Source: Haloarcula halophila (lineage in GTDB: Archaea; Halobacteriota; Halobacteria; Halobacteriales; Haloarculaceae). From it: 64,000 nucleotides of DNA. The translations under genes were made by a program, and so were the position numbers. Position 1 is the stretch's first letter, and each line of letters begins with the position of its first letter. Positions 1-64,000 of the stretch are shown here, one piece after another. Below the pieces are notes generated by a model that searched no databases, had not been told where the DNA came from, and saw nothing but the letters and a program-made list of their open reading frames with translations. The DNA lies in NCBI RefSeq assembly GCF_029278565.1, contig NZ_CP119559.1, positions 2,170,001 through 2,234,000 on the forward strand. Reading direction: 5' to 3'.

Positions 1-278
1 ACCGCATCGCACTCCCGACCATGAAATCGTCGCTGGCGGCGCTCGCTATCGTCCTGTTCCTCTTCCAGTGGAACCTCTTCCTGTTCCCGCTGGTCGTGTT
101 GAACCAGGGCAAGTACACCATCCCGGTGGCGATCAACGAACTGGTCGGCGCCCAGCGTGTCTACTACGACCAGATCATGGTCGCGGCAGCGCTCAGCATC
201 ATCCCGCTGTTCCTGGTGTTCCTGTTCCTGCAGCGGCACTTCGTCAGCGGGATCCTCGCAGGCTCGGTCAAGGAGTAA
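1..278 (+). CDS. Sugar ABC transporter permease, C-terminal part (runs off the left edge)
   Basis: The frame is open to the window edge, so the start lies outside; about 91 residues are visible. They contain two membrane segments (near residues 8-32 and 53-75) and end in FVSGILAGSVKE, the usual end of MalG/UgpE-type permeases of carbohydrate importers (CUT1 family). The ATPase gene starts 3 bases after the stop, so both belong to one importer. The genes that follow degrade galactose and galactosides, so a galactoside or galactose substrate is inferred, not shown. Any further permease and the binding protein must lie to the left. Confidence 0.85.
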   Translation, partial: RIALPTMKSSLAALAIVLFLFQWNLFLFPLVVLNQGKYTIPVAINELVGAQRVYYDQIMVAAALSIIPLFLVFLFLQRHFVSGILAGSVKE

Positions 279-281
279 CCC

Positions 282-1406
<1,125 letters not shown>

Positions 1407-1407
1407 T

Positions 1408-2556
1408 ATGATTATCACTGACTACGATCTCTACGAAGTACCGCCACGATGGCTGTTCCTGCGACTGGAGACGAGCGAGGGCATCGCTGGCTGGGGCGAA
1501 CCAGTCGTCGAGGGCCGCGCTCGCACCGTCCGGACGGCCGTCGAAGAACTGCTCGACACCTACCTGCTGGGCAAGGACCCGATGCGTATCGAGGACCACT
1601 GGCAGACGATGTACCGCGGCGGGTTCTACCGCGGCGGGCCGGTCCTGATGTCCGCGATCGCCGGCATCGACCAGGCGCTGTGGGACATCAAAGGGAAACA
1701 CCACGATGTGCCGGTCTACGAACTGCTCGGCGGGAAGGCCCGCGACCGGATGCGGGTCTACCAGTGGGTCGGCGGCGACCGGCCCGAAGGCGTCGCCGAC
1801 GCGGCCCGTGAGAAGGTCGAGGAGGGCTTTACGGCCCTGAAGATGAACGCCACCGCGGAACTGCGCCGGATCGACTCCCCGTCGGCGGTCCAGGCCGCCG
1901 AGGACCGCATCGCAGCGGTCCGTGAGGCCGTCGGCGACGAGATCGACATCGGCGTCGATTTCCACGGCCGGGTCTCGAAGTCCATGGCCAAGCGCCTGGC
2001 CAAAGCCCTCGAACCGTACGACCCGATGTTCATCGAGGAACCGGTCCTTCCCGAACACAACGACGCGCTCCCACAACTGGCGAGTCACACCACGAACCCG
2101 ATCGCGACCGGCGAACGGATGTTCTCCCGGTGGGACTTCAAGGAGGTCTTCGAGGACGGCTCTGTCGACGTGATCCAGCCCGATCTCTCACACGCCGGCG
2201 GGATCACGGAGGTCAAGAAGATCGCGTCGATGGCCGAAGCCTACGACGTGGCGATGGCTCCCCACTGCCCGCTCGGTCCCATCGCGCTGGCGGCCTGTCT
2301 CCAGGTCGACGCCTGCTCGCCCAACGCGCTGATCCAGGAGCAGAGTCTGGACATCCACTACAACGAGACCAGCGACGTGTTGGACTATCTCAAAGACCCC
2401 TCGGTGTTCCAGTACCGCGACGGCTACGTCGACCTGCCGGAAGGGCCGGGACTGGGTGTCGATATCGACCACAGCTACGTCCGGATGCAGGCCGGCGAGG
2501 TCGACTGGCACAATCCAGTCTGGCGCCACGACGACGGGAGTGTCGCGGAGTGGTAA
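1408..2556 (+). CDS. dgoD: D-galactonate dehydratase (enolase superfamily)
   Basis: Converts D-galactonate to 2-keto-3-deoxygalactonate and water in the De Ley-Doudoroff route. The 382 residues match bacterial DgoD in length and closely in sequence along the whole chain, from the N-terminal PPRWLFLRLET to the C-terminal NPVWRHDDGSVAEW. Expected Mg ligands are visible: D184 (GVDFHGR), E210 (FIEEPV) and E236 (ATGERMF); the catalytic histidines are H186 and H286 (MAPHCPLGP). It lies 1 base after the ABC ATPase and 1 base before the SDR gene. A gluconate or xylonate dehydratase of the same superfamily is less likely given the DgoD-like match and the neighbouring beta-galactosidase. Confidence 0.93.
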   Translation: MIITDYDLYEVPPRWLFLRLETSEGIAGWGEPVVEGRARTVRTAVEELLDTYLLGKDPMRIEDHWQTMYRGGFYRGGPVLMSAIAGIDQALWDIKGKHHDVPVYELLGGKARDRMRVYQWVGGDRPEGVADAAREKVEEGFTALKMNATAELRRIDSPSAVQAAEDRIAAVREAVGDEIDIGVDFHGRVSKSMAKRLAKALEPYDPMFIEEPVLPEHNDALPQLASHTTNPIATGERMFSRWDFKEVFEDGSVDVIQPDLSHAGGITEVKKIASMAEAYDVAMAPHCPLGPIALAACLQVDACSPNALIQEQSLDIHYNETSDVLDYLKDPSVFQYRDGYVDLPEGPGLGVDIDHSYVRMQAGEVDWHNPVWRHDDGSVAEW

Positions 2557-2557
2557 G

Positions 2558-3334
2558 ATGAACCGCTTCGAGAACGACGTGGCGATCGTCACGGGGTCGA
2601 CCAGAGGAATCGGAGCGGGCGTGGCCGAACGCCTCGCCGAGGAGGGCGCACGCGTCGTCGTCTCCGGCCGCTCGGAAGACGACGGTCAGGAAACCGTCGA
2701 GTCCATCCGGGAGGCCGGCGGCACCGCCCAGTTCGTCCGGGCAGACATGCGCGAACCCACCGACATCGAGACGCTCGTCGAGGCGACCGTCGCGGAGTTC
2801 GGCGGACTCGACGTACTCGTCAACAACGCCGGCGTCGAGACCTACACCGGCGCGGACGAGGCGACCGTCGACGACTGGTCGTTCGTCGTCGAGACGGACT
2901 TCCGGGCGTTCTGGCTGGCCGCGAAACACGCCTACGAACAGATCGAGGAGGGCGCAATCGTCAACATGTCCTCGAACCACTCGATGGCGACGACGCCCGA
3001 CATCTTCCCGTACAACGCCGTCAAGGCGGGGATCAACGGGATGACGCGGGCGATGGCCGTCGACTTCGGGCCGCGAGTCCGTGTCAACACCGTCGCCCCG
3101 GGGTGGGTCGCGGTCGACCGGACCACCGGCGACATGGACGAGGACCGCCGCCGGGAACTGGAGGGGATCCACCCCACCGGCCGACTCGGCACGCCCGAGG
3201 ACGTGGCCGGTGCCGTCGCCTTCGCCGCCAGCGACGACGCCGCGTTCATGACCGGGAGCACGATCACCGTCGACGGCGGGCGGACGGCCGTCCTGCAAGA
3301 CGACTTCCTGCCGGACTACCGGGAGCAACGATGA
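2558..3334 (+). CDS. SDR-family dehydrogenase, possible galactose 1-dehydrogenase
   Basis: Classical short-chain dehydrogenase of 258 residues. The nucleotide-binding motif TGSTRGIG is at 12-19, NNAG at 89-92, and the catalytic set is S139, Y152 and K156 (PYNAVK). The chosen ATG at 2558 is 1 base after the dgoD stop; a longer upstream frame only overlaps dgoD. Placed between galactonate dehydratase and beta-galactosidase, it would fit as the NAD(P)-dependent enzyme that oxidises galactose to galactonolactone. That role is inference; SDRs cannot be assigned a substrate from sequence alone. Confidence 0.88.
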   Translation: MNRFENDVAIVTGSTRGIGAGVAERLAEEGARVVVSGRSEDDGQETVESIREAGGTAQFVRADMREPTDIETLVEATVAEFGGLDVLVNNAGVETYTGADEATVDDWSFVVETDFRAFWLAAKHAYEQIEEGAIVNMSSNHSMATTPDIFPYNAVKAGINGMTRAMAVDFGPRVRVNTVAPGWVAVDRTTGDMDEDRRRELEGIHPTGRLGTPEDVAGAVAFAASDDAAFMTGSTITVDGGRTAVLQDDFLPDYREQR

Positions 3335-5331
3335 GCGTCGGCGTCTGTTACTTCCCGGAACACTGGTCCCGCGACCGCTGGGAGCAGGACATCGAGCAGA
3401 TGGCCGAGGCCGGTATCGAGTACGTCCGCATGGCGGAGTTCTCCTGGTCCCGGATCGAACCCGAACCCGGCGAGATCGACCTCTCGTGGCTCGACGAGGC
3501 CGTCTCGCTGATCGGCGACCACGGGATGGAGGCGGTGCTGTGTACGCCGACGGCGACACCGCCGAAGTGGCTCGTCGACCAGCGACCCTCGATCCTGCAA
3601 GAAGAGCCCGACGGGACGGTCCGCCACTACGGGAGCCGCCGGCACTACTGTTTCAACTCGCCGGTCTACCGCGAGGAGACCCGCCGGATCGTCTCGACGA
3701 TGGCCGACCACTTCGCGGACAACCCCCACGTCGCCGGCTGGCAGACCGACAACGAGTACGGCTGTCACGAGACCATCCGCTGTTGGTGTGACGACTGTGC
3801 GACCGCGTTCAGGGAGTGGCTCCGTGAGAAGTACGGCGACGTCGACTCGCTCAACGAGGCCTGGGGGACGAGCTTCTGGAGCCAGACGGTTCGTTCCTTC
3901 GAGGAGGTCGACCCGCCGCGACACACGGCCGCCGAACACCACCCCTCGCGGCTGCTGGACTACTACCGCTTCAGCGCCGAGAGCGCGGTCGACTACAACG
4001 CACTCCACGCGGAACTGCTGCGCGAAGCAAACGACGAGTGGTTCGTCGCCCACAACTTCATGGGCGATTTCGACTCCTGTGACGTCTACGGCTTCGCCGA
4101 CGATCTGGACCTGATCACGTGGGATTCCTACCCGACCGGCTTCGCCCAGGATCGCCGGCAGGGCGCGGCCACTGCCGACGAACTCCGGGCCGGCGACCCC
4201 GACCAGGTCGGGCTGAACCACGACCTCTACCGGGGCGCCAAACAGCAGCCCTTCTGGGTGATGGAACAGCAACCCGGCGACATCAACTGGCCGCCCTACG
4301 CCCCACAGCCGGGCGAGGGCGCGATGCGGTTGTGGGCTCACCACGCGGTCGCTCACGGTGCCGACACCGTCGTCTACTTCCGGTGGCGCCGCTGCCGGGA
4401 GGGCCAGGAGCAGTACCACGCCGGCCTGCGAAAACAGGACGGCTCGCCCGACCGGGGATACCACGACGCCGACCGGGCAGCGACGGAACTGGCCGAGTTG
4501 GACCTCGATCCGGTCGACGCCGACGTAGCCGTGTTGCACGACTACGACAACCTCTGGGCGACGAGCATCCAGCCCCACGCCCCCGACTGGGAGTACTGGA
4601 CCCACATGCGCCAGTACTACCGCGCGCTCCGTGCGCGCTCGGTCCAGGCCGACGTGGTCCACCCCGACTGGGACCTCTCGGGCTACGACGCCGTCGTCGC
4701 ACCCGCGCTACATCTCGTCGACGACGACCTCGCGTCGAAACTCCGAGCGGAGGTCGCTGACGGGACGGAACTGCTGTTGACGGTCCGTTCGGGCACGAAG
4801 GACCCGCACAACAAGCTCCCCGACGCACCCGCACCCGGCCCGCTCGCTGATATCGTCGGCGCGACCGTCGACCAACACGAGTCGGTCCCCGAGCAACTGG
4901 ACCGGAGCGTGACCTACGACGGCGAGACCTACGGCTACCGCACCTTCGCCGAGTGGCTCGACGCCGACGGAGCGACCGTCGCGGGTTCACACGTCGGCGG
5001 CGTCGGCGACGGCCACGCCGCGATCACCGACCACGACGTGGGTGAGGGCCACGTCGCCTACTGTGGTGTCTGGCCCGAGGCCGACCTCGCGGACGCGGTC
5101 GTCTCGGACCTGCTCGACCGAGCCGACGTGGCCCACTCCGAGCGGTTCCCGACCGGCGTCCGGGCCGCCCACCGCGACGGCTACACCTGGGTGACGAACT
5201 TCACGAGCGACCCCGTCTCGGTGACCCCACCGGAAGACGCCCGCTGGGTCGTCGGCGACGACACCGTCGACGCCTTCGGCGCAAGCGTCTACGAGGGTGG
5301 GGCCGCTGACCTCTCGGTCGACGAGGGGTAA
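3331..5331 (+). CDS. bgaH: Beta-galactosidase, glycoside hydrolase family 42
   Basis: Releases galactose from beta-galactosides. The 666 residues match in length the haloarchaeal GH42 enzyme BgaH of Haloferax. The acid/base residue is E142 in WQTDNEYG and the nucleophile E312 in VMEQQPGDINW. Four cysteines at 107, 151, 153 and 156 (the CWCDDC cluster) form the zinc site usual in GH42. The ATG at 3331 overlaps the SDR stop as ATGA, indicating translational coupling; longer upstream starts lie inside the SDR gene. There is no signal peptide, so it acts in the cytoplasm on imported sugar. Confidence 0.95.
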   Translation: MSVGVCYFPEHWSRDRWEQDIEQMAEAGIEYVRMAEFSWSRIEPEPGEIDLSWLDEAVSLIGDHGMEAVLCTPTATPPKWLVDQRPSILQEEPDGTVRHYGSRRHYCFNSPVYREETRRIVSTMADHFADNPHVAGWQTDNEYGCHETIRCWCDDCATAFREWLREKYGDVDSLNEAWGTSFWSQTVRSFEEVDPPRHTAAEHHPSRLLDYYRFSAESAVDYNALHAELLREANDEWFVAHNFMGDFDSCDVYGFADDLDLITWDSYPTGFAQDRRQGAATADELRAGDPDQVGLNHDLYRGAKQQPFWVMEQQPGDINWPPYAPQPGEGAMRLWAHHAVAHGADTVVYFRWRRCREGQEQYHAGLRKQDGSPDRGYHDADRAATELAELDLDPVDADVAVLHDYDNLWATSIQPHAPDWEYWTHMRQYYRALRARSVQADVVHPDWDLSGYDAVVAPALHLVDDDLASKLRAEVADGTELLLTVRSGTKDPHNKLPDAPAPGPLADIVGATVDQHESVPEQLDRSVTYDGETYGYRTFAEWLDADGATVAGSHVGGVGDGHAAITDHDVGEGHVAYCGVWPEADLADAVVSDLLDRADVAHSERFPTGVRAAHRDGYTWVTNFTSDPVSVTPPEDARWVVGDDTVDAFGASVYEGGAADLSVDEG

Positions 5332-5417
5332 GCTGGCGGTTCTTCCGGCGATCTGTTCCGCCGGCTTCGAATTAGTGTGGTTGCTGTTGGCCGGGAGGCC
5401 ACTCCGTTGGCCGACCT

Positions 5418-5584
5418 GGGGAAGGGCAGGGTCGCTGAGAGCATCCCGCGAGCGAAGCGAGCGGGTTCACCGAACTCGCGCCGTCGGCGCGAGTTCGGCA
5501 GTTTTTCCCCAGGTTTTTGCGAGGAGCCCTCCCACAGCGCGCTCTTCGAGCGCGCGAGGAAGGGCGACGAAGTAAAAAGTGGTC
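5418..5584 (-). repeat. Structured repeat element, copy C (three stem-loops between fixed boxes)
   Basis: Read on the minus strand it starts directly after the stop codon of the NifU-like gene with the head box GACCACTTTTTACTTCGTCG. Then come stem 1 (GCGCGCTC/GAGCGCGC), the middle box CTCGCAAAAACCTGGGG followed by AAAAA, stem 2 (13 base pairs, CCGAACTC.../...GAGTTCGG), stem 3 (CCCGCTCGC/GCTCGCGGG), then ATGC and the tail CCCTGCCCTTCCCC. Copies A and B near 48.9-49.3 kb share the boxes but have quite different stems. The T-rich head may also terminate transcription. Bases 5332-5417 before it hold nothing I recognise. Confidence 0.85.
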
Positions 5585-5956
5585 TCAGAACGGCGCTTCG
5601 GGGCCTTCGTCGTCGTCGGTGACGTCGCCGCCACGCGATTCCCCGGGGAAGGAGGGGCTCATGCCGTCGCTGCCGCCGGCCATGCCTTCCTGCTGTTCCA
5701 TCCCGGTTCGGGCGACGACTTCGGTGATCTCGGGGATCTCCTTGGTCATGCGGGTCTTGATCGCCTGGATCGTCATCGGGGAGATGCCACAACCCGAGCA
5801 GGCACCGCCCAGACGGATGGTGACGCTGCCCTCTTCGCGGTCGATCTCTTCGATAGCGGCGCTACCGCCGTGCATCTGGATCTGCGGGAAGTTCCGGCGC
5901 AGGAAGTTCGTGATGCGCTCGCGAAGGTCGTCTCCGTCCTCAGTCTCTGTGCTCAT
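5585..5956 (-). CDS. NifU-like C-terminal domain protein (Fe-S cluster scaffold)
   Basis: Small iron-sulphur scaffold or carrier of the NifU C-terminal/Nfu family, 123 residues. The core has the family motif GGACSGCGISPMTIQ with the cluster cysteines C53 and C56. The last 35 or so residues are a disordered acidic, Gly/Ser/Met-rich tail. It probably helps deliver Fe-S clusters together with the IscU- and SufS-like proteins encoded further right. It is transcribed alone; the 224 bases upstream separate it from the next gene, and a structured repeat follows its stop directly. Confidence 0.9.
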   Translation of the reverse strand: MSTETEDGDDLRERITNFLRRNFPQIQMHGGSAAIEEIDREEGSVTIRLGGACSGCGISPMTIQAIKTRMTKEIPEITEVVARTGMEQQEGMAGGSDGMSPSFPGESRGGDVTDDDEGPEAPF

Positions 5957-6180
5957 AGTGGATCTAGGTCCGGCCCCGGGAGGCTTAGACCTTTGGACTG
6001 ACGGGTTCGGTTCGGCGTGGGATCGTGACGTATCGCGTGGGTTCGACTGCCAGCAGCCACAGGTGCCGGCTGGGGCCGCTCGTGTGAACTCGCCGGTTCC
6101 GGTCCGGAACCCCCACGTACGGCTGTTGACCCCGACCCTGACCCGGTCGGCTGCGGGGAGTTTTCAGGTGGAGACGCCGC

Positions 6181-6504
6181 TCACTCCTCGGGGAACTCGA
6201 AGGCACGCTGGAGTTCACGCTCGATCCTCTCGACGTACTCGTCGAGGACCGTTTCGGCCTTCTCGTCGTCGACGAGGACGCCGGTCAGGCGATCGATCGG
6301 GTCCTCGGGGAGGTCGATCCGGAACTCCCGATCGCCCTCGTAGAAGGGTTCGGACTCGTTCAAGATCTGTTGGTCGATGGCGTGGATCAGCTCCGAGTCG
6401 TAGGTGTCGTTCATGTACTCGAACGCCTGTTTGTACGCCTTCTGGAGTTCGGGGAAGTAGTTCGCGTACTTGTCCTCGAACTTCTCGGGATCGAACGTCG
6501 CCAT
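6181..6504 (-). CDS. DUF5783 family protein
   Basis: A 107-residue acidic, mostly helical protein with no membrane segment. The sequence (MATFDPEKFEDKYANYFPEL at the N-terminus) is what I recall as the haloarchaeal family DUF5783; function unknown. The ATG at 6504 is chosen over a GTG at 6522 because the family begins with MATFDPEKF. It lies upstream of and in the same direction as the NifU-like gene but 224 bases away. Confidence 0.8.
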   Translation of the reverse strand: MATFDPEKFEDKYANYFPELQKAYKQAFEYMNDTYDSELIHAIDQQILNESEPFYEGDREFRIDLPEDPIDRLTGVLVDDEKAETVLDEYVERIERELQRAFEFPEE

Positions 6505-6551
6505 TGTAGCCGCGTTGGACACCGGCGCCTAAAGGTGACCCGGACTCGCGG

Positions 6552-6827
6552 TCACTCCTCGTCGAGATCGTCCGCTCCGGGTGCCAGTGTGACCGGCACC
6601 TCCACGCGGTTCTCGGGGAACGCCAGGAGGAACAGCCCAGTCCCGACCAGCGCGGTCGCGAAGACGCTCGCCAGGATCAACACGCCGACATCGACGCCGA
6701 GCGCGCCGACGCCCCCGTCCATCGTCGCGATGACCAACCCGAGCACGAGCAGGATGAACCCCGCACCGAAGACGAACCCAGCGCCAAAGAGCAACCGTTC
6801 CTTGTCGTCGATCGGGTCCCGTTCCAT
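6552..6827 (-). CDS. Small membrane protein with two membrane helices, function unknown
   Basis: Encodes 91 residues: a charged N-terminus (MERDPIDDKERL), a first hydrophobic helix at about 13-35, a second at about 45-68, and an acidic tail ending DDLDEE. Acidic ends with two helices are common in uncharacterised haloarchaeal membrane proteins. It is on the minus strand between the DHH phosphoesterase gene (47 bases upstream) and the DUF5783 gene, so it may be co-transcribed. I do not recognise a family. Confidence 0.65.
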   Translation of the reverse strand: MERDPIDDKERLLFGAGFVFGAGFILLVLGLVIATMDGGVGALGVDVGVLILASVFATALVGTGLFLLAFPENRVEVPVTLAPGADDLDEE

Positions 6828-6874
6828 ACGTGCTACTGGGTGGTCTGAGACATAAATCCGGGGCAGTCGCCGAC

Positions 6875-8332
6875 CTAGCCTAACTGATCGGCGACGATGT
6901 CGTCGGCGGCCTCGACGAACGCTTGTTCCTCGCCGGCCGGGACCGTCGCGCCGGCAGCGATGTCGTGGCCGCCGCCGTCACCACCGACAGCCTGGGCGGC
7001 CTCCCTCATCACGACCGAGAGGTCGACGCCGCGGCCGACCAGCGGGCCGGTCGCGCGGGCGGAAACTTTGGTCTCGCCGTCGGCGTCCGCGAAGGCGATG
7101 ATCGGCTTCTCCGAGTCGACGCCGTCGGTCCCCAGTGCCATCCCGGCGACGATGCCCACGATAGTCTCGCGGACGGCGTCGCCGGCGTCGAAGTACTGGA
7201 CGTGGTCGGCCTGCTCGACGCCGCGTTCCTGGACGAGATTCAGGCCCTCCGAGAGGTTCCGTCGGTGGTTCGCGAGCAGTTTCCGGGCGCGCTCCAGCGG
7301 CGGGCCGCGTTCGCCCAGACAGACGGCCAGTCCCACGTCGGCGCGCTCGTAGCGGGCGGTCGCGTTCAACAGCGTCGAGAACTCGCTCGCGTCCCTGAGT
7401 TCCGTCCCGGTCGGTTCGGCGGTCAGCGTGTAGGTCGTCCCGACCAGCGAGTCGATCTTGTCGGCGGGGACGCCCCGCTTGACGGCCCGCTGGACCAGCG
7501 CGCTGGCGACGGTCTGGCGTTCCTCGTCCGAGAGGTCGGCCCAGGTCCGCCACTCGCCGCCCGATTTCAACTCCAGTCCGAGCTCTTCCAGAAAGCGAGT
7601 CGCACCGGCCTCGTCGTTGGAGATGCCGGGGATCGGTACCTCGGTAGCGTATTCGAGCAGTTTCGGGAGCGGCCGGGTCTGTTTCCCGTACAGTGAGAGA
7701 TCGGTTCCCTCGACCAGGACCCCGGCGTCGACCCCCTCCTCGACGAGAGCGGCGTTCGTCCCCACGAGTTCGCCGCCGACGGCCTGCATGTCGCCGACGG
7801 CGCCGACGACCGCCAGCGCAGCCAGATCGCGGTTGTCGCCGCCCTCGGGTTCGAGCGCGCGAGCGAGGACGTACGCCGCCCCCGCACCCGAGAGTTCTGA
7901 CGCCCCGTCGATCCCTTCCAGCAAGGGGTTGAGGTGACACTCGAAGTCGGCATAGCCGTCGGTGTCACCGACGGCGTCGGGGTGGCAGTCCTCGGGGGCG
8001 GCGGGCTGGTGGTGGTCGGCGATCACGGCCGAGAAGTCCCCGGCGGCGACGTGTTCGGAGATCGCGGCGAGTTGGCCCGAGCCGAAGTCGGTAAACAACA
8101 CTGTGTCGTACTCGCGGGCGGCGATCGTCGCGATCTCCGCGTCGTCAAGCTGTTTCTTGAACACCGTCTCGACCGGAATCCCGGCCCGCTGTAGTGCCGT
8201 CGTCGCGATAGCGGCGCTGGTGAGGCCGTCGGCGTCGATGTGTGAGGCCAGTAACACGCCGTCGGCGTCCCGCAGGCGGTCGGCACAGGCCCGGGCGCGC
8301 TCGCCGAGTTCGGGGACGGGACCGGTCGTCAT
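6875..8332 (-). CDS. DHH-family phosphoesterase/nuclease (archaeal RecJ-like)
   Basis: Likely Mn-dependent single-strand nuclease of the archaeal RecJ/GAN group, 485 residues from the chosen start. Metal-site motifs are visible: HIDADG at 31-36, a conserved Asp in LFTDFGSGQ near 82, and IADHHQP with DHH at 106-108. A DHHA1-type end contains GGDGGGHDIAAGA. The ATG at 8332 is preferred over a start at 8371 because a TATA-like box lies 28 bases before it, giving a leaderless transcript. Haloarchaea carry several RecJ paralogues, so the exact one (replication-linked or repair) cannot be told from this view. Confidence 0.85.
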   Translation of the reverse strand: MTTGPVPELGERARACADRLRDADGVLLASHIDADGLTSAAIATTALQRAGIPVETVFKKQLDDAEIATIAAREYDTVLFTDFGSGQLAAISEHVAAGDFSAVIADHHQPAAPEDCHPDAVGDTDGYADFECHLNPLLEGIDGASELSGAGAAYVLARALEPEGGDNRDLAALAVVGAVGDMQAVGGELVGTNAALVEEGVDAGVLVEGTDLSLYGKQTRPLPKLLEYATEVPIPGISNDEAGATRFLEELGLELKSGGEWRTWADLSDEERQTVASALVQRAVKRGVPADKIDSLVGTTYTLTAEPTGTELRDASEFSTLLNATARYERADVGLAVCLGERGPPLERARKLLANHRRNLSEGLNLVQERGVEQADHVQYFDAGDAVRETIVGIVAGMALGTDGVDSEKPIIAFADADGETKVSARATGPLVGRGVDLSVVMREAAQAVGGDGGGHDIAAGATVPAGEEQAFVEAADDIVADQLG

Positions 8333-8356
8333 CGACTGGGCGTAGGTGCGCCCCGG

Positions 8357-8365
8357 GTTAAAAAC
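8357..8365 (-). promoter_or_regulatory. TATA box of the DHH nuclease gene
   Basis: On the minus strand the sequence TTTTTAACC is centred about 29 bases before the ATG at 8332. That is the haloarchaeal spacing for a leaderless message and decides the start codon. Confidence 0.5.
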
Positions 8366-8466
8366 GTTCACTCGGCGGCGACGACACGGTTATCCCGGAC
8401 TCGACCGTAGGCGTACCTATCAATGAACGAATCACTCTGCGGCCGTCTCGGGACGGAGGCTCCCCG

Positions 8467-9189
8467 ATGGGACTGATCGGTCGGTTCCTCTTTCTCGTCC
8501 GGTCGAAGCTCAACGCACTGCTGAACCGGGCCGCCGATCCCAGCGCGGAACTGGATTACTCCTACGAGCAACTGCGTGACCAACTCCAGGACGTCACACG
8601 TGGCATCGCCGACGTGACCACACAGAAAAAGCGCCTGGAGATTCACCGCCGGCGGCTCCGGGAGAACGTCGAGAAGTACGACGGCCAGGCCCGCGAGGCG
8701 ATGCGCCAGGGCCGCGAGGACCTCGCGCGACGCGCGCTGGAGAAGAAACAGGCCCACGTCTCACAGATCGCCGACCTCACGGACCAGATCGACGATTTAC
8801 AGGGGACCCAGGACCGCCTGGTCGGCAAGCGCGCGGAACTGTCGAGCCGGGTCGAACAGTTCCGGACCCACAAGGAGACAGTCAAGGCCCGCTACGAGGC
8901 CGCCGAAGCGTCGGCGCGCGTCTCGGAGGCGTTCACCGGCGTCGGCGATACGATGGCCGACGTGAGCCGTTCGATCGAGCGAGCGACCGAGCGCACCGAG
9001 CGCATGGAGGCCCGCGCCGCCGCCCTGGAAGAACTGGAGGAGACGGGGCAACTGGAGTCGGTGCTCGACAAGGGCGACGACATCGACCGGGAACTGGATC
9101 GGGTCTCAACCGAGCGGGCCGTCGACTACGAACTGGAGTCGCTCCGGGCGGAACTGGGTAGCGAGGCCGAGCGGGAGGCGGCCGACTGA
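8467..9189 (+). CDS. pspA: PspA/IM30 family membrane-stress protein
   Basis: A 240-residue coiled-coil protein of the PspA/Vipp1/IM30 family, which binds membranes and maintains them under stress. It begins with an amphipathic helix (MGLIGRFLFLVRSKLNALLN) followed by the typical D-P-x-x-x-LDYSYEQL segment. Long helices rich in Glu, Arg and Gln then run almost to the acidic end. It is transcribed alone and converges on the MFS gene with no spacer: its stop ends at 9189 and the other gene's stop begins at 9190. Confidence 0.88.
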   Translation: MGLIGRFLFLVRSKLNALLNRAADPSAELDYSYEQLRDQLQDVTRGIADVTTQKKRLEIHRRRLRENVEKYDGQAREAMRQGREDLARRALEKKQAHVSQIADLTDQIDDLQGTQDRLVGKRAELSSRVEQFRTHKETVKARYEAAEASARVSEAFTGVGDTMADVSRSIERATERTERMEARAAALEELEETGQLESVLDKGDDIDRELDRVSTERAVDYELESLRAELGSEAEREAAD

Positions 9190-10398
9190 TCAGTCCCGGG
9201 TCTGCCTGACGACGACGGCGAAGGCAGCAGTCCCGGCCAGCGCCGCCACAGCGAGCAACAGCCACCCAGCCCGGTAGGAGGTCGTGTCGGCCAGCCAGCC
9301 GAAGGCCGGGGGCACGAGCAGGGCGCCGGCGTTGAGCGCCGTCTGGCCGCCGGCGGTCGCCGCACCGATCTCCTCCGTCGGGACCAGTGCGGTCATACAG
9401 GCGTAGTAGAGCCCGGTGAACCCCAGAACCGTCGCACCGACCAGCGCGACCACCGCGAGTACCACCGGCCGCGACAGCCCCGAGACCGCAAGGACGGCCA
9501 GCAACACGGCTCCGAGCAGTGCCTGTCCCAGCAAGACTGTCGCGTTCGCCCGCGCCTCACCCGTCTCGAGTCTGTCGGCGAGCCAGCCGCCGACGACCCG
9601 GCCGGTACTGCCGGTCACTTGCATCGCGGCGAAGCCCAGGCCCGCAACGGCCACGGAGACGCCGACGGAGTCGGTCAGATACAGCGTCGTGTAGCCGACG
9701 GTGGTAAACAGCGCGGCACCGAGGAAGAACCCGCCCGCAGCGAGCGCGACGTAGGCCCGGTTCCCGCGGAGTCCCCGGAGATCAGGCAAGCGCCACTCAC
9801 CGCCGGGGGCACCGTGGTAGCCGACCGCGAAGCCGGCCGCGACGACCATTGCGACGGCGCCGGCCGCGAAGAACCCGAGGTTCCAGGGGCCGAGCGTCGG
9901 CGCGACGCTCACCACGAGGACGGCCGCGAGCCCACTGCCGGCGGTGACGCCCACCTGTTTGAGCCCCATCGCCCGGCCGCGGACCCCCTCGGGGACGCCG
10001 GTGACGATCGCACGGTTGGTCGCCGGCATCGCCGTCGCGTAGGCCCCGCCCAGACAGACCGCCGCGATCGCGAGACCGAGGACGCCGTCGGCCAGGCCGA
10101 CACCGACGACGCTACCGGCCAGGGCGACCAGTCCACCGATCAGGACCGGGCGCTCGCCGGCGCCGTCGACGGCCGCGCCGACGGGGAACAGCGCGACGGT
10201 GTAGCCGAGCGTCGCCGCGGTGACGACGACGCCGACGAGGAACCCGGAGAGACCCAGATACTCGCGGAACAGCGCGGTGCCGGCAAACAGCGCGTAGAAG
10301 CAGGTGCTGGCGACGACCTGCCAGCCGGTGACCAGCGCGACGTGGAGCGTCGGCCGCGAGTCCTCTGTCACGGGGACCCCCACGTTTGCCTGGATCAC
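9190..10398 (-). CDS. MFS transporter
   Basis: A 402-residue major facilitator with about 12 hydrophobic segments. The motif after helix 2 (GAAVDGAGERPVLIGG) resembles the MFS loop 2-3 signature, and GGWLADRLETGEAR the matching loop in the second half. The frame opens with GTG at 10398; a second GTG at 10371 (giving TEDSRPTLHVALVTGW after the initiator) is an equally good start. It follows the metallophosphoesterase gene on the same strand after only 37-64 bases, so it may be the last gene of the ABC operon. Substrate unknown. Confidence 0.85.
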   Translation of the reverse strand: MIQANVGVPVTEDSRPTLHVALVTGWQVVASTCFYALFAGTALFREYLGLSGFLVGVVVTAATLGYTVALFPVGAAVDGAGERPVLIGGLVALAGSVVGVGLADGVLGLAIAAVCLGGAYATAMPATNRAIVTGVPEGVRGRAMGLKQVGVTAGSGLAAVLVVSVAPTLGPWNLGFFAAGAVAMVVAAGFAVGYHGAPGGEWRLPDLRGLRGNRAYVALAAGGFFLGAALFTTVGYTTLYLTDSVGVSVAVAGLGFAAMQVTGSTGRVVGGWLADRLETGEARANATVLLGQALLGAVLLAVLAVSGLSRPVVLAVVALVGATVLGFTGLYYACMTALVPTEEIGAATAGGQTALNAGALLVPPAFGWLADTTSYRAGWLLLAVAALAGTAAFAVVVRQTRD

Positions 10399-10435
10399 CC
10401 CTGAACGTTTCGAGTCCGGCGCCCCGTGCCGGTTC

Positions 10436-11338
10436 TCACGCCGATAGCGGTAGCCGTGCCAGGCGGGCTTCGGTCATCGTACAGATTCCCCGGCCCAGGG
10501 CTTTCCCGCCGCGGGCGAGGTGGTAGGCCTCCTCGACGCCGGCCCGGTCTGCCAGGGGCACCAGCCGGACGGTCGTCCCCTCGGGGCCGACGACCAACTC
10601 CAGCGTGGCCTGCGGGAACGAACAGACCGCCGGCGAGAGGAGTTCGGTGACGCCGCTGTGGCGCGCCAGCGCGGGGACGTGGTGGTGGGCGCTGACGACC
10701 AGTTCGACGCCGTGGCGCCGACACACCGACCGGACGGCCTCGCGGTCCCCGGCCTGGAAGTTCGTCCACGGGTAGCCGTCGTGTTCGGGCAGCGCCGTCA
10801 GCGGGTGGTGGGTGAGGACGATCGGGACCGCGGCGTCGGCCGCTCTGTCGGCCAGCCACTCGCGCTGGGCGGGTCCGACGGCGCCACCCCAGGTGTCACG
10901 GAGCCGCCCGCCCGGGTCGCTGGCGCTGTCGACGGCCAGCAGCGTCACGGGACCGACCGTCTCGGTGGCCGGCAGTGAACCGTACCGGTCCTCGAAGGCC
11001 GCGACGGCGGGCGTGTCGTGATCGTCGAAGGTCTTGGGGACGTCGTGGTTCCCCGGAACGACGAGCGGATCGACGGCGGTCTCCCCGAGGACTCCGTCGA
11101 CGATGTCGAACTCCTCGGGGCGGCCGTCGGCGGTGAGGTCCCCTGCGAGGACCACGGCGTCGGCCCCGCGGCGGTCGGCCGCTGTCAGTGCGGCCCGGAA
11201 CCGCTCGACGGTCCGGTGGTAACACTTCCAGGTCCCGCGCTCACGCTCGGTGACGTGGGGGTCCGCGATCACGGCGATCCGGACCCGTTCGTCGGTGGCC
11301 GGGCGGTCGAGCCGTGCGAGCACCGGCCCGGCCGTCAC
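10436..11338 (-). CDS. Metallophosphoesterase (Icc/CpdA/GpdQ-like)
   Basis: Dinuclear-metal phosphodiesterase of 300 residues. All class motifs are present in order: DPH (IAVIADPHV), GDL (VLAGDLTADG), GNHD (VVPGNHDVP), H in LTHHPLTAL and the paired histidines in VSAHHHVPAL. The group includes cAMP phosphodiesterases and glycerophosphodiesterases. Its GTG start overlaps the stop of the ABC ATPase as GTGA, so it is translated with the transporter. That link suggests it cleaves the imported compound, perhaps an organic phosphodiester; this is inference. No signal peptide, so cytoplasmic. Confidence 0.88.
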   Translation of the reverse strand: MTAGPVLARLDRPATDERVRIAVIADPHVTERERGTWKCYHRTVERFRAALTAADRRGADAVVLAGDLTADGRPEEFDIVDGVLGETAVDPLVVPGNHDVPKTFDDHDTPAVAAFEDRYGSLPATETVGPVTLLAVDSASDPGGRLRDTWGGAVGPAQREWLADRAADAAVPIVLTHHPLTALPEHDGYPWTNFQAGDREAVRSVCRRHGVELVVSAHHHVPALARHSGVTELLSPAVCSFPQATLELVVGPEGTTVRLVPLADRAGVEEAYHLARGGKALGRGICTMTEARLARLPLSA

Positions 11339-12363
11339 GCCGGCGCCTCCTCGATGACGTGGACCCGTTCCGGGTCCAGCGAGAGCGACACCTCCTCGCC
11401 GGCCTGTGGCGTGACCGTCCCGTCGAGGTTCAGCGTCACCTCGCTCCCGTCGGGCAGTTCCGCGACGGTCCGGACGTGTTCGCCCAGGTAGAACGTGTTC
11501 CGGACCGTCGCGGTGATCGGTCCCTCGCCGACGGTGAACGCCTCCGGCCGAGCGACGACGGTCACGTCGCCCTCGGCGCCGGTGCGGTTCTCGATGTCGG
11601 TAAAGCCCACGTCGACGGTCCCGTTCCGGGCGGTAGCGGGAATCCGGTTCGAGGTGCCGACGAACTCCGCGACGAAGGGCGTCTCGGGCTCCTGGTACAC
11701 CGACCGGGGCGGTCCGACCTGCTCGATCTCCCCGTCGTTCATCACGGCGATGCGGTCACACATCACCATCGCCTCCTCCTGGTCGTGGGTGACGTAGATC
11801 GCCGTCACGTCCAACTCCTCCAGCAGCGCGCCCATCTCCTCCTGCAACCGGGTCTTGAGCTTCGCGTCGAGACCGGTCATCGGCTCGTCCAGCAGGAGCA
11901 CGCGGGGCTCGATCGCCAGCGCGCGGGCCAGTCCCACCCGCTGTTGCTGGCCGCCCGAGAGGGTCTGTGGGTCCCGATCGGCCAGCTCGTCGATATCGAG
12001 CAGTGAGAGCACCTCGCGGGCGCGTTCGGCCCGCTGCTGTGCGGGCAAGGACCGCATCTTCAGCCCGAACTCGACGTTCTCCCGGACGGTCATGTTGTTG
12101 AACAGGGCATACGACTGGAAGACCAGCCCCACGTCCCGCTGTTCGGGCGGGACGTTCGTCACCGCCTCGCCGTCGAACCGGACCTCGCCCTCCGTGGGCG
12201 TCTCGAACCCCGCGACGGTCCGCAGGGTGGTCGTCTTCCCGCAGCCGGACGGTCCCACGAGCCCGACGGTCTCGCCGGGCTCGACGGTCAGCGAGACCCC
12301 GTCGACGGCGGTCGTTTCCCCGAACGTCTTCGTGACTGCGTCGAGTCTGATCTGTTCTGCCAT
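11335..12363 (-). CDS. ABC transporter ATP-binding protein (Fe3+/polyamine/phosphonate-type importer)
   Basis: ATPase of an importer, 342 residues. Walker A GPSGCGKTT is at 37-45, the signature LSGGQQQR at 135-142 and Walker B LLLDEP near 156-161, followed by a C-terminal TOBE-like domain. The ATG at 12363 overlaps the stop of the second permease. It belongs to the PotA/FbpC/PhnT cluster of importers, which serve polyamines, ferric iron, thiamine, 2-aminoethylphosphonate and glycerol phosphates, so the substrate cannot be named from this protein. Confidence 0.92.
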   Translation of the reverse strand: MAEQIRLDAVTKTFGETTAVDGVSLTVEPGETVGLVGPSGCGKTTTLRTVAGFETPTEGEVRFDGEAVTNVPPEQRDVGLVFQSYALFNNMTVRENVEFGLKMRSLPAQQRAERAREVLSLLDIDELADRDPQTLSGGQQQRVGLARALAIEPRVLLLDEPMTGLDAKLKTRLQEEMGALLEELDVTAIYVTHDQEEAMVMCDRIAVMNDGEIEQVGPPRSVYQEPETPFVAEFVGTSNRIPATARNGTVDVGFTDIENRTGAEGDVTVVARPEAFTVGEGPITATVRNTFYLGEHVRTVAELPDGSEVTLNLDGTVTPQAGEEVSLSLDPERVHVIEEAPA

Positions 12364-13301
12364 CAGCGGACACCTCCGATCGAGAAGCCCCGTTCCCCGG
12401 TTGCGCGCAACAGCGCCGTCACGACGACGACGATGAGGAAGTAGATCGAGATCGCGGCGGCGGCCCGCAGGAACGGGTTGTTCGAGATGTTCTCGAACAG
12501 GAACAGCGAGAACGGCTTCGGGCCGCGCGAGTAGACGATATACGAGAAGTTGAACTCTGCGGCCGCGAGCGTCCAGCAGATTATCGCACCCGAGAGGATC
12601 CCCCGTTTCGCGTTCGGGACGATCACCGTCAGGAACGTCCGCGGCCAGGAGGCCCCCAGCGAGCGGGCGCTCTCCTCGATCTGCCGGAGATCCATCGACT
12701 CGAACGACGACTGGACCGCGAGTACCATGTACGGCGCTTTCAACAGCGAGTAGCCGATCATCAACGCGACGGCGCTGGGGAGGTTCGGGTAGGTCCGCAG
12801 GAACGCGATACCGAGGATGATCCCCGGAACCACGGGGAGCACGGCGAAGGTGTTCAGCCAGCCCTGCCCGTAGAAGTCGTACCGGGTGACGGCGTAGGCG
12901 ATCGGGATACCGACGACGAGGTTGACGAACACCCCGCCAAGCGCCAGCGCCATGCTGAGACTCAGGGTCTCGGGCAGCGGGATCGTCGCGTCGATCAGTG
13001 GGATCGTCGTTGATCCGCCGAGGCCACGGCTGGCCCCCAGCGTCGAGGACAGTCCCAGCGCCTGCTCCCAGTTGTCCAGCGTGACGAAGCCGCTGGGGAA
13101 GACACCCGTCCACTCGCCGGCGAAGGAGGCGACGAAGGTGATCACCACCGGGCCGATGAGGAAGACGACGGTCACCAGGATCAACGCGGTGATGGCCCGC
13201 CGGCCGACGGCCGCCGAGAGCCGCCCGATCCGGCCGGGATCGCGGGCGGGAACCGACTGGCGGGCGTCCGTGCCGGTGTCGTCGGCACCGGGCGTGCTCA
13301 T
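12363..13301 (-). CDS. ABC transporter permease 2
   Basis: Inner membrane component of the importer, 312 residues from the ATG at 13301. An N-terminal polar stretch of about 30 residues is followed by about six membrane helices. The EAA loop, which docks the ATPase, reads EESARSLGASWPRTFLTVIVP with the conserved G about 20 residues before the next helix. The start overlaps the end of permease 1 and the stop overlaps the ATPase start, so all are coupled. A longer upstream frame only overlaps permease 1. Confidence 0.9.
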   Translation of the reverse strand: MSTPGADDTGTDARQSVPARDPGRIGRLSAAVGRRAITALILVTVVFLIGPVVITFVASFAGEWTGVFPSGFVTLDNWEQALGLSSTLGASRGLGGSTTIPLIDATIPLPETLSLSMALALGGVFVNLVVGIPIAYAVTRYDFYGQGWLNTFAVLPVVPGIILGIAFLRTYPNLPSAVALMIGYSLLKAPYMVLAVQSSFESMDLRQIEESARSLGASWPRTFLTVIVPNAKRGILSGAIICWTLAAAEFNFSYIVYSRGPKPFSLFLFENISNNPFLRAAAAISIYFLIVVVVTALLRATGERGFSIGGVR

Positions 13302-14272
13302 CCGGCCACCTCCGCGCTCGTCAGGCGCAGGCTCAGGAACGTGAAGACGACGGTGAAGACGAAAAACACCGTCGCCAGCGCCGAGGCCATCTGGAGGTTG
13401 AACCCGACGCTGATCTCCTGGTTGAACCGGAAGGTGATCACCGACAGCGCCTTCAACACGAGGACGGTGCCGAAGATCGCGAGCGCCGTCCGGAACGTGA
13501 GGATGAGCGCACCGACGATGCCGGGTTGGATCTGTGGCAGGGTGACGTAGCGGAACGTCTGCCAGGGTGTCGCGCCCAGCGCCCGGGCGGCCTCCTCGGC
13601 GTCGGTGTTGACCTCGGCGTAGCTCCCGCGCAACAGGAAGGTCGCCCGGGGGATCATCGAGTAGAGGTAGCCGAAGAAGAGCCCGGTGATCGCCAGCAGG
13701 GTTCCCGAGGGCTGGCCTGTCAGGGCGAGGGCGTCGGGACTGGCCCCGGTGAAGACGGACAGGACCTTCGTCAATACGCCGGTCTTGCCGAACCAGACGA
13801 TCATCATGAACGCGGCGACGATGCCGGGCAGGCTGATCGGGAAGGAGATGAGCGTCACGAGCAGCCCTTCCTTCGGCAGGTCGTACTTCTCCAGTCCGTG
13901 TGCGATAGCGACGCCGACGACGACGCTGGCGACGGTCGTCGCCGCGCCGAACCACAGGGAGTTCCAGATGACCTGGCCGTAGACGGGGTTGGCGTCGATC
14001 CGGGCCCCCGGGACGGCCGCCAGGATCGATGTGAACAACCGTTCGTAGGCCGCCAGCGTGAACCCCTGGACGGCGAAGTTCGACGTGGAGGTACTCATCC
14101 GGAGCATCGTCGCCAGTGGGACGAACGCGCCGAACGCAGCCAGCGCGAGAAACGGTGCCGCCAGCGCGACGATGCGCCGGCGACTCCGGTCCCGTTCGGT
14201 CGCCGGCGCGATGAGGCTCACGAGGCCGTCTCCGACCCGTCCGAACGGCGCAGATCCGTCTCGCGTCGCCAT
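13298..14272 (-). CDS. ABC transporter permease 1
   Basis: A 324-residue permease with about six to seven membrane helices; the first is at about 35-58. The EAA loop is EEAARALGATPWQTFRYVTLP, typical of PotB/FbpB-like permeases. The ATG at 14272 starts 1 base after the stop of the binding-protein gene. With permease 2 it forms a heterodimeric channel. Confidence 0.9.
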   Translation of the reverse strand: MATRDGSAPFGRVGDGLVSLIAPATERDRSRRRIVALAAPFLALAAFGAFVPLATMLRMSTSTSNFAVQGFTLAAYERLFTSILAAVPGARIDANPVYGQVIWNSLWFGAATTVASVVVGVAIAHGLEKYDLPKEGLLVTLISFPISLPGIVAAFMMIVWFGKTGVLTKVLSVFTGASPDALALTGQPSGTLLAITGLFFGYLYSMIPRATFLLRGSYAEVNTDAEEAARALGATPWQTFRYVTLPQIQPGIVGALILTFRTALAIFGTVLVLKALSVITFRFNQEISVGFNLQMASALATVFFVFTVVFTFLSLRLTSAEVAG

Positions 14273-14273
14273 C

Positions 14274-15461
14274 TCAGTAGCCCGTCAGGCCGACGCCCTG
14301 GCCGATATCGTTGATGATGCTCTCCTGGTTGTCGACGAGTTTCTGGTAGTCGACCTGGAACTGCGTCTCCTCGTATGCCGACTGGGCCGGGAACTCCTCG
14401 GGCATCTCCAGTTCGGGCGCTCGGATCGGCCGGACGTAGGCGTCGAGGAACTTCCGCTGACCGTCCAGCGAGAGGACGTAGTCCATGAACAGCTTACAGG
14501 CCTCGGGGTTGGGCGCGCCCTTGAGCATCCCGTAGCCGTACGGTTGGTTGAACGCCCCGTTCTCGCCGTTGGGGCCGGTCAGCAGGGAGACGCCGACCTG
14601 GTCTTCGGCGATGGAGTCGGCGTTGTACTTCAGGTCCAGACCGGTGTAGTCGTACTCGACGAAAGTCGTGATCTCGCCTTTGGTGAACTTCTGCTCGACG
14701 TTGCCGGCGAAGACCGCGCCCTTCTCTTTCATCTCCGTGTAGTAGTCGACGACCGGCTGGACGTCGTCGAGACTCCCGCCGTAGGCGTTGTTGATCGAGA
14801 TGGCGCCGGCCAGCCCGACGGCGGCGTTGGGCGGCTGGAACTGGGTGTTTGCGGCGATCTCCTCGCGCTTGAGGTCCTCCCAGGTCTCCGGGGGTTCGAT
14901 CCCCTCCTCCTCGTAGATGTCCTTCCGGTAGGTGACCGTCGTGGTCATCCGCCGGGTCGCGGTCATGTGGCCGTTGTCGGTCTTGAGCTTCTCGGGGACC
15001 TTACCCCAGCCCTTCGGTTTGTAGGCCTGGGTGAGTCCGTCCTGCATCGCCAGGATGCCGTAGGTGTAGCCGCCGTTGTACGCCGAGTGGGTCGGGTCCT
15101 GTGCGTGCGAGCGGAGGTCCGACAGCGCCTCGCCCGAGGAACGCTGGTCGTCGTTCAGCGGGAGGCCGTACTGCTGCTCGAAGTCGTTCATGAGCGCGCC
15201 CCAGTTCGACCAGCCGGTCTGGACGGCGTAGACGAACAGTTTCTCGGGGAAGGCACTCTCGCTGACCGTCGTCTGGAAGTCGCCGTGGCCGACCTCGTAG
15301 GTCGTCCCGCCGCCCGAGCCATCCGAGCTACTGCTGCCGGAGGAACTCCCGCCCGAGGAGCCACCGCTGCCCTCCGAGCCGCTGCCGCCCGAACAACCCG
15401 CGAGCCCGGTTGCGATCGCCGCACCTGACGCCTGGAGGAGTCGTCGACGTGAGTACTCCAT
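14274..15461 (-). CDS. ABC transporter substrate-binding lipoprotein (family 1)
   Basis: Extracytoplasmic binding protein of 395 residues. The N-terminus has a twin-arginine signal (YSRRRLLQASGAAIATGLAG) and a lipobox cysteine at about 23, so it is exported by Tat and anchored by lipid. A Gly/Ser linker of about 30 residues follows, as in many haloarchaeal lipoproteins. The mature part resembles spermidine/putrescine, iron and phosphonate binders; the ligand is unknown. It is the first gene of an operon of at least five genes reaching the metallophosphoesterase. Confidence 0.9.
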   Translation of the reverse strand: MEYSRRRLLQASGAAIATGLAGCSGGSGSEGSGGSSGGSSSGSSSSDGSGGGTTYEVGHGDFQTTVSESAFPEKLFVYAVQTGWSNWGALMNDFEQQYGLPLNDDQRSSGEALSDLRSHAQDPTHSAYNGGYTYGILAMQDGLTQAYKPKGWGKVPEKLKTDNGHMTATRRMTTTVTYRKDIYEEEGIEPPETWEDLKREEIAANTQFQPPNAAVGLAGAISINNAYGGSLDDVQPVVDYYTEMKEKGAVFAGNVEQKFTKGEITTFVEYDYTGLDLKYNADSIAEDQVGVSLLTGPNGENGAFNQPYGYGMLKGAPNPEACKLFMDYVLSLDGQRKFLDAYVRPIRAPELEMPEEFPAQSAYEETQFQVDYQKLVDNQESIINDIGQGVGLTGY

Positions 15462-15495
15462 ACAAGCGGCACAAACTCCAGGAATTGAAAGACAG

Positions 15496-15504
15496 TTTAT
15501 ATTT
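15496..15504 (-). promoter_or_regulatory. TATA box of the ABC importer operon
   Basis: On the minus strand AAATATAAA is centred 39 bases before the ATG at 15461, inside an A/T-rich stretch (15490-15560). It gives a short leader of about 12 bases. Confidence 0.5.
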
Positions 15505-15590
15505 GTATTCCGTACTGATATTATCCGGTAATTCCGGCATAGAGGTCTCGATACCGCTATAGAGACGGTGGTATTGTGAGCGGACTGCGA

Positions 15591-16343
15591 TCACTCGTGG
15601 TGGCTGGGGGCCGCTTCCTCGACGACCGCACAGGCCAGCGTCTCGAAGTCGGCCCGGTCGGGAACCACGTCGACGGCGATCCCGCGGTCTTCGGCCGTCT
15701 CACGGGTCGGCTCGCCGATCACGCCGACCGTGGCCGCGTCGAGGCCGGCGAGCGCGTCCGCACGGACGCCCCGCTGTTCGGCGGCCGAGAGGAAGTGCTC
15801 GACGGTCAGCGAGGAGGTAAACAGCGCCGCGTCGAGCTCGCCGGCGGCGGCCAGTTCGGCGGAGTCCCCGGCGCTCTCGGGGCGAACGAGCCGGTACAGT
15901 ACTGTCTCGTGGACGTACGCGCCAGCGGCTTCGAGGCCGTCGGTCAACACCGCCGAGCCGTGGTCCGAGCGGGCCACCTCGACGCGTTTGCCGTCGACCG
16001 CCTCGCTCAGCGACTCGACCAGCCCCGCGGAGGAGAACTCATCGGGGACGTGGTCGACGGCGTAGCCCGCCTCTCGCAGCGCTGTCGCCGTCGCGTCGCC
16101 GATGGCACACACCGTCGCTTCGCCGGGGTCCCAGTCGGCCGCGGCGGCCTGTTCCACGCCGGTCTTGCTCGTCAGGACGACGTAGTCGGCGTCCGATCGG
16201 GGGACCGCGTCGGTCGGCTCGACCGCGAGCATCGGGTCCGGGACCGGGTCGGCACCCAGGGACTCGACGAGTTCGACGGCCTCCTCGGTACGCTCGTCGT
16301 CGGGGCGGAAGAAGGCCACGCGCAGCCGGGGTGACTCCCGCAT
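15591..16343 (-). CDS. hemD: Uroporphyrinogen-III synthase
   Basis: Closes hydroxymethylbilane into uroporphyrinogen III, the branch point to sirohaem, haem and cobalamin. The 250 residues show the weakly conserved HemD pattern: FFRPDDE at the N-terminus, VLTSKTGVEQ near 55, a central ARSDHGSAVL, and FTSSLTVEHFL and VGVIGEPTRETAEDRGIAVDVVP near the end. Identity is strongly supported by position: the ATG at 16343 overlaps the stop of the uroporphyrinogen methyltransferase gene, which itself overlaps hemC. It is the last gene of the hemC-sumT-hemD operon. Confidence 0.9.
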   Translation of the reverse strand: MRESPRLRVAFFRPDDERTEEAVELVESLGADPVPDPMLAVEPTDAVPRSDADYVVLTSKTGVEQAAAADWDPGEATVCAIGDATATALREAGYAVDHVPDEFSSAGLVESLSEAVDGKRVEVARSDHGSAVLTDGLEAAGAYVHETVLYRLVRPESAGDSAELAAAGELDAALFTSSLTVEHFLSAAEQRGVRADALAGLDAATVGVIGEPTRETAEDRGIAVDVVPDRADFETLACAVVEEAAPSHHE

Positions 16344-17131
16344 CACTCCCCCTCCAGAAACTCCAGGACCCGTTCGCGCTGGCCGGCGACGTCGCCGATG
16401 ACGGTGATCGCCGGCGGTTCGATCCCCTCGCTGTCCCGGACCGCGACGATCGTCTCCAGGGTTCCCGTGGCGACGCGCTGGTCGGGCCAGGTCGCCCGCT
16501 CGATCAGGGCGACCGGCGTCTCGGGGGCCATCCCCGCCTCGCGCAACGCGGCGGTGTAGTCGGGCAGCTTCCCGACGCCCATCAGGACGACGATGGTGCC
16601 GCCCGTGTCGGCAAGCGCCGCCCAGTCGACGGCCGACTCCTCCTTCGTCGGGTCCTCGTGGCCGGTGACGAACGAGACCGACGAGGTGTGATCGCGGTGG
16701 GTGACCGGGATGCCGGCGACGGCCGGTCCGGCGACGGCGCTCGTGATCCCCGGCACCAGCTCGAAGGGGACTCCCTCCTCGGCCAGGTGGACCATCTCCT
16801 CGCCGCCGCGGCCGAAGACCGTCGGATCGCCGCCCTTGAGGCGGACGACGGTCTCCCCCTCGCGCGCGAGTTCGACCATCCGGGCGTTGGTGTACTCCTG
16901 TGGCGTCCACTCGCCGCCGGCCCGTTTGCCCACGTCCTCGCGTTTCGCCTCGGGGATCGTCCCCAGGATCTCCGGGCCGGGGAGCTTGTCGTGGAGGACC
17001 ACGTCGGCCTCCTCCAGCAGCCGCTTGGCCTTGACCGTCAGCAGGTCCGGGTCGCCCGGTCCCGAGCCGACCAGGTAGACCTTGCCGACGGTATCGTCGC
17101 TCTTGCCGACGCGTTCCCCGCCGTCGCTCAT
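16343..17131 (-). CDS. cobA: Uroporphyrinogen-III C-methyltransferase (SUMT)
   Basis: Methylates uroporphyrinogen III to precorrin-2 with SAM, feeding sirohaem and cobalamin; haloarchaea also make haem from sirohaem. The 262 residues carry the SUMT signatures VYLVGSGPGDPDLLTVKA near 17, RLKGGDPTVFGRGGEE near 95 and PGITSAVAGPA near 125. The ATG at 17131 overlaps the hemC stop as ATGA and its stop overlaps the hemD start. Confidence 0.95.
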   Translation of the reverse strand: MSDGGERVGKSDDTVGKVYLVGSGPGDPDLLTVKAKRLLEEADVVLHDKLPGPEILGTIPEAKREDVGKRAGGEWTPQEYTNARMVELAREGETVVRLKGGDPTVFGRGGEEMVHLAEEGVPFELVPGITSAVAGPAVAGIPVTHRDHTSSVSFVTGHEDPTKEESAVDWAALADTGGTIVVLMGVGKLPDYTAALREAGMAPETPVALIERATWPDQRVATGTLETIVAVRDSEGIEPPAITVIGDVAGQRERVLEFLEGE

Positions 17132-18270
17132 ACGTCCTCGCCCCCCTGTGTGGTCCCCGCGTCGTCGTCGGCGGTTCCCGAGTCGCGTTTCGCCGCCGCG
17201 ATGAGGTCGTCGGCGCCGCGCTCGGCCAGTTCGGCCGCGAGGTCCTGGGCGGCCGAGATGTGGGACTGTGCGGGCAGGTCCCGGGAGACAGTAATCTCCT
17301 CGTCACCGTCCTGCGAGAGCACTCTGACGTTCGTGTGGACGACCGCGCCCTCCAGTTGCGCGTAGACACCGATCGGCGCGACACAGCCGCCGCCCAACTC
17401 CGCCAGTATCGTCCGTTCGACGGTCGTCTCGGTGCGGGTCTGTGGATCGTCCAGCCGGTCGTTGATGTCTCCCGCCAGCTCGCCGTCGACGGCCGTCACC
17501 GCGAGGGCACCCTGGCCCGGTGCGGGGACGAATCGCCCGGGGTCCAGCGACACTGTCTCGACGTGGTGGGCCAGTCCCGCCCGCTGGATGCCGGCTTCGG
17601 CGAGGACGATGGCGTCGAACTCGGTGTCGAGGTCCCGTTCCATCGCCCGGCGCTGAAGTTCCGAGAGGCCGTCGAACCACGCCTCGACATCCTCGTCGTA
17701 GGGAAACTCGTCGTCGCTGTCCTCCTCGCCGGCGTGTTCTTTCCGCTCCTGTTCGGCCTCGTGGCGCTCCTGGTGTTCGCGCTGGAGGGTCGGCGCCAGC
17801 AGCTTCTCGATACGTGTGTCGACGTTCCCCCGCAGCGGTTCGACGGTCAGGTCCGGCCGCTCGGCCAGTAACTGCGCCCGCCGGCGCAGACTGGAGGTCC
17901 CGACGGTCGCACCTTCCGGGAGGTCCGCCAGCGTGTCCCCGTCCGGCGTCACCAGGACGTCGCCGGGTGGCCCGCGGTCGGGGACGGCCGCGACGATCAA
18001 CCGGTCCGGGCGTTCGGTCGGCATGTCCTTCATCGAGTGGACCGCGGCGTCTAGTTCGCCCGATAGCACCTTCTCGTCCAAACTCCGGACGAACGCACCG
18101 GTTTTGCCCAGCCGGTGGATGAGTTCGTCACGGATCTGGTCGCCCGTCGTCTCGACCTCGACGAGGTCGACCCCGAGTCGGCGACTCGACAGCCGGTCCC
18201 GGACCGACGCGGCCTGTCGGAGCGCGAGATCGGAGCCCCGTGTCGCCAGTTTGAGTGTCTCCGTAGTCAT
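17128..18270 (-). CDS. hemC: Hydroxymethylbilane synthase (porphobilinogen deaminase) with charged insertion
   Basis: Polymerises four porphobilinogens. The dipyrromethane-binding cysteine is C296 in LGGGCVAPIG; TRGSDLAL (10-17), KDMP (81-84) and TSSLRRRAQL (125-134) are further family motifs. At 380 residues it is about 70 longer than the usual 310. The excess is a highly charged insertion at about 158-213, between RGNVDTRIEKL and FDAIVLAEAG, rich in Glu, His, Arg and Asp. The ATG at 18270 is preceded by a TATA-like CCTTTTCAC about 27 bases upstream. It is the first gene of the operon. Confidence 0.95.
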   Translation of the reverse strand: MTTETLKLATRGSDLALRQAASVRDRLSSRRLGVDLVEVETTGDQIRDELIHRLGKTGAFVRSLDEKVLSGELDAAVHSMKDMPTERPDRLIVAAVPDRGPPGDVLVTPDGDTLADLPEGATVGTSSLRRRAQLLAERPDLTVEPLRGNVDTRIEKLLAPTLQREHQERHEAEQERKEHAGEEDSDDEFPYDEDVEAWFDGLSELQRRAMERDLDTEFDAIVLAEAGIQRAGLAHHVETVSLDPGRFVPAPGQGALAVTAVDGELAGDINDRLDDPQTRTETTVERTILAELGGGCVAPIGVYAQLEGAVVHTNVRVLSQDGDEEITVSRDLPAQSHISAAQDLAAELAERGADDLIAAAKRDSGTADDDAGTTQGGEDV

Positions 18271-18332
18271 GCCCGAACGTCGGCGGGCCTGGGTGAAAAG
18301 GACATCACTTCCCCTCGACGGTGGACCGAGAC

Positions 18333-18704
18333 CTACGTCGCTTCGAACCGAAGCGTCGCGTCGCCGGTGATCCCCGCCAGCGCTGAAACGTCGTCGAGTC
18401 GGGCGACGACCGCGACCGGGCTGGCCGCCCGCGGTTCGCCGTCGCGGCTCGCCGGGGTCGGCCCCCAGAACAGACAGAGTACAGGCCCTTGGGGCCAGTA
18501 GGCGACCGCGCCGACGGGAACCTCCGTCTGTGTCTCCTCGGGCGTCACGTCCACGTCGGTTCGGACGTACAACTCCTCGCCCCAACGGGTCGCCTCGCCC
18601 TCGATCGGAAGGGACGAAGCGATCGCGTACCGAACCGCCGGGTTCGTCCCCGTCCAGTTCGCCGCCAGTTCGTGGTCGTCGACCGCGATACGCAGATCGG
18701 TCAC
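18333..18704 (-). CDS. Cyclophilin-like (PF04126-type) protein
   Basis: Matches what I recall of the cyclophilin-like TM1367/DUF369 group: LPIEGEATRWGEELY, then VPVGAVAYWPQGPVLCLFWGPTPAS and ASPVAVVARLDD. Function unknown; the fold resembles cyclophilin but the proline-isomerase site is not conserved in this group. The GTG at 18704 gives the 123-residue core. An ATG at 18800 would add 32 residues that look unlike the family, and a TATA-like box near 18808-18813 lies too close to it. It is on the hemC strand, 62 bases upstream of hemC. Confidence 0.75.
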   Translation of the reverse strand: MTDLRIAVDDHELAANWTGTNPAVRYAIASSLPIEGEATRWGEELYVRTDVDVTPEETQTEVPVGAVAYWPQGPVLCLFWGPTPASRDGEPRAASPVAVVARLDDVSALAGITGDATLRFEAT

Positions 18705-19016
18705 GTCTCGGCTATCGAGCGCGGGCGGGAAAACCGCGACGCAACCGGCCGCTCCCGACGCTCGCTTTGGCTGTGAGAGTGGGTCGTTGCGCCGTGTCAT
18801 ACGGACGGATATATGCGTCTCAATAGAAACCGGTTTCGCGGGTTCAAAACCGATTATAAAATTACTCGACCGTTTTCAGTCGGTTCTGGGAGACTACAGA
18901 ACGGCCGCAAAACGTCGTAAAAGGAACCGGAGACCGGTGAAGGAAACTGAATCGAAGCCGACGGTCTGCCCTTTATATGGGGTTGCCAGTACATGGTCGA
19001 GATACGCGACCCAGTC
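18705..19016. other. Non-coding, A/T-richer divergent promoter region
   Basis: Between the cyclophilin-like gene (minus) and the small membrane protein gene (plus). It is richer in A and T than its surroundings from about 18805 to 18985. It contains TATA-like stretches at 18808-18813 and 18854-18862 (minus-strand use possible) and CTTTATATGG at 18971-18980 for the plus strand. I see no other gene or repeat in it. Confidence 0.5.
18971..18980 (+). promoter_or_regulatory. TATA box of the small membrane protein/zinc-ribbon pair
   Basis: CTTTATATGG is centred about 41 bases before the ATG at 19017. It excludes an in-frame ATG at 18993, which would lie only 18 bases from the box centre and thus before the expected transcript start. 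Confidence 0.5.
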
Positions 19017-19274
19017 ATGTCCACTGCCGACCCCTCCATCCCACGCCCGCCCGCCGTCGCATCGAGCCTCCAAGCACTCCTGGCGACGGTCGTCGCGACC
19101 GTCGTCTCGGTCTTCCGTGGCGTCGCCTTCTGGGCGACGATCCCGCTCCCGCTGGTCATCGCGGGGACGCTCGCGACCGACATCGTCGCGACCGACCCCC
19201 TGCTGGTCGGTGCGCTCGTCGCCCTGAACGTCGTCTGTGTCGCCCTCGGCCACAACTACTCCCCGAACGCATGA
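19017..19274 (+). CDS. Small membrane protein, function unknown
   Basis: Encodes 85 residues: a Pro/Ser-rich N-terminus, then two hydrophobic helices at about 15-48 (ALLATVVATVVSVFRGVAFW) and 50-80. The ATG at 19017 is chosen from the promoter position. Its stop overlaps the next start as ATGA, so the two small proteins are made together. I recognise no family. Confidence 0.6.
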   Translation: MSTADPSIPRPPAVASSLQALLATVVATVVSVFRGVAFWATIPLPLVIAGTLATDIVATDPLLVGALVALNVVCVALGHNYSPNA

Positions 19275-19453
19275 GCCTCTGTCCGCCCTCCCACGACTCC
19301 GAGCAACGAACGGCAAAGACCGGGCTGTTCTGCCCGGCCTGTCCCCACGAGAGCCCCGTCGACGGCGACTGGATCGCCGACGACTCCGCCCCCGGCGAAC
19401 GGCTGTGTTGTCCCCGCTGTGGCGCTGTCGTCGTCGACCAGCCCGCTCTCTGA
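19271..19453 (+). CDS. Small zinc-ribbon protein with two Cys pairs
   Basis: A 60-residue protein with CPAC at about 21-24 and CCPRCG near 46-51, enough for one zinc site. This is the pattern of the small CPxCG-type zinc proteins common in haloarchaea, some of which have regulatory roles; this one's role is unknown. It is translationally coupled (ATGA) to the small membrane protein upstream. Confidence 0.65.
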   Translation: MSLCPPSHDSEQRTAKTGLFCPACPHESPVDGDWIADDSAPGERLCCPRCGAVVVDQPAL

Positions 19454-19492
19454 ACCGACCGGCGAGACTGGATACGCGGTCCGGAAGAACGG

Positions 19493-19502
19493 CTATTTTA
19501 CG
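19493..19502 (+). promoter_or_regulatory. TATA box of taw1
   Basis: CTATTTTACG is centred 28 bases before the ATG at 19525, giving a leaderless transcript and fixing the start. Confidence 0.55.
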
Positions 19503-19524
19503 TTTGGGAACCGTCCCTTCGGCA

Positions 19525-20502
19525 ATGAGCGACGCAGACGGCGGTCCGAAGCAGGTCTCGGACCCCGCCTACCACAGCGAGAACCACACGGCGGCCCAGA
19601 CCTGCGGCTGGACGAAGAACGCCCTGCGGGGCGAGGGGAAGTGTTACAAGTACATCTTCTACGGCATCGAGTCCCACCGCTGTATCCAGATGACGCCCGT
19701 GGTGAAGTGTAACGAACGCTGCGTGTTCTGCTGGCGGGACCACGCCGGCCACGCCTACGAACTGGGCGACGTGGAGTGGGACGATCCGGCAGCCGTCGCC
19801 GAGGCCTCCATCGACCTCCAGCGCAAGCTACTCTCGGGTTTTGGCGGCAACGACGAGGTACCCCGTGAGGTGTTCGAGCAGGCGATGGAGCCACGCCACG
19901 TCGCTATCTCGCTGGACGGCGAGCCGACGCTGTACCCGTATCTGGACGAACTCATCGAGGAGTTCCACGCCCGGGATATCACCACGTTTCTCGTCTCGAA
20001 CGGGACCGACCCGGAGATGCTCGCCCGGTGTGACCCAACGCAGTTGTACGTCTCCGTCGACGCCCCGGACCGCAAGACCTTCGACTCGACGGTCAAGGCC
20101 GTCGAGGACGACGCCTGGGACTCGCTGATCGAGACGCTGGACGTACTGGCCGAGAAAGACGACACCCGGACGGTCATCCGGACGACGCTCGTCAAGGGGC
20201 ACAACACCCACCATCCCGAGTGGTACGCGGCGATGTGTGACCGGGCCGACGCCGACTTCGTCGAACTGAAAGCCTACATGCACGTCGGCCACTCCCGGGG
20301 CCGGCTGGACCGGGATTCGATGCCCGAACACGGCGAGGTACTGGAGTTCACCGAACAGGTCGGCGAGTATCTCCCCCACGACGTGATCAAGGAGGTCGAG
20401 GAGTCCCGCGTGGCGATGCTCGCCCGCGACCAGGAGACCTGGGTCCCGAAACTGGAGAAAGGCAGCGAGTTCTGGGAAGGGGACGCGCTGGTGGAGTACT
20501 GA
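19525..20502 (+). CDS. taw1: tRNA 4-demethylwyosine synthase (radical SAM, Taw1/TYW1)
   Basis: Builds the tricyclic 4-demethylwyosine from N1-methylguanosine-37 of tRNA-Phe with pyruvate and SAM. The 325 residues show the radical SAM triad C62, C66, C69 (CNERCVFCW) and the second cluster set C27, C40, C53, the layout known for archaeal Taw1. Family motifs AISLDGEPTLYP and FVELKAYMHVGHSR are present. The start is set by a TATA box 28 bases upstream. It is a single gene followed by a strong hairpin. Confidence 0.95.
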   Translation: MSDADGGPKQVSDPAYHSENHTAAQTCGWTKNALRGEGKCYKYIFYGIESHRCIQMTPVVKCNERCVFCWRDHAGHAYELGDVEWDDPAAVAEASIDLQRKLLSGFGGNDEVPREVFEQAMEPRHVAISLDGEPTLYPYLDELIEEFHARDITTFLVSNGTDPEMLARCDPTQLYVSVDAPDRKTFDSTVKAVEDDAWDSLIETLDVLAEKDDTRTVIRTTLVKGHNTHHPEWYAAMCDRADADFVELKAYMHVGHSRGRLDRDSMPEHGEVLEFTEQVGEYLPHDVIKEVEESRVAMLARDQETWVPKLEKGSEFWEGDALVEY

Positions 20503-20551
20503 GCGGGTACCGACGACGAGCGCGGCCAGGCGTCGGCTCTCGGCAGGACGC

Positions 20552-20588
20552 CCGAACGCGTTTCCGACCCCTTCCGGGTCGCGTTCGG
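20552..20588 (+). terminator. Perfect-arm hairpin after taw1
   Basis: CCGAACGC (20552-20559) pairs with GCGTTCGG (20581-20588), and inside it GACCC (20566-20570) pairs with GGGTC (20576-20580). It starts 50 bases after the taw1 stop. There is no T-tract after it, so a termination role is only possible. The rest of the 278-base gap up to the HTH gene shows nothing else but a promoter. Confidence 0.4.
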
Positions 20589-20780
20589 CCGCCACACCCT
20601 CCGTCGTCGTCGACCGAGACCCACCCCTGGCCCGGTCGCGGACCGCAGTGACGGCCCGCTGTCTCCCGGGTGCGGTCGCCGGGTCTTCGTCTCTCTATAC
20701 CCGAGTATGAGTGTTGTGGCCGTTGTCGCTTGCTGGGAACGCCTCTGCCCTTTTCTCACTCCGGAGACCGTTTCGACGGT

Positions 20781-21422
20781 ATGGCCGCCGGCCTCAGAGT
20801 TCAGCTATCGGTGGAGGCGCCGTCCTACTGTCCGCTGGTGACGACCGCCGGGGAAAGCGACGCTCCGATCACCGACATCACCCGGACACGCGGAGACGGG
20901 GACACCGTCGCCGAAGAGTTTCAGATCCCGCAGTCGGCGGCCGACGACGTGCCCGATACGGCGGACCCGGTCATAGACGTCGGCGACCGCCGGATATTCA
21001 GGCTGGAACGGGGGCAGTCGGCGGACTGTATCTGTGCCCGTGTCGAGAGCTTCGGCTATCCAGTCCGCGAAGTGAAAGCGGTCGACGGCGAACTGCGCTT
21101 GACGTTTCACCTGACCGACCTCGAACCGCTCCGGGAAATCGTCGCCGACCTCAGCGAGTTCGCCGATCGGGTGGAGGTGAACTACCTCGTCCACGACGAG
21201 GCCGACGACGACAGCGAGAACCCCGTCGTGGTCGACCGGAGCGAGATGACCGACCGCCAGCGGGAGGTCCTCGAGACGGCCGTTCGGATGGGATACTTCG
21301 AGTTCCCGCGCGCTGCGGACGGGTCCGCAGTCGCCGACGAACTGGGGATCAACGACTCGACGTTCGCCGAACACCTCCGGGTTGCACAGGCGAAGCTTCT
21401 GGAGAACGTCGTCGACGCCTGA
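20781..21422 (+). CDS. Bacterio-opsin-activator-type HTH regulator (HTH-10)
   Basis: A 213-residue transcription factor. The last 55 or so residues form the HTH-10 domain, with MTDRQREVLETAVRMGYFEFPR, ADELGIN and DSTFAEHLRVAQAKLLENV. The N-terminal 150 residues are the sensor-like domain seen in Bat-related haloarchaeal regulators, with no PAS or GAF that I can see. CCCTTTTCTCAC, about 27 bases before the ATG, suits a leaderless transcript. It converges on hypF with 15 bases between stops, so a link to the hydrogenase operon is possible but not shown. Confidence 0.85.
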   Translation: MAAGLRVQLSVEAPSYCPLVTTAGESDAPITDITRTRGDGDTVAEEFQIPQSAADDVPDTADPVIDVGDRRIFRLERGQSADCICARVESFGYPVREVKAVDGELRLTFHLTDLEPLREIVADLSEFADRVEVNYLVHDEADDDSENPVVVDRSEMTDRQREVLETAVRMGYFEFPRAADGSAVADELGINDSTFAEHLRVAQAKLLENVVDA

Positions 21423-21437
21423 CCCGATCGCCTGTCT

Positions 21438-23765
21438 TCAGCGGGTCAGCCGCGCGCTCGCCGCGAGGGCCTGGCCGTAGGCGATCCCGGCGTCGCCAGG
21501 CGGCACTCGGTCGTGGCTCAGATAGGTAAACCCCGCTGCCCGCACCCGCTGTCGGAACCGTCGGTCGATCGCCTCGTTGTAGGCCACACCGCCGGTGAAC
21601 CCGACGGCGTCGACGCCGCGATCGCGAGCGGCGTGCAGTGCGATCTCGGCGAGCCCGTCGGCCACGAGTCGCTGTGCGGTCGCCGCGACGTCGGTGTCGG
21701 GACGGGCGTCGGTCAGCGCCGCCAGTCGCGCCATGAGTCCGTAGGTGTCGAGCAGGCGCTGGCCGTCCCGTTCGAACGTCTCCGACGCTATCGCGACCGG
21801 TTCGCCACGGCGCGCGAGCGACTCTAGCCGCATCGCCGGCTCGCCCTGGTAGCGGCGCCGGGTACAACAGCCCAGCAGCGCCGCCACGCCGTCCAGGAAC
21901 CGGCCGACGCTCGTCGTCGGCGGGCTGTTGGTCCCCTGGGTCGCCTGCCGGAGGACGGCCCTCGCGGCCTGGGGCGTGTCGACGGTCCCGGACGACAGCA
22001 GGAGCGACCGGGCCCGCTCCCGGTCGCGCCCGGCCAACAGCCCCGCGGCGACCCGTGCCGGTTCCTCGACCGCTCGGTCCCCCCCGGGCAGCGGGAACCG
22101 GTCGAGTCCGCCGACGCGGTCGCTGTTCGCCAGTCGAGCGTCGAGAACCTCGCCACCGCGGACGACCCCCTCGGGTCCCCAGCCGGTCCCGTCGGCGGCG
22201 ACGACGATCGAACGGGAACGGTCGCCTTCCCCGAGCAACGAGGCGGCGTGGGCGTGGTGGTGCTGGACCGGGACGGCGCGCTCGGAGCGGTCGGCCGCGA
22301 TGGCGGTCGTCTCGAAATCGGGGTGTGCGTCGTGGGCGACCACGTCCGGGGAGACGTCGAGCAGGTCCCGGAGCCGCTCGGTCGCCGAGCGGTGGAAGGC
22401 CGCAGTCGCTGGGTCGTCGACGGTGCCGACGTGCTGGGAGGGGACGACCCGGTCGCCGCGCGTGAGCGCGACGGTCACGTCGGTACGGGCCCCGAGCGCC
22501 ACCACCTCACTCCCGTCGGGCGGACGAACGCGGCGGGGGAGCGCCCGCGGGACGAACCCGCGGGATCGCCGAACCAGCCGGCGGTCGCCGCCGACGACCC
22601 GGAGGACGCTGTCGTCACACCGGTTCTCGATCCCGCGGTCGTGGACGAGCGCGGCGTCCGACGCGTCGAGGCTTCGGAGTTCCTCGGCGGTGGTCGCCAT
22701 CGGCTGCCCGGGCCGGTTCGCGCTCGTCACCACGAGCGGTACCTGGGGCAGGCGGTCGAACAGCAGGTGATGGAGGCCGCTGTATGGCAGCATGACGCCG
22801 ACGGTGTGGAGGCCGGGCGCGACGTGGTCGGCCCACAGCGGCCCGTCGTGGTCGAGGAGGACGATCGGACGCCGACGCCCGGTGAGCGCCGCCCGCTCGC
22901 GCTCGGTGACCGTCGCGAACTCCCGCACCGTCGACAGCGACGGCGCCATCGTCGCGAGGGGCTTGGCCGGCCGGTCGAGCACCCGTCGGAGCCGCCCGAC
23001 AGCGTCGGCGTCGGTCGCGAGACAGGCCAGGTGACAGCCACCGGTCCCCTTGATCCCGACGACCTGCCCGTCCCGGAGGAGATCGGCGGCCCGGGACAGC
23101 GCGGTCGTCCCCTCCACCCGGTCGCCGGGGTCGGTCTCTATGGCGAGGGACGGGCCACAGGCCGGACAGGCGATCGTCTGTGCGTGGTAGCGCCGGTCGG
23201 TCCGGTCAGTGAGGTCTGCCCGGCAGTCAGGACACGGCGGAAACGGCGCGAACGCAGTCCGCCGGCGGTCGTACGGTAGTCCGTCCGTGACGGCGAACCG
23301 CGGCCCACAGTCGACACAGCCGGTCGCCCAGTACTCGGTGAACCGCGAGTCCTCGTCACGGATATCGGCGAGACAGGACTCACAGACGGCCGTGTCGGGC
23401 GGAACCAGAGCCGCCCGGTCGCCGTCGCTGTCCGAGTCGGCGATCACGAACTCGTCGGCCCCGCGGAGCGGGACGGACTCGACGGTGACCTCCTCGATGC
23501 GGGCCAGGCGAGGCGGGTCGGTCCGGACGGCGTCGACGGCCGCCTCGACGGCCTGCTCGTCCCCCTCGAACCGGATCCGGACCCCCGCGTCGGTGTTCCG
23601 GACGGTCCCGCTCAGGCCGTACTCGGCCGCCGTACGGGCGACGAACGGACGGAAGCCGACGCCCTGGACCGTCCCGGTGACGGTGAGATGGACGGCCGTC
23701 GGTTCTTCCGAGGACCGTCCCGGTTCCGCTGGACAGTCGGCGTCAGTGTTCGTGTTCGTGGGCAT
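21438..23765 (-). CDS. hypF: Hydrogenase maturation carbamoyltransferase HypF
   Basis: Makes the CN precursor for the [NiFe] site from carbamoyl phosphate and transfers it to HypE. The 775 residues contain all four HypF parts: an acylphosphatase domain (VQGVGFRPFV near 33), zinc fingers (CESCL...CVDCG and CPDC...CPACG, about 128-205), a YrdC-like domain (GTGGCHLACLA near 240; SANRPGQPM near 348) and a Kae1-like domain (VQHHHAHAASLL near 500; GFTGGVAYNEAI near 725). The start overlaps the hypB end by 23 bases. It is the last gene of the hydrogenase operon. Confidence 0.95.
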   Translation of the reverse strand: MPTNTNTDADCPAEPGRSSEEPTAVHLTVTGTVQGVGFRPFVARTAAEYGLSGTVRNTDAGVRIRFEGDEQAVEAAVDAVRTDPPRLARIEEVTVESVPLRGADEFVIADSDSDGDRAALVPPDTAVCESCLADIRDEDSRFTEYWATGCVDCGPRFAVTDGLPYDRRRTAFAPFPPCPDCRADLTDRTDRRYHAQTIACPACGPSLAIETDPGDRVEGTTALSRAADLLRDGQVVGIKGTGGCHLACLATDADAVGRLRRVLDRPAKPLATMAPSLSTVREFATVTERERAALTGRRRPIVLLDHDGPLWADHVAPGLHTVGVMLPYSGLHHLLFDRLPQVPLVVTSANRPGQPMATTAEELRSLDASDAALVHDRGIENRCDDSVLRVVGGDRRLVRRSRGFVPRALPRRVRPPDGSEVVALGARTDVTVALTRGDRVVPSQHVGTVDDPATAAFHRSATERLRDLLDVSPDVVAHDAHPDFETTAIAADRSERAVPVQHHHAHAASLLGEGDRSRSIVVAADGTGWGPEGVVRGGEVLDARLANSDRVGGLDRFPLPGGDRAVEEPARVAAGLLAGRDRERARSLLLSSGTVDTPQAARAVLRQATQGTNSPPTTSVGRFLDGVAALLGCCTRRRYQGEPAMRLESLARRGEPVAIASETFERDGQRLLDTYGLMARLAALTDARPDTDVAATAQRLVADGLAEIALHAARDRGVDAVGFTGGVAYNEAIDRRFRQRVRAAGFTYLSHDRVPPGDAGIAYGQALAASARLTR

Positions 23766-24528
23766 GGCTGTCGGTGCGGTGAGCGTCGAGTTCGCCGACG
23801 AGGCGCTCGATCCCGGCCCTGGTCCGAGCGCTGGTCCGGACGACCGGGATCGAGGGTGCGACCTCGGCCAGGTCGGCGACCATCCGGTCGACGTCGGTCC
23901 CGACGGCGTCGGCGATGTCCACCTTGTTGATCACCGCCAGGTCGGCCGCCTGGAACAGCAGCGGGTGTTTCCGGACGACGTCCTCGCCCTCGGTGACGCT
24001 GACGACGACGACTCGGCAGTGCGTCCCGAGCGGGAAATCGGCCGGACACACCATGTTCCCGACGTTCTCGACGAACAGCGTGTCCAGTTCCGCCACCGGA
24101 AGGTCGGCCAGCGCCGTCTCGACCCGCTCTGGGTCGAGGTGGCAGTCCTTGCCCGTGGTCACGTCGACCGCCGGGACCCCGCTCTCCCGGTACCGTTCGG
24201 CGTCGTCCGCGCCCGCTACGTCGCCGGCGACGACCGCCGTCCGCTCGCTCGCCGGGAGCCGTTCGACCACCCGCTGGACGAGGGCCGTCTTGCCGCTACC
24301 GGTCGCGCCCATGAGTTCGACGGCGAACACGTCGTTGTCGTGTGACAGCCGCTGGTGGACCTCGCGCGCCCGGTCACGGACGGCCTCGAGGACGTCGCCC
24401 ATCGGAGCTCCGGCGTCGCCGTCGCTCACGCCGTCGTGTCCGAACCGGTGGGCGTGGACCGGTCCCACGCCACGGGCAAGCAGTCGGTCGAGACGCTGTG
24501 CGATCGAAGTGGTGTGTCGGTCGTTCAT
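23743..24528 (-). CDS. hypB: Hydrogenase nickel-insertion GTPase HypB
   Basis: GTPase that loads nickel into the large-subunit precursor with HypA. The 261 residues show the P-loop GATGSGKTALVQR near 75-87, CHLDP and NVGNMVCPADF with the metal-binding cysteine, and NKVDIAD for guanine recognition. The C-terminus is a short His-rich tail (DSHAHEHEH), a possible nickel store; in many bacteria the His-rich stretch is at the other end. The ATG at 24528 overlaps the hypA stop as ATGA. Confidence 0.95.
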   Translation of the reverse strand: MNDRHTTSIAQRLDRLLARGVGPVHAHRFGHDGVSDGDAGAPMGDVLEAVRDRAREVHQRLSHDNDVFAVELMGATGSGKTALVQRVVERLPASERTAVVAGDVAGADDAERYRESGVPAVDVTTGKDCHLDPERVETALADLPVAELDTLFVENVGNMVCPADFPLGTHCRVVVVSVTEGEDVVRKHPLLFQAADLAVINKVDIADAVGTDVDRMVADLAEVAPSIPVVRTSARTRAGIERLVGELDAHRTDSHAHEHEH

Positions 24529-24890
24529 CGTTCGGGAACCTCGATCGTTTCGAGACGACACTCCCGGCCCGCGGTCAGCGTGACCGGATCGCCGCACGCG
24601 GGACAGCGCCGGGACGGGGCCGCCGGCACGGTTTCTGTGAGCGAGGGGAGTCGACCGCTCCATCCGCAGTCACACTCGCCGGCGGGTTCGACGTGTTCGA
24701 ACGCGACGGTCGCGCCGGCCGCGGCGGTGTCCTCGGCGACGGCCTCGATACAGAACCTGACCTGGGGCGCGTGGAGGTGTGTCGCCGTCCCCAGCGCGAC
24801 GGTCATCGCCCGGACCCGGTCGGCCCCCCGTTCGGCGGCGGCGGCGACGGCCCGGTCGACGAGCCGCTGGGCGATGCTGAGTTCGTGCAT
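24525..24890 (-). CDS. hypA: Hydrogenase nickel metallochaperone HypA
   Basis: Nickel chaperone of 121 residues. It begins MHELSIAQRL, where the initiator Met and His-2 form the nickel site. The zinc site uses two cysteine pairs: CDCGWSG near 74-76 and CPACGDP near 96-99. The stop overlaps the hypB start, and the ATG is 1 base from the hypE stop. Confidence 0.95.
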   Translation of the reverse strand: MHELSIAQRLVDRAVAAAAERGADRVRAMTVALGTATHLHAPQVRFCIEAVAEDTAAAGATVAFEHVEPAGECDCGWSGRLPSLTETVPAAPSRRCPACGDPVTLTAGRECRLETIEVPER

Positions 24891-24891
24891 C

Positions 24892-25968
24892 TCAACAGAT
24901 CCGCGGGAGTTGTTCGCCGCTGGCCTCCGTGAGGTACCGCTCCCCGATGCCGGTGTCGACGACGACCCGACCGGTGTGGTCGTCGACCGCCCGGCCGATC
25001 AGCGCCGCTTCGTCGCCAGCGGAACGGGCCCGCACCGCGTCCCTGACGGCGGCCGCGTCCTCGGGCGCGACTCCGAGTACTAGTCGCCCCTCACAGGCGA
25101 CCCGGAGGGGGTCCAGTCCCAGCACGTCGGCGGCGCTCTCGGTCGGATCGGCCACCGGGACCGCCCGGCCGTCGAGGTCGATGCCGACCTCGCTGGCGGT
25201 CGCGAGTTCGATCAGCGCGGTCGCCAGTCCGCCACGCGTCGGGTCCGTCGCCGCGGTGACCTGCCCGGCCTCGCGGGCGGCAGCGACGAGGTCGTCGACA
25301 GGGGCCACGTCGCTCTCGATGTCGGTGGCGAACTCGAACCCCTCACGCTCGGCCAGCAGTGCGACGCCGTGGTCGCCGACGGGGCCGGTCACGAGCAGTC
25401 TGTCGCCCGGCGAGAGGCCGGCCGTCGGCAGGTGTGCGCCCGGGGGAACGAACCCGACGCCGGCGGTGTTGACCACGACGCCGTCCACGTCGCCGGCGGG
25501 CACGACCTTCGTGTCACCGGTGACGATCCGCGTCCCGACCGTCTCCGCGAGCCTCCCCATCGAGTCGAGGACCCGTTCGATCAGGGGTTCGGGCGTCCCC
25601 GCCTCGACGACGAGGCCACAGGTCAGCGCGAGCGGCTCGGTCACGCCCATCGCAGCGAGGTCGTTGACCGTGCCGGCGACCGCGAGCGTGCCGATGTCGC
25701 CGCCGGGGAACTCCGGTGGATCGACGACGTGGCTGTCGGTCGTCACGACCAGCGAGTCACCGTCGGTCGGGAGGACCGCACCGTCGTCCAGCGCAGTCAG
25801 CCCGAGCCCGTCCGTTCCCCCGGCCAGTGCGAGCCGCGGCACGACGGTCTCCGTCAACAGGTCCCGCATCTCCGCGGTCCCGGCGCCGTGGGCGGTCGTC
25901 AGTGTCTCCGGTCCCGTCTGGTCGTCCGGCCGACTGGCGGTCGACTGCGGATCGGCGTCGCCGCTCAT
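24892..25968 (-). CDS. hypE: Hydrogenase maturation protein HypE
   Basis: Dehydrates the carbamoyl group to thiocyanate on its own C-terminal cysteine for transfer to iron. The 358 residues end in PRIC, the expected carrier cysteine, and carry the PurM-like ATP-binding motifs GAVLPTDGDSLVVTTDSHVV and ATDPTRGGLATAL. The first 35 residues are a polar extension. The ATG at 25968 overlaps the hypD stop as ATGA. Confidence 0.95.
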   Translation of the reverse strand: MSGDADPQSTASRPDDQTGPETLTTAHGAGTAEMRDLLTETVVPRLALAGGTDGLGLTALDDGAVLPTDGDSLVVTTDSHVVDPPEFPGGDIGTLAVAGTVNDLAAMGVTEPLALTCGLVVEAGTPEPLIERVLDSMGRLAETVGTRIVTGDTKVVPAGDVDGVVVNTAGVGFVPPGAHLPTAGLSPGDRLLVTGPVGDHGVALLAEREGFEFATDIESDVAPVDDLVAAAREAGQVTAATDPTRGGLATALIELATASEVGIDLDGRAVPVADPTESAADVLGLDPLRVACEGRLVLGVAPEDAAAVRDAVRARSAGDEAALIGRAVDDHTGRVVVDTGIGERYLTEASGEQLPRIC

Positions 25969-27077
25969 CGTCCGCGCACCTCCCCGTACTCCTGGTCGAT
26001 GCGACAGGGTCCCTCGTCGCTGACCATACAGGCCCCGACCGGGTCGGCCAGCGTACAGGCCTCGCCAAGCAGGGGGCAGTCCGCCGGCTCTGCCCGCCCG
26101 GCCATGATCTCGCCGCAGATGCAGTCTGTCGCCCGGTCGTCGCCGTCTCCGGCGTCGATGTCGAACCGCTCGCGAGCGTCGTGGGCCGCGTACTCCGCCC
26201 GGAGCTGTAGCGTGGCGTCGGGGACCTCCGCGATCCCGCGCCACTGGCCGGGGACCCGCTCGAACACCGTCCAGAGAGCCTCCTGGGCGGCCTCGTTGCC
26301 TGCTCGGCTGACACACCGGGGGTACGCGTTCTCGACGGTCGCCGTCCCGTCGGCCAGCTGTTCGAGCAGTTCGACCAGCCCGTAGAGGACGTCGACGGGT
26401 TCGAATCCCCCGACGACGACGGGGAGGTCGTAGTCGGCGGCGACACGCTCGTACACCTCGGTGCCGGTGATCGTCGCCGCGTGACCGGCCGCAAGGAACC
26501 CGTCGACGCGGGTGTCCGGGTGGTCCGCGACCAACTCCATCGCGGGCGGGACATACTTGTGGGCCGACAGGACCGAGAAGTTCGACGGGACGCCCTCGCG
26601 GAGGACGCTCGCGGTGGGCGCGGCCGTCGTCTCGAAGCCGACACCGAAGAAAACGACCTCGTCGTCGGTTTCCCGGGCGATGTCGGCCGCCTCGGCCGCG
26701 CTGTAGACGACCCGGACGTCGGCGCCCTCGTCGCGGGCGTCGGCGAGGCTCCCGTCGCTGCCCGGGACACGGAGCATGTCGCCGTAGGTGGCGACCACCG
26801 CGCCGGAGCGGGCCAGCGCGACCGCCTCGTCGACCTCGGCGCTGTCGGTGACACAGACCGGACAGCCCGGTCCCATCGCCACCGTCAGCCCGTCGGGCAG
26901 GACGGCCCGGAGGCCGTACTCGGCGATCGCCTCCTCGTGGCTCCCACAGACGTGAACGACCCGGACGGGCGTGTCGACCGTCTCGACGAGGTCGGCGAGC
27001 CGTTCCCGGAGCGCACCGGCCCGGTCGGGGTCCCGGAAGGAGAGGGCCTCGATCCCCTCCTCGACGGCGTCGGTCAC
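25965..27077 (-). CDS. hypD: Hydrogenase maturation Fe-S protein HypD
   Basis: Scaffold on which Fe(CN)2CO is assembled with HypC. The 370 residues hold CGSHEEAI (44-51) with the catalytic cysteine, GPGCPVCV near 69-76, GVGFETTAAPTA, and the C-terminal cluster cysteines in CICGEIMAG, CPLLGEAC and GACMVSDEGPC. The GTG start overlaps the hypC stop as GTGA. Confidence 0.96.
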   Translation of the reverse strand: MTDAVEEGIEALSFRDPDRAGALRERLADLVETVDTPVRVVHVCGSHEEAIAEYGLRAVLPDGLTVAMGPGCPVCVTDSAEVDEAVALARSGAVVATYGDMLRVPGSDGSLADARDEGADVRVVYSAAEAADIARETDDEVVFFGVGFETTAAPTASVLREGVPSNFSVLSAHKYVPPAMELVADHPDTRVDGFLAAGHAATITGTEVYERVAADYDLPVVVGGFEPVDVLYGLVELLEQLADGTATVENAYPRCVSRAGNEAAQEALWTVFERVPGQWRGIAEVPDATLQLRAEYAAHDARERFDIDAGDGDDRATDCICGEIMAGRAEPADCPLLGEACTLADPVGACMVSDEGPCRIDQEYGEVRGR

Positions 27078-27349
27078 GGCTCCTCACCTCCGGCTGGTTG
27101 GCCGGCGGACCCGGAGGACCCGCCCGGAGCCGCGCCGTCGATGGCACTCTCGTAGAGTTCGACGGTCCGTTCGACCTGTTCCTCGGGGATCTTCCGGATG
27201 GCGAAGCCGGCGTGGGTGAGTACGTGGTCGCCGACGCAGACGTCGTCGCCGACGATCTCGACCCTGATCCACTTCTGTGCGCCGCCGAAGTCGACGCGGG
27301 CCTCGGGCGGGTCGAGTTCGACGACCTCGCCGGGGACGCCCAGACACAT
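27074..27349 (-). CDS. hypC: Hydrogenase assembly chaperone HypC
   Basis: Small chaperone of 91 residues that carries the Fe(CN)2CO unit and holds the large-subunit precursor. It begins MCLGVPGEVV, with the essential Cys-2, and has VGDHVLTHAGFAIRKI, the family core. The last 20 residues are a Gly/Ser/Pro tail. Its ATG overlaps the protease stop as ATGA. Confidence 0.95.
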   Translation of the reverse strand: MCLGVPGEVVELDPPEARVDFGGAQKWIRVEIVGDDVCVGDHVLTHAGFAIRKIPEEQVERTVELYESAIDGAAPGGSSGSAGQPAGGEEP

Positions 27350-27978
27350 CAGGGCTCACCCCCGTCGGCCGACGCTTCCCCCTGCCAGGGGTCCTGCGAG
27401 AGGAGCCGCTCGGGTCTGAGCCGCCCTCTGACGCTGTGCCCGTCGAGTTCGTGATCGTCGACCGCGTCGGCGTCGATCTCCGCCTCGCAGTCGACACAGT
27501 ACCAGGTCGCGTCCATGAATCGGTCCGTTCCGTCGTGTCGGTTGTCGGTGAGTTCGGCGGCGGCGACGGCGGCGGCGTCCGGGACGACCGGCGCGACCGT
27601 CGGACTCAGGCCGACGGTCGGCTCGACGGTGGCCGGGACCACCCCGACGACGACCACCCTCGGCGGGAGGTCGTAGACACCACTGCAGGTCCGGACCGCC
27701 TCGGCGAAGGTGAAGTCGTGCATCGCCACCTCCGTCGGCGCCTCCCCGTCCTCGAGCCGCGTCCGGACGACCGTTCCCGGGGGACAGTCCGCGTCGACGG
27801 CGTCGACGACGACCCCGCGGGGACGGCCGTCCATCGCCTCCAGAGCGAGCATCGCCGTCGTCCCGGCGAAGGTGGCGTCGAGCCCGGGCCGGCGTTCGGC
27901 CAGGGCACGGACGACCGCCCGACCGAGGCCGTCGTCGCCCATCGTGGGGTTGCCGACGCCGACTGCGACGCCGGTCAT
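27349..27978 (-). CDS. Hydrogenase maturation protease with C-terminal zinc-finger-like extension
   Basis: Cuts the C-terminal peptide from the nickel-loaded large subunit. The first 145 or so residues are a HyaD/HupD-type endopeptidase: VGVGNPTMGDDGLG near 7-20 with the nickel-sensing acidic residue, VVVDAVDADCPPGT near 56, MHDFTFAEA near 86. The remaining 60 residues are not part of the usual family: they contain WYCVDCEAEID and DDHELDGH, a C-x2-C-x11-H-x4-H pattern that could bind zinc. The ATG at 27978 overlaps the large-subunit stop. A much longer frame upstream only mirrors the large-subunit gene. Confidence 0.88.
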   Translation of the reverse strand: MTGVAVGVGNPTMGDDGLGRAVVRALAERRPGLDATFAGTTAMLALEAMDGRPRGVVVDAVDADCPPGTVVRTRLEDGEAPTEVAMHDFTFAEAVRTCSGVYDLPPRVVVVGVVPATVEPTVGLSPTVAPVVPDAAAVAAAELTDNRHDGTDRFMDATWYCVDCEAEIDADAVDDHELDGHSVRGRLRPERLLSQDPWQGEASADGGEP

Positions 27979-29495
27979 CGGCTCCCCCCGGGTGCGTGTG
28001 GTTCGATCTCGGTCTCGAAAGTCTCCTCTGGGCCGTGGACGTGGACGCCACAGCCCAGACAGGGGTCGAACGACCTCACGGTCCGCATCACGTCGATCGG
28101 GTCGGCGACGTCGTCGACGGTGATCCCTTCTGCGGCCGTCTCGAAGACGCTCGGTTCCCCGTCGGCGTCTCGGGGCCCGAGATTCCAGGTCGTCGGCGTG
28201 ACGATCTGGTAGCCCGTGACCCGGCCGTCCTCGATCTCGACCCAGTGAGAGAGGGCCCCGCGCGAGGCCCCCCAGAAGCCGACCCCGCGCCCGGAGAAGT
28301 CGTCGGTCCAGTCGGCGGTCGTCGGTGCCGAGGTGTCGAGCACGTCGAGCCACTCGAGCAGGTGTTCCCGGACCAGCAACACCTCCTGGAGCCGGGCCGC
28401 CAGACGGTTGAACGTGCTCGATTTCCGCGGGTCCCCGCCCATCTCCGCCCGGAGCGAACCGGGGTCCCGCTCGGCGGCAATCAGCCGGGCCAGCGGCCCG
28501 GTCTCCATCGACTGCCCCTCGTATCGCGGGGCCTTCCCCCAGGAGTACGCGCCGTCTTTCTCGGGTTGGGGGGCCGGCGGCGGCGCGTCGGCCGGGCTGC
28601 CGCCGGAGTCGTCGCTGTACCACGCGTGAGAGACGTCCTCGGTGATCCCCGCGATCAGCTCCTCGCGGGTGGGACGGTGAAGCTCCCCGTCCCGGTAGAC
28701 GCCGGGGGAGAGGACGAGGGACTCGTCGCCAGTGCCGTAGAACAGCCCGTTTGCGTAGAACCGGCCGGGGCCGACGCCGAAGTCGTCGGCGCCGGCCTCG
28801 GCCGCCCCGACGAGGATCGAACACATGTCGTACAACCCTTCGGCGTGGTCGGGCACCGGGCCGCGGTCACGGGCCGCCGTCAGTGCCGGCCGGAGTTCCT
28901 CCGCCGGGCCGAGCCAGTCGCTGACTGCCTCGACGGTCTCCCGGACTGTCTCGACGGTCGCGTCGTCCGGATCGGCGGTGACGCCGCCGGGTGCGTACGT
29001 CAGCGGGTGAGGGGCCCGGCCGCCGAACTCCGAGAACGCCTGCAATAGCGCGCGCTGTTGTTCCAGGGCCCGCTCGTAGCCCGCTCCTTCGACCGGGTCG
29101 AGCCGGTCGAAGCCGCTGTCGGCGACGGCGTCGCTGTAGTCCGGCCCGGCAAGCGCGAACAGGTGGATGGTGTGGTTCCACAGCAGGAACATCCCTTCCA
29201 TGATGTCCCGGAGCAGGCGGCCCTGTTCGGGGACCTCGTCGAAGACGCCGGCCCGGCGGGCCGCGTCCTCGATCGCCAGCAGGGACGCCTGGCGGTGGCA
29301 GGTGAAACAGACGCCACAGACCATCTGTGTCACCTGCGGAACGTCGGACGGCTGACGGTCGAGGACGATGTTCTCGATGCCTCGGAACATGTTCATCTCG
29401 CTCTCGACCCGGGTGACGGTTCCGTCCTCGACGGTCAGGGTCGTGCTGTGGTGGCCTTCGATGCGCGTCGTGGGGTCGATCTCGATCTCTGGCAT
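27975..29495 (-). CDS. [NiFe] hydrogenase large subunit
   Basis: Catalytic subunit holding the Ni-Fe site, 506 residues. The nickel cysteines are C60 and C63 in MVCGVCFTCH (H67) and C479 and C482 in DPCLGCGVH. After H485 a 21-residue tail (starting VHGPEET) is the peptide removed by the maturation protease, so a dedicated protease is expected and is encoded next. The N-terminal IDPTTRIEGHHSTTLTV is the usual L0 region. The residue two before C60 is Met where most [NiFe] hydrogenases have Arg. It follows the small subunit by 6 bases. Subgroup of group 1 not decided. Confidence 0.95.
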   Translation of the reverse strand: MPEIEIDPTTRIEGHHSTTLTVEDGTVTRVESEMNMFRGIENIVLDRQPSDVPQVTQMVCGVCFTCHRQASLLAIEDAARRAGVFDEVPEQGRLLRDIMEGMFLLWNHTIHLFALAGPDYSDAVADSGFDRLDPVEGAGYERALEQQRALLQAFSEFGGRAPHPLTYAPGGVTADPDDATVETVRETVEAVSDWLGPAEELRPALTAARDRGPVPDHAEGLYDMCSILVGAAEAGADDFGVGPGRFYANGLFYGTGDESLVLSPGVYRDGELHRPTREELIAGITEDVSHAWYSDDSGGSPADAPPPAPQPEKDGAYSWGKAPRYEGQSMETGPLARLIAAERDPGSLRAEMGGDPRKSSTFNRLAARLQEVLLVREHLLEWLDVLDTSAPTTADWTDDFSGRGVGFWGASRGALSHWVEIEDGRVTGYQIVTPTTWNLGPRDADGEPSVFETAAEGITVDDVADPIDVMRTVRSFDPCLGCGVHVHGPEETFETEIEPHAPGGSR

Positions 29496-29501
29496 CGGTG
29501 T

Positions 29502-30725
29502 TCAGATGGGGAGTTCGGACCAGCTGATCGGTTCACCGTCCGGACGCCGCCGGTCGTACGCCCACAGCGCGGCGACGACCGGGGCCAGCGGGACCGCCAG
29601 TACCAACAGTCCGAGCGCGACGACGACGCCGACGACCCCCATCCCGGCGTCCGTGTCCGCGTCAGTCGGGGACGCCACGGCGTCGGTCCCGGGCTGTTCG
29701 GCCTCGGTCTCGGCGTCAGGATCGCTTCTCGCGTCGTCCCGACCGGCCTCGTAGAAGGGCGTAAACCGGTCCCAGAAGGCCGGTTCGACACAGCCGATAC
29801 AGGGGGCACCGACCTGCCGGCAGACGGTGGTCCCGCCGTTTCGCAACCGCATCGAGCCGTCACAGTGGGCGTAGACGCCCGCACAGCCGGCGTCGTACAG
29901 ACAGCCGTCGTCGCCGGGCTCGGCGGCGAAGTCGCCACATTCGTACTCCGGCCGGAGCGAACAGTCGTCGTGGACCAGCGGCCCGAACAGCGGCAGCGGT
30001 CGGTTGTACTCGTCGAGCCGCGGCTCGTGGCCGTTCAGGACCGTCGCCAGGGTCAGCAGGAGGTGGTCGGCGTACAGCGGACACCCCGAGACGTTGACGA
30101 CGGGGAGTCCGCTGTCGGTCCGGAACTCCGGGCCGAAGATTCCCCCGGCCTCCTGCCCGTCGAACTGGAGGCCCGTCGCGCCGGTCGGACTCTCGCCGAC
30201 GGTGTCGCCGTCGAACCGACCGGCGGCCGGCAGCCCGCCGAAGGCCGCACAGCTCCCGGCCGCGATGACGACGTCGGCCCGCTGGCCGAGTTCGATCACC
30301 CAGTCCAGCACCGGCCGCGGCTCGCCGCGCTCGTCGACCCCGAGAGTCGCCGCCCGCGGGATCCGGGTCGGGATCGCTCCTTCGATGATCAGGACGTCCG
30401 GCGAACGCTCCAGTCCGGCCATCGCGCCGTCGCCCGACGGCGTCATGAGCGTCGAGTGGAAGCTCATCCGCTCTCGCAGGTCGCTCAGGGCGTCCTCGAC
30501 GCCGGGGGCTTCGCTCTGGAGGAACGACATCGTACAGCCCGAACAGCTCTGTCCCTGGATCCAAGCGACCTCCGTTGTCCCGTCGAGCCCGCGGTTCAGC
30601 GCCGCGAGCAGTTCCTCGCTGTACTCGGTGACGACCGTCCCCGGCTCCTGGTGCTGAGCCAACCGGAGGAAGTCCGGCCGTCGGTGGTGCGTTTCGAGCG
30701 TCGTCGACTGGAGGCTCGCAGTCAT
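29502..30725 (-). CDS. [NiFe] hydrogenase small subunit with C-terminal membrane anchor
   Basis: Electron-transfer subunit with Fe-S clusters, 407 residues. Proximal-cluster cysteines lie in QSCSGCTMSF (C61, C64), AAGSCAAFGG and VSGCPLYAD; the other clusters use HDDCSL, ECGDFA, DDGCLYDAGC, AHCDGS and CRQVGAPCIGC. A single membrane helix at about 362-390 is followed by DRRRPDGEP, so by the positive-inside rule the enzyme faces outside. The N-terminus has RRPDFLRL, like a Tat motif, but no hydrophobic core after it. It is the first gene of the operon. Confidence 0.94.
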   Translation of the reverse strand: MTASLQSTTLETHHRRPDFLRLAQHQEPGTVVTEYSEELLAALNRGLDGTTEVAWIQGQSCSGCTMSFLQSEAPGVEDALSDLRERMSFHSTLMTPSGDGAMAGLERSPDVLIIEGAIPTRIPRAATLGVDERGEPRPVLDWVIELGQRADVVIAAGSCAAFGGLPAAGRFDGDTVGESPTGATGLQFDGQEAGGIFGPEFRTDSGLPVVNVSGCPLYADHLLLTLATVLNGHEPRLDEYNRPLPLFGPLVHDDCSLRPEYECGDFAAEPGDDGCLYDAGCAGVYAHCDGSMRLRNGGTTVCRQVGAPCIGCVEPAFWDRFTPFYEAGRDDARSDPDAETEAEQPGTDAVASPTDADTDAGMGVVGVVVALGLLVLAVPLAPVVAALWAYDRRRPDGEPISWSELPI

Positions 30726-30771
30726 GATCGAGTCACCCGCGGTGTGGGACCCTCGCCGGCCGCCACAGCGC

Positions 30772-30791
30772 GTACACGACAGTTAGTGTAC
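30772..30791. promoter_or_regulatory. Inverted repeat in the hydrogenase leader, possible operator
   Basis: GTACAC at 30772-30777 and GTGTAC at 30786-30791, 8 bases apart, form a perfect two-fold symmetric site. It lies 47 bases before the small-subunit start and just downstream of the transcript start expected from the A/T box at 30824-30834, where a bound repressor would block transcription. Confidence 0.4.
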
Positions 30792-30823
30792 AGCTCTGTG
30801 TATCGCCGACCCAACTGTCTGGG

Positions 30824-30834
30824 TCTTTTAATAT
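30824..30834 (-). promoter_or_regulatory. Likely TATA box of the hydrogenase operon
   Basis: On the minus strand ATATTAAAAGA is the only strong A/T box in this part of the gap. It lies about 104 bases before the small-subunit ATG, which would give a leader of roughly 78 bases, long for a haloarchaeon. The same box read on the plus strand (TCTTTTAATAT) also resembles a TATA box. Confidence 0.4.
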
Positions 30835-31162
30835 CCCGACGGGAACGACTCCTCGGACCGACGCGCACCCACACGAGCGCGCCCGTGACTGCCGTCCCCG
30901 CGGCCGACGGCGGCGGCCAGTCGATCAGCGGTGCCAGGGCCACCGGAGACGGACCCCTCGTGTTCCCCACGAAGACGGTCGACTCGGCGGGGACGCCCGT
31001 CGACCGCCCGGACCGGGCATGGGGACGACACCGGACGCGGTGAGGTATGATTCCCCGTCCATGTTTGGGAACGCATTCATTACCCGCCGGTGCGAAGTCG
31101 TGCCGTCGAGCGGGTGGTACCCTGCCAGTTCTCTGCCGGTCCTCCACTTTTCCATATCTGGA

Positions 31163-31205
31163 ATGCATCTCACTTCCGGTATGCTTATCCGCGCGTGATG
31201 CATAA
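31163..31205 (+). promoter_or_regulatory. ribK promoter flanked by an inverted repeat (candidate RbkR operator)
   Basis: TGCTTATCC at 31182-31190 acts as TATA box 28 bases before the ATG. It is flanked by the arms GCATCTCAC (31165-31173) and GTGATGC (31195-31201), inverted copies with one extra base. A dimer on both arms would cover the TATA box. RibK of this type is known as a bifunctional kinase and repressor (RbkR), so self-control is the natural reading. Confidence 0.45.
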
Positions 31206-31213
31206 GTCGGGAT

Positions 31214-31912
31214 ATGGCTGAATCTACGGGCCAGACCGTCGGTCGCGACGCGCTGGCGACCCTGAAGGTGTTGGCACTGGACGGGGCGCTAGACGGCGCG
31301 ACGAGGATCTCCTGTGCGGCGCTGGCCGAGCAACTCGACGCCTCGACCCAGACGGCGTCCCGTCGGCTCCAGGGACTCGACGACGCCGGGCTGATCGAAC
31401 GGACCATGGTCAGCGAGGGGCAGGACGTTCGGATCACCGACGCGGGGGCACGCCGGCTCCAGTCGGAGTACGCCGACTACCGGCAGATCTTCGAAAACGA
31501 TGCCAGTGTCGACCTCACCGGGACCGTCACCTCCGGGATGGGCGAGGGCCGCCACTACATCACGCTGCCGGGGTACATGGAGCAGTTCATCGACCGGCTG
31601 GGGTACGAACCGTTCGCCGGGACGCTCAACGTCGAACTCGTCGAGGAGAGCGTCCGCAAACGGGCTCGGCTGAGCGGTATCGAACCCGTCACCATCGAGG
31701 GCTGGGAAGACGACGAACGGACCTACGGGCCGGCGTACTGCTATCCGGCCTCCGTCGAGAGCGGTGACGGCGAGTACGAACCCGCCCACATCATCGCGCC
31801 CGAGCGGACCCACCACGGCGAGGAGCAACTGGAGATCATCGCCCCGGAAAAACTGCGGGACGTGCTCGGCCTGGCCGACGGCGACGAGGTGATCGCCCAT
31901 GTCTCGGAGTGA
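31214..31912 (+). CDS. ribK: CTP-dependent riboflavin kinase with N-terminal HTH (RibK/RbkR)
   Basis: Phosphorylates riboflavin to FMN with CTP, the archaeal way. The 232 residues start with a winged-helix DNA-binding domain (about 1-90; [21 protein letters not shown]). The kinase domain follows: [17 protein letters not shown] near 103, [13 protein letters not shown] and GPAYCYPA. Kinases with this HTH are known as RbkR, the repressor of riboflavin genes. The ATG is 28 bases after a TATA box. ribB overlaps its end by 14 bases. Confidence 0.94.
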
Positions 31913-32573
31913 GCCCGACACTGCCGACGCCGAGGGCGTGGCCGACGCCGTCGCCGCCTTCGGGCGGGGCGAGCCCGTGTTGATCCACGACGCCGCCGAC
32001 CGCGAGGGCGAGACCGACCTCGTCTACCCGGCCGGGGCCGTCATGCCCGAGGCCGTCGCCCGCATGCGCAACGACGCCGGCGGGCTCGTCTGTGTGGCGC
32101 TCTCGGACGCCGTGGCCGATCGGCTGGACCTCCCGTTCATGCAGGAGGCGCTGGACCACCCCACGTCGGCGGACCACGACCTGGCCTACGACGAGCGGTC
32201 GTCGTTCTCGCTGACGGTCAACCACCGCGACACCTTCACCGGGATCACCGACGAGGACCGCTCGCTGACGATCCGGGAACTGGCTGCGGTGGCCGCCGAC
32301 CCCGACCCCGCGGTCTTCACCGAGCAGTTCCGCGCGCCCGGACACGTCCACCTCCTTCGGGCCGCGCCTGGACTGCTCGCGGACCGCATGGGTCACACTG
32401 AACTCGGTCTCGCGCTGGCCGCGGCGGCCGATCAGCCACCGGCCGTCGTCGTCTGTGAGATGCTCGACGACGAGACGGGCGCGGCGCTCCCGCCGGCGGC
32501 CGCACGGGCCTACGCCGACCGCGAGGGACTGACCTACGTCGAGGGCGCGAGCATCGTCGACCACCTGGGTTGA
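31899..32573 (+). CDS. ribB: 3,4-dihydroxy-2-butanone-4-phosphate synthase
   Basis: Makes the four-carbon precursor of riboflavin from ribulose 5-phosphate. The 224 residues carry the family signatures [13 protein letters not shown] (near 33-45), with the acidic catalytic residues, [10 protein letters not shown] and [20 protein letters not shown] near 149. The start overlaps ribK by 14 bases, so the two are co-translated. There is no GTP cyclohydrolase II fusion, as usual in archaea. Confidence 0.95.
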
Positions 32574-32630
32574 TCGGCCCGCTGTCGAGCGTACGCGGAG
32601 CGTGTGATAGCGACACGTGAACCGGCAACA

Positions 32631-32639
32631 CTCTTAACC
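32631..32639 (+). promoter_or_regulatory. TATA box of the ilvE leader transcript
   Basis: CTCTTAACC is centred 26 bases before the ATG at 32661, so the transcript should begin at the start codon of the small leader ORF and not at ilvE itself, which starts 71 bases later. Confidence 0.5.
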
Positions 32640-32660
32640 AGGGGCTTCTTTGACGTGGAT

Positions 32661-32735
32661 ATGACGCGCGACGAGACGCTTGTGAACAGCGCTTGCGGCG
32701 ACCGACGGCCGACGGCGCCGAGGTGGGACCGATGA
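32661..32735 (+). CDS. 24-codon leader ORF before ilvE
   Basis: ATG at 32661 opens a frame of 24 residues (MTRDETLVNSACGDRRPTAP, then RWDR). It ends with TGA at 32733-32735, overlapping the ilvE start as ATGA. The TATA box spacing makes this ORF leaderless, so ribosomes reaching ilvE would have translated it first. It holds single Leu and Val codons, no run. It could be a control peptide or merely a means of coupling. Confidence 0.5.
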   Translation: MTRDETLVNSACGDRRPTAPRWDR

Positions 32736-33664
32736 GCGACCGACCCGAGATGTTCGAAGGGGTCGACACCATCTGGATGGACGGCGAGTTCGTCGACTTC
32801 GAGGACGCACAGGTCCACGTGCTCACCCACGCCCTCCACTACGGGACGGGGGTCTTCGAGGGTGTGCGGTGTTACGACACCGACCACGGCCCGGCGATCT
32901 TCCGCTGGGAGGAACACCTCGAACGGCTCTACGATTCCGGGCGGGTCTACGACATCGACATCCCGTTCGAACCCGAGGAACTGACCGAAGCCACCGAGGA
33001 ACTCATCCGGCGGGAGGAGCTGGATTCGTGTTACATCCGGCCCATCGCCTTCTACGGCTACGGCCCGCTGGGACTGAGCCCCGAGAAATCGCCCGTGAAG
33101 ACCGCCATCGGCGTCTGGCCGTGGGGTGCCTACCTCGGCGAGGAGGCCCTCGAAGAGGGCGTCGACGTGGCGATCTCCTCGTGGCGCAAGTACGCCTCCA
33201 GCCAGATTCCGACCAACGCCAAGACGACGGGGACCTACGTCAACAGCGTGCTGGCCTCCCAGGAGGCGAAGGCCAACGGCTACACCGAGGCGATCGTCCT
33301 GAACAAGGAGGGCAACGTCGCCGAGGGGCCGGGCGAGAACATCTTCCTGGTGCGGGACGACGAGATCTACACGACCGGACTGGCCGAGTCGATCCTCGAC
33401 GGGATCACGCGCCAGACGGCGATCACGCTCGCCGAGGAGATGGGTTACACCGTCCACGACGACGCCACTATCTCACGCGGGGAACTGTACACCGCCGACG
33501 AACTGTTCTTCACCGGCACGGCCGCGGAGGTCACGCCGATCCGTAGCGTCGACGACAACGTCATCGGCGAGGGGACGAAGGGGCCGGTCACCGACGACGT
33601 CCAGACGGCTTTCTTCGATCTGGTCGAGTCGGGCGACCGCGAGGAGTGGTTCCGGTACGTCTGA
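32732..33664 (+). CDS. ilvE: Branched-chain amino acid aminotransferase
   Basis: Transfers amino groups between glutamate and the keto acids of Leu, Ile and Val; PLP enzyme of class IV. The 310 residues include the N-terminal MDGEFVDFEDAQVHVLTHAL, FEGVRCY near 42, the PLP lysine K164 in TNAKTTGTYVN, EAIVLNKEGNVAEGPGENIF and the phosphate-binding FTGTAAEVTPIRSVD. The ATG at 32732 is chosen because the family begins just there; in-frame codons upstream overlap the leader ORF. Confidence 0.95.
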   Translation: MSDRPEMFEGVDTIWMDGEFVDFEDAQVHVLTHALHYGTGVFEGVRCYDTDHGPAIFRWEEHLERLYDSGRVYDIDIPFEPEELTEATEELIRREELDSCYIRPIAFYGYGPLGLSPEKSPVKTAIGVWPWGAYLGEEALEEGVDVAISSWRKYASSQIPTNAKTTGTYVNSVLASQEAKANGYTEAIVLNKEGNVAEGPGENIFLVRDDEIYTTGLAESILDGITRQTAITLAEEMGYTVHDDATISRGELYTADELFFTGTAAEVTPIRSVDDNVIGEGTKGPVTDDVQTAFFDLVESGDREEWFRYV

Positions 33665-33713
33665 CGGCGCGCAGACGTTCACTCGGCACAGTCACTCGGC
33701 ACAGCGCCGTCAG
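33661..33713. terminator. Inverted repeat over both stop codons of convergent genes, with a tandem 13-mer in the loop
   Basis: CTGACGGCGC (33661-33670) and GCGCCGTCAG (33704-33713) are perfect 10-base inverted arms. The left arm contains the ilvE stop and the right arm the stop of the DUF502 gene. The loop holds two direct copies of TCACTCGGCACAG (33679-33691 and 33692-33704). It could fold at the end of both messages. Confidence 0.5.
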
Positions 33714-34369
33714 TCGTCCTCGGTGAGCATCGCGATGGCGGTCTCCTCCTGGTCGTCCGTGTCGCCGAAGCCGGCACTGAGAATACGGGTCAGTGCGTCC
33801 TCGACGCGCTCGTCGGTCGGTTCGAAGTCCGCGGGATCGACCTCCATCACGAACCCGGTCGTGATGTTGGGCGCAGTCGGTAAGAAGAGGACCTCACGGC
33901 CGTCGTCGGTCGTCTTGCCGGTCTTGAACGCGGTCATCCGCATCCCTTCCCACACTTCGAGTTTCACCGGCTTCTGGAGTTCTTCGGTGCCGCCGACGGC
34001 CGTCTCGATGGCCATCTTCGAGGCGTTGTACACCACCCGCAGTCCCGGAACCTGGTTCATCATGTCGTCAAGCGCCGCCTCCAGGATGTCCCCGACCGCG
34101 GTCCGCATCAGATAGCCCGTCGAGAAGACGATGAGGATGAAGATGACGAGCGCGGTCATCACCCGCGCCAGTTCGACCGCGCGTGCGTCGTTGGCGATGC
34201 CGGGTCCCAGGCCCAGCGACAACAGGAGTTCCGAGTCGATGGCCGGAATGACCGCCGCGGAGGCGAGGATGTTGTAGAGATAGAGGATCACGTAGGTCGT
34301 CACCAGGAAGGGCAAGAGGACGATGAGTCCGCTCGCGAAGTCACGCTTCCAGGACGAGGACGAGACCAT
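33710..34369 (-). CDS. DUF502 family membrane protein
   Basis: A 219-residue protein with two hydrophobic stretches, at about 11-40 and 66-90, followed by a soluble domain with the family pattern NQVPGLRVVYNASKMAIE and FLPTAPNITTGFVMEV. DUF502 proteins occur in bacteria, archaea and plants; function uncertain. The ATG at 34369 gives MVSSSSWKRDFASGL, as in relatives; a longer frame upstream is not supported. It follows the proline dehydrogenase gene on the same strand after 86 bases. Confidence 0.85.
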   Translation of the reverse strand: MVSSSSWKRDFASGLIVLLPFLVTTYVILYLYNILASAAVIPAIDSELLLSLGLGPGIANDARAVELARVMTALVIFILIVFSTGYLMRTAVGDILEAALDDMMNQVPGLRVVYNASKMAIETAVGGTEELQKPVKLEVWEGMRMTAFKTGKTTDDGREVLFLPTAPNITTGFVMEVDPADFEPTDERVEDALTRILSAGFGDTDDQEETAIAMLTEDD

Positions 34370-34455
34370 ATGTCTACCAGTGTGTCCCGGGATATCAGCC
34401 CTTCCCTTTTGTTCCAGCCACGATCGGGGCGCTGAGAACCGGGCTGCGGCGGTAT

Positions 34456-35292
34456 CTAGCTCCCGGCGATCGCCCGCAACGCGAACAGCGCGTTCTCCTT
34501 GCGTTCGAGTACCCGCCGCCAGAAGTACGACGGCCACCGGCTGCCGTAGGGGACGTACTGCCAGACGTCGACGGTGTCGGCCAGCTCGAACTGGTCGTCG
34601 GTCCGGACGCCCATCAGCATCTGGACCTCGTAGGGGGTCCCGTGTCTCGTGTGCAGGTCCGCCGCCAGGGTCAACATCCGTGGGTCGTGACTCCCGACGG
34701 CGATGCCGTCCTCGAACGCCTCGAACATGTACCGCAGACAGTCCTCGTAGGCCTCGTTGACGGCGTTGCCGTCCTGGTAGGCCACGTCGGCCGGCGGGTC
34801 GTACGCGCCTTTGACGAGCCTGACCTTCCCGGGGAGGGCCGCCAGTCGTTCGAGGTCCTCGGGGGTCCGCCGGAGGTTCGCCTGGAGGCAGACCCCGACG
34901 CCACCGCCCTGTTCGACGGCGTGGTGTTCGAAGGCGTCAAGCGTCGCGTCGGTCGTCGTGTGGTCCTCCATGTCGATCCAGACGAAGACGCCGGCCGCCT
35001 CGGCGGCTGTGACGACCCGCGCAAGGTTCGCCCGGAAGACGCCCTCGTCGACGAACAGGCCCAGTTGCGACGGCTTCACAGAGACGCAGGCCCGGAGGCC
35101 GCTGTCGCCGATGTCGGCGACGAGCCGTTCGTAGGCTTCGGCGTCGGCCGTGGCCTGCTCTCTCGTGTGGTAGTGCTCGCCGAGCTTGTTGCAGATGGCG
35201 CCGACCTGGCCCTGGTTGAGCTGCCGTGCGTGTTCCAACACCTCTGCGTCGCTCTCCCCGGCGATAAAACGGCTCGCAACTGGCGGAAGCAT
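34456..35292 (-). CDS. Proline dehydrogenase
   Basis: FAD enzyme oxidising proline to pyrroline-5-carboxylate, passing electrons to the respiratory chain. The 278 residues form the beta/alpha barrel with VSVKPSQLGL near 72, VWIDMEDHTTTDAT near 104, CLQANLRRTPED near 134 and VRLVKGAYDPP near 158. The C-terminal YGSRWPSYFWRRVLERKEN is the substrate-binding signature. The start MLPPVASRFIAGE agrees with other haloarchaeal enzymes. The second pathway enzyme is not nearby. Confidence 0.92.
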   Translation of the reverse strand: MLPPVASRFIAGESDAEVLEHARQLNQGQVGAICNKLGEHYHTREQATADAEAYERLVADIGDSGLRACVSVKPSQLGLFVDEGVFRANLARVVTAAEAAGVFVWIDMEDHTTTDATLDAFEHHAVEQGGGVGVCLQANLRRTPEDLERLAALPGKVRLVKGAYDPPADVAYQDGNAVNEAYEDCLRYMFEAFEDGIAVGSHDPRMLTLAADLHTRHGTPYEVQMLMGVRTDDQFELADTVDVWQYVPYGSRWPSYFWRRVLERKENALFALRAIAGS

Positions 35293-35406
35293 GAGTAAAT
35301 ATTGCCGCCCAGTCGGTATCAACGTTGTCCCCAGCCGACAGGCTCGGCACCGACCGGCCGAGACAGGCTCACAGCAGTTAAGAACGGGGCGTGAGAGCAG
35401 TCCGAC

Positions 35407-35952
35407 ATGGATCTCGTCGGAGTCGTCGTGACGGCGCTGTGGGCGATGGGACCGGCCTACGTTCCCAACAACGCGGCTGTCCTGGCCGGTGGCGGCCGCC
35501 CGATCGACGGCGGGCGGACGATGGGCGGGAGTCGACTGCTGGGCGACGGCAAGACCTGGCGGGGCACCGCCGCCGGGACGGTCGCCGGGACGGCACTGGC
35601 GCTGGCGATGAACGAACTCGCACCGACTGTCGGCGACGTGCTCGGCTACTCGCTCCCGCGGTTCCCGCTTCTCGCCGGGGTCGGCCTGGCGCTGGGGGCG
35701 ATGCTCGGCGACATCGGCGCGTCCTTCCTCAAGCGCCGCAGCGGGCGGGAACGGGGCGCTGCCTTCCCGGGGCTTGACCAACTGGACTTCGTCGTCGGTG
35801 CCCTCCTGCTCGCGCTGGTCGTCGCCCCAGGGTGGTTCCTGGCAACGTTTACGCGCCCGGTGCTGGTGGCGATCCTCGTCGTGACGCCGTTGCTCCACGT
35901 CGTGACCAACGGTATCGCCTACCTGCTCGGCCTGAAAAACGAACCGTGGTGA
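35407..35952 (+). CDS. carS: CDP-archaeol synthase
   Basis: Joins CTP and digeranylgeranylglyceryl phosphate to give CDP-archaeol, the branch point of archaeal phospholipids. The 181 residues span about five membrane helices and contain [15 protein letters not shown] (44-58) and [28 protein letters not shown] (about 103-130), the CarS signatures. A TATA-like CAGTTAAGAA is centred 27 bases before the ATG, so the message is leaderless. Confidence 0.94.
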
Positions 35953-35956
35953 GCGG

Positions 35957-36844
35957 CTACTGGTCGACCACCGTCGGCGTCTCGGTCGCCGTCGACGCCG
36001 GAGACCCCGTCTCGGTATCGACAGACACGGTGTGGTCGACCGAGTCCATCCCGTCGACGCCGGGGTACTGGAGCGTCAGCGTCTCGCCGCCGTTGTTCTC
36101 GAAGTAGGTCAGCACCGAGCCCGGGCGGCCGCTGTAGCGTTCCGACCCGTCGTTCGGGACCGCAAACGAGACGAGTTCGCCGCCGCTGAACCCCTCGAAG
36201 GAGAGCCGACCGAGGAACTGTCCGTCGCGGCCGCCGTCGTTGCGGACCGCCAGTTCGACGACGCGCTGGCCGTCGCGGACGCGGCTCTCGAAGGTAGTGA
36301 CGTGGAACGCGGGCGTCTCGGCGAGGGTGGCCCGGACCGAGTCGGGAAGCGTCCAGTCGACGACCGTCGTCGACCCGGGCGTCCAGCGGACCGCCGCCGT
36401 GTCGTGGTCGCCGACCGGGAACGGGACGCCGAACGCCCCCGCCGTCGTGGTCGACTGGGGGGTGCTCTCCTGCACTCGATCGCCGCCGACGGCAGCGCCG
36501 AACGCCTCGTCGAGTTCGGCTGCCGGGCTCCCGTCGATCGTCACGTCCACGACGACGAACTGGCCCACGTCGGTCGTCAGCGGGAGGACGTGCATACCGG
36601 GGACAGGGATCGCGAGCCTGACACGGGGGTTCGAGACGGTGACGCTGGTCCCGTCGACGCTGACAGTCTCGGCGATCCCGACACGCTGTCGGTCGACGGT
36701 TGGCGTCGATCCGTCGGTCGGCGTGGGGGAGGGCGTCGTCTCGTCGGTCGCCGGAGTAGCCGAGCCGTCACCTGGCGACTGGGCACAGCCACCCAGGGAA
36801 CCGAGGCTCGTTCCGATCAGGGCGAGGTAGTGTCGTCGGTTCAC
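35957..36844 (-). CDS. Secreted lipoprotein, function unknown
   Basis: A 295-residue protein starting with GTG at 36844. The N-terminus has the Tat-like pattern NRRHYLALIGTSLGSLGGC with a lipobox cysteine at about 20, then a Thr/Pro/Ser linker of about 30 residues. The mature part is beta-rich with repeats of VDVTIDG-like strands, and the end is again Thr/Ser-rich. AGATATTTT on the minus strand lies 29 bases before the start, so it is leaderless. A far longer frame upstream mirrors the pitA gene. Confidence 0.75.
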   Translation of the reverse strand: MNRRHYLALIGTSLGSLGGCAQSPGDGSATPATDETTPSPTPTDGSTPTVDRQRVGIAETVSVDGTSVTVSNPRVRLAIPVPGMHVLPLTTDVGQFVVVDVTIDGSPAAELDEAFGAAVGGDRVQESTPQSTTTAGAFGVPFPVGDHDTAAVRWTPGSTTVVDWTLPDSVRATLAETPAFHVTTFESRVRDGQRVVELAVRNDGGRDGQFLGRLSFEGFSGGELVSFAVPNDGSERYSGRPGSVLTYFENNGGETLTLQYPGVDGMDSVDHTVSVDTETGSPASTATETPTVVDQ

Positions 36845-36970
36845 GGCCGCTAATCGCCGTCTGGGCGGAAAATATCTTGTGGACGATCGGTGAACGGCGG
36901 CTCTCGGAGTGGCCCACGTGGCCGCTGGGAGATGGGAAGGTTCGTTAGCGTCCACGCCGAACCGCCGGCC

Positions 36971-38947
36971 ATGGAGCAACGCAAGCCGCCGGCGACAGAG
37001 GAGGGCTGGTACGTCCTGCACGACTGTCGCAGTATCGACTGGGACGCCTGGCGCGAGGCCCCCCAGCGGGTCCGGGACCGGGCGCTCTCGGAGGGGATCG
37101 ACTTCCTGTCGGCCTACGAGGCCATCGAGGACGCTGAAGAGGGACAGACGGCCGTCTACACCGTCATGGGCCACAAGGCCGACCTCATGATCCTCCACCT
37201 GCGGCCGACGATGGGCGATCTCGACGCCGCCGAACGCCACTTCGAGCAGACCGAGTTCGCCGCCTTCACCGAACAAGAGTTCTCCTACGTCTCGGTGACG
37301 GAAGCGTCGGGCTACACCGAGAAGTCCCGGGAGTACTTCGACGGCGAGGTCGACGACGACTCCGGGCTGGCACAGTACATCCAGGCGCGACTCCACCCCG
37401 GCGTCCCCGACGAGGAGTTCGTCTGTTTCTACCCGATGAGCAAGCGCCGCCAGCCCGATCAGAACTGGTACGACACCAGTTTCGAGGAGCGGGCCGCCCA
37501 CATCAAGCGCCACGGCGAGATCGGCCGGAGCCACGGGAGCAACGTCAACCAGATGATCTGTGGCTCGATCGGCTTCGACGACTGGGAGTGGGGGATCACG
37601 CTCTGGAGCGAGGAGATGACGGCGATCAAGGAGCTGCTGACCGAGATGCGGTTCGATCCCTCGACCTCGCAGTTCGCCGAGTTCGGCCCCTTCTACGTCG
37701 GTCGGAAGTTCGCACCCGGTGACCTGCCGGCCGTCCTGGCCGGCCAGCGCGTTCCGACAGATCAGGACGCTGTCCCGGACGCCCATACGGAGACCGACGC
37801 CCACGCCGGCCACGACCACGGTTCGAGCGTTCACGCCGACGACGGGGCGACCGGCGACACTGAGGGCCACAGCGGCGCTCATCCCGGGAGTGCGAGCGAG
37901 GGCGATCATCCACACGGGGAAGCGGCCGACGACGCCGACCACCCGACGAGCGAGCACGGGGGCGACGAGGAGGACAGCGACACGAGCGGCGGCCGACCGG
38001 ACGTCTCCGGCGACTACGAACTCGTCGACGACGCCGTCCAGCGGCTCGGTCGCCTCGGCCTCTCCGAAGGCGAGACCTACGACGCGGGGGACTTCGCGCT
38101 GATCTTCCATTCGAGCGCGGACGCCGAGGCGCTCGTCGACGACGTCGAGGACCTCGCGGAGAGTTTCGACCACTACGACCGCCACGTCACCACGACGGTG
38201 CGGGCCCAGAGCGGCCAGACGTTCGTCGTGAGCATCTGGACGGCCGAGGAGGCCGCAGAGACCGCCGCCGGCTTCCTCAGCGATCTCGACGGGATCGAAC
38301 AGCAGTTCGGCGGCCAACTCGGGGAGGGGGAAGACGACGAGGACAGCCGGACCGCCGCTTCCTCCGAGTCGATCCGGACACAACTAGCGGCCGAGGGCGT
38401 CTACGCCGGCCAGCCTCACGGAGAGGACGTCTACGCGCTGGTCGTCTACTCCGAGGCCGACCCCGAGGAACTCGCCGCGGAGGTCGCGGACCTCCGGGAC
38501 GCCTTCGACCGGTACGACACCCACGTCCGGACCTCGGTCTACCGGAGTGAGGACGCGGAGACAGCCGCCGTCGCGTCGCTGTGGGACACCGAAGACGCCG
38601 CCGGGACCGCAAGCGAGTATCTGACTGACCTCCCCGACGTCGTCCGTCGCCAGGGCGAGAGCGACGGCTTCGGGACGATGGGGATGTTCTACACGGTCAA
38701 ACCCGAGTACCGCACGGAGTTCGTCGAGAAGTTCGACACCGTCGGGGGGTTGCTCGCGGAGATGGACGGCCACCGGGAGACGTCGCTGCTCGCGAACCAC
38801 GACGACGAGAACGACATGTTCATCGCGAGCCAGTGGGACAGCAAGGAGGACGCGATGGCCTTCTTCCGCTCCGAGGAGTTCTCCGAGACTGTCGACTGGG
38901 GACGTGACGTACTCGCCGACCGACCGCGACACGTGTTCCTGGCCTGA
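36971..38947 (+). CDS. pitA: PitA: chlorite dismutase-like haem protein fused to repeated ABM-type domains
   Basis: Residues 1-250 are the chlorite dismutase/HemQ-like domain, with the haem-ligand histidine H181 in IKRHGEIGRSHG and the motif GSIGFDDWEWGITLW. A His/Asp-rich linker (about 262-345) follows. Then come two similar domains (about 349-445 and 466-560, both with YDxHV and the W-T/D-x-E-x-A-A/E pattern) and a C-terminal antibiotic-biosynthesis-monooxygenase-like domain (about 568-658). The fusion is known in haloarchaea as PitA; at 658 residues this one is longer than the roughly 480 I recall for Haloferax. A role in haem synthesis or handling is likely. The ATG at 36971 matches relatives; a longer frame begins at 36890. 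Confidence 0.9.
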   Translation: MEQRKPPATEEGWYVLHDCRSIDWDAWREAPQRVRDRALSEGIDFLSAYEAIEDAEEGQTAVYTVMGHKADLMILHLRPTMGDLDAAERHFEQTEFAAFTEQEFSYVSVTEASGYTEKSREYFDGEVDDDSGLAQYIQARLHPGVPDEEFVCFYPMSKRRQPDQNWYDTSFEERAAHIKRHGEIGRSHGSNVNQMICGSIGFDDWEWGITLWSEEMTAIKELLTEMRFDPSTSQFAEFGPFYVGRKFAPGDLPAVLAGQRVPTDQDAVPDAHTETDAHAGHDHGSSVHADDGATGDTEGHSGAHPGSASEGDHPHGEAADDADHPTSEHGGDEEDSDTSGGRPDVSGDYELVDDAVQRLGRLGLSEGETYDAGDFALIFHSSADAEALVDDVEDLAESFDHYDRHVTTTVRAQSGQTFVVSIWTAEEAAETAAGFLSDLDGIEQQFGGQLGEGEDDEDSRTAASSESIRTQLAAEGVYAGQPHGEDVYALVVYSEADPEELAAEVADLRDAFDRYDTHVRTSVYRSEDAETAAVASLWDTEDAAGTASEYLTDLPDVVRRQGESDGFGTMGMFYTVKPEYRTEFVEKFDTVGGLLAEMDGHRETSLLANHDDENDMFIASQWDSKEDAMAFFRSEEFSETVDWGRDVLADRPRHVFLA

Positions 38948-38992
38948 AGGCCGTCGACGGGGCTGTCGTCACGTGCCCGCGGCGTCCGGCCG

Positions 38993-39760
38993 TCAGCGCT
39001 CGGGGCGTGCCAGGAGCCGGAGCCGCCGGTAGTCGGCCGTCCAGGACCCATCCTCGAACAGGTGCGGCCGAAGACGCTCCTCGACGCCGTCCAGTATCGC
39101 CTCCCGTTCGGTCGTCCCGACACCGTCGAAGAACTCGTCGCCGAACATCCCGATCCAGTTACGCAGGCCGGCCTCCCCGTCGTCCAGCCCCGTCGGCCGG
39201 TCGAACAGCCGGGCGAAGCGCAGTTCCAGCCCGTGGGACTCGACACGCGGTGCGTACTCGCCGATGCTCGGGAAGTACCACGGCTGTGTTCGGTCGTAGC
39301 CGCGTTCGCTCAGTTCCGCTGCCAGGGCGTCGGTGATCGCAGCCACGTTGCCGCGGCCGCCGAATTCGGCGACGAACCGTCCCTCGGCAGTCAGCGCGTC
39401 GGCGACGGTCGACAACACGGCGTCGTGGTCCGGCCCGGGAATCCAGTGCAACACTGCGTTGGAGAACACGGCGTCGAACTCACCGTCGGGTTCGTACTCG
39501 CGGATGTCGGCCTGTCGGAACGCACAGTCCGGGTGAGCCTCGCGAGCCTGGTCGACCATCTCGGCCGCGGCGTCGATGCCCACCACGTCGGCCCCGCTGT
39601 CGGCGATCGCCGCCGTCAGGTGGCCGGTGCCACAGCCCACGTCTAGGACCCGATCGCCCGGTCCGGGCGACAGTAGCTCAAGCAAGTCCCGCCCGTACTC
39701 GGTGACGAAACCGTGACCCTCGTCGTAGTCGTCGGGGTCCCAACTGTTTCCGTCGGTCAC
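38993..39760 (-). CDS. SAM-dependent class I methyltransferase
   Basis: A 255-residue methyltransferase resembling trans-aconitate methyltransferases. The SAM site is VLDVGCGTGHLTAAI at about 38-52, with the acidic end of strand 2 at VVGIDAA and motif II at FDAVFSNAVLHWI. It starts with GTG at 39760. Substrate cannot be told from sequence. It is convergent with pitA and stands 120 bases from the iscU-like gene on the same strand. Confidence 0.88.
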   Translation of the reverse strand: MTDGNSWDPDDYDEGHGFVTEYGRDLLELLSPGPGDRVLDVGCGTGHLTAAIADSGADVVGIDAAAEMVDQAREAHPDCAFRQADIREYEPDGEFDAVFSNAVLHWIPGPDHDAVLSTVADALTAEGRFVAEFGGRGNVAAITDALAAELSERGYDRTQPWYFPSIGEYAPRVESHGLELRFARLFDRPTGLDDGEAGLRNWIGMFGDEFFDGVGTTEREAILDGVEERLRPHLFEDGSWTADYRRLRLLARPER

Positions 39761-39880
39761 GGTTCCACAACCGCGAAGGCACCAAAAAACAGTGACGGTG
39801 GGAGCAGTGACAGTAACACGGGCTGTCCCTCTGATCTACGACACACGCTGCCGGACGACGCTGTATCGCCGTTGCAGCGG

Positions 39881-40312
39881 TCAGTCGTCGTCTTCTTCCG
39901 TCGTCGTCCGGTCGATCTCTTTCTCGCCGAAGTAGATCTCGGCGCCGTCCTGTGCGACCTTCTCGGCCAGCACCGCACACTTGATCCGCATCGGCGAAAT
40001 GTCCACGCCCAGCATGTCGACGATGTCGTCTCTGTCCATCGCCTGGAGTTCTTCGATCGACATGCCCTGGAGTTGCTCGGTGAGCATCGACGCCGACGCC
40101 TGTGAGATAGCACAGCCGTCGCCCCGGAACGCGACGTGTTCGATTGTCTCTTCGTCCTCGCTGAGGACCACGTCCATCCGGATCTCGTCGCCACACATCG
40201 GGTTCTCCCCGACGTGTGTAAACGTCGGATCGTCGATCTCCCCGTAGTTACGTGGGCTCTTGTAGTGGTCCAAAATCTGCTGTCGGTACATGTCGGAGCC
40301 GCCGATACCCAT
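39881..40312 (-). CDS. iscU: IscU/SufU-type Fe-S cluster scaffold
   Basis: Scaffold for Fe-S cluster assembly with a cysteine desulfurase. The three cluster cysteines are in NPMCGDEI, GDGCAISQAS and RIKCAVLAEK. From ATG 40312 it has 143 residues (MGIGGSDMYRQQILDHYKSP); ATG 40291 would give 136 and fits better with a TATA-like GTATAC near 40323-40328, so the exact start is open. The tail is acidic. It is separate from the sufS gene 3 kb away. Confidence 0.92.
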   Translation of the reverse strand: MGIGGSDMYRQQILDHYKSPRNYGEIDDPTFTHVGENPMCGDEIRMDVVLSEDEETIEHVAFRGDGCAISQASASMLTEQLQGMSIEELQAMDRDDIVDMLGVDISPMRIKCAVLAEKVAQDGAEIYFGEKEIDRTTTEEDDD

Positions 40313-40423
40313 AATTGAGAGTGTATACGGCACAGCCGTGCAAAAGGCTTCCTCTCCACCCTTCGAGCCAGGTCCCGCCGCGGTGCTGATGCCGTAGGCC
40401 CCGGTCGATCGCACCGGCCCCGT

Positions 40424-41413
40424 TCAGATCTTGTCGTAGGGGCCGGATTTGGCCTCCGCGAGGCGTTCGAACTGCTCGGCCGAGAGGTCGACGGTCGCGG
40501 CCCCGAGGTTCTCCGTCAGTTGGTCGACGGTCCGGGCACCAAGCAGCGGGACCGCAACGCTGTCGTGGTGCATGAGCCACGCGATCGCGACCTGTGCGGG
40601 CGTGGCACCGACCTCGTCGGCGACGGCCTGGACCTCGTCGACGACGGCGAAGTTCTCCTCGGTGAGGTAGGCGTCCTTCCACTCCTCGCTGCGGCCGGCC
40701 GAGGCGTCGGCAGCGCGGTCCTCGCGGTCGTACTTGCCCGTCAGGACCCCCTGTCCCAGCGGGCTCCAGGGACAGACCCCCAGCCCGTAGTGGTCACACA
40801 TCTCCAGGTAGTCGCCCTCGACCTCGCGGTTGACGAGGTTGTAGCGTGGCTGGGAGATCGTGAAGGGTTCCAGCCCCTCGCACTCGGCCAGTTCGTTGGC
40901 CTGGGCGACCCGCCAGGCGTTGGGTTGGAACGTCGACGCGCCCAGGTAGTTCACTTTCCCGTCGTCGACCAAGCCGGTCAGGGTATGCATCAGTTCTCGG
41001 GCGGGCGTGTCCTCGTCCCAGCGGTGAATGTAGAGCACGTCGAGGTAGTCGGTCCCGAGCCGGTCGAGCATCAGGTCGATGTTGCGCCGGATGTGCTTGC
41101 GGCCCAGGCCGCGACCGTTCGGGTCGTCCTCGCGTGTCGGCCAGTAGATCTTCGAGGCCAGCACGTACTCCTCGCGGTCCCGCTCGGCCAGCCAGTCGCC
41201 GATCCAGCGCTCGCTGTCGCCGCCGCCGTAGACGTCGGCAGTATCGATAAACCGCCCGCCGGCGTCCTCGTAGGCGTCCAGCAGTTCGTGGGCTCGTTGT
41301 TCGTCGATCTCGATGCTCCCGTCCTCGGTCTCGCGGCCGAATCGCCACGTCCCGAGTGACAGTTCGCTGACGGACAGTCCGGTCTCGCCCAGGCGGACGT
41401 ACTCTAGCTCCAT
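40424..41413 (-). CDS. Aldo/keto reductase
   Basis: A 329-residue NAD(P)H-dependent oxidoreductase of the aldo/keto reductase family. Conserved parts: FIDTADVYGGGDSERWIGDWL (near 55-75, with the catalytic D and Y), VLASKIYWP (catalytic K), LDVLYIHRWD (H) and SPLGQGVLTGKY. The C-terminal AVPLLGARTVDQLTENLGA is the nucleotide-binding end. Substrate unknown. A single gene, upstream of iscU on the same strand. Confidence 0.92.
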   Translation of the reverse strand: MELEYVRLGETGLSVSELSLGTWRFGRETEDGSIEIDEQRAHELLDAYEDAGGRFIDTADVYGGGDSERWIGDWLAERDREEYVLASKIYWPTREDDPNGRGLGRKHIRRNIDLMLDRLGTDYLDVLYIHRWDEDTPARELMHTLTGLVDDGKVNYLGASTFQPNAWRVAQANELAECEGLEPFTISQPRYNLVNREVEGDYLEMCDHYGLGVCPWSPLGQGVLTGKYDREDRAADASAGRSEEWKDAYLTEENFAVVDEVQAVADEVGATPAQVAIAWLMHHDSVAVPLLGARTVDQLTENLGAATVDLSAEQFERLAEAKSGPYDKI

Positions 41414-41474
41414 GGCTGTGGTTGGACCGACCGGGTGATGAAAGCTCTCCCCGACGGACCGGGTGTCGGTTTGG

Positions 41475-42428
41475 CTACCGGTCCCGTTCGGCGTCGACGA
41501 CCGCCAGGTCGTCGTCGACGGTCAGCGTCAGGGAGTCCTCGCCGACGGCGAACGTGAACTCGGCGCGGAACGGCTCCGTCGAGTGGATCGTCTCCTCGTA
41601 CTCGGTGTGGACGCGGTCGACACGGTGGGGGTCGGACGGGACGATCGGGTCCAGTCCGTGGTCGGTGAGAAACGCCAGCAGGTGGGGGTCGGAGACGAGT
41701 TTGATGACGAACGCGCCGCCGCCACGGAAGAGACAGTTCGTGCAGTCGACCCCCAGATTCACCGCGTTGGCGCTCTCGCAGCGCTCACAGACCCCACCGT
41801 CAGCGTCGTGGTCCTCACAGGGGAACACCTCGTACTCGACGGTCGCCGAACAGCGCGGACAGAGGCCGCTCGCCATGGCGAACATCTCCAGGTGTGCCCA
41901 GGTCCAGGCGGCCCGAGCCGCCTCGGTCGGCGTCCGTTTCCCCAACCCCGCCGGCGGGAGCGGCATCCGTCCGAGATACCCCCGCTCGACGGCTTCCGGG
42001 CGCTTGTTCGCGCCGTAGGACTGCCCGTACCGGCCGGCACACTCCGTACAGAACAACTCGACGCTCCCCGATCGCCACCGGATCTCGACGGGTGCGCCGC
42101 AGTTGCCACAGGACCGGTCGATCCGCGTCCGTTCGAGTTCCGGCGTCCCGGTGACCGCACCCGACAGCACCGCCTCGACGACCCGCCGGCCCGCCCGGCG
42201 GAGGACGTAGCCCGCCTCGGTCTTCTCGACGAAGTGTCCGACCACCTTCTCCAGGTGGTAGTTGAACTGCCCCGAGTCCCGGACACCGACCCGCTCGCGG
42301 AGCGCCGAGAAGGGAAGCGGCTCGGTCGCCTCGCCCAGCGTCCGGAGGATTCCGAGACGGGTCTCGTCGCCCAGGACGGCGAAGGCCTCGTCCGGCGAGA
42401 GCGCGTCGCTGCCGTCCGCGTCGCTCAT
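41475..42428 (-). CDS. Winged-helix (ArsR-like) regulator with zinc-ribbon and C-terminal sensor domain
   Basis: A 317-residue protein. Residues 12-95 form a winged helix (AFAVLGDETRLGILRTLGE; QFNYHLEKVVGHFVEK). Two cysteine-rich stretches follow: SCGNCGAPVE...FCTECAGRYG (about 106-133) and CPRCS...CEDHD...CERCES...CTNC (about 191-232). The last 80 residues match the haloarchaeal C-terminal domain I recall as DUF7351. The start is supported by GCTTTACAAC on the minus strand, 28 bases upstream. Targets unknown. Confidence 0.85.
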   Translation of the reverse strand: MSDADGSDALSPDEAFAVLGDETRLGILRTLGEATEPLPFSALRERVGVRDSGQFNYHLEKVVGHFVEKTEAGYVLRRAGRRVVEAVLSGAVTGTPELERTRIDRSCGNCGAPVEIRWRSGSVELFCTECAGRYGQSYGANKRPEAVERGYLGRMPLPPAGLGKRTPTEAARAAWTWAHLEMFAMASGLCPRCSATVEYEVFPCEDHDADGGVCERCESANAVNLGVDCTNCLFRGGGAFVIKLVSDPHLLAFLTDHGLDPIVPSDPHRVDRVHTEYEETIHSTEPFRAEFTFAVGEDSLTLTVDDDLAVVDAERDR

Positions 42429-42574
42429 GGGCTCCGGTACGGCCGGTGTAGTTGTAAAGCCCGGGACGGACCGGTCCTGTCGCCGAAAATACAGAAGAAC
42501 GCTTCGGAAAACTCGCTTACAGAAATATCATTCAGATTATCGTTAAGGGGCTACGGGGTCACTGTCGAGATACG

Positions 42575-42841
42575 ATGAAACATCCACACGCGACCCGGCC
42601 TGGCCGGTCGGCAGCGGAGGGGTCCGCCTCGTCCGTCCGCGGGAGTCTCGGCCTGGTCTGTCTGCTCGTCGCCACACTGCTCGCGGTCAGCTACCCCGTG
42701 TTCGCGCTCGGGGTCGCGCTGGGCGCCCTCGGGACGGTCACGCTCTCCCGGGTCGTCGCCGCCGTCGACGCTCGCCGTCGTTCCCGAACCGGGTCCCGAG
42801 CCACCCGACGAACTCAACGGCGCCGTTCCCGGCCCGAATAG
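42575..42841 (+). CDS. Small membrane protein with basic tail, function unknown
   Basis: Encodes 88 residues: a polar N-terminus, one long hydrophobic stretch (about 25-62, probably two helices) and a very basic tail rich in Arg. A TATA-like CGTTAAGG lies about 30 bases before the ATG within the A/T-rich divergent gap 42480-42550, which supports expression. No family recognised. Confidence 0.5.
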   Translation: MKHPHATRPGRSAAEGSASSVRGSLGLVCLLVATLLAVSYPVFALGVALGALGTVTLSRVVAAVDARRRSRTGSRATRRTQRRRSRPE

Positions 42842-42901
42842 CCCGCTCTCGTGGCACCTCCGTGAAGAAACTACCCGTAGGCTCCGACCGCGGGCCGCTC
42901 A

Positions 42902-42917
42902 CGGCGTGATCACGCCG
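42902..42917. repeat. Perfect 16-base palindrome between convergent genes
   Basis: CGGCGTGATCACGCCG is fully symmetric. It lies between the ends of the small membrane gene (42841) and sufS (42956), so it could be a shared terminator hairpin or a protein site. Confidence 0.4.
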
Positions 42918-42955
42918 CTCGAACCGCGGTTTTCGCCCCGCTCGAATCGCGCACG

Positions 42956-44203
42956 CTACGCGAACAGTTGTCTGGCGTCGTCGATAGCCTCGACGAGTTT
43001 GTCGACCTCCTCGCGGGTGTTGTAGACGTAGAAGGAGGCCCGTGCGGAGGCGGCCACGCCGAGTTTGTCGTGCAGCGGCTGCGTACAGTGGTCGCCGGCC
43101 CGGATGGCGACCGCCGAGTCGTTGAGGATCGAGGAGAGGTCGTGGGCGTGGACGGAATCGAGGTTGAACGCGACCAGCCCGCCCCGCTCGTCGCCCGCGG
43201 AGGGCCCGTAGGTCTCGACGTCGTTCTGTTCGACCAGCCGTTCCATCGCGTAGTCGGCCAGTCGCTGTTCGTGGCGCTGGATCCGCTCCATCCCGATGTC
43301 GTCGAGGTAGTCACAGGCCTCCGCCAGGGCGATCCCCTGGCAGATGACCGGCGTCCCGGCCTCGAACTTCCAGGGGAGGTCGTTCCAGGTCGCGTCCTCG
43401 AAGGTGACCTTCTTGATCATCTCGCCGCCGTAGAGGTACGGTTCCATCTCTTCGAGGATGTGTTTCTTCCCGTAGAGGACGCCGATCCCGGTCGGCCCGG
43501 CCATCTTGTGGCCCGAAAAGGCCAGGAAGTCGGCGTCGATGGCCTCGACGTCGACCGGGCGGTTCGGGACCGATTGGGCACCGTCGACGAAGATGTAGGC
43601 GTCGTGGTCGTGGGCGATGTCGGCTAACTCGGAGACGGGGTTGACCGTCCCGAGCGTGTTCGAGACGTGGACGACGCTGACCATCGCCGTGTCGTCGGTG
43701 ATGAGTTCCCGAGCGTGGTCCATGTCCAGAGTCCCGTCCTCCTGGACGCTGATGTACCGGCAGGTAGCGCCGGTCCGTTTGGCGATCTGTTGCCACGTGA
43801 CAAGGGAAGCGTGGTGTTCCATCTCCGTGAGGACGACCTCGTCCTCGGGGCCGAGTTCGTTCAGTCCCCAGGCGTAGGCGACGAGGTTCTCGCTCTCGGT
43901 GGTGTTCTTGGTGAAGACGATCTCCTCGCGCTCGCCGGAGGCGCCGATGAACTCCGCGACGCGGTCGTGGGCGTCCTCGTAGGCGACGCTGGCTTCCTGG
44001 CTCAACTGGTGGAGGCCGCGGTGGACGTTGGCGTTGGTCGTCCGGTAGTAGTCCGCGATGGTCTCGACGACCGGCTCGGGGGTCTGGGTCGTCGCCGCGT
44101 TGTCGAGATACACCACTTGCTCGCCGTCGAACTCCCGCTGGAGGATCGGGAAGTCCTCGCGGATACTCGCCACGTCGAGCAGTTCGGATTCGGAGTGTCC
44201 CAT
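42956..44203 (-). CDS. sufS: Cysteine desulfurase (SufS type)
   Basis: PLP enzyme releasing sulphur from cysteine for Fe-S clusters. From ATG 44203 it has 415 residues. The PLP lysine is in FSGHKMAGPTGIG and the active-site cysteine in IRAGDHCTQPLH; VYLDNAATTQTP and HRGLHQLSQEA are type II (SufS) signatures. The start MGHSESELLDVASIREDFP fits the family; a GTG-type start at 44230 would add nine residues. The sufBCD genes are not in this window. Confidence 0.95.
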   Translation of the reverse strand: MGHSESELLDVASIREDFPILQREFDGEQVVYLDNAATTQTPEPVVETIADYYRTTNANVHRGLHQLSQEASVAYEDAHDRVAEFIGASGEREEIVFTKNTTESENLVAYAWGLNELGPEDEVVLTEMEHHASLVTWQQIAKRTGATCRYISVQEDGTLDMDHARELITDDTAMVSVVHVSNTLGTVNPVSELADIAHDHDAYIFVDGAQSVPNRPVDVEAIDADFLAFSGHKMAGPTGIGVLYGKKHILEEMEPYLYGGEMIKKVTFEDATWNDLPWKFEAGTPVICQGIALAEACDYLDDIGMERIQRHEQRLADYAMERLVEQNDVETYGPSAGDERGGLVAFNLDSVHAHDLSSILNDSAVAIRAGDHCTQPLHDKLGVAASARASFYVYNTREEVDKLVEAIDDARQLFA

Positions 44204-44287
44204 TACCCGTACGTGGGGCTCGACGGGCAACTTTCCTTCGGTTCACCTAGAACTCGGTCCCGGCGACAGTCCGTCGCCGCGGTAGCG

Positions 44288-44578
44288 CTACATCCAGAGC
44301 AGTTGTGCGTGAAGGGTTCCGTCCAGGTCTAAGACGTTCTCCTCGTCGACGAAACCGTGTTCGATGGCCACGTCGACGGCCGTCTCGCCGACGATGTTGG
44401 CGACGCTACAGCGGGCGAGGCTCTGGACGACCTCCTCCTCGCTTGCGGGCTTGCCGTCGTAGAACTCCTCGTCGACGGTCAGCGAGACGGAGCCGTCCTC
44501 GAACGTCTCGCCCATGATCTCCGGATCACAGACCGAGACGAGCAGTCCCTCGTCGGTGTCGCGCTCGTTGAGGAGCAT
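44288..44578 (-). CDS. DUF424 family protein
   Basis: A 96-residue archaeal protein starting MLLNERDTDEGLLVSVCDPE and containing YDGKPASEEEVV and ANIVGETAVDVAIEHGF, the DUF424 pattern. The family is near universal in archaea and function is not settled. Its start abuts the stop of the TPR gene with no spacer (44578/44579), so the two are co-transcribed. Confidence 0.9.
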   Translation of the reverse strand: MLLNERDTDEGLLVSVCDPEIMGETFEDGSVSLTVDEEFYDGKPASEEEVVQSLARCSVANIVGETAVDVAIEHGFVDEENVLDLDGTLHAQLLWM

Positions 44579-45358
44579 CTATTCGAGCAGCTGCTCTTCG
44601 GCCTCTTCGCGCATTTCCTTGACCTCGTCGGCCAGCTCCTCGGCCTCTTCGTACTTGCCCAACTCCTCCAGTGCGCGGGCCTTCTCCTCTAAGATATCGG
44701 CGTTCCGGAACCCTAGCCGGATCGCGTTGTCGAAGGCCTCGACGGCGTCCTCGGCGAGACCACGTTCCAGGAGGAAGAAGCCGCGGTTGTACCACCCTTC
44801 GGCGAAGCGGGTGTCGATCTCGACGGCGCGCTCGGCGTGTTCCAGGGCCTGCTCGGACCGGCCGGACTCCCACAGCGCGTACGCGAGGTTCGTCTCGGCG
44901 GTGGCGGCGTGGTCGCTTCTCGCGGTTTCGTCGCTCGAATCCCCCGAGGCGCGTTGTGCCTCGCTCTCCCCGCCGATGTTCAGCGCCTCCTTGTAGGCCC
45001 CGATGGCGGCGTCCCACTCTTCGAGTTCGGCGTGGGCCGCACCCTTGTTCGTCCAGGCTTCCTGTTCGATCCGGTCGTCGTCGGCGTACTGGGCGACCCG
45101 CTCGAAGGTGTCGGCGGCCTGTTCGTGGCGGTTGATCTGCATGTACTCCAGGCCCACGTCGAGCAGTTGCTCGGTGTCGATCTGGTCGGCCGGGATGTTG
45201 CGCCGGTCGAGCAGGTCCGTGACGACCCGGGAGTCGACGGGGTCGACCTTGTCCGGGTCAACCTCGAACTCCGGCGGTTCGAGGTCGAAGGCCTCGTAGG
45301 GGTCGTCGAACCCCTGGCCCTCCGAGAACTGGTGGTCGTCGCGCTCGCGGTCTGTCAT
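44579..45358 (-). CDS. Tetratricopeptide repeat protein
   Basis: A 259-residue soluble, very acidic protein. After a 70-residue acidic N-terminus it shows several TPR units, for example LLDVGLEYMQINRHEQAADTFE, AWTNKGAAHAELEEWDAAIGAY, ETNLAYALWESGRSEQALEHAE and GWYNRGFFLLERGLAEDAVEAF, each with the W/L-G-Y-A-P-like spacing. It ends in a Glu-rich helix. TPR proteins bind partners; the partner is unknown. First gene of a pair with DUF424. Confidence 0.88.
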   Translation of the reverse strand: MTDRERDDHQFSEGQGFDDPYEAFDLEPPEFEVDPDKVDPVDSRVVTDLLDRRNIPADQIDTEQLLDVGLEYMQINRHEQAADTFERVAQYADDDRIEQEAWTNKGAAHAELEEWDAAIGAYKEALNIGGESEAQRASGDSSDETARSDHAATAETNLAYALWESGRSEQALEHAERAVEIDTRFAEGWYNRGFFLLERGLAEDAVEAFDNAIRLGFRNADILEEKARALEELGKYEEAEELADEVKEMREEAEEQLLE

Positions 45359-45403
45359 ACGACGGAATTGGCGGTCAGGCTGGTTAAGGCCTGCGTCACG
45401 CGC

Positions 45404-45622
45404 TCACCCGTCGGTGACTCCGTCTCCACGGTCGGCGTCCCTCGTGAGCGACGGCCCGAAGACGACGCTGCCCAGCAGATACAACACTGCGGCCCCGGTC
45501 AGGACGGCGGCGACCAGCGTCCCGGGCGGGCCGGCGGGTGCGCCGGTTCCCGCCCCGATCGCGGCGACGAGGACGGCAGTACAGCGACGGACGGTCCGAC
45601 GGAGGGATTCGGTATCGTCCAT
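45404..45622 (-). CDS. Small membrane protein, function unknown
   Basis: Encodes 72 residues with a basic N-terminus (SLRRTVRRCTA), two hydrophobic stretches at about 16-32 and 34-55, and an acidic tail. It sits 45 bases upstream of the TPR gene on the same strand. No family recognised. Confidence 0.45.
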   Translation of the reverse strand: MDDTESLRRTVRRCTAVLVAAIGAGTGAPAGPPGTLVAAVLTGAAVLYLLGSVVFGPSLTRDADRGDGVTDG

Positions 45623-45699
45623 ACTGGAGTCGTTACATCGGCCCGAGGAAAGCCCTTGTGTCGGGAACAGCCAAGTGTGGGCCGTCGCTACGGATCGGT

Positions 45700-46263
45700 A
45701 TGAAACGGCTGTTCGTCAGCGTCGACCTCGACGGCCTCGATGACGCCGTCGGCGCGGTCCAAGAGCGGTTCGAGGGTGCCGGGGGACTCCGGTTCACCGA
45801 CCCCGAACAGGCCCACGTGACCCTGAAGTTCCTCGGGGATACCGACCCCGACCGGATCGACGAGATCGTCCAGGAGTTGGAGAGTGCCGTCGAGGACGCC
45901 GGCGTGTCGCCGTTCGAGGCCCGATTCGGCGGGCTCGGCGTGTTTCCCTCGATGGAGTACATCAGCGTCGTCTGGGTCGGCGTCCGGGAGGGTTACGGCG
46001 CGGCGGAACTGACGACCCTCCACGAGACGATCGAAGACCGGACCGTCGCGATGGGGTTCGATCCGGAGGACCACGACTTCACCCCCCACGTCACGCTCGC
46101 CCGGATGGATCACGCCGGCGGGAAGGACCGAGTTCAGGAAGTCGTCCGATCGGCCGACCCCGAGGTAGGGACGCTCGATGTCGACGAGATCCGACTGACA
46201 GAGAGCGTCCTCGGCTCCGACGGTCCGGCGTACCGAACTATCGAGTCGGTATCACTTCGCTGA
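45700..46263 (+). CDS. thpR: RNA 2',3'-cyclic phosphodiesterase (2H family)
   Basis: A 187-residue enzyme of the 2H phosphoesterase (LigT/ThpR) family, which opens 2',3'-cyclic phosphates of RNA. Both catalytic H-x-T motifs are present: HVTLKFLGD near 40 and HVTLARM near 128. The ATG at 45700 gives the family N-terminus MKRLFVSVDL. Single gene, divergent from the small membrane protein gene. Confidence 0.92.
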   Translation: MKRLFVSVDLDGLDDAVGAVQERFEGAGGLRFTDPEQAHVTLKFLGDTDPDRIDEIVQELESAVEDAGVSPFEARFGGLGVFPSMEYISVVWVGVREGYGAAELTTLHETIEDRTVAMGFDPEDHDFTPHVTLARMDHAGGKDRVQEVVRSADPEVGTLDVDEIRLTESVLGSDGPAYRTIESVSLR

Positions 46264-46311
46264 ACACGCCGCCGGCTCTAGGCCGGCCGAAAACAATCAG
46301 ATTAGTGACAA

Positions 46312-46319
46312 TTCTTATG
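46312..46319 (+). promoter_or_regulatory. TATA box of the ZIP transporter gene
   Basis: TTCTTATG is centred 27 bases before the ATG at 46343, giving a leaderless transcript. Confidence 0.45.
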
Positions 46320-46342
46320 CCGGCGAGCCGTCTAGCGCCGGT

Positions 46343-47155
46343 ATGGTCGCAGCGGAGCACGTCGTGTTCGTCTTCGTCGCCGGGCTGTTGACGGCACTGG
46401 CCACGGGACTCGGCGCCATCCCGTTCTTTCTGGTCGAGGAGTTCTCCGACCGGTGGAACGTCGCGCTGTGGGGGCTTGCCTCGGGGATCATGGTCGCGGC
46501 ATCGCTGTTCGGCCTCGTCCGCGAGGGGCTAGCCTACGGGTCGCCGGTGTTGCTGGTCCCGGGTCTCCTGACCGGCGTCGTCCTCGTCGTCGTCAGTCAC
46601 GAGGTTCTGGACGGGTTCGACCACGGCCCCAAGAAGTTCGAGCAGGCGGATTTCAAGAAGCTCCTGCTCATCCTGGGTATCCTGACGGTCCACAGTTTCC
46701 CCGAGGGCGTCGCCGTCGGCGTCTCGTTCGCGGAACTGGGCCTCGACGGCGCGGTCGCAGGCGACTCGCTGCTCGTCGCCGGGACCGCGGTCCCGCTGTT
46801 GGCGGTGTTCATGACCATCGCTATCTCCATCCACAACGTCCCCGAGGGGACCGCGATCGCCATCCCGCTGCGCTCGCTGGGGGTCAGCGAGTGGAAGATG
46901 GTCTGGTGGGCCGTCTTCTCGTCGCTGCCCCAGCCAGTCGGAGCGGTCATCGCCTATTACTTCGTGACCCTGGCGAAGGAGTTCCTCCCGTTCGGCTTCG
47001 GCTTCGCCGCCGGCGCGATGGTGTATCTCGTCGCGACGGAGTTCGTCCCCGAAGCCCTGGAACTGGGCGACGGGTTGCCCGGCGGCGGCAAGCGCGAACT
47101 GCTGGCCGGCGCGGTGACGGGCGTCCTGGCGATGGTTCCGCTGGCGTTCGTCTAG
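46343..47155 (+). CDS. ZIP family metal transporter
   Basis: Divalent metal (zinc or iron) permease, 270 residues with about eight membrane helices. The metal-binding motifs are TVHSFPEGVAVGV near 114-126 and SIHNVPEGTAIAIP near 163-176, in helices 4 and 5 as usual; these His and Glu residues form the binuclear site. The loop before helix 4 is short (GFDHGPKKFEQADFKK). The stop TAG shares the sequence CTAG with the stop of the facing lipoprotein gene. Confidence 0.92.
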   Translation: MVAAEHVVFVFVAGLLTALATGLGAIPFFLVEEFSDRWNVALWGLASGIMVAASLFGLVREGLAYGSPVLLVPGLLTGVVLVVVSHEVLDGFDHGPKKFEQADFKKLLLILGILTVHSFPEGVAVGVSFAELGLDGAVAGDSLLVAGTAVPLLAVFMTIAISIHNVPEGTAIAIPLRSLGVSEWKMVWWAVFSSLPQPVGAVIAYYFVTLAKEFLPFGFGFAAGAMVYLVATEFVPEALELGDGLPGGGKRELLAGAVTGVLAMVPLAFV

Positions 47156-47661
47156 AGGATCGACCGCTGCTTGATGACCTGGAGGTCGACGAAGGCGGTC
47201 AGTGGCTCGCCGAACTCGTCGACGCGTGTCTCCATGCGGTAGTTCGAGTGATCGACGGCGAAAAAGGAGGGGCCGTCGACCTCCAGCGGTTCCCGGGCGC
47301 GGTCCTCGGTCGCGGCCTCGTAGACCTCGCCGTCTTCCGCGGGAAGTGCTGTCTGGCTGAACGCCCGGTCGCCACTGGGGGTCTCGGCCGGTTCTTGCCC
47401 CTTGATGTAGCTGTCGTACATCTCGAAGTGCTCTTTCTCGGCGAAGAAGTAGACGTCGAAGGGCCTGTCGGCCCTGATGGTGTACTCGATCGCACCGCCG
47501 GTGTCGGAGACGTCCGGGAGCCGTTTCGTCCACCCGTCTTTCGGATCGACGGAGATGTCCTTCTGTACGTTCAGGATCACCTCGCCGCCGCCACCCAGAC
47601 AGCCGCTACCCACGGCTGCCAGTCCCGTTCCCACCGTCTGTAACATCCGCCGTCGCCTCAT
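47152..47661 (-). CDS. Tat-exported lipoprotein, function unknown
   Basis: A 169-residue protein whose N-terminus (MRRRRMLQTVGTGLAAVGSG, lipobox Cys at 21) is a twin-arginine lipoprotein signal. The mature part is beta-rich, with PFDVYFFAEKEHFEMYDSYIKG in the middle. I recall similar haloarchaeal proteins without a known role. It converges on the ZIP gene, the stop codons overlapping in CTAG. Confidence 0.75.
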   Translation of the reverse strand: MRRRRMLQTVGTGLAAVGSGCLGGGGEVILNVQKDISVDPKDGWTKRLPDVSDTGGAIEYTIRADRPFDVYFFAEKEHFEMYDSYIKGQEPAETPSGDRAFSQTALPAEDGEVYEAATEDRAREPLEVDGPSFFAVDHSNYRMETRVDEFGEPLTAFVDLQVIKQRSIL

Positions 47662-47785
47662 ACTCGCCTCTCTGGAGTTCTCGTACTTAGTTGCATCCGC
47701 GCGATTATAGCCGCTGATAACTACCGGCGGGGTCGCCGGGGAAAAGGAAGGAATTTAAGCACCCGTCCGGAAGGGTCAGGACACC

Positions 47786-47938
47786 ATGAGCAAGAAATCG
47801 AAGGCCAAGAAGAAGCGTCTGGCCAAACTCGACAACCAGAACAGCCGGGTCCCCGCGTGGGTCATGCTCAAGACCGACCGCGAGGTCCAGCGAAACCCCA
47901 AGCGACGCCACTGGCGGCGCAACGACACTGACGAATAA
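47786..47938 (+). CDS. rpl39e: Ribosomal protein eL39 (L39e)
   Basis: A 50-residue basic protein ([20 protein letters not shown], then [25 protein letters not shown]), the full-length archaeal L39e of the large ribosomal subunit near the exit tunnel. AATTTAAG lies about 30 bases before the ATG. Its stop overlaps the next start as TAATG. Confidence 0.95.
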
Positions 47939-48216
47939 TGAGCGCCAGTGACTTCGAGGAGCGTGTCGTCACGATCCCGCTCCGCGACGCGAAGAAGGAA
48001 CCGAAACACGAGCGCGCCGACAAGGCGATGAAGCTCATCCGAGCCCACCTCGCCAAACACTTCTCGGTCGACGAGAGCGCCGTGCGTATCGACCCCTCGA
48101 TCAACGAGACGACCTGGGCGCGCGGCCGGCGCAAGCCGCCGAGCAAGATCCGCGTCCGCGCCGCCCGCTTCGAGGAGGACGGCGAGGCGGTCGTCGAAGC
48201 CGAAACGGCCGAATAA
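47938..48216 (+). CDS. rpl31e: Ribosomal protein eL31 (L31e)
   Basis: A 92-residue large-subunit protein with the L31e core ([41 protein letters not shown]) and an acidic tail. It overlaps rpl39e by one base and eif6 follows 2 bases later. The order L39e-L31e-eIF6 is an old archaeal cluster. Confidence 0.96.
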
Positions 48217-48218
48217 CG

Positions 48219-48881
48219 TTGCTCCGCGCGGCGTTCTCCGGGTCGTCGTACGTCGGCGTCTTCGCCCGTGCGACCGACGACTGTGTGCTGGTTCGCCCGG
48301 ACCTAGAGGAGTCGCTGACCGACGACATCGCCGAGGAACTGGACGCTCCGATCGTCCCGACGACCGTCGGCGGGTCCGGGACTGTCGGCGCGCTGGCGAC
48401 TGGCAACACCAACGGCTTGCTCGTCTCCGCTCGCGTCCGAGACACCGAGATCGATCGCATCCGCGAGGTCGTCGACCTCCCGGTGACGGAACTGCCCGGC
48501 CGGATCAACGCTGCCGGCAACGTCGTCTGCTGTAACGACTCGGGCGCGTACGTCCATCCGGACCTCTCCCGGGAGGCCGTCCAGGCCATCCGCGACGGCC
48601 TGGACGTTCCCGTCGAACGGGGCGTCATCGCCGGCGTCACCACCGTCGGGACCGCCGCCGTCGCCACCGACCGCGGCGTCCTCTGTCACCCCAAGGCCAC
48701 CGACGGTGAACTCGACGCCTTAGAGGAGATCCTGGACGTCCCCGCCGACATCGGGACGGTCAACTACGGCGGCCCGCTCGTCGGATCGGGCCTGGTCGCC
48801 AACGACCACGGCTACGTCTGTGGGACCGACACCTCCGGCCCGGAACTGGGCCGGATCGACGCGGCGCTCGGCTACATCTAG
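48219..48881 (+). CDS. eif6: Translation initiation factor aIF6
   Basis: Anti-association factor that binds the large ribosomal subunit, 220 residues. It starts with TTG at 48219, 2 bases after the rpl31e stop. The fivefold beta-alpha propeller pattern shows in the repeated VxVFxRATDD, [32 protein letters not shown] and [16 protein letters not shown]. The gene that usually follows (ribosomal LX, prefoldin alpha) is absent; a structured repeat starts directly at the stop. Confidence 0.95.
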
Positions 48882-49042
48882 ACCACTTTTTACTTCGTCG
48901 GGTTTCCTCGGTCGCCTCCGGCGACCTGCGGGAACCCTCCTCGGAAAAACCTGGGAAAAACGGCCGGAATCTCGGCCTGCGGCCTCGATTCCGATGAAAC
49001 CGCGCCTGCGGCGCGGTATGCTTTCGGTACAGCCCTTCCCGC
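48882..49042 (+). repeat. Structured repeat element, copy A
   Basis: Starts at the eif6 stop with ACCACTTTTTACTTCGTCGG. It continues with stem 1 GGTCGCC/GGCGACC, middle box CTCGGAAAAACCTGGGAAAAA, stem 2 GGAATCTCGGCC/GGCCTCGATTCC, GATGAAA, stem 3 CCGCGCC/GGCGCGG, ATGC and the tail GCCCTTCCCGC. Boxes agree with copies B and C; stems do not, but all pair. Confidence 0.85.
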
Positions 49043-49043
49043 A

Positions 49044-49257
49044 ACCACTTTTTACTTCCTCGGGTTCGAGTCGCGTCTCCGGCGCGCTCGAACCGCTCTC
49101 TGCTCACGGACGCTTCGCGTCCGTTCGCACGGTCAGCGGGACCGTCGGTCCCGCTCGACTCGCAAAATCCTAAAAGGCGGGACCGTCGCTTCGCTCGGTC
49201 CCGTGAAACGGCTCGCTCCGCTCGCCGTATGCGCTCGACGGAGCCCTGCCTTTCCCC
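49044..49257 (+). repeat. Structured repeat element, copy B
   Basis: Starts one base after copy A with ACCACTTTTTACTTCCTCGG. Stem 1 TTCGAG...CTCGAA is followed by two extra hairpins (ACGGACGC/GCGTCCGT; GCGGGACCG/GGTCCCGC), a reduced middle box CTCGCAAAATCCTAAAA, stem 2 CGGGACCG/CGGTCCCG, TGAAA, stem 3 CGGCTCGC/GCTCGCCG, ATGC and the tail GCCCTGCCTTTCCCC. The 91 bases from here to the methyltransferase stop hold no gene. Confidence 0.8.
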
Positions 49258-49348
49258 GTCTTCGCTCCGGCGCGACTGCCGTCGCGCCACTCGCTCCCGG
49301 CCCGGTGGCTGGTCGGGTTTCGAATATCGAGAACAGCCACCGATTCGC

Positions 49349-49969
49349 TTACTCGGGAACCCGTGCGATGGTCGTGATCGCCCGCGGACTGCCCGGCCTC
49401 GATTGCTGGATGTGGTGTTCGAACTCCTCGAAACCGGCGGCCTCGAACATCCGGTCGGCTTCCTCCTCGTCGTAGAACAGCATGATCGCGTCGGCCATCT
49501 TCTGGAACACCGTCGAGTTGGGGTAGTCCGGGCCGACGATCAGGACCTTGCCGCCGGGTTTCGCGAGTCGGCGACACTCCTCCAGGGCGTCGACGGGGTT
49601 TGGCCAGTACTCGATCGAGCCCGAGGACCAGACCACGTCGAAGCTCTCGTCCTTGAAGGGGAGTCGCTCGGCGTCGCCCAGGTGAAACCGGACGTTACCG
49701 TGTTTGCCGAACTTCTGGTAGGCTTTCGAGAGCTGGTGGGGACTCTGGTCGAGGCCGTAGACTGTCTCGACTTGCTGGAGCAATCCCTCCGTGGCGAAGC
49801 CGGTGCCACAGCCGATGTCGAGCACGCGGTCGTCGGGCTCGATCTCCAGCATCTCGATGGCCTCGTCGCGCATGCGCTCGTCCCAGATGAAGGGGTTGAT
49901 CTGGTCGTACACCTTCGAGAGGTACTTGTAGAACGTCCGCGCACGGGCTTTGTTCTCGAGGACTCCCAT
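49349..49969 (-). CDS. SAM-dependent methyltransferase (UbiE/quinone methyltransferase-like)
   Basis: A 206-residue methyltransferase. SAM motif VLDIGCGTGFATEG lies at about 48-61, and FDVVWSSGSIEYWPNP is motif II. The N-terminal RTFYKYLSKVYDQINPFIWDE resembles plant and cyanobacterial 2-methyl-6-phytylbenzoquinol methyltransferases, so a role in quinone methylation is likely but unproven. The ATG at 49969 is chosen as relatives start MGVLENKARARTFY. It is divergent from the ATP synthase cluster. Confidence 0.88.
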   Translation of the reverse strand: MGVLENKARARTFYKYLSKVYDQINPFIWDERMRDEAIEMLEIEPDDRVLDIGCGTGFATEGLLQQVETVYGLDQSPHQLSKAYQKFGKHGNVRFHLGDAERLPFKDESFDVVWSSGSIEYWPNPVDALEECRRLAKPGGKVLIVGPDYPNSTVFQKMADAIMLFYDEEEADRMFEAAGFEEFEHHIQQSRPGSPRAITTIARVPE

Positions 49970-50082
49970 TGGCTCTCCCTTGGCGTTTGGCAGGCATAAT
50001 TCCCCGGATTCCTCGGTCGGTGGTCCATACGAACTTCGCAACTACCAAATAGGCGCTCAAGCAACAGTCGGACGATTAGAGA

Positions 50083-50415
50083 ATGCCACGGCCAGAAGTT
50101 CTCGACAGGATAAAGGAGGCCGAGCAGGAGGCCGACGACATCGTCGCCGAAGCCGAAGAGGACCGTGAACAGCGCATCCAGGAGGCACGCGCCGAGGCCG
50201 AGGAGATCCGCGAACAGGCCCACGAGGAGGCCGACGCGGCAGCCCAGGAACGCCTCGAAGACGCCCGCGAGGAGATCGAGGCCGAACGCGAGCAGCTCAT
50301 TGAGGAGGGAGAGGCCGCTCGCGAGAACCTGGAGGAGGCGGCCCAGGCGGAGACGGACGAGGTGGTCGAATACGTCATCGACCTGTTCGAGGAGGCGGTA
50401 CATGCTTCGACCTGA
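50083..50415 (+). CDS. atpH: A-type ATP synthase subunit H
   Basis: Peripheral-stalk subunit of the A1Ao ATP synthase, 110 residues, almost wholly a Glu/Ala/Arg coiled coil (AEQEADDIVAEAEEDREQRI). It pairs with subunit E in the stalk. CCAAATAGGC about 33 bases before the ATG may be the TATA box for the cluster. Its end overlaps atpI by 14 bases. Confidence 0.92.
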   Translation: MPRPEVLDRIKEAEQEADDIVAEAEEDREQRIQEARAEAEEIREQAHEEADAAAQERLEDAREEIEAEREQLIEEGEAARENLEEAAQAETDEVVEYVIDLFEEAVHAST

Positions 50416-52708
50416 GCGGATGTGCCGCGTCTCGGTGACCGGGTCGAAACGCGTCATGGACGACACTATCGAGTCCGTTCACGAGCTCGATATCCTCCAC
50501 GTCACCGAGTACGACGGCACCTGGGACGGGTTCGAACCCGGCGACCCCGTCGAGGGGGCCGACGAGGCGTCGGACAAACTGGTCACCGTCCGATCGCTGG
50601 AGTCGATCCTCGACGTCGACGCCGAGGACGCGGGGCCGACCCAACTGGTCACCGACGAGGCCCTCGAAGAGGACCTCGAAGACGTCCGGACCCAGGTCAA
50701 CGAGCTAGACGACCGACGCGGCGACATCGAGGACGACCTGCGTGACGTCCGCGAGCGCATCGACACGATGGAGCCGTTCGTCACGCTCGGGATCGACCTG
50801 GATCTACTGCGGGGGTACGACTCGCTGTCGGTCGCGGTCGGGACCGGTGACGCCGACGAGGTCGAGGCCGCACTCGCCGACAGCGACGTCGAGACCTTCG
50901 AGGTCTTCGACGAGGACGACGTCGTCGCGGTCTTCGCACGCTGTGAGGACAGCGACCTGCAGGACGCCCTGGTCGGCGCGACCTTCTCGGAGCTCGCGGT
51001 CCCGGAGGGCGACGGCGATCCGTCGTCGTACCTGGAAGAACTGCGCCACGAGGAACAGCAACTCGAATCGAAGCTCTCGACGGTCGAGGACGAACTCGAC
51101 GATCTCCGGCTCGACTACGCCGGCTTCCTGCTGGCCGCCGAGGAGAAACTCTCCATCGAGGTCCAGAAGGCCGAAGCACCGCTGACCTTCGCGACGACGG
51201 AGAACGCCTTCGTCGCCGAGGGGTGGATTCCCGACGAGGAGTACGAGGCCTTCGAGAGCCAGGTCATGGCCGATGTCGGCGAGGCTGTCGCTATCGAGAA
51301 GCTCGAAGTCGCCGAGTACGACAGCGACGGACACGCCCAGTCCCACGAAGAGGTCGATCACGGCGGCGGTGGCGGCGAGGTCGGCTCCGAGGTCGACACC
51401 GGCGTGACCGCCGAGAGCGAGGAAGAACAACGCGAACCCAGCGAGGCCGTCGCCGACGGCGGCATGGTGAGCGCCACGGCGGAACCACGTTCCGACGGCG
51501 GCGTCGTCACGATGGGCGACGAGGACCCGCCGGTCATCCAGGACAACCCCGGCGCGGTCAAGCCCTTCGAGTCGCTGGTCGAGGTCGTCAACCGCCCGAA
51601 GTACGGCGAGTTCGACCCGACAGTCGTGTTCTTCCTGACGTTCCCGGCCTTCTACGGCTTCATGATCGGGGACCTGGGCTACGGGATCCTCTACTTCCTG
51701 GCCGGCTACGGCCTCTACACGCAGGTCGACAGCGACGTGCTCAAGAGCCTCGGCGGCGTCGCGATGTGGGCCGGTGGGTTCACCGCGCTGTTCGGAATCC
51801 TCTACGGCGAGGTCTTCGGGCTACACACGATATCGAACGTCGTCTGGCCCGCGATCGGCTTCGAAGAGGCGCCGATCCACAAGGGACTCCAGCCCGCGTT
51901 CGGTGACTACGCCATCGCGTGGCTGACGATCAGCCTGCTCGCCGGCATGCTCCACCTGGCGATCGGGTGGACCTTCGACTTCGTCGAGAACCTGAGCCAC
52001 GGCTTCTACGACGCGCTCACCGAGAGCGGTTCCTGGCTGCTGATGCTCTTTGGCCTGTGGGCCTGGGTGTTCTCGGGCGCGAACGGCTCGGCACCGGGCT
52101 TCCTCTACACGGCCGAGGAAGGCATCTTCGCCGGCCACCCGTTCGCACTCGGCTTCACCGGACTCCCGGCGATCAACCTGTTCAGCGTCGGCGGGTTCCC
52201 CATCTCCGCGTGGCTGCTCGTGTTCGCCGTCGGGCTCGTCCTGTTGGCGCTTGCCGACCCCATTGAGGTCGTCGAGTTCCTCAACGTCTTCGTGAACGTG
52301 CTGTCGTACACCCGGCTGGCCGCCGTGTTGCTCGCCAAGGCAGGGATGGCCTTCGTGGTCAACCTCCTGTTCTTCGGCGTCTACGTCGTCGAGACCGGCC
52401 ACGGTGCCGAGTGGCACTTCGGTATCAACCACTCCCCGGCGTACATGCTCGAACAGGGGACCTACCACGGCCACGAGGTCACCGAGGTCATGTTCGGTGG
52501 CCTGATGCACTCGGGTGTCGCCGGCGTCATCGGTGGCCTGCTCGTCCTCGTTCTCGGGCACGTTCTCGTGTTGGTGCTCGGTGTCACCAGCGCCGGACTG
52601 CAGGGTGTCCGTCTCGAGTACGTCGAGTTCTTCGGCAAGTTCTTCGAGGGCGGCGGGAAGCAGTACACTCCCTTCGGCTACGACCGCCAGTACACGACCG
52701 ACGACTGA
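50402..52708 (+). CDS. atpI: A-type ATP synthase subunit I (a subunit)
   Basis: Membrane half-channel subunit for protons, 768 residues. The first 440 or so form the soluble stalk-binding part with coiled coils and, at about 315-375, a Gly/Asp/Glu-rich insertion (DHGGGGGEVGSEVD). The second part has about seven to eight membrane helices, with VLSYTRLAAVLLAKAGMAF carrying the essential arginine. ATG 50402 lies inside atpH. Confidence 0.95.
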   Translation: MLRPERMCRVSVTGSKRVMDDTIESVHELDILHVTEYDGTWDGFEPGDPVEGADEASDKLVTVRSLESILDVDAEDAGPTQLVTDEALEEDLEDVRTQVNELDDRRGDIEDDLRDVRERIDTMEPFVTLGIDLDLLRGYDSLSVAVGTGDADEVEAALADSDVETFEVFDEDDVVAVFARCEDSDLQDALVGATFSELAVPEGDGDPSSYLEELRHEEQQLESKLSTVEDELDDLRLDYAGFLLAAEEKLSIEVQKAEAPLTFATTENAFVAEGWIPDEEYEAFESQVMADVGEAVAIEKLEVAEYDSDGHAQSHEEVDHGGGGGEVGSEVDTGVTAESEEEQREPSEAVADGGMVSATAEPRSDGGVVTMGDEDPPVIQDNPGAVKPFESLVEVVNRPKYGEFDPTVVFFLTFPAFYGFMIGDLGYGILYFLAGYGLYTQVDSDVLKSLGGVAMWAGGFTALFGILYGEVFGLHTISNVVWPAIGFEEAPIHKGLQPAFGDYAIAWLTISLLAGMLHLAIGWTFDFVENLSHGFYDALTESGSWLLMLFGLWAWVFSGANGSAPGFLYTAEEGIFAGHPFALGFTGLPAINLFSVGGFPISAWLLVFAVGLVLLALADPIEVVEFLNVFVNVLSYTRLAAVLLAKAGMAFVVNLLFFGVYVVETGHGAEWHFGINHSPAYMLEQGTYHGHEVTEVMFGGLMHSGVAGVIGGLLVLVLGHVLVLVLGVTSAGLQGVRLEYVEFFGKFFEGGGKQYTPFGYDRQYTTDD

Positions 52709-52905
52709 CTGCGGACCGCTGAACGACCCCGTTTTCGACTTCGCTCGCCGTTCGATCCGTGTCGCTCCGGCCGTTCATCGGATTCGTTGCCTTCGAGGGC
52801 TATTTTCCCCGATCCCGGCGGGACCGACGGCTGGTACCAGCTCACATCCCACCCGGCGTGAGCGGCTAAACCGCCAGAACAGCGTCTTGCCGAACCGTTT
52901 TGGGA

Positions 52906-52915
52906 AGCTTTATGA
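52906..52915 (+). promoter_or_regulatory. TATA box of the atpK-E-C-F-A-B part
   Basis: AGCTTTATGA is centred about 65 bases before the atpK ATG, in the 266-base gap after atpI. This shows the cluster has a second promoter here. It makes an in-frame ATG at 52912 unusable, so atpK starts at 52975. The rest of the gap (52709-52900) shows nothing I recognise. Confidence 0.5.
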
Positions 52916-52974
52916 ACTCGGTACGGTCACATACGCCTGTTCGGACACGAAACCCCAGAGAGGACTTCAACAAC

Positions 52975-53235
52975 ATGATTGACACCATCGCACTCGCCGC
53001 CAACGTTGTACTGCAGGAAGGTAGCGCCGCACCGGCCATCCCGGCAGGCGCCGCAGCGGCCCTGGCCGTCGGGCTCGCCGCACTCGGTTCGGGGTACGCG
53101 GAACGTGGTATCGGTGCCGCCGCGGTCGGCGCCATCGCCGAGGACGACAGCATGTTCGGTCGTGGCCTGATTCTGACGGTCCTGCCCGAGACACTCGTCA
53201 TCCTCGCGCTGGTCGTCGTCTTCATCCTCGGTTAA
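52975..53235 (+). CDS. atpK: A-type ATP synthase subunit K (proteolipid c)
   Basis: Rotor ring subunit, 86 residues with two membrane helices (about 21-45 and 62-86). The ion-binding glutamate is in LTVLPETLVILAL of helix 2, with GLAALGSGYAERGIGAAAVGA before it, typical of proton-using c subunits. The ATG at 52975 is set by the promoter position. A single hairpin form, not a fused larger proteolipid. Confidence 0.94.
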   Translation: MIDTIALAANVVLQEGSAAPAIPAGAAAALAVGLAALGSGYAERGIGAAAVGAIAEDDSMFGRGLILTVLPETLVILALVVVFILG

Positions 53236-53256
53236 CCACACCCCCCTTTTCCAACA

Positions 53257-53841
53257 ATGAGTCTTGATACAGTCGTAGAGGATATCCGAGACGAGGCCCG
53301 CGCGCGTGCAGAGGAAATTCGCGCCGAAGGCGAAAACCGAGCCGAGGAGATCGTCTCCGAGGCGGAGGCCGACGCCGAGCAGATCCACGAGGACCGCGAG
53401 GCCGAGGTCGAACGCGAGATCTCCCAGGAGCGCGAACAGAAGCTCTCCTCGGCGAAGCTCGAAGCCAAACAGGCACGTCTCGGCGCACGCCGAGACGTCC
53501 TCGAAGACGTCCATGAGGACGTCGAGGCCGCACTCGCCGACCTCAGCGGCGACCGCCGCGAGGAGCTGACCACGGCGTTGCTGGAGGCGGCCGTCGCGGA
53601 GTTCGACGACGGCGACTCCCTGCGCGTCTACGGTCGAGCGGCCGACCAAGCCCTCCTCGAAGATATCCTCACAGACTACGAAGACGTAACGTTCGCCGGG
53701 GAGCGTGACTGTCTCGGCGGAGTGGTAGTCGAGAGCACGAACTCCCGGGTCCGTGTGAACAACACGTTTGACTCCCTGCTTGAGACGGTTTGGGAGGACA
53801 ACCTCAAGGAAATCAGCGACCGACTCTTCGAAGCACAATGA
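53257..53841 (+). CDS. atpE: A-type ATP synthase subunit E
   Basis: Peripheral-stalk subunit, 194 residues. The first 110 are a long coiled coil (DEARARAEEIRAEGENRAEE); the rest forms a mixed domain with CLGGVVVESTNSRVRVNNTF, the E-subunit signature. It is 21 bases after atpK and overlaps atpC as ATGA. Confidence 0.95.
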   Translation: MSLDTVVEDIRDEARARAEEIRAEGENRAEEIVSEAEADAEQIHEDREAEVEREISQEREQKLSSAKLEAKQARLGARRDVLEDVHEDVEAALADLSGDRREELTTALLEAAVAEFDDGDSLRVYGRAADQALLEDILTDYEDVTFAGERDCLGGVVVESTNSRVRVNNTFDSLLETVWEDNLKEISDRLFEAQ

Positions 53842-54914
53842 GCAGTCGAACGACGGCAAAGCGCGATCGAAGCAGCAACTACGAGTACGTCATCGCTCGT
53901 GTTCGCTCCCGTGGTTCGGTGCTGTTCGACGACGACGACTACCGAAAGCTGGTTCGTATGGGAACGAGCGAGATCGCTCGTTTCATGGAGGAGACCGAGT
54001 ACGAGACGGAGATGAACGCGCTCGGCTCCCGGTACAGCGGCGTCGACCTCATCGAGTACGCGCTGAACCGGAACCTCGCCAAGCATTTCGACGACCTGCT
54101 GGAGTGGTCCGAGGGCGCGCTGTACGACTACATCGCCCGCTACCTGCGGAAGTTCGACGTCTGGAACATCAAGACCGTCGTCCGTGGGCTCTACTCGGAC
54201 GCCGAGCGCACGGAGGTCGAGGACGACCTCATCCGCGCCGGCGAGTTCGGCGACGAACTGCTCGATCAGTTGCTCAACGCCACCTCGATCGAGGAGGTCG
54301 TCGAACTCCTCGACGGCACCATCTTCGGCGACTCGATGGCCGAGGCCTACACGGTCTACGAGGAGACCGACGTGCTCGTGCCACTGGAGAACGCGGCCGA
54401 CCGCGCGTTCTACGAGACGCTGCTGTCGGGGCTGCCGTCGAACCCGGAGATCGACAGCCCGACCGGGCTGTACGTCGAGTTCCTCCAGACGGAGGTCGAC
54501 TTCCGGAACCTCCGGAACGCGCTCCGGCTGGCCCGTAGCGGTGCCGACATCGAGGCCGCCGAGTATTACATCGAGGGCGGGAAGCTCTTCGACGAGCAAC
54601 AGATCGCACAGCTGTCGACGAACTTCGACCAGCTGGTCGCGACGGTGCGAGAGAGCACCTACGGTGACGACCTGGACCAGGCACTGTCGGCACTGGAGGA
54701 CGCCGAGAACCTGATCGACTTCGAGCGCGCGCTCGACGTGGCGCTCCAGGAGTACGCCGACCGGCTCTCGAACCGCTACCCGCTGTCGGTCTGTCCGGTG
54801 TTGTCCTACATCCTCGCCAAGGAGAACGAGGTCGACAACATCCGGGCGATCGCCCGCGGTCGCGAGGCCGGCCTCGGCCCCGACGAGATCGAACAGGAAC
54901 TGGTGATACTATGA
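53838..54914 (+). CDS. atpC: A-type ATP synthase subunit C
   Basis: Connects the central stalk to the c-ring (V-type d homologue), 358 residues, all helical, with the repeated patterns NYEYVIARVRSRGSVLFDDDDY and ENEVDNIRAIARGREAGLGPDEI near the end. The ATG at 53838 overlaps the atpE stop; the stop overlaps atpF. Confidence 0.95.
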   Translation: MSSRTTAKRDRSSNYEYVIARVRSRGSVLFDDDDYRKLVRMGTSEIARFMEETEYETEMNALGSRYSGVDLIEYALNRNLAKHFDDLLEWSEGALYDYIARYLRKFDVWNIKTVVRGLYSDAERTEVEDDLIRAGEFGDELLDQLLNATSIEEVVELLDGTIFGDSMAEAYTVYEETDVLVPLENAADRAFYETLLSGLPSNPEIDSPTGLYVEFLQTEVDFRNLRNALRLARSGADIEAAEYYIEGGKLFDEQQIAQLSTNFDQLVATVRESTYGDDLDQALSALEDAENLIDFERALDVALQEYADRLSNRYPLSVCPVLSYILAKENEVDNIRAIARGREAGLGPDEIEQELVIL

Positions 54915-55234
54915 GCCAGGAGATAGCTGTCATCGGCAGCCCGGAGTTCACGACGGGCTTCCGACTGGCGGGCGTCCGCAAGTTCGCGGATGTCCCGACA
55001 GAAGAGAAAGACGAGAAGCTCGACGACGCCGTCGAGGAGATGCTCACCGACGACAACGTCGGTATCGTCGTGATGCACGACGACGACATGGAGCATCTCT
55101 CCCGTGGGGTCCGCAAGGACGCCGAGACGAGCGTCGAACCCGTCGTGGTGACGCTCGGCAGCGGCGCCGGCGGCGGTGGGCTGCGTGAGCAGATCAAACG
55201 AGCCATCGGTATCGACCTGATGGACGAGGACTAA
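54911..55234 (+). CDS. atpF: A-type ATP synthase subunit F
   Basis: Small rotor-stalk subunit of 107 residues with the CheY-like start [17 protein letters not shown] and [10 protein letters not shown]. It follows atpC with ATGA overlap and precedes atpA by 2 bases. Confidence 0.95.
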
Positions 55235-55236
55235 CA

Positions 55237-56997
55237 ATGAGTCAAGCAACAGAAGCAGACGTCCGTGAGGACGGCATCATCGAAAGCGTCTCCGGACCGG
55301 TCGTAACGGCTCGGGACCTCGACGCCCGGATGAACGACGTCGTCTACGTCGGTTCGGAAGGGCTGATGGGCGAGGTCATCGAGATCGAAGGCAACATCAC
55401 TACTATCCAGGTGTACGAGGAGACCTCCGGCGTCTCCCCGGGCGAACCCGTCGAAGGGACGGGCTCGCCCCTCTCCGTGGATCTCGGGCCGGGCATGCTC
55501 GACGCCATCTACGACGGCGTCCAGCGCCCGCTCGACGTCCTCGAAGAGAAGATGGGATCGCCGTACCTCGACCGCGGGGTCGACGCGCCGGGGATCGACC
55601 TGGAGAAGACCTGGGAGTTCGAACCCGAGGTTGAGGCCGGCGACGAGGTCGAAGCCGGTGACATCGTCGGGACGGTCCCGGAGACCCCAAGTATCGATCA
55701 CAAAGTGATGGTTCCGCCCAACTCCGAAGGCGGCGAGGTCACCTCGATCGAGTCCGGCAACTTCACCGTCGAGGAGACGGTCGTCGAACTGGACTCGGGC
55801 GAGGAGATCCAGATGCGCCAGGAGTGGCCGGTCCGTAGCCAGCGTCCGGCCGAGGACAAGGAGACGCCGACCGAGCCGCTCATCTCCGGCCAGCGGGTGC
55901 TCGACGGCCTGTTCCCGATCGCGAAAGGCGGGACGGCCGCCATCCCCGGTCCGTTCGGTTCCGGGAAGACCGTCACCCAGCACCAGCTCGCCAAGTGGGC
56001 CGACGCGGACATCGTCGTCTATGTCGGCTGTGGCGAGCGTGGCAACGAGATGACCGAAGTGATCGAGGACTTCCCGGAACTGGAAGACCCCATCACGGGC
56101 AACGCCCTGATGGACCGGACCTGCCTCATCGCGAACACGTCGAACATGCCCGTCGCGGCGCGTGAGTCCTGTGTGTACACGGGTATCACCATCGCGGAGT
56201 ACTTCCGCGACATGGGCTACGACGTGGCGCTGATGGCCGACTCCACCTCCCGGTGGGCCGAGGCCATGCGGGAGATCTCCTCGCGACTGGAGGAGATGCC
56301 CGGCGAGGAGGGGTACCCCGCGTATCTCTCCGCTCGTCTGAGCGAGTTCTACGAGCGTGCGGGCTACTTCCAGAACATCAACGACACGGAGGGCTCGGTC
56401 AGCGTCATCGGGGCCGTCTCCCCGCCCGGCGGGGACTTCTCGGAGCCGGTGACACAGAACACCCTGCGGATCGTCAAGACGTTCTGGGCGCTGGACGCCG
56501 ACCTCGCCGAACGTCGGCACTTCCCTTCGATCAACTGGAACGAGTCCTACTCGCTGTATCGGGACCAACTCGACCCGTGGTTCGTCGACAACGTCCGGGA
56601 CGACTGGCCCGAGACACGCCAGTGGGCGATCGACACGCTGGACGAGGAGGCCGAACTCCAGGAGATCGTCCAGCTCGTCGGGAAGGACGCGCTGCCCGAG
56701 GACCAGCAGCTCACCTTGGAGATCGCCCGCTACCTGCGTGAGGCGTGGCTCCAGCAGAACGCGTTCCACCCGACCGACACCTACTGCGAGCCCGAGAAGA
56801 CGTACCGCATCATGGACGCCATCAAGACGTACAACGACGCGGCCTTCGAGGCGCTCGACGCCGGTGTCCCCGTCGAGGAGATCACCGACATCGAGAGCGC
56901 GCCCCGACTCAACCGCATCGGCGTCCAGGAGGACTACAACGAGTACATCGACGACCTGGAAGACGACATCACATCGGAACTCCGGGAGCTGTACTAA
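55237..56997 (+). CDS. atpA: A-type ATP synthase catalytic subunit A
   Basis: ATP-forming subunit, 586 residues. The P-loop [11 protein letters not shown] is near 230, the catalytic glutamate region [14 protein letters not shown] near 260 and [16 protein letters not shown] near 330. The non-homologous insertion typical of A-type subunits lies at about 115-190. It sits between atpF and atpB with spacers of 2 bases. No intein is present. Confidence 0.97.
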
Positions 56998-56999
56998 CA

Positions 57000-58418
57000 A
57001 TGAAAGAGTACCAGACTATCACAGAGATCAGCGGCCCGCTGGTGTTCGTCGAGACCGACGAGCCGGTCGGCTACGACGAGATCGTCGAGATCGAGACCAG
57101 CGACGGCCAGATGCGCCGCGGCCAGGTGCTCGAATCGGCGAGCGACTACGTCGCCATCCAGGTGTTCGAAGGCACCGAGGGGATCGACCGCGAGGCGTCG
57201 GTCCGCTTCCTGGGCGAGACGATGAAGATGCCCGTCACCGAGGACCTGCTCGGACGGGTCATGGACGGCACTGGCCAGCCCATCGACGGCGGGCCGGAGA
57301 TCGTCCCCGACGAGCGCCAGGACATTGTCGGCGCGGCGATCAACCCGTTCTCGCGTGAGTATCCCGAGGAGTTCATCCAGACGGGTGTCTCCGCGATCGA
57401 CGGCATGAACACGCTCGTCCGCGGCCAGAAACTGCCGATCTTCTCGGCGTCGGGCCTGCCCCACAACGATCTGGCGCTCCAGATCGCCCGGCAGGCGACG
57501 GTGCCGGAAGAGGAGGACGGCGAAGACGACGAGGGGTCGGAGTTCGCAGTGATCTTCGGTGCGATGGGGATCACCGCCGAAGAGGCAAACGAGTTCATGG
57601 ACGACTTCGAGCGGACCGGCGCGCTGGAACGCTCGGTCGTCTTCATGAACCTGGCGGACGACCCGGCCGTCGAGCGGACGATCACGCCGCGGCTGGCGCT
57701 GACGACCGCCGAGTATCTCGCCTTCGAGAAGGACTACCACGTGCTGGTCATCCTGACGGACATGACCAACTACTGTGAGGCGCTGCGCGAGATCGGTGCC
57801 GCACGCGAGGAGGTCCCGGGCCGCCGTGGCTACCCGGGCTACATGTACACCGACCTCGCACAGCTCTACGAGCGGGCCGGCCGTATCGAGGGCCGCTCGG
57901 GCTCGGTGACCCAGATCCCGATCCTGACGATGCCGGGCGACGACGACACCCACCCGATCCCGGACCTGACGGGATACATTACAGAGGGCCAGATCTACAT
58001 CGACCGGGACCTCAACAGCCAGGGCGTCCAGCCGCCGATCAACGTCCTGCCGAGCCTCTCACGGCTGATGGACGACGGGATCGGCGAGGGCCTGACCCGT
58101 GGCGACCACGCCGACGTCAAAGACCAGATCTTCGCCGCCTACGCGGAGGGTGAGGACCTGCGCGACCTCGTGAACATCGTCGGTCGCGAGGCGCTGTCGG
58201 ACCTGGACAACAAGTACCTCGACTTCGCGGACCGCTTCGAGGACGAGTTCGTCGACCAGGGAATCGATACCGACCGGGACATCGACGAGACGCTGGAACT
58301 CGGTTGGGACCTGCTCTCGATGCTCCCGAAAGACGCCCTCAACCGTATCGACGAGGAACTCATCGAGGAACACTACCGCGAGGACGAGCCCGCCGAGACC
58401 GTCGAAGCAGAAGCCTGA
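57000..58418 (+). CDS. atpB: A-type ATP synthase regulatory subunit B
   Basis: Non-catalytic head subunit, 472 residues. It has the fold of subunit A but a changed P-loop region ([17 protein letters not shown] near 148), and [34 protein letters not shown] near 255-290. A short acidic insertion [12 protein letters not shown] follows the P-loop region. The ATG overlaps bases just after the atpA stop. A rhodopsin gene, not atpD, comes next. Confidence 0.97.
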
Positions 58419-58477
58419 CGACCGACTGACACACTCGGCCCACGCCGTTTTCCGTTCGCTTCGCTACGACAGTGCAT

Positions 58478-58500
58478 CCCAAACCATTTGGGTATATGTA
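58478..58500 (+). promoter_or_regulatory. Rhodopsin promoter: inverted repeat fused to the TATA box
   Basis: CCCAAACCATTTGGG at 58478-58492 (arms CCCAAA and TTTGGG) runs directly into GGTATATGTA (58491-58500), the TATA box 40 bases before the chosen ATG. The layout suggests a regulator site next to the promoter. It differs in place from the Halobacterium bop upstream site, which lies further upstream of its TATA box. Confidence 0.5.
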
Positions 58501-58534
58501 ACTTTGCTTGTCCAGTCTAAACTCTACCTGCACT

Positions 58535-59287
58535 ATGCCACAACCAGGCTCGGAATCGATATGGCTCTGGCTCGGTACAGCCGGAATGTTCCTCGGGATG
58601 GTGTATTTCATCGCCCGGGGTTGGGGAGAGACAGACGAACGACGACAGAAGTTCTACATCGCCACCATACTGATAACGGCGATCGCCTTCGTGAACTACC
58701 TCGCGATGGCGCTTGGCTTCGGACTGACGATCATCGAGTTACCGAACGATCCGGAAGCACCCATCTACTGGGCGCGATACACGGACTGGCTGTTCACGAC
58801 ACCGCTGTTGCTGTACGACCTCGGGCTGTTGGCCGGGGCCGATCGCAACACCATCGCGTCGCTCGTCAGTCTCGACGTCCTGATGATCGGGACTGGCGTC
58901 CTCGCGACGCTGTCGGCCGGCAGCGGTGTCCTGTCACCGGGCGCCGAGCGGTTGGTCTGGTGGGGTATCAGCACGGCCTTCCTGCTGGTCCTGCTGTACT
59001 TCCTGTTCAGTTCGCTGTCCGGTCGGGTCAGCGACTTACCCAGTGACACACAGAGCACGTTCAAGACCTTGCGGAACCTCGTGACCGTGGTCTGGCTCGT
59101 CTATCCGGTCTGGTGGCTCATCGGGACCGAAGGGCTCGGTCTCGTCGGCATCTTCCCGGAGACGGCCGGGTTCATGGTCATCGACCTCGTCGCCAAGGTC
59201 GGCTTCGGCTTCATCCTGCTGCGGAGCCACAGCGTCCTCGACGGCGCCAAACAGTCGACGGGCGCGGCGACGCCGGCGGACGACTGA
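58535..59287 (+). CDS. bop: Bacteriorhodopsin-type light-driven proton pump (cruxrhodopsin-like)
   Basis: Seven-helix retinal protein of 250 residues. K221 in [11 protein letters not shown] binds retinal. All proton-pump residues are present: R81, D84 (bacteriorhodopsin D85) and D95 (D96) in [17 protein letters not shown], the release glutamates E199 and E209, and D217. It reads very close to what I recall of Haloarcula bacteriorhodopsin I/cruxrhodopsin. ATG 58535 is chosen because ATG 58508 lies 13 bases from the TATA box. A T6 run at 59328-59333 may end its message. It lies between atpB and atpD. Confidence 0.96.
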
Positions 59288-59368
59288 CCGGCCCGGTAGC
59301 CGGTTCTACGAGCGGTTGCGGTGCTGATTTTTTCGCGTGCGTGTCCACGAGCGCCGGAGTGACTGAAA

Positions 59369-59379
59369 ACGATTAACTG
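59369..59379 (+). promoter_or_regulatory. TATA box of atpD
   Basis: ACGATTAACTG is centred 29 bases before the ATG at 59403. With the T-run after the rhodopsin gene it implies that atpD can be transcribed on its own. Confidence 0.45.
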
Positions 59380-59402
59380 CCTCGGCCCGAAACGAACCGG
59401 TA

Positions 59403-60095
59403 ATGGCTAAGGACGTCAAGCCCACGCGCAAGAACTTGATGCAGATCGAGGACCGCATCGAGCTGTCCGAGCGTGGCCACGACACGCTGGAGAAGAAGCG
59501 TGACGGGCTCATCATGGAGTTCATGGACATCCTGGATCAGGCACAGGACGTCCGGGACGACCTCGACGACTCCTACGACCGCGCACAGCACGCGATCGAC
59601 ATGGCCCGCGCGATGGAGGGTGACGTCGCGGTGCGGGGCGCTGCCGCGGCGCTCAAGGAACACCCCGAACTGACGACCCAGTCGAAGAACATCATGGGCG
59701 TGGTCGTCCCACAGATCGAGTCCAGCAAGGTCAGGAAGTCCCTCGACGAGCGTGGCTACGGCGTGATGGGGACCTCCGCCCGCATCGACGAGGCCGCCGA
59801 CGCCTACGAGGAACTGCTGGAGAACATCATCCTCGCGGCCGAGGTCGAGACGGCGATGAAGAAGATGCTCGAAGAGATCGAGACCACCAAGCGCCGCGTC
59901 AACGCCCTGGAGTTCAAGCTCCTGCCCGACCTCCACGACAACAAGGAGTACATCGAGCAGAAACTCGAAGAACAGGAGCGTGAAGAGATTTTCCGCATGA
60001 AGAAGATCAAGGCCAAGAAGGAAGAAGAAGAGGACGAACTCGAAGCCGCCGAGGAAGCGGACGAGGAACTGGAAGCGGTCACCGCTGACGACTGA
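59403..60095 (+). CDS. atpD: A-type ATP synthase subunit D
   Basis: Central rotor shaft, 230 residues: a long antiparallel coiled coil ([20 protein letters not shown] at the N-terminus; [20 protein letters not shown] near 165) with an extended Glu/Lys-rich C-terminal helix ending in [16 protein letters not shown]. This last gene of the synthase set is parted from atpB by the rhodopsin gene. Confidence 0.95.
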
Positions 60096-60189
60096 CTCGC
60101 TTTTCCGAGCTTTTCACTCACGCTCTCCCCACAGTATCGCGGCCGGTGTTGCAAGCACAGTTTGCCCGCGACTGGACCGAACCGGCATA

Positions 60190-61968
60190 CTACTCCGTCG
60201 CGGACTCGACGCCCGTCACCTCGAACCGCGCCCCACCGTCGGTCCCCTCTGTCACCTGTACATCCCAGCCGTGTGTCTCGACGACCCGCTTGACGATGTT
60301 CAGTCCGAACCCTGTCCCGTCCTCGCTCGTCGAGTATCCGACCTCGAAAACCCCGCCCCGTTCCTCGGCCGGGATGCCCGGTCCGTCGTCCTCGACGTAG
60401 AATCCGCCGGGTAGTTCGCCTACGGTTACGGTGACGTGTGTTCCCGCGTGTTCGACAGCGTTCCGGATCAGGTTTTCGAACAGTTGGCGCAGCCGGCTCT
60501 CGTGGGCACGGAGCGTTCGGTCGATGTCAGTGACGAGGGTGGCCTCGGCCGTGTCGACGGTGCGCCAGCAGTTTTGGGCCAGTGCCGCCAGATCGACGAG
60601 AGAGCTGTCGGCCGCGGTCTCGCCGTTCTCCGTCAGCGAGAGAACGTCGGTAATCAGCGTGTCGATCCGATCGAGCGCGAGGTCGACCGTCTCGAGGTGC
60701 TCGCTATCGCACTCTCGTCGGGCGAGCTTCAACTGTCCGTCCGCGACCTGTAAGGGGTTCCGGAGGTCGTGACTGAGGGTCCTGGTGAGTTCGTCCAGCC
60801 TGTCGCGCTGGCGACGTAACAGTTCCTCCTGTTCCTTTCGCTCCGTGATGTCGATGACGATGCCGGTCATCGACCGGGAGTCCCCGTTCTCGGCGACCCG
60901 CCCCCGTGCGTCGAGCCAGATGTACTCGCCGTCGGCGTCCTCGATACGTTCCTCGACTTGATAGTGTGTCTCGTTCTCGATCGCGGTCTCGATCGCAGCC
61001 TCCACCCGGTCGACGTCGTCGGGATGGAGGCGCTCTTCGAACGCGCCGATGTCGCCGTCGAACTCGTCCGGGGAGAGCCCAAGCAGGTCCAGCAACTCGT
61101 CGCTCCAGTACAGGTCGTCGGTGTCGAGGTCCCACTTCCAGAGTCCGGCGCGTGCCTCCTGGAGTGCCATCTCCAGGCGCTGTTTGGTCCGTTGCAGTTC
61201 GCGCTGGCGTTCCTTCCGTTCGGTGATGTCGAGTTCGGTCCCGATTATCGCCGGACTCCCGTCGTATGTGGTCCGACTCCCGTGGAGTTCGATATCGATA
61301 TGCTCGCCGGTCTTCGTGAGTCCGACGGTCTCGTAGTGGATGTCTTCGACGTCCCCGTCGAGCCGCCGCCGGAGCTGCCGTTGTACCCGGTCCCGCTCTG
61401 CCGGTGCGACGAGTTCGAGGGGCGACATTCCGACGACCGTCTCCCGCTCGTAGCCGTGAATCTCCGCGAGCGTCGGGTTGACGAAGACGAACTCCCCGTT
61501 CTGGATGAGGTAGATGCCGGCGAGGTTCTGTTCGGTGACCTGCTCGTACCGACGGCGGGTCTCGGTTAGTCGCTGTTCGGTCCGGTACTTGTCGACGGCG
61601 TTCTCGATCCTGTTGGCCAGGATGGTGAACTGTTCCGGTCCCCCGTCCTTGTGCAGGTAGTCCGTCACACCGGCCGAGATCGCTCGACTGGCGACGGATT
61701 CGGTCCCTCTGCCGGTGAAGATGATAACCGGGAGGTCGGGGTGGTCCGAACGGACGGATTCGAGTAACTCGATCCCGGTCGTCTCTGGCATCTCGTAATC
61801 GCTGACGATACAGTCAATCCAGGTCCGGTCGAGCGTGGCAAGCCCCTCCGTTGCCGAAGTCGCCGTTTCGACCCGGAATCCCTCATGTTCTCCTTCGAGG
61901 TAGTCGGCTGTCAGAGCCAAAAAATCGGGCTCGTCGTCGACGTGAAGAACACGATACTCGGGACTCAT
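60190..61968 (-). CDS. Hybrid sensor histidine kinase: receiver-PAS-PAS-HisKA-HATPase
   Basis: Soluble signalling kinase, 592 residues. Domains: an N-terminal receiver (1-120; phospho-acceptor D57 in IVSDYEMPE, lysine in YLHKDGG), PAS 1 (about 135-250), PAS 2 (about 265-380; both end in DITERKE), dimerisation helix with H400 (LSHDLRNPLQ) and the ATPase with NAVEHAG, DDGPGIP and GTGFGLNIV. There are no membrane segments, so it senses an internal signal. The receiver at the front is common in haloarchaea. A TATA-like TTTTTAATATG lies about 35 bases upstream. Partner unknown. Confidence 0.93.
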   Translation of the reverse strand: MSPEYRVLHVDDEPDFLALTADYLEGEHEGFRVETATSATEGLATLDRTWIDCIVSDYEMPETTGIELLESVRSDHPDLPVIIFTGRGTESVASRAISAGVTDYLHKDGGPEQFTILANRIENAVDKYRTEQRLTETRRRYEQVTEQNLAGIYLIQNGEFVFVNPTLAEIHGYERETVVGMSPLELVAPAERDRVQRQLRRRLDGDVEDIHYETVGLTKTGEHIDIELHGSRTTYDGSPAIIGTELDITERKERQRELQRTKQRLEMALQEARAGLWKWDLDTDDLYWSDELLDLLGLSPDEFDGDIGAFEERLHPDDVDRVEAAIETAIENETHYQVEERIEDADGEYIWLDARGRVAENGDSRSMTGIVIDITERKEQEELLRRQRDRLDELTRTLSHDLRNPLQVADGQLKLARRECDSEHLETVDLALDRIDTLITDVLSLTENGETAADSSLVDLAALAQNCWRTVDTAEATLVTDIDRTLRAHESRLRQLFENLIRNAVEHAGTHVTVTVGELPGGFYVEDDGPGIPAEERGGVFEVGYSTSEDGTGFGLNIVKRVVETHGWDVQVTEGTDGGARFEVTGVESATE

Positions 61969-62185
61969 GGTCCGTAATCACGTGAGAGAAACATATTAAA
62001 AACACGACGGATACACCAGCCGATACACTCGCTCATCTCTTTCTCGGCCTCGGGCGATCCACGCCAGGATCACAGTTGTCTCGACTGCGAAACGTCCCGT
62101 CGAGCGGTTGCTCCTGATTGGCGAAGGGGATAAACCGTCGATCCGAGGTCACAGTTTTCTTGTCGTGGCCGCGCACAGCAGATGT

Positions 62186-62578
62186 ATGTCCTGTCCCGAG
62201 TGTGGCGGCGAGCAACTGGTGATTCCGGTTCCCGTGGACCTCCGGGAGCACCTCCGGGGGGACGCACCGGGCGTCCTCGTCTGTCGGTCCTGCCTGGCGA
62301 TGCGTCCGGCGGACGACCCGCCGGCCGAACTGCCCGATCTGACGAGTCTGGACGACGCCCTCCCGTCGAACCCGGAGGCGGCGCTCCCGCTCGTGTTACT
62401 CGTCGGGTTGCTGGACTCGCTCGCGGTCAACCGAAGCGAGATCACCGCGTTGCTCGAACGTGCCGAACGGGCCGGCGCCGACCCGTTGCTGGTCGTCGAC
62501 CGGCTCGGTGACAGTTTCGGCGCGGACGCCCACGTCGACTTGGCGAGTCGCCGTCGACAGCTCGAACAGTTGCTGTGA
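62186..62578 (+). CDS. DUF6276 family protein with zinc-binding cysteines
   Basis: A 130-residue protein. The N-terminus MSCPECGGEQLVIPVPVDLR and a later CRSCLAM give two Cys pairs for zinc; the rest is helical and acidic. I recall it as the haloarchaeal family DUF6276; function unknown. The ATG at 62186 is preferred because the family begins MSCPECG; a longer frame begins at 62108. Its end faces the aRF1 gene with 9 bases between stops. Confidence 0.8.
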   Translation: MSCPECGGEQLVIPVPVDLREHLRGDAPGVLVCRSCLAMRPADDPPAELPDLTSLDDALPSNPEAALPLVLLVGLLDSLAVNRSEITALLERAERAGADPLLVVDRLGDSFGADAHVDLASRRRQLEQLL

Positions 62579-62587
62579 GAAAACGGC

Positions 62588-63838
62588 TTACACGCCGGTC
62601 GAGTACCGCAGGAGGCCGGCGACCCCGCCGAAGGCGGTCAGGAGCTGTTCACCCTTCTCGAAGTCCGTCGAGACGAAGACCGTCTCCGAGCCCCGCTGGT
62701 CGGCCAGTTCCATCAGGTGGTCGATGGCGTCCTCGCGCTCGGCGTCCGCGGCATCGACCGTCGCCGAACACCGGGTGCAGTCGTGGTCATCGGTATCGGC
62801 GGTGCTGTTTATCAGTTCGTACTCGTCGTGACCGTTCTCGCAAGTGTAGCTGACGACGTCTTTCCGGAGGTCCTCGGAGATGAGGAGCTGATCGACCGCG
62901 CCCATGTTGAGGTTCTGGCGGGTCTGATCGAAGCCGTAGGTGGCCTTGTTGCCGTCGTGGAGTTGCTTGAAGAACTCCTCCATGGTCTGTTTGTCCTGGA
63001 GGATCTCGTGTTGAGCCAGGACCTCGTCGGCCGCGTCGACGAGATCGTACAGCCCCGACTCGTCGGTGTAGGCCACGTCGAACTTCCCGAGGACCATGTC
63101 CTGGAGTTCGTGGTGGAGGTAATCTCCGTCGAGGAACTCGTCTTTCGTCGGTGAGGGACCACCGACGAGTACGCCGTCCATCTCGTGGCGGTCGTCGACC
63201 ATCAGGTCGTTCGCCATGCCGGCGACTTCCTGGTAGAAGTTGTCGATCGCTTCGAGGCGCAGCCGGGCGAACCGTTGTGCCGACTGGCCACCTTTCCGCT
63301 GTTTGCCCGGGACCAGCGACGACGCGGATTTGACGGGTTCGACCCGCTTTCCTTTGAGCCAGCCGACGTTGGCCTCGCGTCGGTCGAGCACGATGAGGCC
63401 GAAGAGACCCTTGTCGGCCAGCATGTCCTCCAGTGGCTCGGTGAGGAACTCGGCGTCACAGTGGTATCGGAACGACTGGATCGGGTCCGGCGGCGATTCG
63501 AGGACTTTCGTCACCATATCCGTCCGGCCGCCGCCCTGATCGATGGCACCCGAGAACAGTACCATGCCGTTCTCGGGGGAGGTGTCGTAGTAGCGAAGTC
63601 GGTCCTTGATCGAGGTCAACGCGTCCTGGACGGCCGTTCGCGTGTCCTTGGACTTGATGTTCGAGGCCTCGGAGTGCTCCTGGGTGACGTGGGCGACGAC
63701 ATCGCTGAGGAGCTTGTCCTCGGGGACGTAGATAGAGACGAGTTGTGTTCCCGATCCCCGGTAATCCTTGAGCTCCTCGATCACCTTGCGGAACTCGTAT
63801 TTCTGTTTGTCCGATTGATCCTGTTCCTGCTCGCTCAT
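62588..63838 (-). CDS. prf1: Peptide chain release factor aRF1
   Basis: Reads all three stop codons and triggers peptide release, 416 residues. Stop-codon motifs NIKS (60-63) and YHCDAEF (125-131) and the catalytic GGQ (183-185, in RKGGQSAQRF) are intact. The C-terminal domain carries a zinc-type insertion with CENGHDE and CTRC. The ATG at 63838 is 27 bases after TTCTTACA (63861-63868, minus strand), so the message is leaderless; a longer frame to 63934 is ruled out by this. Confidence 0.96.
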   Translation of the reverse strand: MSEQEQDQSDKQKYEFRKVIEELKDYRGSGTQLVSIYVPEDKLLSDVVAHVTQEHSEASNIKSKDTRTAVQDALTSIKDRLRYYDTSPENGMVLFSGAIDQGGGRTDMVTKVLESPPDPIQSFRYHCDAEFLTEPLEDMLADKGLFGLIVLDRREANVGWLKGKRVEPVKSASSLVPGKQRKGGQSAQRFARLRLEAIDNFYQEVAGMANDLMVDDRHEMDGVLVGGPSPTKDEFLDGDYLHHELQDMVLGKFDVAYTDESGLYDLVDAADEVLAQHEILQDKQTMEEFFKQLHDGNKATYGFDQTRQNLNMGAVDQLLISEDLRKDVVSYTCENGHDEYELINSTADTDDHDCTRCSATVDAADAEREDAIDHLMELADQRGSETVFVSTDFEKGEQLLTAFGGVAGLLRYSTGV

Positions 63839-63869
63839 TACTACGTGTTGGCCGAGGTGGTGTAAGAAC

Positions 63870-64000
63870 CTGTTGACAGGGCGGCGCGACACCCGCGGGA
63901 AAGCGCAGCGGTGAACGCAGTGAGCCGCGAGCAAGGGACGCCCGAAGCCACGGGGGCGGAACGCCCGCGGAAGAGGCGGACGATTCGAGCATCGGGGGAA
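63870..64000. other. G+C-rich non-coding tail with hairpin-like sequence
   Basis: The last 131 bases have no credible gene. They contain short inverted stretches such as GCGG...CCGC around 63910-63932 and CGCCC/GGGCG pairs around 63940-63978. They could be another repeat family or the flank of a gene beyond the edge. They do not contain the boxes of the repeat found at 5.4 and 48.9 kb. Confidence 0.35.

Follow-up and report, generated by a model that had tools for sequence, protein, structure and literature searches.

In the stretch of haloarchaeal DNA analysed here (64,000 nucleotides, referred to as the window), a nine-gene [NiFe] hydrogenase operon occupies positions 21438-30725 of the minus strand, as a sequence-only reading of the same DNA had proposed. 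The small and large subunit genes come first, followed by those for the protease and for HypC, D, E, A, B and F. All are tightly packed; the largest gap measures 6 bases, and the other junctions are overlaps of 1-23 bases or a gap of a single base. The operon is intact, with zero frameshifts and zero internal stops in the nine genes. Its genes, together with a candidate regulator and a candidate promoter, are listed below.

29502-30725, minus strand: hydrogenase small subunit (SSU), 407 aa; PF01058, PF14720 and PF24379; CSGC proximal site; no Tat signal; predicted C-terminal transmembrane (TM) helix
27975-29495, minus strand: hydrogenase large subunit (LSU), 506 aa; PF00374 with 277 bits; L1 QMVCGVCFTCH and L2 DPCLGCGVH; C-terminal extension for proteolytic maturation
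27349-27978, minus strand: maturation protease (HyaD/HycI family) fused to a CxxC...H zinc-ribbon-like domain; TIGR00072 with 100 bits over residues 6-143
27074-27349, minus strand: HypC; PF01455 and TIGR00074
25965-27077, minus strand: HypD; TIGR00075 with 411.8 bits
24892-25968, minus strand: HypE with the C-terminus PRIC; TIGR02124 with 339 bits
24525-24890, minus strand: HypA; PF01155
23743-24528, minus strand: HypB; TIGR00073 with 235 bits
21438-23765, minus strand: HypF; TIGR00143 with 707 bits
20784-21422, plus strand: candidate DmsR-like regulator; PF24277 and PF04967 (DmsR_N and HTH_10); convergent with the operon end
30808-30831, minus strand: candidate promoter/operator upstream of the operon; TATA-like box directly followed by a GACCC-N8-GGGTC dyad

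A profile search placed all nine operon genes above Pfam cut-offs. HypB, C, D, E and F also passed NCBIfam equivalog or subfamily cut-offs; HypA scored below TIGR00100 but above its Pfam cut-off. The large subunit, with CGxC at L1 and DPCxxC at L2, and the small subunit, with PF01058, PF14720 and three cluster sites, carry the marks of group 1 [NiFe] enzymes. The cysteines of L1 (CGVC) and L2 (DPCLGC-GVH), the glutamate of RIEGH and the C-terminal extension are all kept in the LSU; selenocysteine was not found at L2, where DPCLGC is written with an ordinary Cys codon, and the gene has no in-frame TGA. Alignment of the SSU revealed a full set of Fe-S ligands: (i) CSGC at the proximal cluster; (ii) four cysteines at the medial cluster; (iii) one His and three Cys at the distal cluster. 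By reference to known structures, this subunit is predicted to hold three [4Fe-4S] clusters, without features of O2 tolerance at the proximal one. The differences between the window LSU and its relatives fall mostly at third codon positions (0.37-0.40 vs 0.13-0.18), a bias that fits purifying selection. Since the LSU keeps its active-site residues and extension and the SSU its cluster ligands, and since LSU change is third-position-biased, the hydrogenase is probably functional; the earlier claim of a working enzyme with its own maturation set, whose genes are likewise intact, is supported in this qualified form. Contamination is unlikely, because the operon lies on a contig of 3.04 Mb and its flanks (taw1 and, at the opposite end, ribK-ribB) keep the gene order of other genomes of the genus.

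Published haloarchaeal operons are of the hydABC type; they begin with a small subunit exported by Tat, a large subunit and a cytochrome b, HydC, and continue with hydD and the hyp genes (PMC5437934, PMC6176080). The plasmid operon of AArc1 (Natrarchaeobaculum sulfurireducens) is of this ordinary type: the genes for the two subunits, small before large, are followed by those for cytochrome b, the protease and a small separate protein, and last by the hyp genes. The window shares with the hydABC group 1a systems of AArc1 and Halodesulfurarchaeum formicicum (PMC6176080, PMC5437934) homologous SSU and LSU proteins (58% LSU identity between window and AArc1), the clustering of hydD and hypA-F with the structural genes, the hypC-D-E-A-B-F order and the small zinc-ribbon-like protein. 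It differs in the SSU tail, in the fusion of the protease to the zinc-ribbon-like protein, and in the loss of both the Tat export signal and HydC, the latter missing from the operon and not found elsewhere in the genome. The operon can thus not be called complete, as had been stated.

Joint loss of the Tat signal and HydC in clade B

In a tree of LSU and SSU cores, from which the N-terminal signal and the C-terminal tail were excluded, the window groups with nine other loci in a clade (clade B) supported at 100/100. The Tat/HydC state changes once, in 100% of bootstrap trees. In an LSU tree that includes bacterial outgroups, clade B is nested with Tat-bearing, HydC-bearing relatives.

The Tat status was called from motif and hydropathy. 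The motif RRxFL is missing from all ten clade-B SSUs, whereas RRNFL occurs in 23/23 hydC-bearing relatives. The residues FL are kept in nine of the ten, and the following 14 residues hold 4-7 charged residues and are not hydrophobic (window RRPDFLRLAQHQEPGTVV, against TRRNFLRLAGTMAAGGVI in a relative); the tenth SSU, L231, reads PDFTELAQDVDPGTVM. hydC is absent from 10/10 clade-B operons, with none following the LSU gene. Family and protein searches, on which the whole-genome statements rest, were extended to the six genomes of the window's subclade; no HydC homolog was found anywhere in them, nor any cytochrome b that reached the cut-off of PF01292. Three genomes have an ordinary copy as well as one of clade B; in these, the only HydC found adjoins the ordinary copy.

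These data bear on the possibility that the enzyme is still an ordinary respiratory uptake hydrogenase of the hydABC type, exported by a degenerate signal and feeding menaquinone, with another cytochrome in place of HydC. The gene order and the hydD and hyp set are indeed the same as in published operons (PMC6176080), and the window SSU retains an RR dipeptide close to FL (RRPDFL). However, the spacing of this dipeptide is wrong, RR is missing in most clade-B members (for example QPDFL in L032, QTDFL in L127 and RYDFL in L128), the hydrophobic region is gone in all, and the six subclade genomes offer neither HydC nor a PF01292 protein above cut-off. An ordinary exported enzyme is consequently regarded as unlikely.

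The lineage shows two more changes, one in the SSU tail and one in the protease gene. The SSU of relatives ends in a weakly hydrophobic segment with the motif GAHxxRKxxGYG, found in 9/10 of the HydC-bearing rows scored; in clade B this motif is lost and the tail forms a segment of high hydrophobicity whose core resembles PLxP (tail hydropathy 1.9-2.7, vs 0.9-1.6 in relatives). The window tail passes the cut-off of DUF7535, a family of small haloarchaeal membrane proteins. An AlphaFold model (overall pLDDT 62, pTM 0.60, moderate) gives it as one 28-residue helix, residues 364-391; a C-terminal membrane hairpin, considered on account of the PLxP motif, was rejected in favour of a single TM segment, since the model contains one long helix. 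A stand-alone DUF7535 membrane protein resembling the SSU tail is encoded at G000:C1:1631204-1631377 (L193). The protease is fused in frame to a CxxC-His protein in 6/6 members of the window's subclade and in 6/7 protease-carrying clade-B operons, the fusion being absent in the deeper branch L231. In relatives the zinc-ribbon-like CxxC-His protein is a separate ORF, as in L111 (7892-8074) and in AArc1.

The haloarchaeal group 1 hydrogenase type is itself known; the new part is the lineage with a predicted joint loss of export and cytochrome b, of which no description was found in a literature search. A 2024 survey reported group 1 clades without a previous description in a number of phyla, Halobacteriota included (PMC11018855). 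Three clade-B loci, L128, L133 and L134, consist of small and large subunit pairs with no protease or hyp genes nearby; an ordinary hydABC copy is present in the same genomes, and these enzymes are presumably matured in trans.

Distribution, acquisition and regulation

A nickel-hydrogenase LSU was detected in 41/391 sampled Halobacteria genomes, about 10% of the species genomes, and in 20/86 genera. Within the window's genus it occurs in only two of 32 genomes, the second of which (G295) carries it at another chromosomal place. The assertion that hydrogenases are rare in Halobacteria is correct insofar as the trait is patchy and confined to a minority; the rarity is one of degree. Haloarchaeal growth that depends on H2, with sulfur or DMSO, has already been described, as have hydABC-hydD-hyp clusters (PMC5437934, PMC6176080), so an operon of this kind, though a minority trait, is no novelty by itself.

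The spacing between taw1 and ribK is about 117-199 bp in the congeners G295, G083, G106 and G102, and 10.7 kb in the window, where it is filled by the operon and the regulator gene. In five further congeners (G393, G228, G392, G301 and G384) the interval measures 1.1-4.5 kb and holds no hydrogenase remnant; the search for operon remnants in the taw1-ribK gap of congeners returned chance-level matches only. Other genes occupy this region in L183, L184, L185, L191 and L192, among them, as named by eye, a large membrane protein (L183) and RNA cyclase-like and UspA-like genes (L185). The insertion site looks variable among congeners. The GC content is 72.2% for the operon and 67.2% for the window, and the window LSU is closer to proteins of other genera (79% identity to Natronomonas MAG LUM.42, 78% to Halovenus carboxidivorans) than to that of congener G295 (73-75%). 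The insertion between taw1 and ribK, the higher GC content and these identities together indicate that the operon was horizontally acquired. A link to CO oxidation, considered because Halovenus carboxidivorans is a close named relative, was dropped; CoxL exceeded its cut-off in that genome only and not in the other five of the subclade. A hydrogenase-specific nickel transporter was likewise uninformative, as CbiM is encoded by congeners that have no hydrogenase and missing from some that do.

Three subclade members out of six have a DmsR-like gene beside one end of their operon: the window, in which the DmsR_N and HTH_10 domains were assigned, and L033 and L106, whose copies were recognised by BLAST. 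A rough Poisson estimate, with 5-38 paralogs per genome, gives P values of 6e-7 to 2e-4 for this adjacency, which is unlikely to be due to chance. DmsR and NarO, of the same regulator family, activate genes of anaerobic respiration (PMC1447603, PMC11218638). Upstream of the operon, a TATA box with a CCC-N6-10-GGG dyad is present in the window, L106, L033 and L231, and in 0/23 relatives. The pattern was drawn from the first three, and L231 was an independent match obtained afterwards; it is very rare elsewhere, with 7 matches in 1.94 Mb of strand sequence, operon promoters included. The DmsR/NarO-type regulator and the conserved dyad suggest expression at low oxygen.

Cellular location and electron route

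The reading preferred here is that of a working hydrogenase which arose from the haloarchaeal respiratory group 1 hydABC type, lost the Tat signal and cytochrome b together, and would now lie tail-anchored on the cytoplasmic face of the membrane, using another acceptor, with uptake presumed. On the present evidence this is fairly probable. Hydrogenase small subunits that bear Fe-S clusters are exported through Tat; since this signal is lost, we infer that the enzyme stays in the cytoplasm, where it would fold and be matured with the help of its own HypA-F and protease. The hydrophobic SSU tail, which might in principle cross the membrane in either orientation, would then anchor it facing the cytoplasm. 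H2 would be oxidised at the NiFe site and the electrons passed along the three [4Fe-4S] clusters to an acceptor on the inner face. As HydC is missing, they need a route other than cytochrome b; they may pass to soluble ferredoxin, straight to membrane quinone or to a respiratory dehydrogenase, candidates among which no choice is made here. An unrelated cytochrome/quinone module elsewhere in the genome could also stand in for HydC; no partner gene common to all clade-B operon neighbourhoods was found. Its ancestry is the reason for presuming that the enzyme takes up H2 and does not evolve it. Of the suggestion that the cell draws electrons from hydrogen, an intact and probably functional [NiFe] hydrogenase is retained, but the route into respiration cannot simply be assumed with HydC and the Tat signal missing.

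Comparison with characterised enzymes reveals partial parallels. The Huc hydrogenase faces the cytoplasm. Huc (group 2a, Mycobacterium smegmatis, PDB 7UTD/7UUR) is the best PDB sequence match of the window SSU and, as predicted for the window enzyme, works without cytochrome b, its electrons reaching quinone by delivery through HucM (PMC11018855). It differs in its proximal CSGN, against CSGC in the window, whose LSU is closest to group 1a/NiFeSe enzymes; no HucM-like scaffold gene is present in the window operon. The best PDB match of the window LSU is the periplasmic [NiFeSe] hydrogenase of Desulfovibrio (PDB 5JSU), which shares with it three predicted [4Fe-4S] clusters and four cysteines at the medial site. 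In contrast to that enzyme, the window protein is archaeal, has Cys instead of selenocysteine, bears a TM tail and is predicted not to be exported. The actinobacterial-type hydrogenase of group 1h (PDB 5AA5) functions without Tat export; compared to it, the proximal cluster of the window has four cysteines and not Cys3Asp, and the sequence match is low.

A cytoplasmic hydrogen sensor or bidirectional redox valve, as opposed to an energy-conserving enzyme, would agree with a cytoplasmic location, with the lack of a dedicated electron acceptor subunit and with the adjacent transcription regulator gene. To our knowledge, regulatory hydrogenases have neither a cleavable extension nor a TM anchor; the window enzyme retains the C-terminal extension, the protease and the anchor, and no histidine kinase is adjacent, which makes such a role quite improbable. 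A related system of another genus does appear damaged: in two genomes (L117, 8260-9309; L124, 8180-9175) the SSU bears a Tat signal, repetitive sequence of low complexity has taken the place of its C-terminal Fe-S half, and no hydC is left, so that this hydrogenase is probably broken. That the window operon is a similar decaying remnant, its HydC and Tat losses marking a non-functional enzyme heading for loss, is very doubtful despite this broken-looking relative and the patchy occurrence in the genus, since the window and the rest of the six-member subclade keep nine intact ORFs in spite of deep divergence (LSU identity 70-79%, with change biased to third positions) and the newly shared tail and protease fusion argue for selection.

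Returning to the tail-anchored, cytoplasm-facing enzyme, export and the transfer of electrons to a membrane cytochrome are commonly seen as belonging together in group 1 hydrogenases, and clade B has lost both at once. With enzyme and maturation genes intact despite the double loss, the clade would provide a clean system for studying how an enzyme is re-sited across the membrane and rewired to a new acceptor. The wider proposal, about as likely as not, is that of a natural inversion, in which an exported, cytochrome b-linked group 1 enzyme would have become a cytoplasm-facing, tail-anchored one whose electrons go straight to a new partner, be it ferredoxin, quinone or a respiratory complex, and which has spread among haloarchaea by horizontal gene transfer. 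A hydrogenase call in a haloarchaeal genome should not automatically be taken as H2 respiration through HydC.

Two further variants were met among haloarchaeal hydrogenases. The SSU of L111 (10930-12030) has CSGD at the proximal cluster, with Asp as a possible fourth ligand, in an operon that is otherwise of the ordinary Tat- and hydC-bearing kind. The loci L136-L142 represent a second, very different haloarchaeal type, with an LSU of 660-720 aa at 28-30% identity and a CDGC motif in the SSU, most of them having some hyp genes nearby.
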